DNA of 64,000 nt from an uncultured Pelagibacteraceae bacterium (GTDB lineage Bacteria; Pseudomonadota; Alphaproteobacteria; Pelagibacterales; Pelagibacteraceae): NCBI GenBank assembly GCA_902616645.1, contig CACMTO010000005.1, forward strand, positions 1 through 64,000, read 5' to 3'. Positions within the stretch are counted from its first letter, which is position 1; the number at the start of each line of letters is the position of its first letter. The notes under the pieces are model-generated. The model made no database searches. It saw only the letters and a list, made by a program, of their open reading frames with translations, and had not been told where the DNA came from. The translations under genes and the position numbers were made by a program. Shown in pieces: positions 1-64,000 of this stretch.

Positions 1-2
1 TT

Positions 3-587
3 GAAAAAAAAGATGTTCAACAATTAGAATTTCATAACGATCTTCCAAGAATAAAAACTGACTCCCAAAAATTTAATTTTGATAAAATTATAATTGCTTG
101 TGGAGCATTTTCTAAAAGATTAACCGACAAATTAGGTGAGAGAATTCCACTAGATACTGAAAGAGGATATCACATACATTTTAAAGATTGTGATCATCTT
201 TTAAGCAGACCGGTTATTTTTTCAAACAGAGGTTTTGGAATTACACCTATGGAACAAGGATTAAGAGTTGTAGGTACAGTGGAATTTGGAGGATTGGATA
301 ATCCACTATCTAAATCAAGAATAAAAAATTTGATTAATAATGCAAAGTATATGCTGGATGACCTTCCAGAACATGAGGATGAGTGGTTGGGATTTAGACC
401 AACTCTCCCTGACTTTTTGCCAGTAATGGGTCCTTCAAAAAATTATAAAAATGTATTTTATTGTTTTGGTCACCATCATTTGGGATGGACATTAGGTCCG
501 ATTTCTGGAAAGATCGTTTCAGGAATGATAGCTAAAGAAAATACAAATTTAAACTTAAGCCCTTATAGTTCTACAAGATTTTCATAA
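3..587 (+). CDS. FAD-dependent oxidoreductase, DadA-like, C-terminal part (partial, 5' end outside window)
   Basis: The reading frame is open from base 3, so the ATG at 249 is internal and the gene enters from the left. The translation carries the C-terminal half of a DAO-fold flavoenzyme of the D-amino acid dehydrogenase (DadA) type: an IIACGAFSKRL strand-turn that closes the FAD domain, a substrate-domain stretch ERGYHIHF, the WLGFRPTLPDFLPVMGPS segment and a final FGHHHLGWTLGP glycine-rich FAD contact. Family members deaminate D- or other amino acids and pass electrons to the respiratory chain; the substrate here is unknown. The missing N-terminal part of a matching protein lies on the opposite strand at 969-1295, which suggests one gene cut by a rearrangement. 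The EamA transporter fragment follows after 4 bases. Confidence 0.8.
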   Translation, partial: EKKDVQQLEFHNDLPRIKTDSQKFNFDKIIIACGAFSKRLTDKLGERIPLDTERGYHIHFKDCDHLLSRPVIFSNRGFGITPMEQGLRVVGTVEFGGLDNPLSKSRIKNLINNAKYMLDDLPEHEDEWLGFRPTLPDFLPVMGPSKNYKNVFYCFGHHHLGWTLGPISGKIVSGMIAKENTNLNLSPYSSTRFS

Positions 588-591
588 TTTT

Positions 592-1044
592 GTGTCAAAT
601 AAAAACTATTTAGCTTATTTATTTTTAGTGCTAGCAACATTTTGCTGGTCAGGTAATTTTATCGTTGGAAAGTTTGCTACATTGTTTGAAATTCCACCTT
701 TAACTCTAAATGTTTTTAGATGGATTTTAGTTTGGTTTATTTTAGTGCCTTTTACTTATAAAGAAATTTTTGAAAATTTACCTTATATTAAAAAAAATTG
801 GCTTGTAATTAGTTTTATGGGAGTGATTACAATTAGCACATTCAACTCTGTAGTTTATTTTGCACTTAACTATACACAAGTGATTAATGCTGTTTTAATG
901 CTTTCAGCTATTCCTGCGGCAACGATTGTTCTTTCGTCATTAATGAAAATTGAAAAAACAAACTTTTTTCAATTACTTGGGTTACTGTTATCAATAATTG
1001 GGATTGGATCAATTATTTCAAATGGGATCATTTTTGGGACGTAA
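592..1044 (+). pseudogene. EamA/DMT-family transporter, truncated after about half its length
   Basis: A GTG start 4 bases after the oxidoreductase stop opens a 150-residue hydrophobic protein. Four to five membrane segments can be seen, starting with YLAYLFLVLATFCWSGNFIVG, the usual first helix of a drug/metabolite (EamA) permease. Full members have ten helices and about 290 residues, so only the first EamA repeat is here. The natural sequence seems to end near ISNG (about base 1026); the last residues IIFGT read the opposite strand of another gene. This is truncation by a DNA join rather than a point mutation. The exported solute cannot be told. Confidence 0.72.
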
Positions 1045-1295
1045 TTCCACTTAAGTGCAAGTGGTCCAGTAGAGCTTAATAACATTGCTGGAACATCAGT
1101 TAAAACATCTGTTCTATTCAATGATAAAGATGCGTAAGGAGAAAAATGACCCGCATTTCCATAGGAAGCAGCAGGACTACCTGGGTCATCTCTATCAAAT
1201 ATAGTAACCTCGAAACCCTTTTTTTGAAGAAACAAAGCATTTGAAATTCCTTGAATACCAGCTCCAACTACACCTATCTTTAAATTATTATTCAT
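969..1295 (-). pseudogene. FAD-dependent oxidoreductase, DadA-like, N-terminal part, cut off at a rearrangement
   Basis: The first 90 or so residues form a Rossmann FAD-binding start (GVVGAGIQGISNALFLQKKG), a ribose-binding acidic end of strand two (VTIFDRDDPG) and the SYGNAGHFSPY segment typical of DadA-like dehydrogenases. After MIP (about base 1023) the protein leaves the family and reads antisense through the EamA fragment. It starts 51 bases after the rodA stop and shares rodA orientation. With the C-terminal part at 3-587 it would make one complete enzyme, but the two parts lie on opposite strands. Genuine sequence is probably only 1023-1295. Confidence 0.75.
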
Positions 1296-1346
1296 AGAAT
1301 TATTTATACAATTAATATCGAAAATAATTTAAGCGACAAATTATAC

Positions 1347-2474
1347 TTAAGCAATTGCTTGTTGGTTGTGCACTTTTGCACTCATTACGACTCCAAAACC
1401 AAACATGGTTGCTAACATTGAAGAACCTCCATAAGACATGATTGGTAAAGGAGAGCCTACAATTGGGAGAAGCCCTAAAACCATGCTCATATTAATTGTT
1501 ATATAAAAAAAAATTGAAACACCAAAACTGTAACAAAATATTTTTGCAAAGTAGCTTCTAGATGATGCACCAATTGCTATAATTCGATAGATAATAAGTG
1601 CATAAATTATCAAAAGAAAAGCAGATCCCACAAAACCAAATTCCTCTGAAAAAAGTGTAAAAATAAAATCAGTATGTTTTTCAGGCAAAAATTCTAAATA
1701 ACTTTGAGTCCCTTTTAAAAAACCTTTACCAAAAATTCCACCTGAGCCCACAGCAATTTTAGATTGAATAATTTGATAACCAGCACCCAACGGGTCTCTG
1801 TCTGGATTCAAAAATGTTAAGACCCTAAGTTTTTGATAAGGTTTTAAAAAAGAGATTATAAAAGGCAAAGAAATCAAAAATCCCAAGAGGGTATAAATAA
1901 AATACTTATGATTAATTCCAGCAAACCATAATACTGCAAGACCAGTAATTGCAATTAATAGTGATGTTCCTAAATCTGGTTGAACAATTACTAGTCCCAT
2001 TGGTAAAAGAATAATGATTAATGATGTAAAAATTGTGTAAATTGAATTTACATTTTCTAATTTCATTCTATGAAAATATTTTGCAAGACATAAAATAATA
2101 CAAATCTTCATAAGTTCAGAGGGTTGTAAATTTAAAAAGTATAGATTTATCCATCTTTGAGATCCCGAGGACTCTATACCAAATAAATATGTTCCAACTA
2201 AAAGGATTACCGTAATCAAATAAAAAAGATAACCTATTAAAAACCAAAATTTTATATTTATAAAAGAAATTATCAACATCATTAGAGTGAATACAATTAA
2301 TTTTGTAAAATGACTTTTTGTATGAAATAAAATTTTTCCACCATCTGTAGAGTACATTGTTCCTAAGCTAATAAATCCCAATAAAAGGATACATGCTAAT
2401 AAAACATAATCAAAATTTTTAAATTTTTGAAAAAAATTAAAATTGTTATTTGAGAGTCTTGAGTGTTGATACAT
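1347..2474 (-). CDS. rodA: Rod shape-determining protein RodA, SEDS peptidoglycan glycosyltransferase
   Basis: RodA polymerises lipid II into glycan strands in the elongation complex, paired with PBP2. The 375-residue protein is an integral membrane protein with about ten hydrophobic segments and the SEDS hallmarks: the GSQRWINL loop, LQPSELMKI, VIVQPDLGTSL, the large loop LPEKHTDFIFTLFSEEFGF, and a C-terminal PIVGSPLPIMSYGGSSML. Length fits the family. It starts one base after the mrdA stop, so it is translated with its transpeptidase partner as the last gene of the leuA-mreBCD-mrdA-rodA run. It is told apart from FtsW at 37172 by this neighbourhood. Confidence 0.96.
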   Translation of the reverse strand: MYQHSRLSNNNFNFFQKFKNFDYVLLACILLLGFISLGTMYSTDGGKILFHTKSHFTKLIVFTLMMLIISFINIKFWFLIGYLFYLITVILLVGTYLFGIESSGSQRWINLYFLNLQPSELMKICIILCLAKYFHRMKLENVNSIYTIFTSLIIILLPMGLVIVQPDLGTSLLIAITGLAVLWFAGINHKYFIYTLLGFLISLPFIISFLKPYQKLRVLTFLNPDRDPLGAGYQIIQSKIAVGSGGIFGKGFLKGTQSYLEFLPEKHTDFIFTLFSEEFGFVGSAFLLIIYALIIYRIIAIGASSRSYFAKIFCYSFGVSIFFYITINMSMVLGLLPIVGSPLPIMSYGGSSMLATMFGFGVVMSAKVHNQQAIA

Positions 2475-4349
2475 CTATATTTCTAAGTATTTTTTATCAT
2501 CGACAGAGTCTCTAAGTGGGTGTCTATCAATAATTAATTTAAATAATTTTTTTGCCATAGGGGCTGCTGTAGTACTTCCATTACCTCCATGTTCAACTAA
2601 AATGCTTAATGCATATCTCGGATCTTTGTAAGGACCAAAAGCAATATATAAAGCATGATCTCTTTCCTCATACGGTATTTGAAATGTTTTAAGATCTAAT
2701 TCTCTGTCTTTTTCTGTAATTTTTTTTACCTGAGATGTTCCAGTCTTACCAGCAAATTGATATTTAAGATTATCAATTCTAGAACGGTAAGAGGTACCCA
2801 TTACTTCATTTGTTGATCCAAACATTGCATCCTGAACAATCCTTATATTCTTTGAATTTTTATACAAAGGTTTATATTTATCATTTGGCTCAAGCTCTTT
2901 TTTATCAGTTGCAATAATTTTTGGGTAAATTTTATATCCGCCATTAGCAATTTGAGCTGTCATTAAACACAACTGAATTGGAGTTGTTTGAATATAGCCT
3001 TGACCAATACCAGTTATCATAGTTTCTCCCAAAAGCCATCCCTTTCCTAATGCGTTTTTTTTCCATGTTGTACTTGGAATTAGACCCTTTTTTTCAATAT
3101 TAAAAAGATTTCCAAAAACTTTATCTCCTAAACCAAACTTTTTTGCAGTTTCACTTAACCTATCAACTCCGAGTTTACGTGCTATTTCGTAAAAATAAGT
3201 ATCACAAGACACTTTCATAGCATTTCTAAGACTAACGAATCCATGACCTTCTTTTTTCCAGCAATGATATGTTTGACCATACATCTCTGTTTTACCTGTG
3301 CATTTCACTGTAAAATTTGTATCAATGATGCCATTCTCTAAAGCTGATAAAGCAACAATTGGTTTGATTGTAGAGCCTGGAGAATAATTTCCTTGTAAAG
3401 TTTTATTTACAAGAGGTTTCATAGGATTATTTCTTATCAACTCCCATTCATCTTTACTAATTCCAAAAACAAATAGATTTGGATCAAACGAAGGGGAAGA
3501 TTGCATTGCAATAATTGAACCCGTATAAATATCCATAACACAGATAGACCCTGATTTTTCTTTAAGAAGTTCACCAGCCAATTTTTGTACTTTTGTGTCT
3601 ATCGTTAATTTAACAGTTTTGCCTTTTTTTCCTTTTTGAAATTCTAACTGACTAATTCTTCTACCATATGCATTTACTTCATATCTTTCAATATCGTTAG
3701 TACCTATAAGTTTTTCCTCCAAAGATTTTTCTAAACCTATTTTGCCAACTTTAAGACCTGGTACAAAATTTTTTTTTATAACTTCAGTATTTTCAACGTC
3801 ATCTTCATTAGCCTGACTCACATAACCAATTATATGTGTAAAATTATCATTATAAGGATAATTCCTTGATATAGATATTACCGGTTTAACACCATTTAAA
3901 TCATAAAGATGATTATTAATTTTGGAAAACTTTTTCCAACTTAAGTTGTCAGAAACAATTAATGTTTCCCATGGTTTTATTTCTTTTCTTTTTTTTAGTA
4001 CTTTTTTAAATTCTCTATCTGATAAATCTAAAAGATCTTTTAGCCGATATATTACATATCTAAAATTTTCAACTTGCTCAGGAATAACATGCAATTGATA
4101 AGCCTCAAAATTTCCAGCTATAACATTTCCAAAATAATCATGAAATTCCCCTCTAACTGGTGCAAGTTTCCATTCTCTGATTCTATTTTTATCAGAAAGG
4201 GTAAGGTATCTTTTATTCTCTTTAACTTGTAAAAAAAATAATCGACTGACAATACCAATCATAATTAGAATCTTAAATGATCCTGTTATAAACATCCTCC
4301 TATTTATCAAATTTAATTTTTTTACATTATCACTTGAGGAATTAATCAT
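2475..4349 (-). CDS. mrdA: Penicillin-binding protein 2, elongasome transpeptidase
   Basis: This is the class B PBP that cross-links peptidoglycan during elongation. It has one N-terminal membrane anchor (about residues 20-40), a PBP dimerisation domain containing RGEFHDYFGN, and a C-terminal transpeptidase domain. Active-site motifs are visible in order: SxxK as STIK in YSPGSTIKP near residue 325, the SxN-equivalent SCD near residue 381, and KTG as AGKTGTSQ near residue 533. The 624-residue length is normal. It overlaps mreD by 8 bases and abuts rodA, as expected for the Mre-PBP2-RodA machine. Confidence 0.96.
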   Translation of the reverse strand: MINSSSDNVKKLNLINRRMFITGSFKILIMIGIVSRLFFLQVKENKRYLTLSDKNRIREWKLAPVRGEFHDYFGNVIAGNFEAYQLHVIPEQVENFRYVIYRLKDLLDLSDREFKKVLKKRKEIKPWETLIVSDNLSWKKFSKINNHLYDLNGVKPVISISRNYPYNDNFTHIIGYVSQANEDDVENTEVIKKNFVPGLKVGKIGLEKSLEEKLIGTNDIERYEVNAYGRRISQLEFQKGKKGKTVKLTIDTKVQKLAGELLKEKSGSICVMDIYTGSIIAMQSSPSFDPNLFVFGISKDEWELIRNNPMKPLVNKTLQGNYSPGSTIKPIVALSALENGIIDTNFTVKCTGKTEMYGQTYHCWKKEGHGFVSLRNAMKVSCDTYFYEIARKLGVDRLSETAKKFGLGDKVFGNLFNIEKKGLIPSTTWKKNALGKGWLLGETMITGIGQGYIQTTPIQLCLMTAQIANGGYKIYPKIIATDKKELEPNDKYKPLYKNSKNIRIVQDAMFGSTNEVMGTSYRSRIDNLKYQFAGKTGTSQVKKITEKDRELDLKTFQIPYEERDHALYIAFGPYKDPRYALSILVEHGGNGSTTAAPMAKKLFKLIIDRHPLRDSVDDKKYLEI

Positions 4350-4848
4350 TGAGACCTCTCAGATAGTACTTAAATAATGAGACAAAAATTAAATAAAAAA
4401 TAAATGTAAAAAATGTGTTAACCAAATAATTCATCAAAATAAGATTAAACGAAAAAAATAACGTTAAGATCGAGTAATTAATCGAATTTATAAGACTTAT
4501 TACGAATAAGAAAAAAAACCAATCCTTAATTGGATTCGGCCTAATTGTAATATTTCTAAAATATGACGTCGAAATGCATATTAATACATAAGATAGACTG
4601 CTTATACCAAGAGGTAAGCCAACAACAGTGTCATTAACTAAACCTGCTAAAAAAACTAAAAAATAATCGAAATTTTTAAAGTCTTTTAACGTAAAGAAAA
4701 AAATTAGTATAAATGGGAAGTTGAAGGAGAAATAATTTAGTCTTAAATAATTTAAATCAAATTCATTCATCACTGAGATAAATAAAATTATAATAGGAAG
4801 CCATGAATAAAATCTTAAAAAATGACTTTTTGATTTCAAACTAACCAT
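4342..4848 (-). CDS. mreD: Rod shape-determining protein MreD
   Basis: A 168-residue, almost wholly hydrophobic protein with five or six membrane segments, lying between mreC and mrdA and overlapping both by 8 bases. MreD is poorly conserved in sequence; the FLAGLVNDTVVGLPLGISSLSY segment matches the family pattern of a polar Asp in a glycine-rich helix region. MreD works with MreC and the SEDS/PBP2 pair at the inner membrane. The call rests on position, size and topology as much as on sequence. Confidence 0.9.
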   Translation of the reverse strand: MVSLKSKSHFLRFYSWLPIIILFISVMNEFDLNYLRLNYFSFNFPFILIFFFTLKDFKNFDYFLVFLAGLVNDTVVGLPLGISSLSYVLICISTSYFRNITIRPNPIKDWFFFLFVISLINSINYSILTLFFSFNLILMNYLVNTFFTFIFYLIFVSLFKYYLRGLND

Positions 4849-6073
4849 TAGTTTTTCCTCCTTTACTTAAAACGCACTCTTTATATTCAGATGTGCCTAC
4901 AACAAATCCCCTATTATTAAAAAAAGATTTTCTACACTTGTGTCCGTGCTCTAAGTTCAATCTAAGAAATTCAATTTCTTGTTTGTCTGTTTTAAATTGA
5001 CTTATTTTATCTTTTTGATTGGAAATTATATTTTTAAAGTTACTAATTTGCTGATTTAGATCATTTAACTTTATTTTTAAAGAATCATTTTCCTCTTTGA
5101 ATTTTAGATTAGTGTCCTCAATAATTTTTTTTTCATCTTCTAAAATTTTCAGTTTAACTTTCATTGGATTATTTTGTTTACTGTCTTTTGCCAATGATTC
5201 ATTTGCTGGTTTCTCGATTTCAAATTGTGTGATTACTTCTGCAAATACATACTTTAATTGTGAAAAATCACTATAAAAATCAACATACAAGTTTTTGTTC
5301 AATTGAGAATTATCAATGATAACTTTACCTATTGGTATACCACTTTTAAAAATTGCGCCTGTTCCAGAAGTATAAACTATACTTTCATCAGTGAACTTGT
5401 CAAATAAACCATCTTTAATATATTTGATAATTCCATAATTCTCTCCTGTGCCTGTAATTATCGCTTGCGTATTTTGGGGAGCAATGGTTACAGGGACATT
5501 TGAGTTAAGATCAGATAATAATAGTACTCTTGAAGTTTTAAAATTTACCTCTATTACCCTTCCCACTAAATAAGACTGATCATAAATATTTGTACCAATT
5601 TTAATGTTATCTTTACTTCCCTTGTTAATGATTATACTTTTTAAAAAAGGACTTTCGTGATCAACTATTATTTTTGCTAGAATTTTGTTAGAACTTGAAA
5701 CATAATCGTTTATAAGTTCTTTGAGCTCTTTGTTTTCAAACTTAATAATCTCACTTGAAATATTTTTTGATCTAAGTTTGTTCAGCTCATCGCTTTTTTT
5801 TTTATAATCTCCATAAAAAGTAGTATAATCACTCACTTCTATAAAAGTATTTTTAAGTGCATTTTCAGGTATCGAGACAAGAAATGAAGACCTATACACA
5901 ACTTCATTAATTCCTATTTTTAAGTATCTAATCACTTTAAAATCAAAATTAGATAATACAATTATAAAAATTGAGGCAAAGACGAGAGTTAATAAAGAAA
6001 ATTTTTGTTGAGTGCTTTTCTTGAGAAAAGCAGATCGAATTGCAATTATAAAATCATCTCTGCTTGTGGCCAT
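4841..6073 (-). CDS. mreC: Cell shape-determining protein MreC with a long C-terminal extension
   Basis: MreC links the MreB filament to PBP2. Seen in order: a short cytoplasmic N-terminus, one membrane helix (FSLLTLVFASIFIIVLS, about residues 25-42), a heptad-rich coiled coil (about 75-110) and the paired beta domains with INKGSKDNIKIGTNI and TSGTGAIFKSGIPIG. The protein does not stop at the usual end near residue 290. It continues about 120 residues through a second strongly charged coiled coil and ends with a tail with Cys residues near GHKCRK and EYKECVL. At 410 residues it is longer than most MreC proteins. It starts 5 bases after the mreB stop. Confidence 0.93.
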   Translation of the reverse strand: MATSRDDFIIAIRSAFLKKSTQQKFSLLTLVFASIFIIVLSNFDFKVIRYLKIGINEVVYRSSFLVSIPENALKNTFIEVSDYTTFYGDYKKKSDELNKLRSKNISSEIIKFENKELKELINDYVSSSNKILAKIIVDHESPFLKSIIINKGSKDNIKIGTNIYDQSYLVGRVIEVNFKTSRVLLLSDLNSNVPVTIAPQNTQAIITGTGENYGIIKYIKDGLFDKFTDESIVYTSGTGAIFKSGIPIGKVIIDNSQLNKNLYVDFYSDFSQLKYVFAEVITQFEIEKPANESLAKDSKQNNPMKVKLKILEDEKKIIEDTNLKFKEENDSLKIKLNDLNQQISNFKNIISNQKDKISQFKTDKQEIEFLRLNLEHGHKCRKSFFNNRGFVVGTSEYKECVLSKGGKTNG

Positions 6074-6078
6074 TGCAC

Positions 6079-8690
<2,612 letters not shown>

Positions 8691-8778
8691 AAGTAAATTA
8701 TTTTCAAAAAGGAATATACAACCTATCGTTTAGATTGCAAAATAAATTACCCAATTATGCCCATTATGGGACTACAAA

Positions 8779-9804
<1,026 letters not shown>

Positions 9805-9818
9805 TTATCTCCTATTAA

Positions 9819-10367
9819 TTATTTAAATACGTCTGCTCCTCTTGTCATTGCAATTGCACCTGTTCTGGAGGTGCTTATTAAGCCAAGTGATTTTAATTTT
9901 TTACTCATCTTGTCTATTTCACGTCTTAATGCAGTGATTTGAATAACGACTGACTTACTCGATTTATCCAATATAACTGGATTGTAGGTTTTACACGCTT
10001 TAATGCATTTTTCTATCTTTTTTTTCTTTCCCACAACCTTTAATAAAGCCATTTCTTTAAATATTACTTTTTTATCCTCCCTTTTAAAATCCGCTACTTT
10101 ATGAACAGGAACTAATTTTTTTAATTGCAATTTTATTTGGTCAATTACTTGAGGTGTTCCAGTGGTTACTATAGTTATTCTGGAAATATTTTTTGCTGCA
10201 TCGATTTCAGCTACTGCTAAAGATTCAATATTATATCCTCTTCCAGAAAATAATCCAACCACTCTTGCTAATACACCAGACTCATTGTCTACCCATACCA
10301 CAATAATATGTGTATCTGGTTTACCTTTTTTTGTTGGTATGCTGTATGCTGATTTTGGATTTGCCAT
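9819..10367 (-). CDS. ilvN: Acetolactate synthase small (regulatory) subunit
   Basis: The regulatory subunit activates the catalytic subunit IlvB and confers branched-chain amino acid feedback. An ACT domain covers about residues 20-95 (IIVVWVDNESGVLARVVGLF, then GRGYNIESLAVAEID), followed by the C-terminal ALS_ss domain ending in RTGAIAMTRG. The ORF track begins one codon earlier at a TTG; the ATG at 10367 overlaps the last base of the ilvB TGA stop and is the likelier start, giving 182 residues and tight translational coupling. Confidence 0.95.
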   Translation of the reverse strand: MANPKSAYSIPTKKGKPDTHIIVVWVDNESGVLARVVGLFSGRGYNIESLAVAEIDAAKNISRITIVTTGTPQVIDQIKLQLKKLVPVHKVADFKREDKKVIFKEMALLKVVGKKKKIEKCIKACKTYNPVILDKSSKSVVIQITALRREIDKMSKKLKSLGLISTSRTGAIAMTRGADVFK

Positions 10368-12133
10368 CAAACTAAAGCTTTTCCTTTTCCAGTGATCTTA
10401 TTTTCTTCTTTATCGTTAGGTCCTAAAATCATTTGATTATGTGGTTTACCTGATGGGATCATCGGGAAACAATTTTCATTTGGGTCTACCTGACAGTCAA
10501 AAATTACTGGACCTTTATGATCAATCATTTCTTTTATTTTTTCGTCAAGTTCCTCAGGGTTAGAGGCTTTAATACCTTTACACCCATAGGCTTCAGCTAA
10601 TTTTACAAAATCAGGTAATGCCTCAGAATAACTCTCAGAGTAATTTTTTTCATGAAGTAATTCCTGCCACTGTCTGACCATTCCCATATACTGATTATTC
10701 AAGACAAATATTTTAATTGGTAAATTATATTGAACTGCAGTGGACATCTCCTGCATCGTCATTAAAACAGATGCTTCCCCAGCAATATCTATAACTAGTT
10801 TATCTGGGTGTGCAATTTGAACACCTACAGCCGCTGGAAGTCCGTAGCCCATAGTTCCGAGACCCCCTGATGTCATCCATCTATTTGGTTTATTAAACTT
10901 ATAATGTTGTGCCGCCCACATTTGATGTTGACCCACTTCTGTAGTTATAAAAGTATCCTGAGATTTTGTGAGTTCATATAATCTTTTCACAGCATGTTGA
11001 GGTTTTATAGTTTTATCGCTATTGATAAATCCTAAAGAGTCTTTCTCACGCCATTTTTGTATCTGTTCCCACCATTTTGATATTTTTTGTTTATTTGAAA
11101 CTTTAATACCATTTTGTTTTTGATTAATCTTTTTTATAGTCGATCTTAAAACCTCATTTACATCACCAACTATAGCTAAATCTACTTTTATAATCTTATT
11201 AATTGATGATGGATCAATATCAATATGAACTTTTTTTGATTTAGGGGAGAACTCATCAATCTTACCAGTTATTCTGTCATCAAATCTAGCTCCGATATTA
11301 ATTAACAAGTCACAGTCATGCATTGCATTGTTTGCTTCATAAGTTCCATGCATACCAAGCATTCCAATAAATTGATTGTCATCACCTGGGAACGCCCCTA
11401 GACCTTGAAGTGTAGATGTAATAGGAAACCCTATTAGCCTGACAAACTCTCTCAATGCTTCACTCGCTTTTGGTCCAGAATTTATAACTCCTCCTCCAGT
11501 ATAAATCATTGGCTTTTTTGCTTTTGAAATTAGATTAATTAGTTCATTAATGTCATTCTGAGTAAATTTGTTATGAGACTTACCATTAACTTTTTTTATT
11601 TTTTTTGGTTTTGAATAATTTGTCTTTGCAAATTGAATATCTTTTGGAATATCAACTAACACTGGTCCTGGTCGACCAGTTGTAGCAACCTCAAATGCTT
11701 CATGTAAAATCTTTGGTAAATCTTTAATATCTTTTACTAACCAATTATGTTTTGTACATGGTCTTGTGATACCAGTTGTATCACATTCTTGAAATGCATC
11801 TGTGCCAATTAAATGTGTTGGCACTTGTCCTGAAATACAAATTAAAGGAACCGAATCCATATAAGCATCTGTTAATGCTGTGACAACATTAGTTGCACCT
11901 GGTCCAGAAGTGACTAAAACTATACCAGGTTTACCTGATGATCTTGCATAACCTTCTGCGGCATGTCCTGCCCCCTGTTCGTGTCTAACTAATATATGTT
12001 TGATTGATGAATGGTTTTTTAACTCATCATAAATTGGAAGAACTGCACCACCAGGATATCCAAAAATAAATTTGACATCTCGATCCTCAAGACATTTAAA
12101 AACAATTTCAGCTCCTGAATATAATTTAGACAT
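10367..12133 (-). CDS. ilvB: Acetolactate synthase large (catalytic) subunit
   Basis: The ThDP- and FAD-dependent enzyme that makes 2-acetolactate from pyruvate at the head of valine, leucine and isoleucine synthesis. The N-terminal domain shows the catalytic Glu in LVRHEQGAGHAAEGYARSSG, the middle domain binds FAD, and the C-terminal domain carries the ThDP motif IDIAGEASVLMTMQEMST and NNQYMGMVRQWQELLHEKNY. The textbook GDGSF/GDASF is GEAS here, a Glu in place of the metal-binding Asp, which is unusual and worth noting. Length, 588 residues, is normal. It leads the ilvB-ilvN-ilvC run; no leader-peptide attenuator is visible in the 53 bases before it. Confidence 0.96.
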   Translation of the reverse strand: MSKLYSGAEIVFKCLEDRDVKFIFGYPGGAVLPIYDELKNHSSIKHILVRHEQGAGHAAEGYARSSGKPGIVLVTSGPGATNVVTALTDAYMDSVPLICISGQVPTHLIGTDAFQECDTTGITRPCTKHNWLVKDIKDLPKILHEAFEVATTGRPGPVLVDIPKDIQFAKTNYSKPKKIKKVNGKSHNKFTQNDINELINLISKAKKPMIYTGGGVINSGPKASEALREFVRLIGFPITSTLQGLGAFPGDDNQFIGMLGMHGTYEANNAMHDCDLLINIGARFDDRITGKIDEFSPKSKKVHIDIDPSSINKIIKVDLAIVGDVNEVLRSTIKKINQKQNGIKVSNKQKISKWWEQIQKWREKDSLGFINSDKTIKPQHAVKRLYELTKSQDTFITTEVGQHQMWAAQHYKFNKPNRWMTSGGLGTMGYGLPAAVGVQIAHPDKLVIDIAGEASVLMTMQEMSTAVQYNLPIKIFVLNNQYMGMVRQWQELLHEKNYSESYSEALPDFVKLAEAYGCKGIKASNPEELDEKIKEMIDHKGPVIFDCQVDPNENCFPMIPSGKPHNQMILGPNDKEENKITGKGKALV

Positions 12134-12186
12134 TTATCCAATCTAGCTGAAGTTGTGCTAATTGGTCAAGACTAACTACAAAATAT

Positions 12187-13095
12187 CTAAATTTTTTTTA
12201 AAAATTTATTTAAGGCTTTAAACTCAATTTTGTTCCAATCTAACATATTGCCCCTTCCCCATGTGGTCTGTCTTTTGGCGTATTGTCTGGTCTTTATTGA
12301 TATTTTCTCAATAACTTGGGGGATTTGAATTTTTTTATCCAAATATTCACTTATCTCATTAATGCCTATGGCCTTACTTACGGTCTTATTTTTTGGAATT
12401 TTCAATTTAATAAATCTTTTTACCTCTTGAACAGCGCCTTTCTTAATCATTTCTTTTGAACGATCATTTATTCTTTTTAATAATTCATCTCTCGGAAATT
12501 CTATATAAATTTTAAAGAAATCCTCTTTTTCATAAGCTGATTTGGTTTTTTTAAACCAGTCAAATATAGATTTTTTTGTGTATGATTTTATCTCATATGC
12601 TCTTATTGATCTTTGCGTGTCAGACGGATTTATTCTATATTTTGATAAGGGATCTAGTTTTATCAATTTTAAGAAAAAATTTTTATTACCAATTTTTTTA
12701 TGTAAAGATCTTACTTTTTGTCTGAATTTTATAGGAATGTTTGGGATTTCAACTAAACCGTCTGTAATAGCTTTAAAATATAAACCTGTTCCGCCTACAA
12801 TTATTGGGATTTTTTTTCTTTTTTTTATATCTTTAATCTTTTGATTAGCTAACTTAATCCATTCTCCAGTTGAAAATTTTCTTTTTGAACTTTGAAAACC
12901 ATATAAATGATGTCTTATTTTTTTATAATCTTTAAAAGGAGGTCTTGCAGATAAAATTTTTAAGTCTTTATAAACTTGCATGCTGTCAGCATTTATAATT
13001 TCACCACCAATTTTTTTTGCTAACTTTACCGCGAAATTAGATTTACCAGATGCTGTGGGACCATAAATTAGAATAATTTTGGATTTAAAATCCAT
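12187..13095 (-). CDS. miaA: tRNA dimethylallyltransferase
   Basis: MiaA adds an isopentenyl group to A37 of tRNAs that read codons beginning with U. The P-loop IYGPTASGKSNFAVKLAKK opens the protein, followed by INADSMQVYKDLKI with the catalytic Asp and IIVGGTGLYFKAI. The C-terminal part has RQYAKRQTTWGRG, which contacts tRNA. At 302 residues it has family length. It begins 4 bases after the degP stop, so it ends the hflK-hflC-DUF2065-degP-miaA run; miaA and hfl genes also neighbour each other in other proteobacteria. Confidence 0.96.
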   Translation of the reverse strand: MDFKSKIILIYGPTASGKSNFAVKLAKKIGGEIINADSMQVYKDLKILSARPPFKDYKKIRHHLYGFQSSKRKFSTGEWIKLANQKIKDIKKRKKIPIIVGGTGLYFKAITDGLVEIPNIPIKFRQKVRSLHKKIGNKNFFLKLIKLDPLSKYRINPSDTQRSIRAYEIKSYTKKSIFDWFKKTKSAYEKEDFFKIYIEFPRDELLKRINDRSKEMIKKGAVQEVKRFIKLKIPKNKTVSKAIGINEISEYLDKKIQIPQVIEKISIKTRQYAKRQTTWGRGNMLDWNKIEFKALNKFLKKI

Positions 13096-13099
13096 TCGA

Positions 13100-14506
13100 T
13101 TAATTCAATTTTACGCCAATGTATCTTCTTTGATTTTGACTATTATAAATTACCAATAGTATAGTTTTTTGATTTGAATTTATTACTTGATTGACTGCGG
13201 ATATTAAATCATTAGGACTTCTTATTTTTTTCTTTTGAGCCTCAAGAATGATGCTATTAACTTCCAAAGAATTTCTTAGTGGACTGTCTTTCTCTATTTT
13301 GGTTACTATCAAGCCAGTAGTTTGATTTGGCAAATTTCTTGACTTAATATCTTCTTTTGAGAGTTGTCTAACAGATATTTTTAGCTTTTCAATATTTTGT
13401 ATCTTTGGAGTTGATTTTTCCTCAGCAACTTTAAAGTCTTCCGAAGTTTCAAGCCTACCGAGTGTAATTGTTTTAATAATTTCTTTTTTATTTCTCCAAA
13501 TTTTTACTTTTACTTTTTTTCCAACTTCAGTTCTGGCAACTATTATTGGAAGTTCTTTCATTTGATTAATTACTTCTCCATTAAATTCTAAGATTATATC
13601 TCCAGCTTTAACTCCAGCTTTTTGCGAAGGGCTGCTTTCAGCAACACTTGCAACTAAAGCACCTCTTGGCTTATCTAATTTCTCTACCTCGGCAATCTCT
13701 TTTGTTACATCTTGAATTCTTACTCCAAGCCAACCTCTTTTAGTTTCTCCGAACTCTATCAATTGATCAATTACTATCGTTGCGCTATTGGAAGGAATAG
13801 CAAAACCAATTCCAATGGAACCATTTCTACCTAATATAGCTGTATTGATTCCAATAACATCACCATTCATATCAAATAACGGTCCACCAGAATTACCAGA
13901 GTTAATTGAGGCGTCTGTCTGAATATAATCCTCATATCTGGCTAAACCTATTGATCTGTTTCGAGCTGAGATAATTCCAGAGGTGACAGTTCCACCTAAA
14001 CCAAAAGGATTTCCTATTGCTATTACCCAGTCTCCTATTCTAGCTTTGTCTGAGTTACCAAATTTTACTGGTATAAACTTTTCTTTTGTCTCTAATTTTA
14101 AAACAGCAATATCAGAGAGAGGGTCTGCACCAATTACTTTGGCTTTAAATTCTTTGTCCCCATTTGCTCTAACTATTATATCTTCTGCTCCTTGAATCAC
14201 ATGATTGTTTGTAATTACAATTCCATCTTTATCAATTATAAAACCTGAACCAAGTGCCGTAGATTGTCTTTCTTGTGGTGTTCCAAATTCTTTAAACATA
14301 TCTTCAAAGGGAGAGCCTGGAGGAAATTGAAAAGGAAAAGGATTTGATTGAGTGGTGACAGTTGTTGTTGTTGAAATATTTACCACGGAAGGCATTAGTC
14401 TTTCAGCTAAATCAGCAAATGATCCTGGAATGCTCTTTGAATAAGAGACAGTTTGAAATTCAAAAATTAATATAATTGCAAAAAAAATTATCTTCAATCT
14501 TTTCAT
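13100..14506 (-). CDS. degP: Periplasmic serine protease Do/DegQ family
   Basis: HtrA-type protease and chaperone for misfolded envelope proteins. A signal peptide (MKRLKIIFFAIILIFEFQTVSYS) leads a trypsin-like domain with His in ITNNHVIQGAED, Asp in DPLSDIAVLKLE and Ser in INSGNSGGPLFD. Two PDZ regions follow: one clear (GWLGVRIQDV to about residue 345), and a weaker C-terminal one that ends RRYIGVKLN. The 468-residue length fits Do proteases. The Q-linker loop is short, closer to DegQ or MucD than to E. coli DegP, so the symbol is a family label. It overlaps the DUF2065 gene by 4 bases and sits behind hflKC. Confidence 0.94.
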   Translation of the reverse strand: MKRLKIIFFAIILIFEFQTVSYSKSIPGSFADLAERLMPSVVNISTTTTVTTQSNPFPFQFPPGSPFEDMFKEFGTPQERQSTALGSGFIIDKDGIVITNNHVIQGAEDIIVRANGDKEFKAKVIGADPLSDIAVLKLETKEKFIPVKFGNSDKARIGDWVIAIGNPFGLGGTVTSGIISARNRSIGLARYEDYIQTDASINSGNSGGPLFDMNGDVIGINTAILGRNGSIGIGFAIPSNSATIVIDQLIEFGETKRGWLGVRIQDVTKEIAEVEKLDKPRGALVASVAESSPSQKAGVKAGDIILEFNGEVINQMKELPIIVARTEVGKKVKVKIWRNKKEIIKTITLGRLETSEDFKVAEEKSTPKIQNIEKLKISVRQLSKEDIKSRNLPNQTTGLIVTKIEKDSPLRNSLEVNSIILEAQKKKIRSPNDLISAVNQVINSNQKTILLVIYNSQNQRRYIGVKLN

Positions 14507-14694
14507 ATTAGTTCTTTTACGTAATAAATAATTATAAACCCAATAACAGCAAAAATTAGGCCACCAGACCTAAGTTGTTTTTCGTTAATAAGCTCAAGTT
14601 TCCTTAGCATACTTTTCATTTTTGCTGGGAATATGGCATATAAAATACCTTCAATGAATAAAAAAAGTCCGAAGGCTATTATTAATTCCTTCAT
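14503..14694 (-). CDS. Small membrane protein, DUF2065 family
   Basis: A 63-residue protein with two membrane helices (LIIAFGLFLFIEGILYAIF and GGLIFAVIGFIIIYYV) joined by a short basic loop with KMKSMLRKL. This size and pattern match the DUF2065 (YjeT-like) proteins found beside hflC in many proteobacteria. It sits 7 bases after hflC and its stop overlaps the protease start. Its function is unknown; the position suggests a link to the HflKC-protease system. Confidence 0.85.
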   Translation of the reverse strand: MKELIIAFGLFLFIEGILYAIFPAKMKSMLRKLELINEKQLRSGGLIFAVIGFIIIYYVKELI

Positions 14695-14701
14695 TGGAAA
14701 C

Positions 14702-15571
14702 TTATTCAGTTTTAGGCTTTATATTTCCAAAAAATTTAAAAAATTCACTATCTGGTGATAGAATTAAAGATGTTTCACCACCAATTAATGCTTTTTCATA
14801 AGCTTGCATAGCTCTATAAAATGCAAAGAATTCTGGATCTTGTCCGAAAGCTGAAGCAAAGATATTATTTCTTTTACCGTCACCCTCACCTTTCATAATT
14901 TCCGATTTTTTTTGAGCCTCAGCTAAAATTACAGTTACTTCTTTGTCGGCAGTTGATGTAATTGTAACTGCCATCTCAGCTCCTCTTGCTCTAAATTCTT
15001 TTGCCTCTCTTTCCCTTTCTGTTTGCATTCTTCTAAAAATTGCGTCACTGTTTGCTTGGGGAAGATCCGCCCTCTTAATTCTTACATCAACTATTTTTAT
15101 ACCAAAATTTTCAGCCTCATTGTTTACACCTTCTTGAATTAATGCCATCTGTTTTGTTCTGTCTTCAGAAAGAAGTGTTTGAAGTTCTTGTTGTCCAAGA
15201 ACGTTTCTTATTCTTGAATTTATAATTGTGGCTAATCTTGATCTTGCAACTCTCTCATTTCCTACTGAAATATAAAATTTTAATGGATCTATAATTTGAA
15301 ATCTTGCAAAAGCATCAACTATTAATCTCTTTTGATCAGATGCAATTACTTCCTCTGGTGGTGTATCTAAATTAAGTATTCTTTTATCTAAGAATACAAC
15401 GTTTTGAATAAATGGTAGCTTAAAGTTTAATCCAGGTTTTAAGATTATTCTTTTTGGATCACCAAATTGTAGAACGATTGCTTGATTTACTTCTTTAACA
15501 ATAAAAATAGAAAAGAACGCAATTGCTGCTAAAGCAACAATAATTCCAGCAGTAATTTTTCCAGCATTCAT
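14702..15571 (-). CDS. hflC: HflC, modulator of FtsH protease
   Basis: HflC forms with HflK the large membrane complex that encloses FtsH and tunes degradation of membrane proteins. An N-terminal membrane helix (IIVALAAIAFFSIFIVKEV) is followed by an SPFH/band-7 domain beginning NQAIVLQFGDPKRI and by a long helical region AEAQKKSEIMKGEGDGKRN. It ends in a short hydrophobic tail region ILSPDSEFFKFF. Length 289 is normal. Its ATG is one base away from the hflK stop, typical of this pair. Confidence 0.96.
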   Translation of the reverse strand: MNAGKITAGIIVALAAIAFFSIFIVKEVNQAIVLQFGDPKRIILKPGLNFKLPFIQNVVFLDKRILNLDTPPEEVIASDQKRLIVDAFARFQIIDPLKFYISVGNERVARSRLATIINSRIRNVLGQQELQTLLSEDRTKQMALIQEGVNNEAENFGIKIVDVRIKRADLPQANSDAIFRRMQTEREREAKEFRARGAEMAVTITSTADKEVTVILAEAQKKSEIMKGEGDGKRNNIFASAFGQDPEFFAFYRAMQAYEKALIGGETSLILSPDSEFFKFFGNIKPKTE

Positions 15572-15572
15572 A

Positions 15573-16679
15573 TTAGTTTGTCACCTTCTTTTTTTGTAAT
15601 TCAGGTAAAGGTAAATAAGGCACTACTCCTGAACCTGCATTTTTTTCAATTATAACTTTGTCAATATCGGCTAAAACTTTTTCCATTGTTTCTAGATACA
15701 TTCTTTCTTGTGTTACAGATTTTGCATTTTTATATTCATTATATATTGCTAAGAACCTACTAGCTTCACCTTCTGCTTTTGCTACAACCTCTTTCTTGTA
15801 TGCTTCAGCAGCTTGTAAAATTTTTTCTGCTTCCCCACGGGCCCTCGGAATAACATCATTTGCATAAGCTTCAGCCTCATTTTTTGATCTTTCCATATCA
15901 GCTCTAGCAGCCTGTACATCTCTAAATGCATCAATTACTTGATCAGGTGGATCAGCTTTCTGTGTTTGAACTTGTGTAATCTGAATACCACTAGTGTATT
16001 CATCTAAAATCTTTTGAATAATAAGTTGTGTGTCTGTCTCTATAACTGACCTTCCCTCAGTTAAAATAGGTTGAATATCTGATCTAGCAATGACTTCTCT
16101 CATTGCAGTTTCTGCTGCAGCTTTTACTGTTCCTTCTGGATCTTGAATTTTAAATAAAAAATTTCCTGCATCTTTTATTACCCAAAAAACTGAAAAATCA
16201 ATGTTGACTATATTTTCATCTCCTGTCAGCATTAAACTTTCTTGAGGTACATCAGCTACTCCTCCAGATGAGGTAAATCCACTATCTCTCTCTGATCTAA
16301 AACCAATATCAATTCTATTTACTTTAGTAACTTTAGGAGTTAACACAGTTTCTACCGGAAACGGAATATGATAATTTAATCCTGGTTGTGTGGTTTTAAC
16401 AAATTTACCAAACCTTAGCACAACACCTTGCTCATCAGGTAAAACTCTATAAAGACCACTTGCTAACCAAATAAAACCAAGAATTATTAAAACTAAAATT
16501 GCCTGTTTACCTCCTGAAGAACTACCTCCGGGTAAAAATTTTTTTATTTTCTCTTGAAATTCTCTAATGATTTTATCAATATCTGGGGGAGTTGGACCTC
16601 TTCCTGAGCCATTACCGCTCCCTCCTCCTGGGGGTGTACCCCACGGACTTCCTCCGCTTTGTCTGAAATCATCTGACAT
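15573..16679 (-). CDS. hflK: HflK, modulator of FtsH protease
   Basis: Partner of HflC. The N-terminus is glycine- and proline-rich (SPWGTPPGGGSGNGSGRG), as in HflK proteins, followed by one membrane helix (AILVLIILGFIWLASGLYRV, about residues 60-80) and an SPFH domain beginning PDEQGVVLRFGKFVK. A helical coiled-coil region with repeated EAEAY/EAEKILQAAEAYKKE follows. It is the first gene of the hflK-hflC-DUF2065-degP-miaA run and is divergent from mrp with a 51-base gap that must hold both promoters. Confidence 0.96.
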   Translation of the reverse strand: MSDDFRQSGGSPWGTPPGGGSGNGSGRGPTPPDIDKIIREFQEKIKKFLPGGSSSGGKQAILVLIILGFIWLASGLYRVLPDEQGVVLRFGKFVKTTQPGLNYHIPFPVETVLTPKVTKVNRIDIGFRSERDSGFTSSGGVADVPQESLMLTGDENIVNIDFSVFWVIKDAGNFLFKIQDPEGTVKAAAETAMREVIARSDIQPILTEGRSVIETDTQLIIQKILDEYTSGIQITQVQTQKADPPDQVIDAFRDVQAARADMERSKNEAEAYANDVIPRARGEAEKILQAAEAYKKEVVAKAEGEASRFLAIYNEYKNAKSVTQERMYLETMEKVLADIDKVIIEKNAGSGVVPYLPLPELQKKKVTN

Positions 16680-16730
16680 ATGGCAATCTATATAATGTCT
16701 TTATGATGAAAAACAAGTTAAGATCCAACT

Positions 16731-17555
16731 ATGCCAAAGGAAAAACCAGAATTAAGTGACGCAATGAGAGCAAAAATTAGCAAAAAAACACCTCAAAAAA
16801 ATCCAATTAAAGGCACCAAGTTTACAATTGCCATTTCTAGTGCAAAAGGAGGTGTTGGAAAATCTACATTTGCAACAAACTTGGCTTTAGCATTAAAAAA
16901 AATTGGATGTAAAGTTGGTTTATTAGATGCAGATATTTACGGTCCATCTGTCCCAAAAATGCTAGGGATTAGCGAAAAACCAAAAAGTGATGGTCAAAAA
17001 TTAGAGCCCATAATTAAATATGACGTTCAGTGTATGTCAATTGGTTTTCTTACTGATCAAGAGACACCTATGATTTGGCGAGGACCAATGGTCACAAGTG
17101 CAATCAAAACTTTTACACAAAAAGTAAATTGGAAAGATCTGGATTTTATTATTGTAGATATGCCTCCTGGAACTGGTGATACACAATTAACTTTTTCACA
17201 AGAAATTAAGATGGATGGAGCAATTATAATCTCAACACCTCAAGAGGTTGCTTTACTGGATGTAATTAGAGGAATTAAAATGTTTGATAAGCTTAGTGTC
17301 AAGATTTTAGGTTTAGTGGACAATATGAGTTTTTTTGTTGGAGATGATGGTAAAAAATATAAAATTTTTGGTGAGGGTGGTGTTAAAAAAACAGCAAAAG
17401 ATTATCAAAAAGAATTTTTAGGAGAAATTCCTATTAATTCAGAGATTGGAAAATTTGGTGACTTAGGAAAGCCTATTGTAGAGTCCAACCCAAATCATGA
17501 GATTTCTAAAATTTATTTAAATTTTGCAGAAAAAATTAAATCAACTTATCTTTAA
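16731..17555 (+). CDS. apbC: Mrp/NBP35-type Fe-S cluster carrier ATPase
   Basis: Mrp (ApbC) proteins are P-loop ATPases that carry and deliver 4Fe-4S clusters. The deviant Walker [21 protein letters not shown] with its signature Lys is near residue 35-50, [14 protein letters not shown] is switch I, and [14 protein letters not shown] is the Walker B region. The usual MRP C-terminal CxxC is not present: the segment [17 protein letters not shown] has no cysteine pair, where E. coli has NMS..ICSNCG. The N-terminal DUF59 domain is also absent (274 residues). Cluster binding may therefore differ. The 3' end overlaps that of thyX by 20 bases. Confidence 0.9.
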
Positions 17556-18483
17556 GATCGAATGCAATCATCAGTTCATTCCACTCTCTTTTTGAGAGTC
17601 CTGAGCTATCTAAATCAACTTTTTCACCCTTAATAAGTTTTTGAATGATTATTCTACCTTTAGCTGAGACTTCTTTACCTCCAACTCTATAATCCATGAA
17701 TGCATCATAAGTAATTGGAACCCATTTCTTAACAGTATCTAACATTATATCTGCATAAACTCTTATTTCATACTGAGCATGGCTATCAGCTCTTAATCTT
17801 AAAAAGTTCATTAAGTTAAGTAAATCAGTTTTCCAATACCACTGTGTATAGGTATTTAATGTTAAATTCATTCTTGCAAGTTCTCTTGCCAAGCCTTTTT
17901 TATTTTCATCAATTTTTGAACCATCATATCTTTCATTAAGCATCTTCTCATAATTTTCATAAGTTCTTTCAGCGTCTTTTTTTAAAAGTTCCAAAACTTC
18001 TTTCGCCTGGTCTCCTTCAATAATCTCTCCTCGTCCTTGTCTATTGCTTAAAGATTGCGCAGCTAAATTTTCTGCTGTTGGTAAATAAAATTCTTTATCT
18101 AAAATAGAATATCTTGCAGAATATTCATTAACATTTGCAGTTCTATGTCTTATCCATTGCCTTGCAATAAATATTGGAAGTTTAATATGATACTTTATCT
18201 CACACATTTCAAATGGAGTACTATGCCAATGCCTCATTAAGTATTTAATCAGACCAGCGTCTGTGGAAACTTGCTTTGTTCCTTTTCCATATGAAACTCT
18301 AGCTGATTGAACTATGGATGTATCATCACCCATATAATCTATCACTCTAACAAAACCATGATCAAGAGCAGGAATCGCTTCAAATAAAATTTTCTCTAAT
18401 TCAGGTGCAGTTACTCTTTTAGTTTGATTTTGTTGAGATTGTTGTTCTTTAATTTCTTGTGATTGTTCTTTTGTTAATTTCAT
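17536..18483 (-). CDS. thyX: Flavin-dependent thymidylate synthase ThyX
   Basis: ThyX methylates dUMP using FADH2 and methylene-tetrahydrofolate. The signature [15 protein letters not shown] matches RHRxxSxNxxSxRY apart from Ala at the first Ser. The C-terminal [22 protein letters not shown] is the other conserved block. The ORF track starts at 18606, but that part runs antisense through the tmRNA acceptor piece; the ATG at 18483 ([10 protein letters not shown]) is the real start, giving 315 residues. No ThyA is seen in this window. Convergent 20-base 3' overlap with mrp. Confidence 0.95.
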
Positions 18484-18491
18484 GATTTTTA

Positions 18492-18519
18492 TTGAATCTC
18501 TTAAAATTGGTTTTATATT
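18492..18519 (+). promoter_or_regulatory. Putative ssrA promoter
   Basis: TTGAAT and TATATT are 16 bases apart, close to sigma-70 consensus. The predicted start, about base 18526, is exactly where the first hairpin of the tmRNA acceptor piece begins. It lies between the divergent thyX start and ssrA. AT-rich DNA gives many chance -10 boxes, so the call leans on position. Confidence 0.45.
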
Positions 18520-18525
18520 AATAGT

Positions 18526-18790
18526 GTTGGCTTGCCAACTACGACGATAAACGAATTTCGTAATAACCATTGCGGACGTGGGGGCAGTACCCACCACCTC
18601 CACCATTTACAACTTAGGGGGGTGAACTAGATTCGACGGGTGACTAAAAGTTATTCTTTCGTTCGGAATTGTTCCTCCGTAAAGGGCTAATTTATAATTG
18701 CTAACGAAAGTTACGCACTTGCTGCTTAATTAACTTGTTAATTAAGTAAACGGGGTCTGGAGGCACCTGGCAACAGAACGCCTCCCTATT
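18526..18790 (+). ncRNA. ssrA: Transfer-messenger RNA, circularly permuted two-piece form
   Basis: The acceptor piece comes first, about 18526-18605. It has a 5-bp T stem (GTGGG/CCCAC) with loop GGCAGTA, the acceptor strand CACCTCC and an encoded ACCA. After an 11-12 base spacer the coding piece starts near 18618 with GGGGGTG, which pairs over 7 bp with that acceptor strand, and continues with the conserved tmRNA 5' sequence AACTAGATTCGACGGG. GTTATT (18650-18655) pairs with AATAAC (18562-18567) across the pieces. The tag frame at 18700-18729 reads ANESYALAA then TAA, inside a 10-bp hairpin (18725-18746). A further GGAGGC/GCCTCC stem at 18759-18785 is part of a pseudoknot domain. Permuted ssrA is a hallmark of alphaproteobacteria. 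The exact ends are estimates. Confidence 0.93.
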
Positions 18791-18838
18791 AAATATTTTT
18801 AGATTTAACTTTTTCAAACTATATGATAGTTGTTTTTT

Positions 18839-19156
18839 ATGAAAAAAACTTTTTTACTTATTTCATTATTTTTATTTGTAATATCGTGTGCAACTCCAAC
18901 GGTAGTAAACGTAGTAGGACCAAATGATAGTAAGATGTCATGTTCTCAGCTAGATGTAGAGATAGCTATGGCAAATAAGTATGCTGAAGATGCTAAAAAA
19001 GAAAAAAATTTGGGTACTGGTACAAACATGGCTGCATTACTATTTTGGCTTCCAGGCCTTTACCAAACAAGTGTTAATGTAAAAGAAGCTGTGGATGCAG
19101 CTAATAGAAGAGCAGAGCATTTATCAAAACTAAAAATTGCTAAAAATTGTCCTTAG
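18839..19156 (+). CDS. Small lipoprotein of unknown function
   Basis: A short lipoprotein signal (MKKTFLLISLFLFVISCATPT) has a lipobox-like VISC, so the mature protein is probably lipidated at residue 18 and held in the envelope. The mature part of about 90 residues has two further cysteines, near CSQLDVEIA and at the end (KNCP), and a hydrophobic stretch TNMAALLFWLPGLYQTSVNV flanked by helices. The ORF track starts three codons earlier at a TTG; the ATG at 18839 gives a cleaner signal. The first 30 mature residues resemble small lipoproteins often found in marine alphaproteobacteria, but I cannot name a family. Confidence 0.75.
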   Translation: MKKTFLLISLFLFVISCATPTVVNVVGPNDSKMSCSQLDVEIAMANKYAEDAKKEKNLGTGTNMAALLFWLPGLYQTSVNVKEAVDAANRRAEHLSKLKIAKNCP

Positions 19157-19165
19157 CACAAACTT

Positions 19166-20140
19166 TTATTTGCAAGTGATTTTACCATAAAGATCATGAG
19201 CACTTAACCAGCCATTTTCCAACCTTGGACCTCCAAACCAGTCACCACAAATTCCTAAACCAATCCTTTCATCCCAGTAGCTTTGTGTTTTTAATGGTTT
19301 TGAATTAGAGGAATATTTCCATCCATGTATATGGGTAAAATATGTCTTTATGATTTTAATTTTTGTAATTTTTTTAAACTTATTAAGTAAAACATTTATG
19401 AAAAATTTTTTTTTATTTCTGTAGTTATCAGTGTGTTTATTTCCATACTCAAAAGTACTTTGAAGTACCCATAAATCTTTATTACATTTGAATCTTTTTT
19501 TTGAATTTTCTTTAGAAACCCAACCTAAAACTTTGTCATTGGTAAAAAAACTACTCGTCTTAATTCCTGTTTTATTGGTCATTAATAAAACTGTGAGACT
19601 TGAATTCATTATTACTTTATTTTTAAAAAGTTTTGTTTTAACAAACTTAGATGAAAGTTTCTTTGCCTGTGGGAAGGGAATTGATAAGATTAAATTTTTT
19701 GAATAAACATGCTTATTATCTTTAAATCTAAGATACCAGCAATCTTTTTGTCTTTTTATTTCAAATAGTTCTGATTGAAAATTACAATTAATTTTTTTAA
19801 GTAAAAATTTACTTATATCGTTATTTCCTTTAACACCAATTAATTTAATATGTTTTTTATCTTTTTTAACCTTCTCATTTAAAAATTCATGATTTCCTCT
19901 CCAATGTTTGAGAACTTTTTTTTTGATAAGTTTATTGGTAAAAGATTTAAATTCCCTTGATCTTGGAGATAAATATTGAAGACCATGGTCAAAACCTATT
20001 TTGCCTTTATATCGTTTAAAAGAACTTCTGCCGCCAACACCTCTGGCTTTATCATAAACACTGACTGAAAATTTTTTATTTAAAAGATTTGCAATTGTCG
20101 AACCTGAAATGCCTGATCCAATAATGCAAAAATCTAACAT
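19166..20140 (-). CDS. Renalase-like FAD/NAD(P)-binding amine oxidoreductase
   Basis: The N-terminal Rossmann motif FCIIGSGISGSTIANLLNKK is followed by VYDKARGVGGRSSFKR and FDHGLQYLSPRS, the pattern of renalase-like and bacterial NAD/FAD-dependent amine oxidases. The C-terminal WKYSSNSKPLKTQ and GICGDWFGGPRLENGWLSAHDLYGKI close the FAD site. At 324 residues it has the length of the bacterial short forms. Members oxidise dihydronicotinamide isomers or unknown amines; the substrate here is not known. It is convergent with the lipoprotein gene and stands alone. Confidence 0.82.
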   Translation of the reverse strand: MLDFCIIGSGISGSTIANLLNKKFSVSVYDKARGVGGRSSFKRYKGKIGFDHGLQYLSPRSREFKSFTNKLIKKKVLKHWRGNHEFLNEKVKKDKKHIKLIGVKGNNDISKFLLKKINCNFQSELFEIKRQKDCWYLRFKDNKHVYSKNLILSIPFPQAKKLSSKFVKTKLFKNKVIMNSSLTVLLMTNKTGIKTSSFFTNDKVLGWVSKENSKKRFKCNKDLWVLQSTFEYGNKHTDNYRNKKKFFINVLLNKFKKITKIKIIKTYFTHIHGWKYSSNSKPLKTQSYWDERIGLGICGDWFGGPRLENGWLSAHDLYGKITCK

Positions 20141-20261
20141 AATTTAGTTAAAGTAAATTATAATGTACATTACAAAGTTTGTCATTCAGTTCAATTCAGT
20201 AGCTTATTAAAAGAACTTTAGTCGCAGTGAAAAAAATTAAAAATTTTGTTATAAACTCTAA

Positions 20262-20384
20262 ATGGAAACAACCATATTAATTATTCTAGTAATTGTAGTT
20301 GCGTGGGTACTTTTTAGACCTTTTTCAAAAAGGGAACTAGACAGATACAACAACAAAGATAACTGGTCTAATATGGGTTTTTAA
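20262..20384 (+). CDS. Small membrane protein of 40 residues, unknown function
   Basis: Too short for the ORF track. It starts ATG at 20262 and has one membrane helix, TTILIILVIVVAWVLFR, followed by a charged tail with KRELDRYNNKDNWSNM. The pattern is inside-out for a single-span protein, with basic residues after the helix. It ends two bases before the next small gene at 20387/20399 on the same strand, which supports translation and an operon. No family recognised. Confidence 0.55.
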   Translation: METTILIILVIVVAWVLFRPFSKRELDRYNNKDNWSNMGF

Positions 20385-20398
20385 CAATGGGATTAATT

Positions 20399-20605
20399 AT
20401 GCAAAAACTATCAGTCATTCTAATAATGTTACTTTTTTCAAACTCAGCATTTGCAGGCTCTTGTCCAATGATGGCAAAAAAAGTTGAAGAGAAAATATCA
20501 TCAGCTCAAAAACTATATGAGGAAGGTGTTAACGCACATTCTATGGGAAATCATGGTGAATCGGAAAAACTCTTAAAGGAAGCATTAGATTTATTTAAAA
20601 ATTAA
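20399..20605 (+). CDS. Small secreted protein with TPR-like helix pair, unknown function
   Basis: A signal peptide (MQKLSVILIMLLFSNSAFA) with an AFA cleavage site leads a mature protein of about 49 residues. It holds one cysteine (GSCPMMAKK) and a helix-turn-helix EEGVNAHSMGNHGESEKLLKEALDLF that reads like a single TPR repeat. An upstream in-frame ATG at 20387 would add MGLI; GGGA lies a few bases before 20399, so that start is preferred. Likely periplasmic. It follows the 40-residue membrane protein and is convergent with the MazG-like gene. Confidence 0.7.
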   Translation: MQKLSVILIMLLFSNSAFAGSCPMMAKKVEEKISSAQKLYEEGVNAHSMGNHGESEKLLKEALDLFKN

Positions 20606-20610
20606 CTAAA

Positions 20611-20985
20611 CTAAGTCTTTATAAATTTACTTAAGTTCGGTTTGAAATATTTTGGACCCTTCATAACCTTTCCAAATTCATTATATATTGGTTTACCGTT
20701 TAACCCCAATTTACTCATATTTGAATTTTGTACTTCGTTAAAACATTTATCTAAATTTATTCCAAACGCATGTCCCGCACCATATGTTACATATAAAATA
20801 TCAGTTAGTGCATCCGCAACCTCAACTAAATCTTTATTTTCCATTGCTTCTCTTAATTCTTCTAATTCTTCCTTAATTAGATTTAATCTTAATTGATTAA
20901 TTTTTTCTGTGCCAAATGAAGATTTGTCTTTAACTTCTTGACCAAAAGTTTTCATAAAAACACCAACTTTTTCAAAATTTGTCAT
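20611..20985 (-). CDS. MazG/PRA-PH-like nucleotide pyrophosphohydrolase
   Basis: A 124-residue all-alpha protein with the metal-binding acids of the MazG/phosphoribosyl-ATP pyrophosphohydrolase fold: LIKEELEELREAMENKDLVEVADALTDILYVTYG, in which EExxE and ExxD lie on adjacent helices. Such proteins hydrolyse nucleoside triphosphates to monophosphates and pyrophosphate; it may clean up dATP- or other NTP-type substrates. It is not HisE, which sits in the his operon. It is divergent from fumC with a 52-base gap. Confidence 0.82.
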   Translation of the reverse strand: MTNFEKVGVFMKTFGQEVKDKSSFGTEKINQLRLNLIKEELEELREAMENKDLVEVADALTDILYVTYGAGHAFGINLDKCFNEVQNSNMSKLGLNGKPIYNEFGKVMKGPKYFKPNLSKFIKT

Positions 20986-21037
20986 TTTGCTCCTATAAGT
21001 TATGAAATTTTTAATATATAATTAATATCATTTATCA

Positions 21038-22426
21038 ATGAAATTTAGAAAAGAATTTGACAGCATAGGTTCAATAAATGTGCCAGCAGAAAAATATTGG
21101 GGTGCATCAACTCAAAGATCAAAAAAATACTTTGATATAGGTGAATTCTTAGTAAGACCAATATTGGTTAAGTCTATTGCAATAATAAAAAAAGCTGCCG
21201 CAAAAGTTCACTTGAAAGAAAAACAAATTTCATCAAATATATCAATGGCAATTATTAAGGCCTCAAACGAAATAATTTCTGGAAAACTAGATGAACATTT
21301 TCCTCTCAAAGTCTGGCAAACAGGTTCTGGGACACAAACAAATATGAACGTAAATGAGGTGATATCTAATAGAGCTATCGAAATTTTAAGAGGAAAGAAA
21401 GGTTCAAAAAATCCTGTACATCCTAATGATCATGTTAATAAATCACAATCTACTAATGATGTTTTTCCTACTGCGATGCATATAGCTATTGCTCTTGAGA
21501 CAAAAAATAAATTAATTCCATCGTTAGAATTATTAAATAAAGAACTAAAGAGAAAAGTTAATAAATTTAAAAGTATTGTTAAAGTTGGAAGAACTCATCT
21601 TCAAGATGCTACACCGCTGTCTTTAGGTCAAGAATTCTCCGGATATCAATCTCAACTTAATGAATGTATTTCTAGAATTAAAAATGCTTTAAATGAAATT
21701 TATTATTTAGCTCAAGGAGGAACAGCAGTTGGAACCGGAATTAATAGCAAAAAAGGTTTTGATAAAAAGATTATAAAAGAGATTAAAAAGATTACAAAAT
21801 TACCTTTTAAACCCTCCAAAAATAAATTTGCTGCTTTAGCCGCACACGATGAAATTGTGAATTTTTCTGGAACACTAAATACTACAGCAGTATGTTTAAT
21901 GAAAATTGCAAATGATATAAGGTTTTTAGGGTCTGGCCCTAGAGCTGGCTATGGCGAACTTATTTTACCAGCTAATGAACCTGGATCATCAATTATGCCA
22001 GGAAAGGTCAATCCCACTCAATCTGAAGCAGTTACTATGGTTTGTGTAAAGGTAATTGGGAATCACAATGGAATTACTATGGCCGGATCTCATGGTCATT
22101 TCGAACTAAATGTATTCAAACCACTAATTGCTCATAATATTTTACAATCAATAGATTTGTTAGCAGATAGTACTAAAAATTTTGCTCTATATTGTATTAA
22201 AGGTTTGAAAGCTGACAGAGAAAAAATAAGCAAATATTTAAATGACTCTCTTATGCTTGTAACAGCACTAGCCCCACACATTGGATATGATAATGCTGCA
22301 AAAATTGCTAAGAAAGCACATAAAAATAAAACTACCTTGAAAACTGAGGTTTTAAAAACAGGATTAATTAATGAAAAACAATATGATAAAATAGTTGATC
22401 CAAAAAAAATGATTTATCCAGCATAA
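21038..22426 (+). CDS. fumC: Fumarate hydratase class II
   Basis: FumC interconverts fumarate and malate in the TCA cycle without an Fe-S cluster. The order of conserved blocks is as in the family: TGSGTQTNMNVNEVISNRA, HPNDHVNKSQSTNDVFPTA, VGRTHLQDATPLSLGQEFSG and the signature GSSIMPGKVNPTQSEA with the catalytic Ser loop. Length 462 is standard. Its 3' end overlaps the AsmA-like gene on the other strand by 13 bases. Confidence 0.97.
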   Translation: MKFRKEFDSIGSINVPAEKYWGASTQRSKKYFDIGEFLVRPILVKSIAIIKKAAAKVHLKEKQISSNISMAIIKASNEIISGKLDEHFPLKVWQTGSGTQTNMNVNEVISNRAIEILRGKKGSKNPVHPNDHVNKSQSTNDVFPTAMHIAIALETKNKLIPSLELLNKELKRKVNKFKSIVKVGRTHLQDATPLSLGQEFSGYQSQLNECISRIKNALNEIYYLAQGGTAVGTGINSKKGFDKKIIKEIKKITKLPFKPSKNKFAALAAHDEIVNFSGTLNTTAVCLMKIANDIRFLGSGPRAGYGELILPANEPGSSIMPGKVNPTQSEAVTMVCVKVIGNHNGITMAGSHGHFELNVFKPLIAHNILQSIDLLADSTKNFALYCIKGLKADREKISKYLNDSLMLVTALAPHIGYDNAAKIAKKAHKNKTTLKTEVLKTGLINEKQYDKIVDPKKMIYPA

Positions 22427-23910
22427 CTTTTAAAAAAACTACTTATGAAATTCGTAAAAGTGATCCTGTTAAATTCATTTCCCTTCTTTAGATTATAATT
22501 AAAAATAAATTCATCTATATTTTCATTAGATTTTTTATCGATGATAATGTTATCAAAACTTGTTTCATTCTGTGTAAGATTATGAACGAAATCAAACTCT
22601 ATTTCTTTAATCGATTTTCTATAATTTTTATTTACTTGAAATGATCTATAAAAATTATCTATATCAATCATATCTAATTTTACCTTACCAACAATAATAA
22701 TATCATTGTCAATATCACTTATTATACAGTCTTTTAGAGTAATCTTTAAATCGTCTTTCCAAAAAATATTTGAATTAGTAAGGCTAATATATCCTTCTTC
22801 AATACCAATTTTTAAAGATAAGTTATTTAACTCTCTCACATTTACAACATCTTTAACATTTAAGTTTACGTTAACGTTTAAATTTATATTATTAAATAAT
22901 TGTGACTTAATTAAATCATAAAAAATTGAGTCATCATTTAACAAGTTTTTAAAGCTCAATCCTTCATAATTAAAATTAGATGAAAAATAAAAAGGTTTAA
23001 AATCTATAAAACCATTGTAATTATTCTTATTTTTTTTTGAAAAGAAATTTAATGAATTTTTTTTTACTTGATAATTCAACGATGTACTTTTACTGATGAA
23101 TATAATATCTAAAAGCCCTTTCTTTACCTCATTATCATAATCTGTCTCACTATCAATATTTAGTCTTATTTTTTTCGAATTAAAATTTATTAAAATTTTT
23201 TTATTAAATTTATCATTTTTAATTGTAAGTTTGTAAGGAATTTTAAATACTTCATTTTTTGAAACTAAGAGATTTTGAAAATTATTGTAGTCGTAATAGA
23301 ATTCACCGTTCTTTATTTTGTTAATAAATAAAACTTCATTTTCCTCATTCTTAAAAAAAATTTTACTTTGTTTAAAAATTATTTTATTTGAGTTTGGTGG
23401 AGTTTTTAGAAGATTTTCAAAAAAAAATAAATCATTTAAATAAACATTGAAGTCTGTCTTATCAAAAACTAAATCTTTTATATCTATACCATCATTCTCA
23501 AATGAAAAAAATTGACCTATTCCAATAAAAACTTTTAGTGTTTTGCTTGACCCGATTTTTTTTCCATTTCTAACAATTGATAAATTGTTGGAAAAAAAAT
23601 GTGGTTTTGGTAATAACCCATAATTAAGCTGTTCATTGAATTTTACCTTTACACCATAATTTTTATTAATTTGATTCTTTATTTGAGTTTGGATGACATT
23701 TTTATCGTAGAAAGTGGGAATCAAAAAATAAGATAGTGTCAAAATAACAACTGCTCCTATAATCAAAATAAGTCTATTTTCCTTATTAAGTAAAATTTCT
23801 TTATAGTTTGACTTTAAATATTTTATTTTGTTAAAATTTCTTTCTATAAAGTCATTTATATATAAAATTTGTTTTTTAATTTTTTTATTAAATAAATTAA
23901 AATTACTCAT
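22414..23910 (-). CDS. AsmA-like envelope protein
   Basis: A 498-residue protein with a basic cytoplasmic N-terminus of about 45 residues, one membrane helix (LILIIGAVVILTLSYFLIPTF, about 48-68), and a large Asn/Lys-rich beta-prone outer domain. Just after the helix, QIKNQINKNYGVKVKFNEQLNYGLLPKPHFF matches the start of AsmA proteins (inner-membrane anchored, periplasmic; linked to outer-membrane and lipid homeostasis). The rest is divergent, with beta-strand repeats. The family call is moderate. It is divergent from uvrD with 34 bases between and convergent with fumC. Confidence 0.65.
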   Translation of the reverse strand: MSNFNLFNKKIKKQILYINDFIERNFNKIKYLKSNYKEILLNKENRLILIIGAVVILTLSYFLIPTFYDKNVIQTQIKNQINKNYGVKVKFNEQLNYGLLPKPHFFSNNLSIVRNGKKIGSSKTLKVFIGIGQFFSFENDGIDIKDLVFDKTDFNVYLNDLFFFENLLKTPPNSNKIIFKQSKIFFKNEENEVLFINKIKNGEFYYDYNNFQNLLVSKNEVFKIPYKLTIKNDKFNKKILINFNSKKIRLNIDSETDYDNEVKKGLLDIIFISKSTSLNYQVKKNSLNFFSKKNKNNYNGFIDFKPFYFSSNFNYEGLSFKNLLNDDSIFYDLIKSQLFNNINLNVNVNLNVKDVVNVRELNNLSLKIGIEEGYISLTNSNIFWKDDLKITLKDCIISDIDNDIIIVGKVKLDMIDIDNFYRSFQVNKNYRKSIKEIEFDFVHNLTQNETSFDNIIIDKKSNENIDEFIFNYNLKKGNEFNRITFTNFISSFFKSYAG

Positions 23911-23944
23911 AGTAATTAGAACAATTTATAATTAAATATTTCAA

Positions 23945-25974
23945 ATGGTAAACTACGAATATTTAAAAAATTTAAATAAAGCACAGAAAGAGGCTGTGAT
24001 GTATCTTGATGGGCCTCTTCTTATAGTTGCAGGAGCAGGATCTGGAAAAACAAAGGTTCTAACCTCTAGAATCGCAAATATCATTAGAGAGAAAAAAGCA
24101 TATCCTAATCAAATTCTATCAGTAACATTTACAAATAAAGCAGCCAAAGAAATGCAGACTAGAGTAAGTAAATTACTTGGATCTTCAGCAACTAGCTTAT
24201 CCTGGTTAGGCACATTTCACTCTATTTGCGCAAAATTATTAAGAAAGCATGCTCCAGCAGTTGGTTTAAACTCAAATTTTACAATTATAGACACAGATGA
24301 TCAGATCAGACTTATTAAAAATATTTGTAAAGCAGAAAACATTGATATTAAGCAATTGGCCCCAAGATATATATTGGCGATAATAGATAGATGGAAAAAT
24401 AAAGGTTATTATCCTAATGAAGTTAAGATTAATTATAAAGATATATACGAAAAAAATATACTACCTATTTACAAAATCTATCAACAAAAACTAATCGCTC
24501 TTAATTCTTGTGATTTTGGTGACCTAATTCTTCATGTTGTAAAAATTTTTGAAAAAAATGATGATATAAAGAATATTTATTCTAAAAATTTTAAATATAT
24601 TTTAGTAGACGAATATCAAGATACAAATTTTATTCAAAGTAAATGGTTAAAATTATTGTCTGAAAAGAACATGAATATATGTTGTGTTGGAGACGACGAT
24701 CAATCAATTTATAGTTGGAGAGGTGCTGAAATCAAAAATTTTTTAGAATTTGATAGCGTTTATAAGAACACAAAAGTAATTAGGCTTGAAGAAAATTACA
24801 GATCTTCACAAAATATTTTATCTGTTGCATCTAATCTAATTTCAAATAACCAAAACAGAGTTGGAAAAACATTAAAAGCAACTTTGGAGGAAGGAGATTT
24901 AGTAAAACTTAATTGTTTTAAAAACGGCAAAGATGAAGCAACAGGAATTTCTGATGAAATAGAAAATATTAAGAAGAAAATTTCTTTTAATAATATCGCA
25001 ATACTTGTAAGAGCAATATTTCAAACAAGAGAATTTGAGGAAAGATTTTTGAAAATTGGAATTCCTTATAGAATATTAGGAGGAACCAAATTTTATGAGA
25101 GATCTGAAATTAAAGACTGTGTAGCTTACTTAAGACTTATATATCAAAGTAAGGATGATTTATCTTTTGAAAGAATTATTAATAACCCAAAAAGATCTAT
25201 TGGAGATAGTTCAATAAAACAAATACACGAATATGCAAAAAAAAATAATTTTAACTTAGAAAATGCCTCTAGAAAAATGATTGAGGAAAATCTAATTAAA
25301 CCAAAAACTAAAATTGGTCTTACAATTTTTTTAGAACTTTTAGCTAAATGGAGAAATGATTTAAATATAAAAAAAATTAATCATGTTAAACTTTTACAAA
25401 CTGTTTTAGATGAGTCAGGATATTCTTCTATGTTGAAACAAAAAAAAGATATTGAGAGTGATAATAGATTGGAAAATATAAAGGAACTTTTAAGTGCAAT
25501 GAAAGAGTTTGACAATTTGGAAAGTTTTTTAGAACATGTTTCACTAGCCACATCTATCGATCAAGAATGGGATGGTGAAAAAGTTAATATGATGACAATG
25601 CATGCTGCGAAAGGGTTAGAGTTCAAGGCAGTCTTTTTACCTGGATGGGAGGAGGGACTTTTCCCTCACCAAAAATCAATCGAGGAAAAAGGTCAAAGCG
25701 GCTTAGAGGAAGAGAGAAGATTAGCTTATGTCGGGATTACAAGAGCAAAAGAAAAAGCTTACATATCTTTTTCTATGAATAGATTTTATCAGGGCGATTG
25801 GATAGATAGTATGGCATCAAGATTTATAGACGAACTTCCAGAGAAATTCTTAGAAAAAAATTCGTTTTTTAATGAAAGTAAAGATGATGAAGTTGATTTT
25901 GAGTTTAATCAAGACTTTGATCAAGAGGATAATATAAGGAGTCCTGGATGGATTAGATATCAAAAAAGATTAAA

Positions 25975-25978
<4 letters not shown>
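23945..25978 (+). CDS. uvrD: UvrD/PcrA-type DNA helicase
   Basis: A 3'-5' SF1A helicase for mismatch and excision repair. Motif Ia Walker A AGAGSGKTKVLTSRIANI lies near residue 30. VDEYQDTN is motif II, GDDDQSIYSWRGAE motif III, LEENYRS motif IV, and the C-terminal block has MTMHAAKGLEFKAVFLPG (motif V) and LAYVGITRAKEKAY (motif VI). The 677-residue length fits, with a shortened C-terminus. It overlaps pepP by 4 bases. Confidence 0.96.
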
Positions 25979-29682
<3,704 letters not shown>

Positions 29683-29685
29683 TTA

Positions 29686-30528
29686 TTAAAATAAGGATCT
29701 AATTCTATCTAATAATTTATTCTTATTTTCTTTCTGATTTTCGCTCTTTTCTTTTTTAATTAAAGAATAATCTTTATTAAATACCTTATATGATTCCTCA
29801 TACCACTCACTTGATTGGTAATTATATCCAAGAATTTTTGCAAATTTTTTAGACTCATTCTCTAAACCAATCAAGTAATATACCTCAACTAGTCTATGTA
29901 ATGCTTCCTCTATATAAATAGTTGTTTCGTATTTAGTTACCACAGTATTAAGTCTATTTATTGCGGCAATCCATTTTTCTTTTTTAATATAGTGACGTGC
30001 TAAATATATTTCTTTTGCAGCTAAGATATCCTGTATTAATTCTAATTTGTATTTTCCATCTAAAGCATAATCTGAATCTGGATATTTGTTCACGATTAAG
30101 GTAAAAAATTTTTTTGCTTCTATGAGAGGTCTCAAATCTTTTTTTTCATCAATAATGCTGTCATAATAATTCATTGCTAATAAATAATATGCATAATCTA
30201 AATTTTTATATTTTGGATATAATTTGATAAATCTTTTAAGCTCATTAATTGAGTTAGAATAATAGGCTTGAGTCCAATAGGCATAAGCCGCCATAAGGGA
30301 AGATCTCGGAGCCCAATCAGATTGAGGGTATAATAGTTCAGCTTCATTAAATTTTTTTGTAGCATAAAGAACATCTCCTTTTTCCAGAGCAGCTACACCT
30401 GAATTATAAGCCTCTATCATTTGCTCCTCTAAGCTATCTCCTTGAACTTTTGTGATAATCTGCTCATTTTTTTTTGAACAAGAGTAAAATAAAAAAATAA
30501 GTGCAATTATTAAAAAAAACCTAATCAT
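29686..30528 (-). CDS. bamD: Outer membrane assembly lipoprotein BamD
   Basis: BamD is the essential partner of BamA in outer-membrane protein insertion. A lipoprotein signal (MIRFFLIIALIFLFYSCSKK) places the modified Cys at about residue 18. Five TPR-like helix pairs follow, starting YNSGVAALEKGDVLYATKKFNEAELLYP and LMAAYAYWTQAYYSNSINELKRFIKLYP, matching the YfiO/ComL family. The 280-residue length includes a basic C-terminal tail. It is between lpxC and ligA. Confidence 0.93.
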   Translation of the reverse strand: MIRFFLIIALIFLFYSCSKKNEQIITKVQGDSLEEQMIEAYNSGVAALEKGDVLYATKKFNEAELLYPQSDWAPRSSLMAAYAYWTQAYYSNSINELKRFIKLYPKYKNLDYAYYLLAMNYYDSIIDEKKDLRPLIEAKKFFTLIVNKYPDSDYALDGKYKLELIQDILAAKEIYLARHYIKKEKWIAAINRLNTVVTKYETTIYIEEALHRLVEVYYLIGLENESKKFAKILGYNYQSSEWYEESYKVFNKDYSLIKKEKSENQKENKNKLLDRIRSLF

Positions 30529-30569
30529 TTAATTTTTTATTTATCAGTTTTTTTATGAAAACTAAACTA

Positions 30570-31490
30570 TTAAGCTATAGATCTTAGATGACTTCTATTT
30601 AAAATAGTATTAGGGATAACTTTTTCTCCAATTTCAATTACTGAAAAATTATTATTATCACTAAATAATTTTCTAAGTAATTGATTGGTTAAGGAATGTC
30701 CCCCTTGAGAACACTTGATATTTCCAATTATTCTATATCCTGAGAGATATAAATCACCTAAACAGTCTAAGATTTTGTGATTTACAAATTCTTTCTCATT
30801 TCTTAATTTTTCTTTATTTAAAATTTCATTATCTTTCACAACTATTGCATTATCTAAAGAACCACCTAATGCTAAGTTAGATGATCTAAGTTTTTCAATA
30901 TCTTCATATAGACAGAAGGTTCTTGAATTAAATATATCTGTTAAATTTGATTTATACATGTCAACAACATTTCTTTGATTACTAATTAACTCATTTGCAT
31001 ATTTGATTTCAAAATCAACTTCTAAACTAATCTTACTAGGTTTTATGGATATAGTTTTATGTTTCTCTTGATGTTTAACTTCTTTTTCAATTTTAATTAT
31101 CTTAATTGGTACATCGCTAGTTTGTATTCCAACTTTCAAAATTTCTTCTACAAAAATTCTTGCAGATCCGTCTAAAATTGGTACTTCTTTATTGTTAATT
31201 TCAATAAAAGCATTATCAATTCCAAGACCAAAAAGTGCACCCATCAAATGTTCAATTGTTGATACTGAAACACCATTATCATTAGTAATTGTGGTGCAAA
31301 ATGATGCACTACTCACATTATATACATTTGGTATTACAATATTATTCTTATTTATATCGACTCTTTTAAAATAAATTCCTGTGTTTGGTTTAGCAGGATT
31401 TAAAGTCATTGAAACTTTTTTACCAGAATGAAGGCCTATACCATCGAACTTAATACTTTTTTTAATAGTGTTTTGACTTAATCTTGACAT
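30570..31490 (-). CDS. lpxC: UDP-3-O-acyl-N-acetylglucosamine deacetylase
   Basis: LpxC catalyses the committed step of lipid A synthesis and uses zinc. The zinc and catalytic residues show as STIEHLMGALFGLGIDNA, then HKILDCLGDLYLSGY with the HxxxD pair, then SQGGHSLTNQLLRKLF with the catalytic His. Length 306 is standard. It sits downstream of the dcw genes, in the place it has in many proteobacteria after ftsZ, although ftsZ itself has moved here. It shows the organism makes LPS-type lipid A. Confidence 0.97.
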   Translation of the reverse strand: MSRLSQNTIKKSIKFDGIGLHSGKKVSMTLNPAKPNTGIYFKRVDINKNNIVIPNVYNVSSASFCTTITNDNGVSVSTIEHLMGALFGLGIDNAFIEINNKEVPILDGSARIFVEEILKVGIQTSDVPIKIIKIEKEVKHQEKHKTISIKPSKISLEVDFEIKYANELISNQRNVVDMYKSNLTDIFNSRTFCLYEDIEKLRSSNLALGGSLDNAIVVKDNEILNKEKLRNEKEFVNHKILDCLGDLYLSGYRIIGNIKCSQGGHSLTNQLLRKLFSDNNNFSVIEIGEKVIPNTILNRSHLRSIA

Positions 31491-31554
31491 AGTGAAAGAT
31501 GTAATAGAAATTTCAAAATATTAAAAACAACAAATGTTACGAGAAAATACAATC

Positions 31555-32256
31555 TCAGCTTAATAAATTAAAAAATTTTTCAAAAAAACCTTGTTTTTTC
31601 TTACTTTTAAGGGTCAAAACTACCTCATTTGGATTAAGACCATCTTTTAATTTTTGAGCCATTAAGAAAAAATCTTTCTCATTTTCATCTAAAAATTTTT
31701 TTATATAACTTACACAAAAAATTTGATTAAGAGATATTTGATACTTTTTTAAAATTTTTTCTAGTTCAATTATGAAATTATTTCCTAGGCAAATAAATTT
31801 TACATCAATTGAAAATTGATTACCATTTAAATTATGAGGTAAATTTGAAAAGTTTTGATTATCAATTTTATAATTATCAACCAACATGTGAATTATTTTT
31901 TGATTATTAAAAGTTTTTTTCGTGCAATCTTTTGCTTCATTAAGTAGAAAATTTAAATTCTCTCTGATAACCATACTTTCAAAATTGTTTTTTTTTACCG
32001 ATATTCGAAATATCAAAAAAATATCTAAATCTATCAAAATAGAAATTTTCTCAACAAATTTTTTTAACAATTTTTCAATCTTAAAAATATTTTCATTAAT
32101 GAAATAGTCTATCTCTTCTAACGGTAATTTACTAAATTCTTTTTTAAGTATTAGTTCCTTTAAATAAATTCTTTTTTGTGAACTTGTATAAACTGAAATA
32201 ACCAATTTTTTTTTATTTATTAAAAGATATGTATTATGATCTAAATTATTTTCCAT
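31555..32256 (-). CDS. FtsA-like protein, reduced, without the 2A/2B actin subdomains
   Basis: A 233-residue protein in the place of ftsA, overlapping ftsQ by 11 bases. It can be laid along the first half of FtsA: strand pattern TYLLINKKKLVISVY, a helical block of about 60 residues, IIHMLVDNYKIDNQNFSNLPHNLNG (compare E. coli VLHVIPQEYAIDYQEG..NPVGLSG), and a matching VKFICLGNNFIIELEKILKKYQISLNQIFC (compare [30 protein letters not shown]). It then jumps directly to a basic, amphipathic end KKKQGFFEKFFNLLS like the FtsA membrane-targeting helix. The DIGGGT and later ATPase subdomains 2A and 2B are absent. Alignment is by eye, and the N-terminal nucleotide loop is also not conserved. Confidence 0.6.
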   Translation of the reverse strand: MENNLDHNTYLLINKKKLVISVYTSSQKRIYLKELILKKEFSKLPLEEIDYFINENIFKIEKLLKKFVEKISILIDLDIFLIFRISVKKNNFESMVIRENLNFLLNEAKDCTKKTFNNQKIIHMLVDNYKIDNQNFSNLPHNLNGNQFSIDVKFICLGNNFIIELEKILKKYQISLNQIFCVSYIKKFLDENEKDFFLMAQKLKDGLNPNEVVLTLKSKKKQGFFEKFFNLLS

Positions 32257-32920
32257 TTATAATAATTTGGTTCGATTGTCGTAAATCTATTTCTTTAATA
32301 TTTTTAAATTCTTCTTTTCTTAATACAGATTTATATAATTCTAATGCTTTTTTTACCCCTTGTTTTGGCAATTTAATTATAATTCCAGAATTTGTTTCCA
32401 CATCCCATCTTCCTGAATTAAAAAAAAATAAATTTTTCAATTCAAAATAATTTAACTTACTTTCATCAATTATTTTCTTAAGCTCAAAAAATTCTTTAAT
32501 TTCAAATTTACCGAAAATAAATGGTATATTTTTTCCACCTATGTCAACTTTTATAACCTTTCCATTTGATCCTAAATAAAAAGTATCATCAATATTTTTA
32601 ACTTGAGCTAAAATTTTTGTTTTTGTTATATTTATTTTCAATGTAGAAGGATAAATTTTGAAAATCGAGTATTTTTCAATTAAATTATTTGCACCTAAAA
32701 TTTCAATTATTTCAATTTTATTAAGAAAAAGGAGATTATCAAATTTTAAAAAATCTAAGTTTTTTCTTAATTCTAAATTCTCATTATCACTTAAACCTGA
32801 AATATAGATTTGTTTTATTTTTGGATAATCAAAATCATTAAAGTTTTTGTTATTTATACTTCCTATTAAGAGAAATAAAAAAATATATAAAAAAATTTTT
32901 TTATTTATTTTTTGAGGCAT
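32246..32920 (-). CDS. ftsQ: Cell division protein FtsQ
   Basis: FtsQ bridges early and late divisome proteins and binds FtsB/FtsL. A short N-terminus and one membrane helix (IFLYIFLFLLIGSI) are followed by a POTRA domain beginning KQIYISGLSDNENLELRKNLDFL and a beta domain with the FIFGKFEIKEFF and RWDVETNSGIIIKLPKQGVKKAL segments that match FtsQ. At 224 residues it is a short form with almost no cytoplasmic tail. It overlaps ddl by 20 bases and the FtsA-like gene by 11. Confidence 0.88.
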   Translation of the reverse strand: MPQKINKKIFLYIFLFLLIGSINNKNFNDFDYPKIKQIYISGLSDNENLELRKNLDFLKFDNLLFLNKIEIIEILGANNLIEKYSIFKIYPSTLKINITKTKILAQVKNIDDTFYLGSNGKVIKVDIGGKNIPFIFGKFEIKEFFELKKIIDESKLNYFELKNLFFFNSGRWDVETNSGIIIKLPKQGVKKALELYKSVLRKEEFKNIKEIDLRQSNQIIINGK

Positions 32921-33812
32921 CCTTAATGATTAATTCTAATAATTTAATAAAACTTATCCCGTGAAAATTAGCAATCTCTGGTACCAATGAAAGGCTTGTC
33001 ATACCTGGTTGAGTATTAATTTCCAGAAGATAGAATTTTCCTTTATAGTATTTAAAATCTGACCTAGTCACACCTCTGCACCCAATTAAGTTATGTGCCT
33101 TAAATGCCAAACTCATAATTTTATCATATTTAATTTTTGGAATTTCAACTGGAATAATATGTTTTGTCTTAGCTTTTGAATTATATTTTGCTTCGTAATC
33201 ATAAAACTGTCTTTGCGGTTTTAGTTCAATTGCACCAAGTTTCTTTGATCCGATAATTGCTGCTTGGATTTCTCTCCCAGGGATGAATTGTTCTATTAAA
33301 ATTTTTCTATAATTTTTCAATTTTTTTAAATTATTAAAGATATTTTTTTTGGAGCAAATAAAAACATTTACACTTGATCCTTCATTAATTGGCTTGATGA
33401 CCACGGGAAATTTTAATCTTTTTTCGATTGAACTAATCAAGTCAATTTTAGATTTGTTAAAAAAATATAAAATATATTTAGGGGTTAATATATTATTCTT
33501 AATGAAAATTTTTTTTGATAATTCTTTATCCATTGCTATCGCTGAAGCAATAACACCTGAGTGAGTATAGGGTACTTTTGTAGTTTCTAAAATTGATTGA
33601 ATATACCCATCCTCCCCAAATTGTCCGTGTAAAGCGTTAAAAATGATATTTGGTTTAAAGACTTTTATCTTATCTAGAAATTTGGAATTTGGTTCACAAA
33701 TATTAACTTTATATCCATTCTTTTTTAATTCTTTAGCTACTTGTTTACCCGTATCAAGGCTGATAGCTCGTTCTTTTGATATCCCTCCAGAAATTATTAA
33801 TATTTTTTTCAA
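32901..33812 (-). CDS. ddl: D-alanine--D-alanine ligase
   Basis: Makes the D-Ala-D-Ala dipeptide for peptidoglycan. An ATP-grasp enzyme: ILIISGGISKERAISLDTGK at the N-terminus, FNALHGQFGEDGYIQSILE (substrate Glu and Ser loop), FPVVIKPINEGSSVNVFIC for ATP binding and VTRSDFKYYKGKFYLLEINTQPGMTSLSL for Mg2+ binding. At 303 residues it matches the DdlB form found in dcw clusters. It is 1 base from murB and overlaps ftsQ. Confidence 0.96.
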   Translation of the reverse strand: MKKILIISGGISKERAISLDTGKQVAKELKKNGYKVNICEPNSKFLDKIKVFKPNIIFNALHGQFGEDGYIQSILETTKVPYTHSGVIASAIAMDKELSKKIFIKNNILTPKYILYFFNKSKIDLISSIEKRLKFPVVIKPINEGSSVNVFICSKKNIFNNLKKLKNYRKILIEQFIPGREIQAAIIGSKKLGAIELKPQRQFYDYEAKYNSKAKTKHIIPVEIPKIKYDKIMSLAFKAHNLIGCRGVTRSDFKYYKGKFYLLEINTQPGMTSLSLVPEIANFHGISFIKLLELIIKDASKNK

Positions 33813-33813
33813 T

Positions 33814-34752
33814 TTATTTTAAAATTTTAATTTCTTTTTCTAAATTTATTCCAGTTTTCTCTAAAACCTTTTTAGTTACAAAATCAATTAATTTTGACAT
33901 ATCTTCAAATGATGCATTCCCATTATTAACAAAAAAATTGCAATGCTTTTGTGAAATAGACGCATCACCAAATTTCAGGTCTAATGGCACTGATTCTTTT
34001 ATTAGTTCCCAAACTTTTTTATTTGTTTGATATATTGGATTTTTAAATGTACTACCGCTAGTCTTTATCATGGTTGGTTGATTCATTTCTTTTTTTATTC
34101 TCAATTTTTTTACCTCTTGACTTATTGTTTTTGCATCTGTTTTTTTCCCTTTAAAAGAAGCGCTTAAAAATATTAAATCCTCAGACAAATTACTTGTTCT
34201 ATAATCGAAATTAATTTTATCTCGTGGAATGGTAATAACGTTACCAAATTTATCTATAGCCTGGATGGATAATAAAATATCTTTAAATTCTTTCTCAAAA
34301 CAACCAGCATTCATTCTTATTCCACCGCCAATTGTACCTGGTATACAAGATAAAAATTCAAATTCACTTAAATCATTTTGTAATGCAAAATCTGACAAAG
34401 ATTTATCTAAAACACCACTTCCTGCTATCAAAACATCTTTACCTAAAAGGGAAATATTTTTGAAATTTTTACCAAGTTTAATTACAATTCCATCAAACAT
34501 TTTATCAGTAATTAAAGTATTTGAACCTGCTCCAAGAATGAATATTTTTTCTTGGTTTTGCAATGTTTTTAAAAACCTTACCAATTCTTTTAAATCATCT
34601 GCTGTATAAAAAACCTTTGATGTTCCTCCAATATTAAACCAGTTTCTTTTTTTAAGATTGTATTCAAATTGAACTTTATCTCCAAATTCTTTTAATATTT
34701 TTTTTAATTTTTTTGTTTCCATTACATTAGCTGTGGTAGTTTTGCCATCCAA
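33814..34752 (-). CDS. murB: UDP-N-acetylenolpyruvoylglucosamine reductase
   Basis: MurB reduces the enolpyruvyl group of UDP-GlcNAc-enolpyruvate using NADPH and FAD. KRNWFNIGGTSKVFYTADD begins the FAD domain, FILGAGSNTLI binds the flavin, FLSCIPGTIGGGIRMNAGCF is the MurB signature and FDYRTSNL carries substrate contacts. The C-terminal TSGSTFKNP has the catalytic Ser and the last block has the conserved Glu. Type II-like length of 312. It overlaps murC by 31 bases; the chosen start may be a few codons too early. Confidence 0.96.
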   Translation of the reverse strand: MDGKTTTANVMETKKLKKILKEFGDKVQFEYNLKKRNWFNIGGTSKVFYTADDLKELVRFLKTLQNQEKIFILGAGSNTLITDKMFDGIVIKLGKNFKNISLLGKDVLIAGSGVLDKSLSDFALQNDLSEFEFLSCIPGTIGGGIRMNAGCFEKEFKDILLSIQAIDKFGNVITIPRDKINFDYRTSNLSEDLIFLSASFKGKKTDAKTISQEVKKLRIKKEMNQPTMIKTSGSTFKNPIYQTNKKVWELIKESVPLDLKFGDASISQKHCNFFVNNGNASFEDMSKLIDFVTKKVLEKTGINLEKEIKILK

Positions 34753-36116
34753 TTAGAAATTGAACCTGCACCCATTCCGATGACTATTTTTTTGCCATAC
34801 ATATTCATTTTAAGAAATTTAGCTAATTGAATATTGTCATTCACTAAAAATAATTTTACTTTAGAATTTTTAATTATTTCTTTGGCAAAATTTGTATAAT
34901 TAAATCCTAATCTTATTTTTTCTCCAGCGGTATACACTGGACATAAAACGACTATATCAGCATTTTTAAATGCAAACGAAAATTCTCTTTTTAAATCTTT
35001 TAACCTTGAAATTCTATGAGGCTGAAATATGCAAACTTTATCGTAACCCTTATAAACTTTATTTACTCCATCCAACACGACTTTTATTTCAGTAGGATGA
35101 TGAGCATAATCGTCGTAAAAATCTATTTTATTATATGTAAAAATTTTATTAAATCTTCTTTGAACTCCTTTAAAATTTAATAAACCCTTTTTAATATTTT
35201 GAATTGATATACCAACTGTTAGTGCAACTGCTGCAGCTGCTACAGAGTTTCTTACGTTGTGAAGACCAAGTAGTGGAATTTTTATTTTTTTAATCAGAAT
35301 TTTATTTTTATTGGGAACGCTTATCTCCAAATCAAACTGTGAAAAATTTATATTTTGTATCAAGTTTTTAATCAAAAAATTAGATTTAGAGTTAAATCCA
35401 TATGTATAGATATTTCGATTTTTTAAATTTTTTAAAAGCTCCGAATTAATTTTATCATCTAAACAGACAAATGATTTTCCAAAAGAAGGGACTTTCTCAA
35501 TAAATTGAATAAAATATTTTTTTAAATCTTCCATAGACTTATAAAAGTCCATATGTTCTCTATCTATATTTGTAATAATTGAATAAGTTGGCGTAATGTG
35601 AATAAAGCTTCCATCAGACTCGTCTGCTTCAAGTATAGACCAATCACTCTTACCAAGTTTGGCAGTATTTTTAATTGAATTTATTAGTCCACCGTTGATA
35701 ATCGTTGGATCTAACTTAGTTTTCTGAAAAATTGAAGTTACCAAAGAAGTTGTAGTAGTCTTTCCATGTGAACCAACTATTACAATATTTTTCATTAAAG
35801 AAACAATATGAGCAAGCATCTTACCTCTTTTTATAATTGGTAAATTTTTTCTCTTTGCTTCAATTATTTCAGGATTATTTTTTTTTATTGCTGAGGAAAC
35901 AACTATTATCGTTGCGTTTTTAATATTATTTTTTTTTTGCCCAATAAAAATCTTGATTTTTTCTTTTTTGAGCCTTTCAACATTTTTATTTTGGAGTAAA
36001 TCACTTCCTTGAACTTTAAACCCTTTCCCTTTCATAATTAAAGCTAGTCCACTCATACCTATCCCACCGATTCCTACGAAATGAATAATTTCAGTTTTAG
36101 CTAATTCAATTTTCAT
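34722..36116 (-). CDS. murC: UDP-N-acetylmuramate--L-alanine ligase
   Basis: MurC adds L-Ala to UDP-MurNAc. The UDP-binding Rossmann part shows HFVGIGGIGMSGLALIMKG, the ATP site IVGSHGKTTTTSLVTSIFQ, the central ILEADESDGSF and the C-terminal FYDDYAHHPTEIKVVLDG and FQPHRISRLKDL blocks. Length 464 is standard. It overlaps murG by 11 bases and murB by 31, within the compact dcw operon. Confidence 0.97.
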   Translation of the reverse strand: MKIELAKTEIIHFVGIGGIGMSGLALIMKGKGFKVQGSDLLQNKNVERLKKEKIKIFIGQKKNNIKNATIIVVSSAIKKNNPEIIEAKRKNLPIIKRGKMLAHIVSLMKNIVIVGSHGKTTTTSLVTSIFQKTKLDPTIINGGLINSIKNTAKLGKSDWSILEADESDGSFIHITPTYSIITNIDREHMDFYKSMEDLKKYFIQFIEKVPSFGKSFVCLDDKINSELLKNLKNRNIYTYGFNSKSNFLIKNLIQNINFSQFDLEISVPNKNKILIKKIKIPLLGLHNVRNSVAAAAVALTVGISIQNIKKGLLNFKGVQRRFNKIFTYNKIDFYDDYAHHPTEIKVVLDGVNKVYKGYDKVCIFQPHRISRLKDLKREFSFAFKNADIVVLCPVYTAGEKIRLGFNYTNFAKEIIKNSKVKLFLVNDNIQLAKFLKMNMYGKKIVIGMGAGSISNWMAKLPQLM

Positions 36117-37170
36117 TTAAGCTTTCTATTATTTTTTGATTAACATTATTCCAAGTATTTTGGTAATTTAATTTTTTTAAATTTTCTTTTTTTCTAAAAA
36201 AAGCGCTTCTATCTATAAGAATATTTTTTAGTAAATCTTCAATTTTTTCTTCAAATGACTTTTGATCAATTATCCAGCAACAATCATTCTTTTCATAAAA
36301 AGATGCATTTTCATATTGATGATTATCTTTTGAAGTTGGCAAAGGTACAGCAATAAATGGAAGGTTTAAAATAGAGAGTTCTGCAAGAGTAGAGGCACCT
36401 GCTCTCGTAATACATAAATCAGCCTCTTGAATTATAGATGTAAGATTTTTTTCGAAACTGAATATTCTGTTTTCAATTCGATTTTTTGAATAAAACTCTT
36501 TTAAATTTAAAATATTTTTTTCATTAGTCTGTTGTATTATCTGAATTGACATATTTCTTGAAATATTAGCTATCGATTTTTTTAGGTTTTTATCAAAGAT
36601 ATCTGCACCTTGACTTCCACCTACAATTAATATGGTAAAATTTTTTTTATTTTGATTATGTAATTTTAAATCATAAACATGCTTTTTTACCAGTGGATAA
36701 ATTGTTACTATTCTATCTTTTAAATTATCTGGAAACTTTTTGACTGCCTTTGAATAACAAAAAATCTTTTTGCATGATCTTAAAAAAAATTTATTAGCAC
36801 GTCCTAAAATATGATTAGGTTCTACTAAATAAATTTTTTTTTTCATTATTCGAGCTGCTAAAATCAAAGGAAGAGACATGTAACCTCCTGTAGAAAAAAC
36901 TTTCTCTATTTTTTCTTTTTTTAATAAAAACAATGATTTAATTGTTAAATATAGAACAACCAAAAGATTGAATGGTAAAAAAAAAAGATTATTTAATTTG
37001 GGAGTGTTTATAATTTCAAAATCATAAATATCCTGATCTAAATATTTCAAGCCCCTTTGATCAGTTGAAAAAATTATATTAGCTTCCTTTATTAAATGAT
37101 CATGCAGGATTTTAGCTGGAGTAACGTGACCTCCAGACCCACCAGTTGAGATTAAAAAATTTTTTTTCAT
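36106..37170 (-). CDS. murG: UDP-GlcNAc:lipid I N-acetylglucosaminyltransferase MurG
   Basis: MurG completes lipid II at the inner face of the membrane. The N-terminal GGSGGHVTPAKI loop and STGGYMSLPLILAARI bind lipid I and the membrane; the C-terminal half has ILIVGGSQGADIFDKNL and the UDP-GlcNAc site LCITRAGASTLAELSILNLPFIAVPLP with SKDNHQYENA. Length 354 is normal. Encoded between ftsW and murC, with overlap at murC. Confidence 0.97.
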   Translation of the reverse strand: MKKNFLISTGGSGGHVTPAKILHDHLIKEANIIFSTDQRGLKYLDQDIYDFEIINTPKLNNLFFLPFNLLVVLYLTIKSLFLLKKEKIEKVFSTGGYMSLPLILAARIMKKKIYLVEPNHILGRANKFFLRSCKKIFCYSKAVKKFPDNLKDRIVTIYPLVKKHVYDLKLHNQNKKNFTILIVGGSQGADIFDKNLKKSIANISRNMSIQIIQQTNEKNILNLKEFYSKNRIENRIFSFEKNLTSIIQEADLCITRAGASTLAELSILNLPFIAVPLPTSKDNHQYENASFYEKNDCCWIIDQKSFEEKIEDLLKNILIDRSAFFRKKENLKKLNYQNTWNNVNQKIIESLNEN

Positions 37171-37171
37171 A

Positions 37172-38296
37172 TTAATGAATTTTTCTTTTTGTTAAATTTA
37201 AAATTATTCCTGATAATATTGAAATACTTATTATTGAAGATCCTCCATAACTTATAAAAGGAAGTGTCATTCCTGTCGTTGGAAATAACCTTATATTAAC
37301 TCCAATATGTATCATTGCTTGTATTAAAATCAAACTTGTGCATCCTACCAGAATAAGTTTTGTCTTATCATCATCGTAAGAATAAACTTTTTTGAAAACT
37401 GAATAAATAAATATTGTGAATAAAAGTAATATTAAAATAATTGCAATAACACCAAACTCCTCAGAAATTACTGAAATTATATAGTCTGTATGCGCCTCTG
37501 GAACTCTACTCTTTAATGTTCCCTCTCCAATACCTTTTCCAAAAAATCCACCACTAGTTATAGAGTCAATTGCTTTTTCTGATTGTGCATTATGGGTACC
37601 TGTATCAGAATTAAAAAAAGACAAAATTCTATTTTTAATATACTCAAATTTTGTAATAAACTTAATCGATAAAAAAAGCGAAAAAAAAATAACAAAACTT
37701 GATATTGTCAAAAAAACTATATTTATACCTGAAATGAAAATTAAGACTGACCAACTAAAAAAAACTAATAATGTTTGTCCAATATCTGGCTGAACAGCAA
37801 GTAGCAAAGCGACTATCAAGGTGATCAAAAAAGAGAGAGTGTATTTAAAGTATATATTTTCAAACTTTTCATTACTCAATATTAAGCTTATTAAAACAAT
37901 CAAAAAAGGTTTGACTAATTCAATTGGCTGAAATCTCGGCAAAAAATATAAATCTATCCATCTCTGTGCACTATTGACCTCAATTCCAATAAATGGCACC
38001 AAAGATAATGAAATTAATGAAAACAAAAAAATTATAGGGGAAAATTTATAAAGTTTTTCCTCATTTATCGATGATAAAACAAAAATTATTATCATACCTA
38101 ATAAAACATAGGTCAAATGTTTAAAGAAAAAAGTATAATCATTTGTATCAAGCTTATCTGAAACCAATAAGGAAGTTGAGGCTAAAGAAAAGAATAGTCC
38201 GATTGCAAAAAGTAAGAAGATTAAAAAAAATATAAATTTGTCAATATTTTTCCACCAATCATAATAAAGTCTATAAATTAATTTTTTGTAATTCAT
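37172..38296 (-). CDS. ftsW: Lipid II polymerase FtsW, divisome SEDS protein
   Basis: FtsW polymerises glycan at the septum with FtsI. The 374-residue membrane protein has about ten helices and SEDS blocks: EVNSAQRWIDLYFLPRFQPIELVK, VQPDIGQTLLVF, SGGFFGKGIGEGTLKSRVPEAHTDYIISVISEEFG and LFPTTGMTLPFISYGGSSIIS. Sited between murD and murG, so it is the divisome rather than the elongation member (rodA at 1347). Overlaps murD by 26 bases and starts one base after the murG start region. Confidence 0.95.
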   Translation of the reverse strand: MNYKKLIYRLYYDWWKNIDKFIFFLIFLLFAIGLFFSLASTSLLVSDKLDTNDYTFFFKHLTYVLLGMIIIFVLSSINEEKLYKFSPIIFLFSLISLSLVPFIGIEVNSAQRWIDLYFLPRFQPIELVKPFLIVLISLILSNEKFENIYFKYTLSFLITLIVALLLAVQPDIGQTLLVFFSWSVLIFISGINIVFLTISSFVIFFSLFLSIKFITKFEYIKNRILSFFNSDTGTHNAQSEKAIDSITSGGFFGKGIGEGTLKSRVPEAHTDYIISVISEEFGVIAIILILLLFTIFIYSVFKKVYSYDDDKTKLILVGCTSLILIQAMIHIGVNIRLFPTTGMTLPFISYGGSSIISISILSGIILNLTKRKIH

Positions 38297-39590
38297 TTAA
38301 ATTTTTTTTTACCAATCTATTAAAATAACTACCCCTTTCTTCAAAGTTTTTAAACTCATCAAAAGAAGCAGCACAAGGGCTAAATAATATAATTTGATGT
38401 TTTTTTTTATTTATCTTAATGGTCATTAAAATTTTTTTAAAAGCTGCGTTTAAATTTTTGAAATTTTTATATTCTATTTTATTTTTTAATTTATTGTTAA
38501 AAAATTTCTTATCATTTCCAAAAACAAAGGCTTTTATGTTTTTGAAATATTTTTTTGATAAAGCAAATCTATCTTGACTCTTATGAATGCCACCAAGTAA
38601 CCAATAAATGTTGAAATGTTTTTTTAAAATACTTAAGGATGAAGAAAAACTGGTGGATTTTGAATCGTTGATAATCGTTAAATACTTGTTTTTGAAAACT
38701 ATTTGTTGCCGATACTTAAGTCCTCTGAATTTTTGAACTGAAGCAATCAATAAATTTTTTTTAAGAGATAGTTTTTTTGATAATTCTAGAATGAATGATA
38801 AATTTTCTTTATTTGCCTCTGTCGAAAAATAATCATTCTTAATATTTTTTAGAAAATTTTTTAACTTTTTACCATCAACTTTTATTACTTTACTATAAAA
38901 TTTATTTGATTTTAATTTCTTAGACACAATTGAATTATCTTCTTTTACAAACGCAAAATGACCCCTGCTTTGACTTTTGATCAGTTTAAATTTAGCTTCA
39001 GCATATTTATTCATTGTTTTATGCCTCTCAATATGATCAGGAGAAAGATTTAGTATTACAGCATATTTTGATTTAAAAATTTTGCTATATTGTAATTGAT
39101 ACGATGAAGCTTCAATAACAAAAATTGTTTTTTTTTTTACATTTTTGGCAGATAAAATCGGTTTACCAATATTTCCTACTAATTTTGCATCTAATTTTTG
39201 ATTTAGCAAAACTTCATACATGAGTTGACATGTAGTAGATTTTCCATTCGTGCCAGTTATAGTTATACAATCGTTTTTAAAAAAAGAGTAAAATACATCT
39301 AAATCAGAATAAATAATATTATAGTTTTTTTTTAAAAATCTTTTTAATTTACACTTATTGATATCGATACCTGGACTCAATATTATCTTATCAAATTTAT
39401 GACTTGAAATTTTTTTATAACTAATTAATTTTTTTTTAATATTAAAGTCTTTTAAATTTGAGGAATAATCGTCAAATAAAAAAATCTCACTCTTATTTTT
39501 TAAAAATCTGAAAGTTGATAAACCACTTTTACCTAATCCATAAATTAAAATTTTTTTATTAGAGAAGCTATTGATATTTTTAACCATCAT
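38271..39590 (-). CDS. murD: UDP-N-acetylmuramoyl-L-alanine--D-glutamate ligase
   Basis: MurD adds D-Glu. The N-terminal UDP domain has ILIYGLGKSGLSTFRFL, the ATP P-loop is ITGTNGKSTTCQLMYEVL, and the middle block is FVIEASSYQLQYSKIFK followed by LNLSPDHIERHKTM. The C-terminal domain has INDSKSTSFSSSLSILK and LFSPCAASFDEFKNFEERG. Length 439 is usual. It overlaps mraY by 4 and ftsW by 26 bases. Lys-rich, as with the other mur genes here. Confidence 0.95.
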   Translation of the reverse strand: MMVKNINSFSNKKILIYGLGKSGLSTFRFLKNKSEIFLFDDYSSNLKDFNIKKKLISYKKISSHKFDKIILSPGIDINKCKLKRFLKKNYNIIYSDLDVFYSFFKNDCITITGTNGKSTTCQLMYEVLLNQKLDAKLVGNIGKPILSAKNVKKKTIFVIEASSYQLQYSKIFKSKYAVILNLSPDHIERHKTMNKYAEAKFKLIKSQSRGHFAFVKEDNSIVSKKLKSNKFYSKVIKVDGKKLKNFLKNIKNDYFSTEANKENLSFILELSKKLSLKKNLLIASVQKFRGLKYRQQIVFKNKYLTIINDSKSTSFSSSLSILKKHFNIYWLLGGIHKSQDRFALSKKYFKNIKAFVFGNDKKFFNNKLKNKIEYKNFKNLNAAFKKILMTIKINKKKHQIILFSPCAASFDEFKNFEERGSYFNRLVKKNLNELQKINL

Positions 39591-40672
39591 CTCAATTTAA
39601 GTGTAGCCAAACCAATCATAGCCAAAATAATAGAAATAATCCAAAACCTTATAACGACAGTGGATTCTTGCCACCCTTTTTTCTCGAAATGGTGGTGAAT
39701 TGGGGCCATTTTAAATATTCTTTTACCAGTTAATTTAAAGGAAATTACTTGAACCACTACTGATAAGGCTTCTAAAACAAATAAACCTCCAGTAATAGCT
39801 AAAACTATTTCATGTTTTGTAATTATTCCAACAGCACCTAAAGACCCACCTAATGATAGAGATCCAGTATCTCCCATAAAAATTTTTGCAGGCGGTGCAT
39901 TAAACCAAAGAAAACCTAAACAAGCACCAATAATTGATCCACAAAAAATAGATATTTCTCCAGTTCCTTTAATATATAAAATTTGAAGATATTCAGAAAA
40001 AACTATATTACCAGTGACATAACTTATAAATGCAAAACAAGCTGCAACCAAAATAACTGGAACAGTAGCCAAACCATCTAGTCCATCTGTCAAATTTACT
40101 GCGTTAGATGATCCAACGATCACAAAAATTGAAAATGGTATAAAGAACCATCCTAAATTGATCAATAAATTTTTAAAAAAAGGAAAATAAAGATTTTTAA
40201 ATTCAGCATAATCTATGTAGTAAGACAAATAAATTAACCCAATTAAAGCCAAAAAAATCTGCATACCAATTTTTAATTTAAATGAAATCCCAGATGAATT
40301 TGAATTTTTTATTTTTTTATAGTCATCGTAAGCTCCTAGTAATCCGAATGAGGTAACAATATATAAACAAAATAAAATATAGATGTTCGTTAAGTCAGCC
40401 CAAAGAAGAACGGAAACGATTAAACCAATTAAAATAATAACTCCACCCATAGTTGGTGTACCTATCTTTTTGACAATGTGGTCAGTAGGTCCATCTTCTC
40501 TAATTGGGTTAAAAATTTTCCTATTTGAAAATAATTTAATAAATGATCCTCCAATTAAAAGAACAATCGTAAGTGAGGTGAAAAAGGCTAATCCTGTTCT
40601 AAAAGTTATATATTTAAAAACATTTAAAAATGTTAATGTATCTACGTAATTAAGTAAAAATTCATACAGCAT
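39587..40672 (-). CDS. mraY: Phospho-N-acetylmuramoyl-pentapeptide transferase MraY
   Basis: MraY moves phospho-MurNAc-pentapeptide onto undecaprenyl phosphate to make lipid I. A ten-helix membrane protein of 361 residues with the family blocks GTPTMGGVIILIGLIVS, LLGAYDDYKKIKN with the Asp pair, NAVNLTDGLDGLATVPVI, FMGDTGSLSLGGSLGAVGI and MAPIHHHFEKKGWQESTVVIRFW. It is placed between murEF and murD, overlapping murEF by 11 and murD by 4 bases. Confidence 0.98.
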   Translation of the reverse strand: MLYEFLLNYVDTLTFLNVFKYITFRTGLAFFTSLTIVLLIGGSFIKLFSNRKIFNPIREDGPTDHIVKKIGTPTMGGVIILIGLIVSVLLWADLTNIYILFCLYIVTSFGLLGAYDDYKKIKNSNSSGISFKLKIGMQIFLALIGLIYLSYYIDYAEFKNLYFPFFKNLLINLGWFFIPFSIFVIVGSSNAVNLTDGLDGLATVPVILVAACFAFISYVTGNIVFSEYLQILYIKGTGEISIFCGSIIGACLGFLWFNAPPAKIFMGDTGSLSLGGSLGAVGIITKHEIVLAITGGLFVLEALSVVVQVISFKLTGKRIFKMAPIHHHFEKKGWQESTVVIRFWIISIILAMIGLATLKLR

Positions 40673-43508
40673 GTGAACTTCTTTGTTTTAAATTTGACGT
40701 TAAGTAATTAAGTCCTGTTGAATTTGATCCCTTAATCATTAAATAATCATTATTATTTAGATTATCATTAATTAATTTCTTGATATCTAATTTTTTTAAT
40801 ATCTTGGCTTTTTTATTTGATTTTAAGCCTTTAAAAGTCTCTTTAATATATTTTCCTATAACATACACTTTATTGATATTAGTTTTATTTACAATCTTGC
40901 TCATAAGTTTATGTTGTTTATAAGAATGTTTACCTAACTCGAGCATATCTCCTAAAACTAAATATTTTTTAGAATTTCTCGACTCGATATTATCATAGTT
41001 CTCTATTGCAGTTTGAAGTGATAAAGGATTTGAATTATAAGTTTCATCTACTAAGAAGATATTTTTATTTTTAATTTTAATTTTCGATATGTCTCCTCTC
41101 CCACTTGGAATTTTAATATTAAGAAAAATGTTTTTTTTTAATTTTTTTAAATTTATATAAGAATAAATAGATGCTAAGGTCGCAGTTATATTATATAAAT
41201 TACTTTTATTTTTATTTCTTGAATAAAAAGACACAGAGATATTATTAACATTAAAAAATAACTCATATATATTTTTTTTTTTTTTAATTTTGGTAAGTTT
41301 TACCATTGAGGACTTGTTTTTGACTCCAAAAGATATGATTTTTAATTTTTTTTTTATTGCGATTTTTTTATGATAATCATAAAAATTATCATCTTTATTT
41401 AAAACAATTATCCCACCGTATTTAATATTTTCCATTATTTCAGCTTTCGCATCTGCAATTTGCTTTATATTCTTAAAGTTTTTTGAATGAGCATAACTAA
41501 CATTTGTTATTACGCCTAGATCTGGCCTAATCATTTTAGTTAAGTTACTAATTTCACCTTTTTTATCCATGCCAACCTCAAAAATACCAAAATCATCATT
41601 TTGCTTTAGATTGAATAAACTAACTGGCACACCATATTTATTATTAAAAGATTTTGGAGAGAAAGAAGCATTTGATATTTTTCCTAAAGTTTGTCCAACC
41701 ATCTCTTTTAATGATGTTTTTCCACAGCTGCCTGTGATTGAGATTATTTTTGCATTAATATTTTCCCTGAAAATTGAGGCACATTTACTTAAAAATTCTA
41801 GAGAATTATCAACTTTTATTTGTTTTGATAATGAGGATTTTTTATCGAACCGATTTACAATTGTTAAGCTAGAATTTTTTTTAAGAGCTTCTTTAATAAA
41901 TTTATTACCATCGTTTTTTTTTCCTTTAATTGCAAAAAAAACATCATTCTTTTTTAATGTTTTTGAATTGATTGAAATATTATTAATAACTAATTTAGTT
42001 GATATTTTAGACTTTGATTGTTCTTTAATAATATTTAACTTCAGGTCACTTGATAAATTCTTATTTTTTAACTTTATAGATTTTAAAATTACATCTTTAT
42101 CAGAAAAGAATAATTTTCTTTTATCATATTCTTGAATTTTCTCATGACCTTTTCCAGCTACTAAAAGAATATCTCCTGTATTTAAATCTTTGATTGCTTC
42201 GTTGATAGCTTTTTTTCTATTTGCAAATTCAAAAGTTTTGGCTTTTTTGAAACCTCTTTTAATATCACTTCTTATTTTTTGAGGGTTTTCACTTCTTGGA
42301 TTATCATCGGTCAAATAAATTTTATCAGAGTAGATTTCAGCTATTCTTCCCATAATAGATCTTTTTTTAAAATCTCTATCTCCACCACAACCAAAAACTA
42401 AACTAATTTTTTTTTGGGGAAATTGTTGTTTCAGACTCATTAAAGACAACTGTAAAGCTTTTGGTGTATGAGCATAATCTAAAACTACCATACTTTTATT
42501 TTTAATTTTTCCTATCTTTTCTAAACGTCCTTCCGTCGATTTTATTTTGTTAAGGACACCAATTATTTTATGAAATTTTATTCCACTTTTGTAAGCGGCT
42601 ATCATTGCCATTAATAAATTATTTATTTGTATCTTGCCAATTAAATTTACTTCAACAAAGTATATTTTATTATTAAACTTAATTTCAAGATGTTGTTTTT
42701 CATTTACAAATTTATGAGAAATTAAATTAATATTTCTGTCATCATTTATAAGATTAAGATAAATCTTTTTTTTAGTTGCAATATTTTCTATTATTTTTTT
42801 TTGGGGTATTTTTAAATCTGTAATTATTTCTCCCCTTTTTTTTACTAAATTTTTAAATAAATATAACTTCGACTCTAAGTAATTACTCATATTTTTATGA
42901 TAATCCAAATGGTCATGGGATAAGTTAGTAAAAATTCCGATATCAAAAGAAAGTCCGTCAAGTCTGTTCTGTTTTAAACCATGACTAGATGCCTCTAATA
43001 TAATATTATCGATTTTTCTTTTTTTTAAATTTTTTAATATAGAACTTAATTGAATCGGATCTAAAGTTGTATTATTCAAATTTTTTTTATTATTCTTAGT
43101 TCTAATTCCAATTGTACCGATAGATGCAACTTTCTTAAAATTTAAATCTAGTATTTGATAATAAAAATCTGCTACAGACGATTTTCCATTAGTTCCTGTG
43201 ACTGCAATTAATTTTTTTGGTTTTTTTTCTAAAATTTTGTAAGAAATCTCAGCTAACAATTTTCTTACGTTTTTAAAATTCAAAAAAACAACGTCTTTAT
43301 ATTTACTAAATGTTTTTTTTTCTGAAACTATTATTGTTGCACCATTCTTAATAGCAACATCAATATATTTATTTCCATCAAACTTATTCCCTTTGATAGC
43401 AAAAAAAATATTTCTTTTTGAAATCTTAGAACTATCAAAAGAGATACCTGAGAATGAAAGTTCTTTATATTTTTTATCTAAATTAGGAATATAATCTTTG
43501 AGTAACAT
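40662..43508 (-). CDS. murE-murF: MurE-MurF fusion, two ligases in one polypeptide
   Basis: A single frame of 948 residues carries both enzymes. The N-terminal half (to about 480) is MurE, which adds meso-diaminopimelate: P-loop AVTGTNGKSSVADFYY near 104, ILEASSHGLKQNRLDG, and DNPRSE, the DAP-specificity motif, near 403 with FGCGGDRDFKKRSIMG. The C-terminal half is MurF, which adds D-Ala-D-Ala: P-loop ISITGSCGKTSLKEMVG near 596, GIFEVGMDKKGEISNL, and VDETYNSNPLSLQTAIENYD near 800. Both halves keep catalytic motifs, so this reads as an active fusion, not an assembly error: the frame is open and a short linker (about residues 480-500) joins them. Overlaps mraY by 11 bases. Confidence 0.95.
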   Translation of the reverse strand: MLLKDYIPNLDKKYKELSFSGISFDSSKISKRNIFFAIKGNKFDGNKYIDVAIKNGATIIVSEKKTFSKYKDVVFLNFKNVRKLLAEISYKILEKKPKKLIAVTGTNGKSSVADFYYQILDLNFKKVASIGTIGIRTKNNKKNLNNTTLDPIQLSSILKNLKKRKIDNIILEASSHGLKQNRLDGLSFDIGIFTNLSHDHLDYHKNMSNYLESKLYLFKNLVKKRGEIITDLKIPQKKIIENIATKKKIYLNLINDDRNINLISHKFVNEKQHLEIKFNNKIYFVEVNLIGKIQINNLLMAMIAAYKSGIKFHKIIGVLNKIKSTEGRLEKIGKIKNKSMVVLDYAHTPKALQLSLMSLKQQFPQKKISLVFGCGGDRDFKKRSIMGRIAEIYSDKIYLTDDNPRSENPQKIRSDIKRGFKKAKTFEFANRKKAINEAIKDLNTGDILLVAGKGHEKIQEYDKRKLFFSDKDVILKSIKLKNKNLSSDLKLNIIKEQSKSKISTKLVINNISINSKTLKKNDVFFAIKGKKNDGNKFIKEALKKNSSLTIVNRFDKKSSLSKQIKVDNSLEFLSKCASIFRENINAKIISITGSCGKTSLKEMVGQTLGKISNASFSPKSFNNKYGVPVSLFNLKQNDDFGIFEVGMDKKGEISNLTKMIRPDLGVITNVSYAHSKNFKNIKQIADAKAEIMENIKYGGIIVLNKDDNFYDYHKKIAIKKKLKIISFGVKNKSSMVKLTKIKKKKNIYELFFNVNNISVSFYSRNKNKSNLYNITATLASIYSYINLKKLKKNIFLNIKIPSGRGDISKIKIKNKNIFLVDETYNSNPLSLQTAIENYDNIESRNSKKYLVLGDMLELGKHSYKQHKLMSKIVNKTNINKVYVIGKYIKETFKGLKSNKKAKILKKLDIKKLINDNLNNNDYLMIKGSNSTGLNYLTSNLKQRSSHAV

Positions 43509-43511
43509 AGA

Positions 43512-45200
43512 TTATTTAACCTCACCATATTTTGTGGCTAAAATGGGCCCAATTTTTTCAATTATTTGGCCAACAACCTCCACTGAAGTCCAGCCTGCAG
43601 TATTATACGGGGTTCCCTTATATCTTATATTTGATCCATCTCTATAATGATAAATATAATCCTTACTAATTTGAGGTTCATCAAGCATTAGTGCCAAAAC
43701 AAATTTTGGTTTAGAGGTCGGAAATATTGATATGAATGAATTAATCTTTTTTCTAGAATAACCTCCTTTCCCGCTTTTTTGTGCAGTCCCTGTTTTTCCT
43801 CCAACTTCATAACCATTAACATTTGCTAAAGAAGCTGTGCCCTCTTCTGTTGAAACAATTTTTCTTAATATAGGTAAAATTTTTTGTGAAACCTCTTTCT
43901 TTAGAATTTGATCATTTTTATCTATTTTTTTTTTTTTAATTAGTTTTGGTTTAATTTCATATCCTCCATTAACTATTATTGAATATGCTTTTGCTAATTG
44001 AAGTAATGTGGTTGTAATACCATGACCAAATGAAGCTGTGGCTAAAGGACATTTGCCCCAGATAAATTCTATTGGTTTTCCAACCTCATTAATATCAAAG
44101 GTTATTTTATCAAGAACACCAATCTTTGATAAAAACAATTTAAATTTATCTTCCCCTAATTTTTGGGCTACCCTAACAGAGCCAATATTACCCGATCTGA
44201 TTAATATTTGTTCAGCCGTCAAAGTTGATGGCATTTCATTATCATATTCCCTGATTGGGAAACCAGCACAATTTAAAGATTTCGGTAAATTAATAAACTT
44301 GGTCTCTGGCTCTAAAATATTTTCCTCAAAAGCAGCTGCAAATGTAAAAGTTTTAAATATTGACCCAAATTCATAAATTCCTTTTGTAGCTCTATTTATA
44401 TAATTAACATCTGCGATTGTTTTTCTTTCATTGGGATTAAAATCTGGAAGTGAAACTAAAGAATAAATTTCACCATTATTAACATTCATCAAGATAGCAG
44501 CACTACCTTTTGTATTAAAGATTTTATTAAATTTAATTAATTCGTTTCTAATCAAGAATTGAATGTCTTTATCAACAGTCAGTTGAACAGGTTTTTTTGA
44601 TTTTTTTAAATCTTTATCTTGTGATTTTTCTAAGCCAGAAATACCATTATTGTTATCATCAATTTGACCTAAAATATGACTAAATAAGTTTTTTTGAGGA
44701 TACATTCTTATTAATTTTTCCTCTGGTTGAATAGATTTATCTCCTAATTGCATCAACTTCTCATAGTTTTCCTCTGAAATTTTTTTTTCTAAATAAAAAA
44801 ATTTTTTCTTTTTTAAATTTTCACTAATAGTCTCAAAATTTTTATTAGGAAAAATATATTTTAAATTTAAAATTAATTTTCTCTGATCTATTACCTTTTT
44901 AGTACTAATCCCCACATCGATTGAACTAACTGTTTTTACGAGATAATTACCATTTCTATCAGTAATATCTGCTCTATAAAGGGCATTTAATGGTTGTTTT
45001 GAATTGTCTGTTTCTAGATTTTGAATATTTCTAGATCCTAAGTGGATAAGGTGAATTGTGTAAATAATAAAAATAATAAAAAAAATAAAGAAAATAAATG
45101 AAACTCTATTGAATGAAATTTTCAATTTTGATTTACTTTTTTTATATGAAAAATTACTCTGTTGATCTTCTAAAATAATTCTTGAATTTTTATTATTCAT
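43512..45200 (-). CDS. ftsI: Peptidoglycan transpeptidase FtsI (PBP3)
   Basis: Septal class B PBP. One membrane anchor (FIFFIFFIIFIIYTIHLIHLG, about 33-53), a dimerisation domain with YRADITDRNGNYLVKTVS and a transpeptidase domain: SxxK as GSIFKTFTF near residue 278, SxN as SGN in IRSGNIGSVRVAQ near 336, and KTG as VGGKTGTAQK near 470. Length 562 fits. It lies between ftsL and murEF, with 8 bases of overlap with the FtsL-like gene and 3 bases to murEF. Confidence 0.95.
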   Translation of the reverse strand: MNNKNSRIILEDQQSNFSYKKSKSKLKISFNRVSFIFFIFFIIFIIYTIHLIHLGSRNIQNLETDNSKQPLNALYRADITDRNGNYLVKTVSSIDVGISTKKVIDQRKLILNLKYIFPNKNFETISENLKKKKFFYLEKKISEENYEKLMQLGDKSIQPEEKLIRMYPQKNLFSHILGQIDDNNNGISGLEKSQDKDLKKSKKPVQLTVDKDIQFLIRNELIKFNKIFNTKGSAAILMNVNNGEIYSLVSLPDFNPNERKTIADVNYINRATKGIYEFGSIFKTFTFAAAFEENILEPETKFINLPKSLNCAGFPIREYDNEMPSTLTAEQILIRSGNIGSVRVAQKLGEDKFKLFLSKIGVLDKITFDINEVGKPIEFIWGKCPLATASFGHGITTTLLQLAKAYSIIVNGGYEIKPKLIKKKKIDKNDQILKKEVSQKILPILRKIVSTEEGTASLANVNGYEVGGKTGTAQKSGKGGYSRKKINSFISIFPTSKPKFVLALMLDEPQISKDYIYHYRDGSNIRYKGTPYNTAGWTSVEVVGQIIEKIGPILATKYGEVK

Positions 45201-45498
45201 TAATTAATTCTAAGTTTTTAATTTCTATTTCACCTAAATTTTCATATATTATTTTAATTTCCTGAATATTTTTTTTTATTAATTGATCGTCGAAATATAA
45301 ATTTTGAAACTCCAATAATTTTTCTGCAGAGCTAAGAAATTCATGTTCTAATTTGATTTTACCTAGGTCCTTTTTAAGAATTCTAATATTTTCTTTTTTA
45401 ACAAAAATTTCATCATCTATTCTTTTTGTAGAGTTTTTAATTATTACGGTAAATAATATCAAAAAAATAATTAAAAATGAGGTTAATAATTTTTTCAT
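45193..45498 (-). CDS. ftsL: FtsL-like divisome protein
   Basis: A bitopic protein of 101 residues: a short basic start MKKLLTSF, one membrane helix ([13 protein letters not shown]), then a charged coiled-coil region through [26 protein letters not shown]. This is the size and topology of FtsL, which joins FtsQ and FtsB to activate FtsWI. Sequence of FtsL is poorly conserved, so the call rests on position between rsmH and ftsI, as in other dcw clusters, with overlap at both ends. Confidence 0.82.
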
Positions 45499-46505
45499 AT
45501 TTTATTTCCAATATTTTCAATCTCTATTAGATTATTAAACTTTTTAAGAACATCTGTTTCAAAATCAAAAAAATCTTTCTTTTTAATTACATACCTTAAT
45601 TTTGCTGATCTAGAAGACAAATTTTTGCTTAGCTCAATTGAAGTTGGTACTTTTGGTTTTTTCTCAATTAATTTAAATAATTTTTCAGGTTGAACTGTTA
45701 AGGGTTGATATCGTGATATACTTTTATTCTCTGATAAACTTGAAAAAAAATATTTAACAATCTTATCCTCCAACGAATGAAAGGTAACAACTGCTAAAAC
45801 TCCGTCTTTTTTTAAAACTTTTGATGCAGAAGTTAATCCATAAATTAATTCACTAATTTCTTTATTTACAAAAATTCTTAAAGCTTGAAAAATTTTTGTT
45901 GCACTATGGGTTCTAAAATTTTTTTTTTTTTTGGTTTTTTCTATAATTCTTACTAATGATTGAGTATCAATTTCTTTTTTTTGCCTTTCTCTTACTATAT
46001 TAACTGCAATTTTTTTTGAGTCTTTTTCATCACCAAAAAATTTGAATATAATTTCTAATTCTTTAGCGCTTAACTTATTAATCACATCTTTTGCTGAATA
46101 ATCATTAATACCCATTCTCATATTCAGATCTCCAAAAGAATTAAATGATAAACCTTTTTTTGGATCTTTAATTTGTTTATATGAAAATCCTAAATCAAAA
46201 ACAATGCCTCTTATATTTTCTTTTTTTAATTTAAGATTTTCTAGTTGGCTAAATTTAAGATTCTTAAATAAGAATCTGCTTTCGAACTTTTTTAATATCT
46301 TATCTGCCTCTTTTTTAGACTCTATGTCCCTATCTAATCCGATTACTTTTGTATTTTTGAAGTTTAATATTTCTTTTGTGTATCCGCCCTGACCAAATGT
46401 GCAGTCAATAAATGTGCCACCATGTTGAGGGGTTAATATACTAATTACTTCATTTAGTAGTACCGGATAATGTTTTGAAGTTTCCGATACCATGGTGGCT
46501 TCCAT
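45495..46505 (-). CDS. rsmH: 16S rRNA (cytosine1402-N4)-methyltransferase
   Basis: RsmH (MraW) methylates N4 of C1402 in 16S rRNA. A class I SAM fold with [15 protein letters not shown] at the start, [16 protein letters not shown] for SAM binding, [16 protein letters not shown], and [23 protein letters not shown] with the family block. [19 protein letters not shown] and [16 protein letters not shown] close the site. Length 336 is usual. It sits between ftsZ and ftsL, overlapping the latter by 4 bases. Confidence 0.97.
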
Positions 46506-46523
46506 TTATTTTCTTGAAGAACA

Positions 46524-47990
46524 TTAATTTTTTTGTCTTCTTAAAAATGCAGGTATCTCTAGATCATCCTCTTCATTATTTTCAACATTTGATGATTCTA
46601 ATAAACTCTCTGAGCTAGCCTCGTGATTGTCTGCACTAAATAAGTCTGGCTCGTCAGTATCTACACCAAATTCTTTCAGATCATTGGATGGAGCTTCATC
46701 TTTATCTAAAGATTTAATAGCTTCTTGAGAAAATGATTGCTCATTCTCATTTGATGTGTCATGAACTATATTCTCTGCTTCTTGATTTCTCAAAAGCTCT
46801 TCATGATATTGATTATTTAAATCATCTACTGTCTCGTTACCGATATTTTCTGAAATAACCTCATTTTCAAGTTTTAATGCATTAGCACCATGTGAAATTG
46901 GGTTTGTACTTGCATTAGAAAAACTAAAAGAAGCAGTTCCGTTGCTTGTAGTAAAATCAGAATATCCAGGATTACGGTTTTGAATTCTATGAACCATATT
47001 AATTACTGATTTAGTCTCAGGTTGTTGACCATCTAAAGACGTTGCCACTATTGAAACTCTAATTTTACCATCGAGTGAAGTATCTGTAATTGCTCCAATT
47101 ATAACTTCAGCGTCAGCCTCTACTTCAGATCTTATTTTATGTACTACTTCATCAACTTCGAATAATTTAAGATCTTTTCCCCCCGTGATATTTACTAATA
47201 ATCCCTTCGCTCCTTTTAATGAATAATCATCAATTAGAGGATTGCTAATAGCCATATCTGTTGCTTTCATAGCTCTACCATCCCCTTCTGCTTCTCCAGT
47301 TCCCATCATCGCCTTACCCATTGATGCCATAACAGTCTCAACATCAGCAAAATCTAAATTAATAATTCCTGGTCTTACCATTAAATCAGTTACACTTTGA
47401 ACTCCGTGCATTAAAACATTATTTGAAAGCTGAAAAGACTCTTCAAAAGTTGTTTGTTCATTTGCAATCTTAAATAGATTTTGATTAGGGATTACAATTA
47501 TTGTATCAACATGTTTTCTCAACTCTTCTAATCCAATTTGTGCTCTTTTCATTCTTCCTGGACCTTCATACAGAAAAGGAAGAGTTACAACTCCTACAGT
47601 CAAAATATTTAATTCTTTTGCTGCTCTAGCAATTACATGTGCTGCACCAGTTCCTGTTCCACCTCCCATTCCAGCAGCTATAAAAACCATGTTTGCACCT
47701 TGTAAAATATTAATAATATCATTTAGAGACTCATCAGCAGCAGCTTGGCCTATATCAAGTTTTGCTCCAGCCCCTAATCCTTTTGTTAAATTTAATCCAA
47801 TTTGAACTTTTGATTTTGCCTTACTATGTTTCAAATCTTGGGCGTCAGTATTAACAGCTATGAATTCTACCCCCTCCATTCCATTATCAATCATTTCATT
47901 AATAGCATTTCCTCCCGCACCACCAACTCCCATTACTAGAAGTCGTGGCTTCAATTCCTTGATCTCTGGTGCTTTAAAATTAATAGTCAT
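46524..47990 (-). CDS. ftsZ: Cell division GTPase FtsZ
   Basis: FtsZ forms the division ring. The GTPase domain has [27 protein letters not shown], the tubulin signature [16 protein letters not shown] near residue 111, [29 protein letters not shown], and a T7-loop that provides the catalytic Asp ([11 protein letters not shown]). A long acidic linker (about residues 345-470) leads to the conserved C-terminal peptide [10 protein letters not shown], which binds FtsA and other tethers. Its place is odd: between mraZ (15 bases before) and rsmH, not after ftsA. Confidence 0.98.
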
Positions 47991-48005
47991 TTTTTATCCC
48001 CCTCA

Positions 48006-48461
48006 TTATTTATTTAATTGACTTTCCCATTTAAGACTTGCACGATTCAAATTGGCTTTTTTTCTTGCTATGGCCTTAAATTTTTCAAAGATAGTTGGTT
48101 CCCAGATTTGGAATGTTTTTCCTTGTCCAACAAATAAAATTTTGTTTCTTACTTTTGAATGTTTTAACAATTTAGGTGTAAGTGAAATTCTGCCTTCGCT
48201 ATCAAATTGTAAGTTTATACTCTCAGATAATATTGATGTTGCGAAATAATCTCTTTTTTCCTCAAAAGGGCTTAAAGAATCTATGGTGTTTGAAATTTTT
48301 TCTATCCTATCTTGTGGCCAGGCTTCAAGAGATGGATTATTGAAAGAAGGGTAACATATAAACCCATTATATCCTAAATTTGAAAGATATGATCTAAAAC
48401 TAGCTGGCACAGACACCCTCCCTTTTTTGTCTAGTTTGTTTTCGTAGGTTGATAAAAACAT
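48006..48461 (-). CDS. mraZ: MraZ, transcription regulator of the dcw cluster
   Basis: A 151-residue protein with two MraZ/AbrB-like halves: FLSTYENKLDKKGRVSVPASFRSYL and LQFDSEGRISLTPKLLKHSKVRNKILFVGQGKTFQIWEP. Each half has a DxKGR or DSEGR loop; together they make the ring-shaped DNA-binding protein that controls its own operon. It is the first gene of the dcw cluster, and a strong promoter-like sequence with three TGGG boxes lies just before it. Confidence 0.96.
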   Translation of the reverse strand: MFLSTYENKLDKKGRVSVPASFRSYLSNLGYNGFICYPSFNNPSLEAWPQDRIEKISNTIDSLSPFEEKRDYFATSILSESINLQFDSEGRISLTPKLLKHSKVRNKILFVGQGKTFQIWEPTIFEKFKAIARKKANLNRASLKWESQLNK

Positions 48462-48476
48462 AAACCATAATTTCCT

Positions 48477-48498
48477 AAATTCCCTTATTTGGGAATTT
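48477..48498. repeat. 8-bp inverted repeat in the mraZ leader
   Basis: AAATTCCC (48477-48484) and GGGAATTT (48491-48498) form an exact 8-bp inverted repeat around a 6-base loop. It overlaps the first TGGG box and would lie at or near the 5' end of the mraZ transcript, so it could be part of the operator or an RNA hairpin. Confidence 0.5.
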
Positions 48499-48514
48499 AT
48501 GGGACATTATGGGT
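48490..48514 (+). promoter_or_regulatory. Likely MraZ operator: three TGGGN boxes 10 bases apart
   Basis: TGGGA (48490-48494), TGGGA (48500-48504) and TGGGT (48510-48514) are separated by exactly 5 bases. This is the repeat arrangement described for MraZ operators in E. coli. The boxes overlap the -10 element and the start site, so binding should repress the operon. They are written on the plus strand, opposite to transcription. Confidence 0.65.
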
Positions 48515-48532
48515 TTTTTAGCATATTGTCAA
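48504..48532 (-). promoter_or_regulatory. Sigma-70-like promoter of the dcw operon
   Basis: Read on the minus strand, TTGACA (48532-48527) and TAATGT (48509-48504) are 17 bases apart, a full consensus -35, the best spacing and a good -10. The start would fall near 48497, about 36 bases before the mraZ ATG. It is unusually close to consensus for this AT-rich window. Confidence 0.7.
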
Positions 48533-48565
48533 TATATACAATTTTTGATTTAATTGTAGATTATC

Positions 48566-48583
48566 CTTCTTTCTGCAAAGAAG
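48566..48583 (-). terminator. Possible rnpB 3' hairpin
   Basis: CTTCTTT (48566-48572) and AAAGAAG (48577-48583) form a 7-bp stem with a 4-base loop between rnpB and the dcw promoter. It is AT-rich and has no U run after it, so a terminator role is weak. Confidence 0.2.
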
Positions 48584-48620
48584 ATTTATGTTGGTTTATA
48601 TGATTAAATTAAAAGTCTAT

Positions 48621-48974
48621 GCCAGATAAACTATAAGCCGGGTTCTGTCATTGAAACTTATCATTTATCTAGGCTCAAGATCACTCTTAAGCTCAAGCAA
48701 CTAACCCTGATGACTAGCCAAGGATGGCTTTTAGTTTTACAACAATGTCATCTCTACTTAGTCTTGCTCTCAGTGGGGTTTTCCAGCGTTCATTGTTACC
48801 AATAGAACCGGTGTGCTCTTACCACACCTTTTCACCCTTGCCATGTTATGGCGGTTTATTTTCTGTGGCACTATCCCTAGGGTCGCCCCCGCCAGGTGTT
48901 ATCTGGCACTGTATCCTTGTAGAGTCCGGACTTTCCTCTTTAAAATAATTAAAGCGATAAGTCGTTTATCTGGC
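48621..48974 (-). ncRNA. rnpB: RNase P RNA component
   Basis: Read on the minus strand the RNA begins GCCAGATAAAC and ends GTTTATCTGGC, an 11-bp perfect P1 helix (48974-48964 with 48631-48621). Within it are the universal P4-strand GAGGAAAGTCCGGACTC near the 5' end and ACAGAACCCGGCTTA near the 3' end. Length about 354 nt fits type A RNAs. The catalytic RNA trims 5' ends of tRNA precursors, including the two tRNAs near 51.3 kb. ORF 48724..48948 inside it is chance. It precedes mraZ on the same strand. Confidence 0.97.
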
Positions 48975-49024
48975 TCTAGTAACTTATAATTAAATTTTAA
49001 TTATTCAAGTATTTATTTCTTTGC

Positions 49025-49759
49025 TTACAGATTTTGACTTATAAATAGACATTCTTTATCAATTATTCCATTTACTTTATTTTGCCTAAATCTTCTTTGA
49101 AATGCTAATGTCAATAATTTTGAGTTCTGCGAGTTTTTAATACCTCTTATTTTACAATATCCTAATCTATATAGATTTTTCAAAAATTCCATTTTTTCAG
49201 ATGAATTAATCATAATATTTCTTTTTTGAATTAATTCTTTTTGATCAAGACTGTGCCAATGACATAGATTTTTTTTTGAAAGTCTATACCATGGAAACTT
49301 TTCGCCTGGGTCTATTTTTCTTGATGGAGCTATATCTGAATGTCCTAAAATATTAATAGGTTTTATTCTATATTTCTTAGTGAGAAATTTTAATAATTTT
49401 TCAAGTGACGTAATTTGCTTTATAGAAAAATTTTTGTATCCATTTTTATGTCCTGGATTATTTATCTCAATGCCAATAGAATTCTTATTTAACGAATTAT
49501 ATTCTCTCCAACTTGACTTACCTGCGTGCCATGCTTCATACAAATCAGGTACTATACTTAATACTTCGCCATTATTTTTAATGAAATAATGGGAACTTAC
49601 TTGACTCTTAAAATTACATAATCTTTTAATCGCATGAATTTCTTTTTTCATTCCAGTGTAATGAATTATAATAAACTGAATTGACTTTTTAGGTCTTTTC
49701 AGCGGGTTAAAATTGATGGAGTATTTTCTGATCAAATTTATGCCTATTTTTCGATCCAT
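49025..49759 (-). CDS. N-acetylmuramoyl-L-alanine amidase, AmpD/AmiD-type
   Basis: Splits the amide between MurNAc and the stem peptide, for recycling or wall turnover. The amidase_2 domain shows the zinc residues IIIHYTGMKK (His), VSSHYFIKNNGEVL and ILGHSDIAPSRKIDPGEKFPW (His and Asp). A C-terminal region of about 70 residues, with LKNLYRLGYCKI and LTLAFQRRFRQNKVNGIID, resembles a peptidoglycan-binding domain, as in AmiD. No clear signal peptide is present, which favours a cytoplasmic recycling role. Length 244. Divergent from mlaA. Confidence 0.88.
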   Translation of the reverse strand: MDRKIGINLIRKYSINFNPLKRPKKSIQFIIIHYTGMKKEIHAIKRLCNFKSQVSSHYFIKNNGEVLSIVPDLYEAWHAGKSSWREYNSLNKNSIGIEINNPGHKNGYKNFSIKQITSLEKLLKFLTKKYRIKPINILGHSDIAPSRKIDPGEKFPWYRLSKKNLCHWHSLDQKELIQKRNIMINSSEKMEFLKNLYRLGYCKIRGIKNSQNSKLLTLAFQRRFRQNKVNGIIDKECLFISQNL

Positions 49760-49811
49760 TTTTGTTAAATAGTTAATTTACTTTAATGATTTATATAATA
49801 TAAGAACAACT

Positions 49812-50600
49812 ATGTTTAAAAAATTTATACTTGTATCATTTACAACCCTTGCGCTAACTATTAGCGCTAATGCTGCTTCAGATGGAGAATTGATTTTGAA
49901 GAAAAATGAGCCAACTGAAATAAAAGATTGTTCAGAAACATTTAACAGAGCTACTTTTGCATTCAATCAAGCTTTAGATGGTATTATTTTTAAGCCAATC
50001 GCAAAAATTTATAGAGTTCTGCCTTCTCCTGTTAGATCGGGTGTGAATAATTCATTAGATAACCTCTCTAACTTAGTAACAATTCCAAATAATATTTTAC
50101 AAGGAGAATTTAAGCAAGCAGGAGTGAATACAGGAAGATTACTATTAAATAGTACAGTAGGAATTTTAGGAATAGTTGATGTAGCAGAGCAAATTGGTTT
50201 TCCAGAATATGAGAAAGAAGATTTTGGTCAGTCTTTTGCAAAACATGGTATGGGTCCTGGATGTTACTTGGTATTACCTGTTTTAGGTCCAAGCACTGCT
50301 AGAGATACAATTTCCTCAACTTTAAATTTCGTAGGTGGAGATGCTTGGTATAATTTAACAGTTAGAAATGATACTCAATATTTTTCAGATATAGATTATT
50401 ATACTTCAAAGGTAACAGAGGGAGTTAATTTTAGAGCCAAAAATTTTGACGATATAGAAAGTTTAAAAGAAAATTCTTTGGATTTTTATGCTTCAGTAAA
50501 AAGTTTATATCTTCAGGACAGACAACAAAAAATTTTAAACACTAAAAAAATTATTGAAACCCAAAATGATAGTGATTGGGAAGAAATCGATAGTCAATAA
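49812..50600 (+). CDS. mlaA: Phospholipid-binding MlaA (VacJ) family protein
   Basis: MlaA sits in the outer membrane with porins and removes mislocalised phospholipid, handing it to MlaC. After the signal peptide (MFKKFILVSFTTLALTISANA) come the family blocks DCSETFNRATFAFNQALDGIIFKPIAKIYR, NNSLDNLSNLVTIPNNILQGEFKQAG and a glycine/phenylalanine-rich helix region FPEYEKEDFGQSFAKHGMGPGCYLVLPVLGPSTARDT. No lipobox Cys is seen after the signal, unlike E. coli MlaA, so it may not be lipidated. Length 262. Followed by mlaC after 17 bases. Confidence 0.93.
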   Translation: MFKKFILVSFTTLALTISANAASDGELILKKNEPTEIKDCSETFNRATFAFNQALDGIIFKPIAKIYRVLPSPVRSGVNNSLDNLSNLVTIPNNILQGEFKQAGVNTGRLLLNSTVGILGIVDVAEQIGFPEYEKEDFGQSFAKHGMGPGCYLVLPVLGPSTARDTISSTLNFVGGDAWYNLTVRNDTQYFSDIDYYTSKVTEGVNFRAKNFDDIESLKENSLDFYASVKSLYLQDRQQKILNTKKIIETQNDSDWEEIDSQ

Positions 50601-50617
50601 TCTCCTCTATTTTTATC

Positions 50618-51211
50618 ATGAAAATTAGAAAAATTATTTTTACATTTTTAATATATCTTATTTGTTCAAGTAAATTATATTCAATAGAGGCTGACGTATT
50701 TGTTCAATCTACAATAAATAGAGCTTCGGAAGTATTGTCGGAAGATATATCTAAAGAAATAAAAATAAAGGAATTGAAAAAAATAGCCAAAGATACTGTA
50801 GATATAAAAAGAATTGGTTTTTATACTCTAGGACCAATTCGAAAAAATTTAACAGATGATCAAAAGATTAGATATAGCCAATTATTTGAAGAATATTTCT
50901 TAACAAGTTTTTCAAATAGATTAGTAGTATATTCGAATCCAGATATTGATGTTTATGATAAAAAAATTCTCAGTGAAAAATTCGTAATCGTCAATAGCTT
51001 ATTAAAAGGGACCGAGGAAAGACCAGAAGTAAAAATCGATTGGAGAATATACACAAAAAATCCAGAAAAACCTTTGATACTTGATTTAATAATTGAGGGT
51101 TTAAGTTTAGCACGAACGCAAAAAGAGGAATTTGCATCTATCTTAAATTCAAACGATGGAAATATTAATGCTCTTTTTGAAACATTGGAAAGTTTCTCAA
51201 ATAGTAATTAA
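50618..51211 (+). CDS. mlaC: Phospholipid transport MlaC/toluene-tolerance Ttg2D family protein
   Basis: A periplasmic lipid shuttle of the Mla pathway. It has a signal peptide (MKIRKIIFTFLIYLICSSKLYS), then the MlaC fold: VFVQSTINRASEVLSEDI, DTVDIKRIGFYTLGPIRKNLTDDQKIRYSQLFEEYF and a beta-sheet body with KIDWRIYTKNPEKPLILDLIIEGLSLARTQKEEFASIL. Length 197 is normal. It follows mlaA closely; mlaFEDB are not in this window, so the ABC core must be elsewhere. Confidence 0.92.
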   Translation: MKIRKIIFTFLIYLICSSKLYSIEADVFVQSTINRASEVLSEDISKEIKIKELKKIAKDTVDIKRIGFYTLGPIRKNLTDDQKIRYSQLFEEYFLTSFSNRLVVYSNPDIDVYDKKILSEKFVIVNSLLKGTEERPEVKIDWRIYTKNPEKPLILDLIIEGLSLARTQKEEFASILNSNDGNINALFETLESFSNSN

Positions 51212-51220
51212 TTCAAATTT

Positions 51221-51297
51221 TGGTGGGCCCGCCAGGACTCGAACCTGGGACCAATACATTATGAGTGTACTGCTCTAACCAACTGAGCTACAGGCCC
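51221..51297 (-). tRNA. tRNA with CAT anticodon (Ile2 or elongator Met)
   Basis: On the minus strand the RNA reads GGGCCTG...CGGGCCC with a full 7-bp acceptor stem, A73 and an encoded CCA (51223-51221). The T loop is canonical (GGTTCGAGTCC). The anticodon loop is CTCATAA, anticodon CAT. An Ile-like GGGCC acceptor stem suggests tRNA-Ile2 (lysidine), but an elongator tRNA-Met cannot be excluded. It is not the initiator: it lacks the C1-A72 mismatch and GGG/CCC anticodon stem. Confidence 0.95.
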
Positions 51298-51349
51298 TTG
51301 CGTAATATTAGTTACATCATTTTTTAATAGTTATCAATTAAAGATAATT

Positions 51350-51424
51350 TGGTGGGCCGTGTTGGTTACGCTCCAACTACCCCTGCAATGTCAATGCAGT
51401 ACTCTACTATTGAGCTAACGGCCC
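51350..51424 (-). tRNA. tRNA-Val (GAC), with non-canonical D and T loops
   Basis: On the minus strand the acceptor stem GGGCCGT/ACGGCCC pairs perfectly, with A73 and an encoded CCA. The anticodon stem CTGCA/TGCAG and loop TTGACAT give anticodon GAC. The T stem GTTGG/CCAAC is perfect, but its loop is AGCGTAA rather than TTCRANN. The D loop, AATAGTA, has no GG pair. Stems are all intact, so this looks functional rather than decayed. It lies 4 bases after the rpoD stop and is probably transcribed with it. Confidence 0.85.
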
Positions 51425-51428
51425 TAAT

Positions 51429-53255
51429 TTAACTTTCAAGGAAACTTTTTAACTGTTTTGACCTACTTGGATGTTTTAACTTTCTTAATGCTTTAGCTTC
51501 AATCTGTCTAATTCTTTCCCTTGTAACTGAAAATTGAAGTCCAACCTCTTCTAAAGTATGATCAGTGTTCATACCCACTCCAAATCTCATTCTTAAAACT
51601 CTTTCCTCTCTTGGAGTCAACGTTGATAGAATTTTTGTTGTAGCCTCTCCTAAATTTGATTTAATAGCTTGTTCTAAAGGTGCTAAAGCTTTTGTATCCT
51701 CAATAAAATCTCCTAAACTACTATCTTCTTCATCACCAACGGGTTTTTCAAGTGAGACGGGTTCTTTAGAAATTTTCAATACCTTTCGAACTTTGTCTAA
51801 TGGCATTCTAAGTTTTTTAGCTAATTCTTCTGGGGTAGCCTCTCTACCAAATTCACTCAATATCAATCTTTGAGTTCTGACTATTTTGTTAATCGTTTCT
51901 ATCATGTGTACTGGTATTCTAATTGTTCTTGCTTGGTCGGCAATTGATCTAGTTATAGCTTGTCTTATCCACCATGTAGCATAAGTCGAAAATTTATAAC
52001 CTCTACGATATTCAAATTTATCAACGGCCTTCATCAAACCAATATTACCTTCTTGAATTAAATCTAAAAATTGAAGACCTCTATTTGTATATTTTTTGGC
52101 AATAGATATTACTAATCTTAGATTAGCCTCAACCATTTCCTTTTTCGCAATTCTGGACTCTTTTTCTCCTTTTTGGATTCTACTTACTAATTTTTTAAAA
52201 TCAGTCACAGAAATTCCAAGTGTATTACTTATTTCGATTAGTCTCTCCCTGATATTTCTAAATTGTTCCTTATTTTTTGAGAAAAACTGCCTCCAAACTG
52301 TATTAGTATCTAGAAACTTTTTCAAATTCGGATTAATTTCGTTACCGATATAGAATTTTATAAATTCTGTTCTTGGAATTTTTTGATCCATTGCTAACCT
52401 TAAAAGATTTCCCTCTAAGGAAATTATCTTTTTATTTTCTATATAATGTTTTTGAACTAGATCCTCTAAAACTGAGGGAGATAATTGTAAAGACTTTATA
52501 TTCTCTAAAATATCTTTTACAGTCTTGTCATAACTTTTTTCTTTAGCTGTAGAAAAGGACTCAGATTTTAAAATACAATTTAATTTTTCTTTTTGGTATT
52601 TAATAAGCTTATTGTATTCTTTTGTTAAATGGGTAACTGTTTTTAGAACTTTCGGTTTAATTTCAGTTTCCATTGCAGCAAGCGTGGGATTAAATTCTTC
52701 ATCCTCATCATTAGCTCCATCTTCAGTTTTTTCAGTTTCGCCTGCATTTTTTTGTTTTGCACTAGGTCCTGTGGATTCATCTTCCATGTAATTTGTATCT
52801 ATATCGATAATTTCTCTAACTAAGATTTCATCTTTTTGTAGTTTTTGATTCCAGTCAAAAAATTGTTGAGCAGTGATCGGGCTTTGAGACAAAGCTATCA
52901 ACATTACATCTTTTCCTGCTTCTATTCTTTTTGCAATCGCAATTTCACCTTCTCTAGATAAAAGTTCTACTCCACCCATTTCTCTTAGATACATTCTTAT
53001 TGGATCATCACTTTTTTCAATTGTTTTACCTTCCTCCTTTGAGGAACTTTCTTTTTTTCTTAAAACTTTAAAATCAGATTTTTTTTCAACTAAAGTTATT
53101 TTTTCATCAAGTATGTGAATAAAAGCTTGAGCTAAGTTTTCGTCTGAGAGATTTCTCTTTCCAAGTGATTTGCTTAATTCTTCGTAAGTTATAAATCCTC
53201 TGTGGGTTCCTCGACCCATTAATCTTGCGAATGATTTAGTAATTATTCTTTCCAC
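51429..53255 (-). CDS. rpoD: RNA polymerase primary sigma factor RpoD
   Basis: The housekeeping sigma-70. A shortened N-terminal region 1.1 (about 1-60) is followed by region 1.2 ([22 protein letters not shown]), a non-conserved region of about 200 residues, then regions 2 to 4: [53 protein letters not shown] for -10 recognition, and [23 protein letters not shown] for -35 recognition. Length 608 is usual. It ends the yqeY-dnaG-rpoD operon; tRNA-Val starts 4 bases on. Confidence 0.98.
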
Positions 53256-53322
53256 AACAATAAAATTAGAGAAGACTTATATAATGTCAATTTCATAAAA
53301 ATCCATTATTAATTTTCGAATT

Positions 53323-55098
53323 TTAGTTGATATTTTGCTTTTTTTTCAGCTCTTTAAGCTCATTAAATGTCTCTTCACTCAAATCTTTTGAAAACTTCGA
53401 TTCTAATTCTTGAATTCTAAATTCTAAATCATAACTATTTAAATCTCGGCTTATATCATCTAGTAATTCAATTATTTCATACTCATTATCTTGCTTGTTT
53501 TTAAGAATATGTTTGATTGGTGCAAACTTAGTTATCTTTTCAATTAATTGATTATCTATATCAAGCATTTCTATTGTTACATTTTCTCCAGATCTTAATT
53601 TTGAAACAATCTTATTTAAAATTTGAATATTAATTTTAGAGAATAATTTTATATTTTCGATTAGGTGAATATTTTCCTGCATTAAATTAAGGTTATGAAT
53701 AACCAAGTATATTAATGAAAACTCTTTTAATTCTACTGCACTTAAATTTTGGCTGTCACTGAAATGTTTCTTTGTTGTGTCCAATGATTTGATTTTTTTT
53801 ATAAAAGAATTTTTTTTATTCTGGCTAGTATATGGAGTTAAATCTGAAATTCTTTCTAAAAAATACTCCAAAACATATTTTTTTATAAAATTGTCTTTAA
53901 TTGTATTTGCAATATTTCTTAATTTTTTTTCAAAAATAGCCATTGAAGATGGATCATTGTTTGTTTGTTTCTTAAAATGATTGAAAATAAATTGATGTAT
54001 AGAAATCTTTGAATTTTTTGAAAAATCTATAAAATAATTTTTGCCATTTTTATTAACAAAACTATCTGGATCTTCCTTATCTGGCAAAAATAAAAAAGAA
54101 ATTTGTTTTTCAGGTTTTAATTCTTTAATAGAATTTTCTGCTGCTCTGACTGCTGCTTTATAACCACTATCATCTCCATCAAAACAAATAATAATGTCAC
54201 TAAAAAATTGATTTAAAATAAGTATTTGTCTATCAGTTAATGATGTACCTAAATTAGCAACAACATTTTCAATTCCATTTTTAGTAAGACCTACAACATC
54301 CATGTATCCCTCTACTAAATAAACATGATCTAATTTGTTTGATATTTTTCTAGCTAAATCCAAATTGTATAAATTTGAACCCTTTTTAAAAAAGGGTGTC
54401 TCTGGTGAATTTATATATTTAGCTAAGTAATCTAAGTTTTCAATAATTCTTCCTCCAAGTGCTATCGGTTGTCCTGAAATATTATTGATTGGAAAAATTA
54501 ATCTCCCCCTAAATCTTTCAACATAAACTTTCTTTTTTTCATCTAAATAAAATAAACCACTTTCAATCAACGATTTTTCATTAAATTCTTTTTTAAGTTT
54601 ATCGAAGAAATTAGATTTTTTTTCTATGTATCCAATTTTAAATTTTTTAACTTCAAGTTTGCTCAAAGATCTATTTTTTAAATAATCTCTCGCATTAGAA
54701 TGGTTATCGTTTTTTAATAGCTCATTATGATAAAAATCAACATACTTAGTATAAATAGCAATATATTCCTTCCATTTTTTTTCTCTTTCTTCATCTTGCT
54801 TAGAAAACATGTAGGGCTGCATCCCTGCCAATTGAGCTAAATGTTTTACCGCCTCACCAAATTTAAAGTTTTGAGTTTTCATAACAAAATCAAAAATATT
54901 TCCATGCTCTGATGTTGCAAAACAATGATAAAATTCCTTTTCATCGTTTACAGTAAAAGACGGTGTTTTTTCATTTTTAAAAGGCGACAAGCCAACATAC
55001 TCCTTACCCCTTTTTTTTAAAGAAACGTATTTTGCTACTACTGTTGAAACTTTTAATCTAGTTTTAATTTCATCAAGATACTCTTTAGGATATTTCAT
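53323..55098 (-). CDS. dnaG: DNA primase DnaG
   Basis: Primes DNA replication. The N-terminal zinc-binding region GLSPFKNEKTPSFTVNDEKEFYHCFAT keeps the fold but has lost most Zn ligands (only the one Cys in YHCF stays). The TOPRIM domain shows VYLVEGYMDVVGLTKNG and ICFDGDDSGYKAAVRAAE. The C-terminal helicase-binding part is divergent and Lys/Asn-rich. Length 591 fits. It is between yqeY (4-base overlap) and rpoD, the alphaproteobacterial form of the old sigma operon, where rpsU is replaced by yqeY. Confidence 0.96.
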   Translation of the reverse strand: MKYPKEYLDEIKTRLKVSTVVAKYVSLKKRGKEYVGLSPFKNEKTPSFTVNDEKEFYHCFATSEHGNIFDFVMKTQNFKFGEAVKHLAQLAGMQPYMFSKQDEEREKKWKEYIAIYTKYVDFYHNELLKNDNHSNARDYLKNRSLSKLEVKKFKIGYIEKKSNFFDKLKKEFNEKSLIESGLFYLDEKKKVYVERFRGRLIFPINNISGQPIALGGRIIENLDYLAKYINSPETPFFKKGSNLYNLDLARKISNKLDHVYLVEGYMDVVGLTKNGIENVVANLGTSLTDRQILILNQFFSDIIICFDGDDSGYKAAVRAAENSIKELKPEKQISFLFLPDKEDPDSFVNKNGKNYFIDFSKNSKISIHQFIFNHFKKQTNNDPSSMAIFEKKLRNIANTIKDNFIKKYVLEYFLERISDLTPYTSQNKKNSFIKKIKSLDTTKKHFSDSQNLSAVELKEFSLIYLVIHNLNLMQENIHLIENIKLFSKINIQILNKIVSKLRSGENVTIEMLDIDNQLIEKITKFAPIKHILKNKQDNEYEIIELLDDISRDLNSYDLEFRIQELESKFSKDLSEETFNELKELKKKQNIN

Positions 55099-55559
55099 TT
55101 ATTATTTAATAACTCTTTTATAACTGACCCAGCTTTTGCAAAATCAATTTCATCAGCATGAAGCTTTTTTAACTCACCCATAACTTTACCCATGTCTTTA
55201 ATTGAACTTGCTCCAATTTTAGATATCAAATCTGCACATATTTTTTTTGTTTCCTCGCTGCTTAATTGTTTGGGTAAAAATCCTGTTAAAATATTATATT
55301 CATTTTGTTCAATTTCTAGAAGATCTGTTCTATTGTTCTTTTTATAAATATCTATTGATTCGGCTCTTTGCTTTACCATTTTCTTCAAAAGCTTTTTTAT
55401 ATCCTCGTCGTCTGTCTCTTTTTTGTTTTGACCAGATCTGTTTAATATATCCAGGTCCTTAATTGAGGATAAAATTAACCTGTAAGTTGAGATTTTTGTT
55501 TTATCTTTAGCCTTTAGAGCGTTTTTATATTCGGTTTCGATTGTTTCTTTTAATGACAT
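55095..55559 (-). CDS. yqeY: GatB/YqeY domain protein
   Basis: A 154-residue all-alpha protein that resembles the tail domain of GatB, the tRNA amidotransferase subunit. Blocks: TEYKNALKAKDKTKISTYRLILSSIKDLDI, KMVKQRAESIDIYKKNNRTDLLEIEQNEYNILTGFLP and ASSIKDMGKVMGELKKLHADEIDFAKAGSVIKELL. YqeY-like proteins have no settled function; a role with tRNA or Glu/Gln charging is inference. First gene of the dnaG-rpoD operon, overlapping dnaG by 4 bases. Confidence 0.93.
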   Translation of the reverse strand: MSLKETIETEYKNALKAKDKTKISTYRLILSSIKDLDILNRSGQNKKETDDEDIKKLLKKMVKQRAESIDIYKKNNRTDLLEIEQNEYNILTGFLPKQLSSEETKKICADLISKIGASSIKDMGKVMGELKKLHADEIDFAKAGSVIKELLNNK

Positions 55560-55636
55560 GACAAATTTAATCTACTGCAAAGATAAAAATCTTCAAAAGA
55601 AAAATTGTTTTTTTACAATTTTATAATACATCTCTG

Positions 55637-55665
55637 TTGCGATAATAAATCAATTATTGTATTAA
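55637..55665 (+). promoter_or_regulatory. Possible carA promoter
   Basis: TTGCGA and TATTAA are 17 bases apart in the 127-base gap between yqeY and carA. A start near 55672 would give a leader of about 15 bases before the TTG codon. The AT-rich gap limits certainty. Confidence 0.35.
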
Positions 55666-55686
55666 CCTTTAACTTATGAGTTGTAA

Positions 55687-56880
55687 TTGATCAAAAAAGT
55701 AAAAAAAACTCACTCAAAAAATTCACAAAATAACACAGGTATTTTAGTTCTTGAAAATAGGAAGGTTTTTAGAGGTATTGGCATTGGCTACCAAGGAGAA
55801 GCAACAGGGGAAGTTTGCTTTAATACTTCTTTAACCGGATATCAAGAAATAATATCTGATCCATCTTATGCAGGTCAAATAATAAATTTTACTTTCCCAC
55901 ACATTGGAAATGTTGGAACCAACAAAGAAGATTTTGAGTCTGATAAAATTTGGACTAAAGGAGTAATCTTTAATTCGGAGATTACATCACCATCAAATTA
56001 TAGATCTTTTCAACATTTAAACTCTTGGCTAAAAAAAAATAAAATAGTAGGAATTACAGGTCTAGATACAAGAAGTTTAACTAGTTTTATAAGAGACAAA
56101 GGTGCTCCAAAGGGAACAATTGCTTACTCAAAAAAAGGCAAATTTAACATCAGTAAACTTACAAACTCAACAATTAAATGGAGTGGATTAAATAATTTGG
56201 ATCTTGCAGAAAAAGTGACTACTCCGAGAAATTATGTTTGGAAAGGACTTAAGACTTGGAAAAAAGAAATAGGTTTTAAAAAAAACACCAAAAGTTCTTT
56301 GCACGTAGTTGCTATAGACTATGGTATAAAAAAAAACATATTAAGATATTTTTCTGACTTTAATTGTAAAGTAACAGTAGTTTCTTGTAAAACCGATGCT
56401 GAAAAAATTCTTAAGTTAAAACCAGATGGTATTTTTTTATCTAACGGTCCAGGAGATCCAGCTGCGACTGGAAAATATGCTATAAAAGTAATAAAAAAAT
56501 TAATTAGTAAAGATTTACCGTTATTTGGTATTTGTCTTGGTCATCAGATTCTGGCTTTATCTTTAGGTGGTAAAACGAAAAAGATGAAACTTGGGCATAG
56601 AGGAGCTAATCATCCTGTTAAAAATTTAATAAATGACAATGTGGAAATAACCAGTCAAAATCATGGCTTTGAAGTTGTAAAAGAAAATTTACCTAAAACT
56701 GTTGAAATCACCCATAAATCTTTATTTGATCATAGTATCGAGGGTATAAAATTAAAAAATAAACCTGTATTCTCTGTTCAGTACCATCCAGAATCAAACC
56801 CTGGTCCACAAGACAGCGTTTATTTATTCCAAGAATTCATTAAAAACATGAAAAAAAATGCCAAAAAGAAAAGACTTTAA
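55687..56880 (+). CDS. carA: Carbamoyl-phosphate synthase small (glutaminase) subunit
   Basis: Hydrolyses glutamine and channels ammonia to CarB for arginine and pyrimidine synthesis. The N-terminal CPSase domain has [27 protein letters not shown]; the class I amidotransferase domain has the nucleophile in [15 protein letters not shown] (about residue 283), then [11 protein letters not shown] and the His/Glu pair in [17 protein letters not shown] codon is used as start: an in-frame TAA lies immediately before it, and there is no ATG or GTG in the first 25 codons. The end overlaps carB by 23 bases. Confidence 0.96.
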
Positions 56881-59800
56881 AAAAATTTTAGTTGTTGGTG
56901 CTGGGCCAATAATTATAGGCCAAGCCTGCGAATTTGATTATTCGGGAACACAAGCATGTAAAGCATTAAAAGACGAAGGTTACAAAGTTGTTTTGATAAA
57001 TTCAAATCCAGCAACAATTATGACTGATCCTGATGTTGCTGATAAAACTTATATTGAACCGATTACTTTAAAAGTTTTAGAAAAAATTTTAAAAAAAGAA
57101 AAACCTGACGCAATTCTTCCTACAATGGGAGGTCAAACAGCTCTTAATCTTGCAATGGAAGCAGAAAAAAAAGGAATTTTAAAGAAATACAAAATTGAAT
57201 TAATAGGAGCAAACTCTAAAGCAATCGCTAATGCAGAGGATAGAAAGAAATTTAGAAAAAACATGATTGATATTGGTTTAGATCTACCTAAATCAGAAAT
57301 TGTTAACAACATTAATCAAGCATCAAAAGTTTTAAGAAAAATTGGTTTGCCCGCTATTATTAGACCAGCATTTACGCTTGGAGGTCTTGGAGGAGGAATA
57401 GCTAAAAATAAAAAAGATTACTTAAAAATTATTAGAAATGGTTTACATGAATCGCCAGTCAGCCAAGTGTTAGTTGAAGAGTGTCTCGAAGGATGGAAAG
57501 AATTTGAAATGGAAGTTGTGAGAGATAAAAAAGACAATTGTATAATAATATGTTCAATTGAAAATGTTGATCCAATGGGAGTACATACCGGAGACTCTGT
57601 TACAGTCGCCCCTGCACTTACATTAACAGATAAGGAATATCAAGTTATGAGAAATGCTTCTATTGCATGTTTAAGAAAAATTGGTGTTGAGACTGGTGGT
57701 TCAAATGTTCAGTTCGCTATTAATCCCAAAAACGGTCGAATGGTAATAATTGAAATGAATCCTCGTGTATCAAGGTCATCAGCACTAGCATCAAAAGCAA
57801 CAGGTTTTCCAATTGCTAAAGTTGCCGCAAAACTGGCGATTGGTTACACGTTAGATGAATTAAAAAATGAAATTACTAAAGTTACTCCAGCATCATTTGA
57901 ACCAAGTATTGATTATGTGGTAACAAAAATTCCAAGATTTACTTTTGAAAAATTTTCAACTTCTCCTGCTACTTTAGGTACATCAATGAAATCAGTTGGA
58001 GAGGCAATGGCGATCGGTAGAAATTTTAAAGAGTCACTTCAAAAAGCTCTAGTTTCACTTGAAACTGGTTTCTCAGGATTAGATAGAATATTTGATTTAA
58101 ATAAAAAACAAATTGAGAAAAAACTTAAAGAAAATATTCCAAATAAATTACTTCTGGTCGCCGAAGCTATTAGAAAAAAAATTAGTTTAAAAAAAATATT
58201 TAAATTATCTAAAATTGACCCATGGTTTTTAGAACAAATAAATGAGTTAGTTGTTAGTGAAATAAGAATTAAAAACAAAGGATTGCCAAAAAATTTTAAT
58301 GAGTTGAATAGAATAAAATCTATTGGTTTTTCTGATAAGAAATTAGCAGAATTAACTAATACCTCTGAAAATGTAGTTAGACGAAAAAGAACTGCTCTCA
58401 ATATTTTGCCAGTATTTAAAAAGGTTGATACTTGTGCTGCTGAGTTTAAATCTTTTACACCTTATATGTACTCAACTTATCAAAGAAACTTCTCAGTAAA
58501 TTCTGAGTGTGAGTCTGATCCAACCATAAGAAAAAAGATTATAATACTAGGTGGAGGACCAAATAGAATAGGACAGGGTATCGAATTTGATTATTGCTGT
58601 TGTCAGGCAAGTTTTTCCTTAAAAAATCAAGGCTTTGAAACCATTATGGTTAACTGTAATCCAGAAACAGTTTCAACTGATTACGATACAAGTGATAGAT
58701 TGTATTTTGAACCTTTAAAAGAAGAGTATGTTTTTAATATAATCAATAAAGAAAAAGAAAAAGGTAACTTAATTGGTATTATTGCACAATTTGGTGGTCA
58801 AACTCCAATTAAACTGGCCAAATTTTTACACGATAACAAACTCCCAATTTTAGGAACACAATATACTTCGATAGATTTAGCAGAGGATCGGAACCGATTT
58901 AGAAACCTGCTTAATAAATTAAAACTAAAGCAAGCAGAAAGCGGAATAGCAAAAACTTACAAACAAGCGATCCGGATAGCAGAAAAAATTGGTTTGCCGT
59001 TGATGGTAAGACCATCATATGTATTAGGTGGAAGAGCAATGGAAATTGTTCATGAAAAAAGTCAGCTTAAAAACTTTGTTCAAGAGGCGTTCAAAGCTGC
59101 AGAGGATAACCCAATTTTAATAGATAAGTTTATCGATCATGCAATGGAAGTTGATGTAGATGCAATATCAGATGGAAAACAAGTTCATGTTGCAGGTATA
59201 ATGCAACATATTGAGGAAGCGGGAATTCACTCAGGGGACTCTGCTTGCAGTTTACCTCCAATATCTATTAAACCATTTTTGATAAAGGAAATTGAAAATC
59301 AAACTAAAAAGTTAGCTTTAGCTTTGAAAGTTAAAGGTTTTATGAACATTCAATTTGCCATAAAGAAAGATGTAATTTATGTGATCGAAGTAAACCCTAG
59401 GGCTAGCAGAACAGTACCATTTGTTTCAAAAGCGAAAGGTTTGCCACTTGCTAAAATTGCATCGCGAGTAATGTCTGGAGAAAAATTATCTAAGTTTAAT
59501 CTAAAAGATAAATCAAAAGGAATGTACGCAGTTAAAGAGGCTGTATTTCCTTTTAATAAATTTCCTAATAGTGATTTATTATTGGGGCCAGAGATGAAAT
59601 CAACAGGAGAAGTGATGGGATTTGATAAAAATTTTGGAATGGCTTTCGCAAAAAGTCAGATTGCATCTGCAAATTCCTTACCAACAAAAGGACTCGCTTT
59701 TATTTCACTTAAAGACTCTCATAAAAAGGAAGGTATTAATCTTGCAAGGGAATTATTAAAATTAAAGTTTAGTCTTTGTGCTACTAAAGGGACTGCAGAA

Positions 59801-60088
59801 CACATAAAAAAACATGGAATGAAATGCAAAAAAATCAATAAAGTAAGTAGTGGATCACCTCATATAGTTGATGTTCTAAATTCAAAAAAAATAGCATTAG
59901 TAATAAATACTGGCGGCGGGAAAAGCGAACACAGAATAAATGATGCTATTGCTTTAAGAAGGGCAACACTAAAAAATAAAGTCCCATATTGCACCAATAT
60001 GTCAACAGCCTTAGCATGTATTGAGGGAATAAAATCTCTTAAGACAAAAAAACTTGAAGTTTGTTCTCTTCAAGATCTTAATTTTTAA
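56858..60088 (+). CDS. carB: Carbamoyl-phosphate synthase large subunit
   Basis: Makes carbamoyl phosphate from bicarbonate, ammonia and two ATP. The two ATP-grasp halves are visible: [22 protein letters not shown] then [19 protein letters not shown] and [17 protein letters not shown] in half one; [21 protein letters not shown] and [19 protein letters not shown] in half two. An oligomerisation region (about 400-550) and a C-terminal MGS-like allosteric domain (from [16 protein letters not shown]) close the protein. Length 1076 is standard. Overlap with carA by 23 bases couples the subunits. Confidence 0.98.
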
Positions 60089-60212
60089 AAATTCAATTTT
60101 TAGTTGTTCCAAAAATTTCAATTAAAAGTTGAAGAAATAATACTGTTTAGGATAAATTTAAATTTATTTTAAAGAAATTGATTAGTAGGCTACTGGCAAT
60201 TAAATTTTTTTT

Positions 60213-60464
60213 ATGAGTATAAAATTTCAAGAAAATATAAAAAAATTTCCTGATGAAACTTTTTATGATGCTGAAATTATCAATTTTCCAAAAGATAAGA
60301 CTCCAGAAAATGGAAATTTATTTGAAACTAAAAAAAATTATATTTGGAAACTTTATGATAAAAATAATGTAAACGAAGATGATGATCAATTAAGAGCTGT
60401 TACTGGTATCTGTTTTATGTTTGCTATTTTGGTTATATTAGGTTTGTACTCTAATCTCTTTTAA
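60213..60464 (+). CDS. Small tail-anchored-like membrane protein, unknown function
   Basis: An 83-residue protein with a soluble, Lys/Glu/Asn-rich front of about 60 residues (KKFPDETFYDAEIINFPKD, KNYIWKLYDKNNVNEDDDQ) and one C-terminal membrane helix, GICFMFAILVILGLYSNLF. It would sit in the inner membrane with the N-terminus inside. No family recognised. It stands between carB and a convergent gene 3 bases away. Confidence 0.7.
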   Translation: MSIKFQENIKKFPDETFYDAEIINFPKDKTPENGNLFETKKNYIWKLYDKNNVNEDDDQLRAVTGICFMFAILVILGLYSNLF

Positions 60465-60467
60465 ACG

Positions 60468-61133
60468 CTATTGATCGACTTTCCAATCGGTATGAAAAGT
60501 AACGTAATTTACTTGAATACATCTTCTCTCTTTAATTATTTTTTTCTTTTCCATACCATGCCATGTATTAGGACCACTTGTAAAAAGATAGCCGTAATTA
60601 TGCTTATACGGCACCGTCTTAACTTTCTCCAACTTTTCATTATAAAAATCAGTACCCAAATCTTCGGACTCTTTTGAATTATTCACAAAAATTAAACCTG
60701 ACATTAATTTTTCTTTTATATCACAATGAGGTTTAAGCCAAAAACCTTCTCGATCACAAATAATTTCTACTCTAACATAAGAATTAGATAAATCTTTTTT
60801 TATCATTTTAGAAATTGCTTGATGAGTCTCTTTAGATTGTAATTCTCTAATAAACTTTACTAAATTTGGAAATTGAGACTCATTCTCTTTTGTTACAAAA
60901 CATCTAAATTTTATTGCCTTACCTCCTGATGCAATACCCTTCCTAAATTCTGCAGATCCACCATCTATAGCTCTAGTGCCATCGTATGACAAATTATGTT
61001 TGCTTACGTCCGGAATATCTGCATTTATAATTTCATTTATTGACTCTTCACTTAGAGCATCACTATACTCCCAATGGGCAAAAGGATAGTCATGTTTTTT
61101 CGAATTTTTTAAAATTGAATTAAGAAAAATCAT
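60468..61133 (-). CDS. Putative 2-oxoglutarate/Fe(II) oxygenase-like protein
   Basis: A 221-residue protein with a plausible double-stranded beta-helix iron site: HxD in FWLKPHCDIKEKL (about residue 140), a distal His in TSGPNTWHGMEKK and a downstream Arg in KERRCIQVNYV that could bind 2-oxoglutarate. The YVRVEIICDREG strand before the HxD fits the family. Substrate unknown. Its start overlaps the end of the ELM1-family gene by 14 bases, so the two are coupled. Confidence 0.68.
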   Translation of the reverse strand: MIFLNSILKNSKKHDYPFAHWEYSDALSEESINEIINADIPDVSKHNLSYDGTRAIDGGSAEFRKGIASGGKAIKFRCFVTKENESQFPNLVKFIRELQSKETHQAISKMIKKDLSNSYVRVEIICDREGFWLKPHCDIKEKLMSGLIFVNNSKESEDLGTDFYNEKLEKVKTVPYKHNYGYLFTSGPNTWHGMEKKKIIKERRCIQVNYVTFHTDWKVDQ

Positions 61134-62070
61134 AATCTTTAAATTTTTTTTTTATGTGATTTGATACTTTATCAGTTTCGTTAAGTTTTTCATAATTCCA
61201 TTTTTCAACTGAACCTTCTAAATTTCTAATAATGTTCAATGATCTAAATAAATTAAAAAACTTCTCAAATCTATAGTTTTTTTTAATTGGCGTCATTTGT
61301 GCAACATATATTGGTTTCCCTGTTATAGCGGCCTCAGAGATCATGGAGGTTGAGTCACACGTTACAACAATATAGTCAGCTAATTTAAGTGAGGAGAGAT
61401 AAGCCTTTTTATCAACATTATTTATAATTACTTGATTTTTATCAAAATAATTAGTTGCTTTATTAATAATTTTTTGAGGTGTTCTCATTGAGGGAATTAC
61501 TATTAATTGATAACCATTATCTATAAAATTTTTTTGTATTTTAGCGAATATTTCACCAATCGATTTATCATTATAGTTGTAATACTTGTTTGGCCCACCA
61601 ATAATTAATGAAATTATTTTTTCCTTATTAATTTTGTTTTTTAGATAATTCTCATTTTGATCGAGTTCATCTTGTTTCAAATAATGAATAGCTCCTATAC
61701 TAGTTATAACATTGTTTCCATTTAAACTATCGTGCTGAGGAACTACAACATAATCAAAATTATTCAAAGAAACCTTTGGATCTTGAATATGAATATTCAT
61801 TATTTTATCTTTGTACTTTTTTTTCAAATAAATTGATGGAATAACGCTTTTTCTTCCACAGGAAATAACGATATCAAAATTTTTTTTAATATCATTTTTA
61901 AAAGTAAAACTTTGAGATGGTGTAAATTTTGGAGGAATAAGCTTCCAAAAAGAATTTAGTTCAATTTTTTCGTGTATAAATTCTATATTTAGTGACTTAG
62001 CCAACCCTTCAACTTGACTAATCATACCGTGCATTCCCTCAGTCAATAATAAACCTTTTAATTTATTCAT
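61120..62070 (-). CDS. ELM1/DUF1022-family protein (mitochondrial fission ELM1-like)
   Basis: A 316-residue GT-B-like protein. Its blocks LLTEGMHGMISQVEGLAKSL, VISCGRKSVIPSIYLKKK, IHIQDPKVSLNNFDYVVVPQHDSLNG and the C-terminal YIVVTCDSTSMISEAAITGKPIYV match the ELM1/DUF1022 family: proteins common in alphaproteobacteria and related to plant ELM1, which takes part in mitochondrial fission. The fold is that of nucleotide-sugar glycosyltransferases, so an envelope or surface-sugar role is possible. It is divergent from trxB (22 bases) and coupled to the oxygenase-like gene. Confidence 0.8.
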   Translation of the reverse strand: MNKLKGLLLTEGMHGMISQVEGLAKSLNIEFIHEKIELNSFWKLIPPKFTPSQSFTFKNDIKKNFDIVISCGRKSVIPSIYLKKKYKDKIMNIHIQDPKVSLNNFDYVVVPQHDSLNGNNVITSIGAIHYLKQDELDQNENYLKNKINKEKIISLIIGGPNKYYNYNDKSIGEIFAKIQKNFIDNGYQLIVIPSMRTPQKIINKATNYFDKNQVIINNVDKKAYLSSLKLADYIVVTCDSTSMISEAAITGKPIYVAQMTPIKKNYRFEKFFNLFRSLNIIRNLEGSVEKWNYEKLNETDKVSNHIKKKFKDYDFS

Positions 62071-62091
62071 TAATCACTATATAGCTCTCAT

Positions 62092-63036
62092 ATGAATCAA
62101 AATCCAACTAAACACACAAAAGTGTTAATAATTGGGTCGGGTCCTGCTGGATATACGGCAGCAGTTTATGCTGCAAGAGCTATGTTAAAACCAATACTAG
62201 TTTACGGATCAGAACCTGGAGGACAATTAACGACAACAACTGATGTAGAGAACTATCCAGGCTTTGCTGATGTTATACAGGGCCCTTGGCTAATGGATCA
62301 AATGAAAGAGCAAGCAAAAGCTGTTGGGACAGAGATGATAGAAGATCATATTGGGTCTGTGGATCTGAAAAGTTCACCTTTTAAAGCTATTGGAGATAGT
62401 GGGCAAAAATATACTGCTGATAGTATAATTATATCTACTGGTGCGCAGGCAAGGTGGTTAAACTTAAAATCTGAACAAGAGTTTAGAGGATTTGGAGTAT
62501 CAGCTTGTGCTACTTGTGATGGTTTTTTCTTTAAGAACAAAGAAGTAGCTGTAATTGGTGGTGGTAATGCTGCAGTAGAGGAAGCAATGTTTCTTACAAA
62601 ATTTGCATCAAAAGTAAAATTAATTCATAGAAGAGACAGTTTACGAGCTGAAAAAATGCTCCAAAAAAAATTAATGGATAACAAAAAAATTGAAATTATA
62701 TGGGATACAATTGTTGAAGACGTGATAGGTGATAGAGAACCTAAAAATGTAAAAGGTCTTAAAGTAAAAAATTTGAAAACCAATAAAATATCTGAAATTA
62801 AATTAGATGGTGTTTTTATCGCTATTGGTCATGATCCTGCCACTTCATTATTTAAAAACCAATTGAAAATGGATAACGAGGGTTACTTAATCACAAAACC
62901 AGATTCTACTGAAACTAATATTCCAGGAGTTTACGCAGCAGGCGACGTAAAAGACAAAACTTTCAGACAAGCAGTAACAGCGGCAGGAATGGGTTGTATG
63001 GCTGCACTAGAAGCAGAAAAATTTTTATCACATTAA
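62092..63036 (+). CDS. trxB: Thioredoxin reductase
   Basis: Reduces thioredoxin with NADPH through FAD. The FAD motif VLIIGSGPAGYTAAVYAARA, the redox pair in SACATCDGFFF (CATC, about residue 139), the NADPH motif VAVIGGGNAAVEEAMFLTKFAS and the C-terminal FAD contact GVYAAGDVKDKTFRQAVTAAGMGCMAALEAEKF are all in place. Length 314 is standard. The GTG of the next gene follows one base after the stop. Confidence 0.97.
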   Translation: MNQNPTKHTKVLIIGSGPAGYTAAVYAARAMLKPILVYGSEPGGQLTTTTDVENYPGFADVIQGPWLMDQMKEQAKAVGTEMIEDHIGSVDLKSSPFKAIGDSGQKYTADSIIISTGAQARWLNLKSEQEFRGFGVSACATCDGFFFKNKEVAVIGGGNAAVEEAMFLTKFASKVKLIHRRDSLRAEKMLQKKLMDNKKIEIIWDTIVEDVIGDREPKNVKGLKVKNLKTNKISEIKLDGVFIAIGHDPATSLFKNQLKMDNEGYLITKPDSTETNIPGVYAAGDVKDKTFRQAVTAAGMGCMAALEAEKFLSH

Positions 63037-63037
63037 A

Positions 63038-63985
63038 GTGAAAAATAATCTTCATGTTTTTTTAGGTTCTACAGTTGCTGACGCTGCTGCAAGACCTTTG
63101 CACTGGGTTTATGATCAAAAAAAATTATATAATTATGTTCGAAGAAAAAAAGACTTTACTTTTTTGAAAAAAAATAAAAGTCCTTTTTATAATATTCAAA
63201 CAGGTAAAGTTTCTGGATATAATGATATTGGTCAAGTAATGTTTAAGACATTGCTTGAAAATCATAATGACATTGAAACTAGATTTAAGAAAAATATTTT
63301 AAAAAATTTTGGTCCTGGAAGTGCATATTGGAAAAATTTAAAATTAAGAAATAAATATAAAAAAGTTAAAGATTGGCGTAGTTTAATTAAAGGCCCATGG
63401 ATACATCAAAATGTCATTGAAACTATTAAAAATATTAAGTCGAAAAAAAGACTAACTGGGGGTAAAAAAGTAAATGAATCTGACGGTTATTGTGCAGCTC
63501 TTCCTTATTTCTTATACGGTCATGACTTTAAATCTCTCAAAAAAATAATCTCTATTGTAACTGTATCAAAAATAAGCCTTAGATATGCTTTATCGAAATT
63601 TCACTTGATAAATCTAGCGCTGAAGGGATCTAAAGATCCAATTAATGAATTTATAAAAAAATTTGAAAAAAATTCATATTTTAGACCTGTAATTAAAAAT
63701 CTTAAAATGGTAATAAAATTAAAAAATACTCCTCACTCTATTGTAGTTAAAAAACTAGGGATAGCTTGCAGTTACCCAGGAACATTTAACAGTTCTATTC
63801 ACTCAATTATAAGTTCAGCGAACTATAAAGTAGCTATTTTAAAGACAATAAAGGCTGGTGGCTGTAATTGCTCGAGAGCAAATTTTATTGGTGCTTATTT
63901 TGCTGCTTTAAAAGGTGTAAATACTATTCCTAAATCTTGGATAAAAAAAACAAAAGCAGCAAAAAAAATATTAGATCAAAAATAG
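63038..63985 (+). CDS. ADP-ribosylglycohydrolase-fold protein (J1-crystallin-like)
   Basis: A 315-residue all-alpha protein. FLGSTVADAAARPLHWVYD at the start and GGCNCSRANFIGAYFAALKG near the end have the layout of the ADP-ribosylglycohydrolase superfamily, in the branch related to J1 crystallins. Family enzymes use two Mg2+ ions held by Asp pairs; here the usual C-terminal GGDxD region reads GGCNC, so the key acid is replaced and activity is uncertain. GTG start one base after trxB, so it is probably cotranscribed with it. Confidence 0.78.
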   Translation: MKNNLHVFLGSTVADAAARPLHWVYDQKKLYNYVRRKKDFTFLKKNKSPFYNIQTGKVSGYNDIGQVMFKTLLENHNDIETRFKKNILKNFGPGSAYWKNLKLRNKYKKVKDWRSLIKGPWIHQNVIETIKNIKSKKRLTGGKKVNESDGYCAALPYFLYGHDFKSLKKIISIVTVSKISLRYALSKFHLINLALKGSKDPINEFIKKFEKNSYFRPVIKNLKMVIKLKNTPHSIVVKKLGIACSYPGTFNSSIHSIISSANYKVAILKTIKAGGCNCSRANFIGAYFAALKGVNTIPKSWIKKTKAAKKILDQK

Positions 63986-64000
63986 AATTATCTAGTATAA

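Follow-up and report, generated by a model that had tools for sequence, protein, structure and literature searches.

Two of the tertiary contacts that build the tRNA elbow, G18-Psi55 and T54-A58, are regarded as nearly universal, and both software and biochemists use them to recognise real tRNAs; the flat outer face of the elbow is made by a further pair, G19-C56 (PMC4810234). Several natural departures from this arrangement have been described. In eukaryotic tRNA-Ala(AGC) and initiator tRNA, R15/A48 occurs together with A54-A58, a combination said to be unobserved in bacterial or archaeal tRNAs (PMC7566577). The full GG and T-Psi-C motifs are absent from tRNA-Pyl, in which G19-C56 is also missing and the D loop has five bases, and from mammalian mitochondrial type II tRNAs, in which the contact between the D and T loops is lost (PMC7609411). 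Elbow bases of the D and T loops are likewise changed in the non-proteinogenic tRNA-Gly of staphylococci, which serves cell-wall synthesis, and the odd T loops of alphaproteobacterial tmRNA are already known. Here we describe a tRNA-Val(GAC) from the SAR11 lineage that is very likely a functional elongator tRNA whose elbow is held by alternative tertiary contacts, representing one case of a recurrent variant with A18 and G55. This reading is inferred from sequence alone, without structure, expression or charging data.

The gene lies within the 64,000-nt stretch of DNA that was analysed (hereafter the window), where the following features were assigned:

51350..51424, minus strand: tRNA-Val(GAC), 75 nt with CCA encoded, supported by ARAGORN, Rfam RF00005, folding and conservation
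51405..51411, minus strand: D loop AAUAGUA, read as A14 A15 U16 A18 G19 U20 A21 by alignment to the tRNA model
51378..51382, minus strand: variable region GGGUA, the last base of which is A48 and faces A15, from the tRNA-model alignment and constant in homologues
51366..51372, minus strand: T loop AGCGUAA, read as A54 G55 C56 G57 U58 A59 A60 from the tRNA-model alignment, homologues and covariation
51429..53255, minus strand: rpoD (sigma-70), an open reading frame with its stop codon 4 nt upstream of tRNA-Val

Written by structural segment, the RNA reads GGGCCGU UA GCUC AAUAGUA GAGU A CUGCA UUGACAU UGCAG GGGUA GUUGG AGCGUAA CCAAC ACGGCCC ACCA. Its score against RF00005 is 53.6 bits, compared with a cut-off of 29, and ARAGORN agrees on the location; the RF00005 elongator criterion (stems of 7, 4, 5 and 5 pairs, a CCA end and a score above the cut-off) is thereby satisfied. 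All 21 stem pairs are standard, leaving the four stems perfect, and the minimum-energy fold is the cloverleaf (-28.6 kcal/mol, z -3.3). The statement of the initial annotation that all stems pair well, that CCA is encoded and that the loops are as written therefore held under ARAGORN, RF00005 and folding. With the canonical class I bacterial elongator tRNA (RF00005), the molecule shares the cloverleaf, the stem lengths, U8, A14, G19, C56, R57, U33, the A73 discriminator and the encoded CCA. The canonical tRNA, however, has G18, U54, U55, A58 and a pyrimidine at 48, in place of which tRNA-Val(GAC) has A18, A54, G55, U58 and A48. Consequently, 18-55 is A/G rather than the standard G/U and 54-58 is A/U rather than U/A, such that neither the G18/U55 nor the U54/A58 criterion is met, and 15-48 is A/A where R/Y is standard. 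Both members of the outer elbow pair, G19 and C56, are retained. The earlier remark that the D loop lacks GG thus holds only in part, as only G18 is lost while G19 is kept with its partner C56; similarly, the claim that both partners of the elbow contact had changed together holds for 18-55, but G19-C56 is unaltered, and the elbow persists in modified form.

The nearest described relative of this elbow is the eukaryotic class with R15/A48 and A54-A58 (PMC7566577). The two have A48 and A54 together, along with a purine at 60, and tRNA-Val(GAC) meets the R15/A48 criterion through A15 and A48. The eukaryotic class nevertheless retains G18-Psi55 and A58, whereas tRNA-Val(GAC) has U58, failing the A54/A58 criterion, and A/G at 18-55. 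Like tRNA-Pyl and the mitochondrial type II tRNAs, it is a natural tRNA without the full GG and T-Psi-C motifs, yet it differs from both in keeping G19-C56 and normal arm lengths. No description of an A18/G55 elbow was found in the open-access literature that we searched; the subscription literature lay mostly outside that search, and an earlier report is possible.

Among 61 related genomes searched, the 75-nt sequence is found without any change in 20 further species of the genus, and other relatives carry homologues at 84-99% identity. In the diverged homologues the acceptor, anticodon and T stems differ, with both members of 10 of the 21 pairs replaced and every pair in every homologue still formed; when the pairing register was slid as a control, pairing fell from 100% to 32-52%. 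The D, variable and T loops of these same homologues are constant except for one change at U20. Given loops that hold constant as compensated changes accumulate in the stems, tRNA-Val(GAC) is being maintained under constraint on its loops and is not a product of decay. The original suggestion of an altered tertiary contact rather than decay is accordingly strongly supported by loop constancy, by stem compensation and by the covariation of 18-55 and 54-58 described below. The same loops were found repeatedly in other SAR11 genomes, and their recurrence across many genomes, single-contig ones included, excludes a sequencing error. A second, normal tRNA-Val(GAC) was not found either in the genome of origin (88.8% complete), where a single Val(GAC) is accompanied by one normal tRNA-Val(UAC), or in the complete genome of a relative (G012), where the single Val(GAC) has the same sequence as that in the window. 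The commonest valine codon by codon counts is GUU, which is decoded by the GAC anticodon.

The odd loops had been treated as peculiar to one tRNA. This view has to be corrected, for they extend to SAR11 tRNA-Phe, tRNA-Thr and tRNA-His, to other bacteria, to viral tRNAs and to the tmRNA of the same window. In the genome of origin and in G012, the only tRNAs departing from GG and UUC are Val(GAC), Phe and Thr(GGU), plus His in the former genome, and A18, G55, G19 and C56 are all present in each of Val(GAC), Phe(GAA), Thr(GGU) and this His. The Phe(GAA) species has the D loop AGGAGUA and the T loop UGCGAAU; Thr(GGU) has the D loop AGGUAGUA or AGGGAGUA and the T loop UGCAAGU; and His(GUG) of the genome of origin has AAUAGUA and AGCGUAA, the loops of Val(GAC) itself. 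This tRNA-His(GUG) (L024, positions 1498-1571, minus strand, contig C2) is found by Rfam and missed by ARAGORN, which also misses the tRNA-Thr(GGU) in L021. The Thr(GGU) gene of G012 (L085) ends in ACCG, and CCA is not fully encoded there.

The His locus of the genome of origin is colinear over 3 kb with a normal-looking His locus of G012, and therefore a switch of elbow type has taken place at one orthologous position within the genus. Since the two His tRNAs also differ in their stems, the switch may have occurred by replacement of the whole gene. Elsewhere in the lineage the elbow is carried by other tRNAs: in genus g5, the elbows of Val(GAC), Phe and Thr(GGU) are normal whereas His combines A18/G55 with U54-A58, and in family f2 the AAUAGUA/AGCGUAA elbow is carried by Thr(GGU). 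The g5 Val(GAC) (G061), although its elbow is normal, has U15/A48, a reversal of the 15-48 pair.

To survey 40 genomes of the order, we used a pattern in which G55, C56 and a GCUN-A D arm were fixed, with any base allowed at 18 and G19 left free. All 40 of the true G55 tRNAs recovered, which were picked by reading the listed matches, the rest being chance, have A18 and G19 (16 Val, 15 Phe, 7 Thr and 2 His). Conversely, no tRNA combining A18 with U55 was detected in these 40 genomes, the only two matches both being non-tRNA. Our patterns admit a single D-stem type and require CCA to be encoded, shared ancestry is not accounted for in the counts, and several scans were incomplete. Across the class, a search of 337 genomes recovered the arrangement in the genus of origin alone, besides two chance matches. 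In a scan of GTDB genomes, cloverleaf tRNAs with A18/G55 were nonetheless encountered outside SAR11, namely in Chloroflexi (Phe), CPR (His), Verrucomicrobia, Gammaproteobacteria and a Bathyarchaeota bin, and those that were re-tested were accepted by the Rfam tRNA model. Two of the CPR His tRNAs, with AAAAGUA, AAGUA and AGCGUUA as D loop, variable region and T loop and with A48, form a close parallel to SAR11 Val. Some of the non-SAR11 examples sit in tRNA arrays, and a mobile origin is possible for them.

Viral tRNAs served as a further control, for which unique, cloverleaf-passing tRNAs from IMG/VR were read in one fixed frame; here too several scans were incomplete and shared ancestry was ignored. 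Under these conditions A18 accompanies G55 in 94 of 99 tRNAs, and G18 accompanies C55 in 87 of 89, with a Fisher test of G55 against C55 by A18 against G18 giving 6e-47, kinship again ignored. A55 was seen once. Among the viral U55 tRNAs, G18 was read in 272 of 355, many of the exceptions having a longer D loop, with a G placed at least one base ahead of what the frame reads as 18. The G18/C55 tRNAs amount to a second variant class, common in viral tRNAs (loci L607-L685), with a UCCGANN T loop and U54-A58 retained. Viral Val(GAC) tRNAs carry U15/G48 or C15/A48.

When 124 unique A18/G55 tRNAs from cells and viruses were pooled, 54-58 was found to be U-A in 58, A-U in 29, G-G in 28, A-A in 6 and some other combination in 3. 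The mutual information between the two positions is 1.27 bits, compared with 0.05 after shuffling, and is the highest among the features compared. A purine at 54 accompanies a purine at 60, as in the eukaryotic A54-A58 tRNAs (PMC7566577). The 15-48 pair is looser, with G-C, A-C, A-U and A-A all represented. As a whole, the class is represented by many different anticodons, D loops of several lengths and four combinations at 54-58.

The same coupled change is present in a different RNA of the window:

about 18488..18820: permuted tmRNA
18583..18589, plus strand: tmRNA T loop GGCAGUA, read as G54 G55 C56 A57 G58
18625..18639, plus strand: part of the tmRNA D loop, AACUAGAUUCGACGG, with A18 at 18629 and G19 at 18630

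Here A18 and G19 occur with G54, G55 and G58, in agreement with the Rfam alpha_tmRNA consensus (RF01849), in which UAGG and GGCgGUA likewise place A18 with G55; the consensus of Rfam tmRNA_permuted, by contrast, has UGG with UUCGAUU. Alphaproteobacterial permuted tmRNA and tRNA-Val(GAC) thus meet the criterion for a shared A18/G55 contact class, which does not imply membership of one family: the tmRNA has no D stem and uses G54/G58, whereas Val(GAC) uses A54/U58.

These patterns can be accommodated by a model, still hypothetical, in which A18 would take the place of G18, stacked between residues 57 and 58, with its amino group bonding O6 of G55 in a donor-acceptor pattern that parallels those of G18-U55 and G18-C55. 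The A54-U58 pair would close the T loop of Val(GAC) as U54-A58 does, and A54-U58, G54-G58 and A54-A58 are each predicted to be capable of forming a trans pair that closes the loop. With the G19-C56 outer face unchanged, contacts with RNase P, the ribosome and some synthetases would remain, and the tRNA would need neither the T54 nor the Psi55 modification. No obvious compensation is apparent for A48 opposite A15. That the altered contact forms in three dimensions is inferred from sequence alone, as no structural data are available. A kissing helix of U16-A59, A18-U58 and G19-C56 was also considered; it could explain the A54/U58 type, but the U54-A58, G-G and A-A members do not fit it, and it is not favoured.

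Indirect evidence bears on the expression and use of these tRNAs. At roughly 52 of 71 loci (42 by motif and about ten by eye), the tRNA gene either follows rpoD at a distance of 0-32 nt or shares one base with its stop codon. From this position directly behind rpoD we infer that tRNA-Val(GAC) is likely cut from the rpoD message. In around ten related loci, the tRNA begins within the rpoD stop codon, its first base being common to both. In the complete G012 genome the sole tRNA-Phe carries A18/G55, and the long open reading frames in 85% of that genome contain 17,689 Phe codons; because no other tRNA-Phe is present, ribosomes and factors must accept the A18/G55 elbow. Usability on the ribosome is supported in this indirect way only, charging and ribosomal use being inferred. 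The argument from a sole tRNA rests on a complete genome for the U54-A58 form (Phe), and for the A54-U58 form on the sole His seen in the 88.8%-complete genome of origin.

One profile search did not detect TruB, the Psi55 synthase, in three genomes of the genus, two of them single-contig and 99-100% complete, or in g8 and g9, but did detect it in the g5, g6, g7 and f2 genomes; control genomes were positive in 14 of 14 cases. The absence depends on that single search, and the region of G012 expected to hold rbfA-truB-rpsO-pnp was not covered by a second check. Observed cases of tRNA-Phe with A18/G55 were confined to g1, g8 and g9, and Phe is normal in g5.

Four other explanations can be weighed against a maintained, functional elbow variant. 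Drift of the loops in a dead or decaying tRNA copy might account for a model score below that of the neighbouring tRNA (53.6 versus 72.7 bits), but this is all but excluded by the identity across 20 other species, the compensated stems, the constant loops and the standing of this gene as the only Val(GAC) of the complete relative. It is also conceivable that the molecule is specialised for a role outside ribosomal translation, like the staphylococcal cell-wall tRNA-Gly, with another tRNA-Val doing the decoding, and the normal tRNA-Val(UAC) could indeed read valine codons. We consider this very improbable: GUU, read by GAC, tops the valine codon counts, and the SAR11 elbow class, unlike that of the staphylococcal tRNA, is shared with the sole tRNA-Phe of G012, which is bound to serve translation.

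Exchange of whole tRNA genes or segments, for example by phages, could instead have spread the paired loops, in which case the coupling would reflect common descent more than compensation. The loop combinations do recur in viral tRNAs, one of which (L329) is a Val(UAC) with AAUAGUA, GGGUA and AGCGUAA, the SAR11 Val and His loops are identical, and some non-SAR11 cases sit, as noted, in tRNA arrays. Even so, this explanation seems unlikely given the breadth of the class across anticodons, D-loop lengths and 54-58 combinations, the existence of C55 tRNAs as a separate class that keeps G18, and the near-absence of mismatched combinations, which descent alone leaves unexplained. As for a phage origin of the Val(GAC) gene in particular, the phage records searched gave no match to the tRNA itself, although viral tRNAs share its loop class. 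The remaining proposal, that the loops answer the loss of TruB, in that G18-U55 would be weak without Psi55 and A18-G55 favoured, cannot be dismissed. It draws support from the failure to find TruB in the genus itself, g8 and g9 set against its presence in g5, g6, g7 and f2, a split that the A18/G55 Phe distribution follows. Against it, the A18/G55 elbow is also carried by tRNAs of genomes or genera that have TruB (His in g5, Val in g7 and Thr in f2), and TruB-less genomes keep G18 and U55 in most of their tRNAs. Loss of TruB might therefore favour the elbow switch without being required for it.

Beyond our preferred reading of tRNA-Val(GAC) as a functional elongator with an alternative elbow, a bolder one may be entertained, for and against which we find the case evenly balanced. 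The elbow would exist in discrete versions, with 18-55 as G-U, G-C or A-G, the last of which lets 54-58 be U-A, A-U, G-G or A-A; lineages would switch single tRNAs between versions, and SAR11, apparently without the Psi55 synthase, would rely on the A18/G55 version, which needs no modification, even in its sole tRNA-Phe. The recurrent coupled replacement suggests that the fixed part of the elbow is G19-C56 and that the remainder can be rebuilt. From the variant one would expect natural tRNAs that do without TruB and T54 methylation, and it lends itself to simple double-mutant tests. Gene finders under-score or miss such tRNAs. SAR11 bacteria belong to the most abundant kinds of cell in the ocean, and for this reason the A18/G55 elbow is no rare curiosity.

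The tRNA neighbouring tRNA-Val(GAC), at 51221-51297 on the minus strand, has normal loops, as the initial annotation had stated. Although called tRNA-Met(CAT), it is probably tRNA-Ile(CAU), because three CAT tRNAs are present in each of G012 and G061, and two of the three resemble initiator and elongator tRNA-Met.
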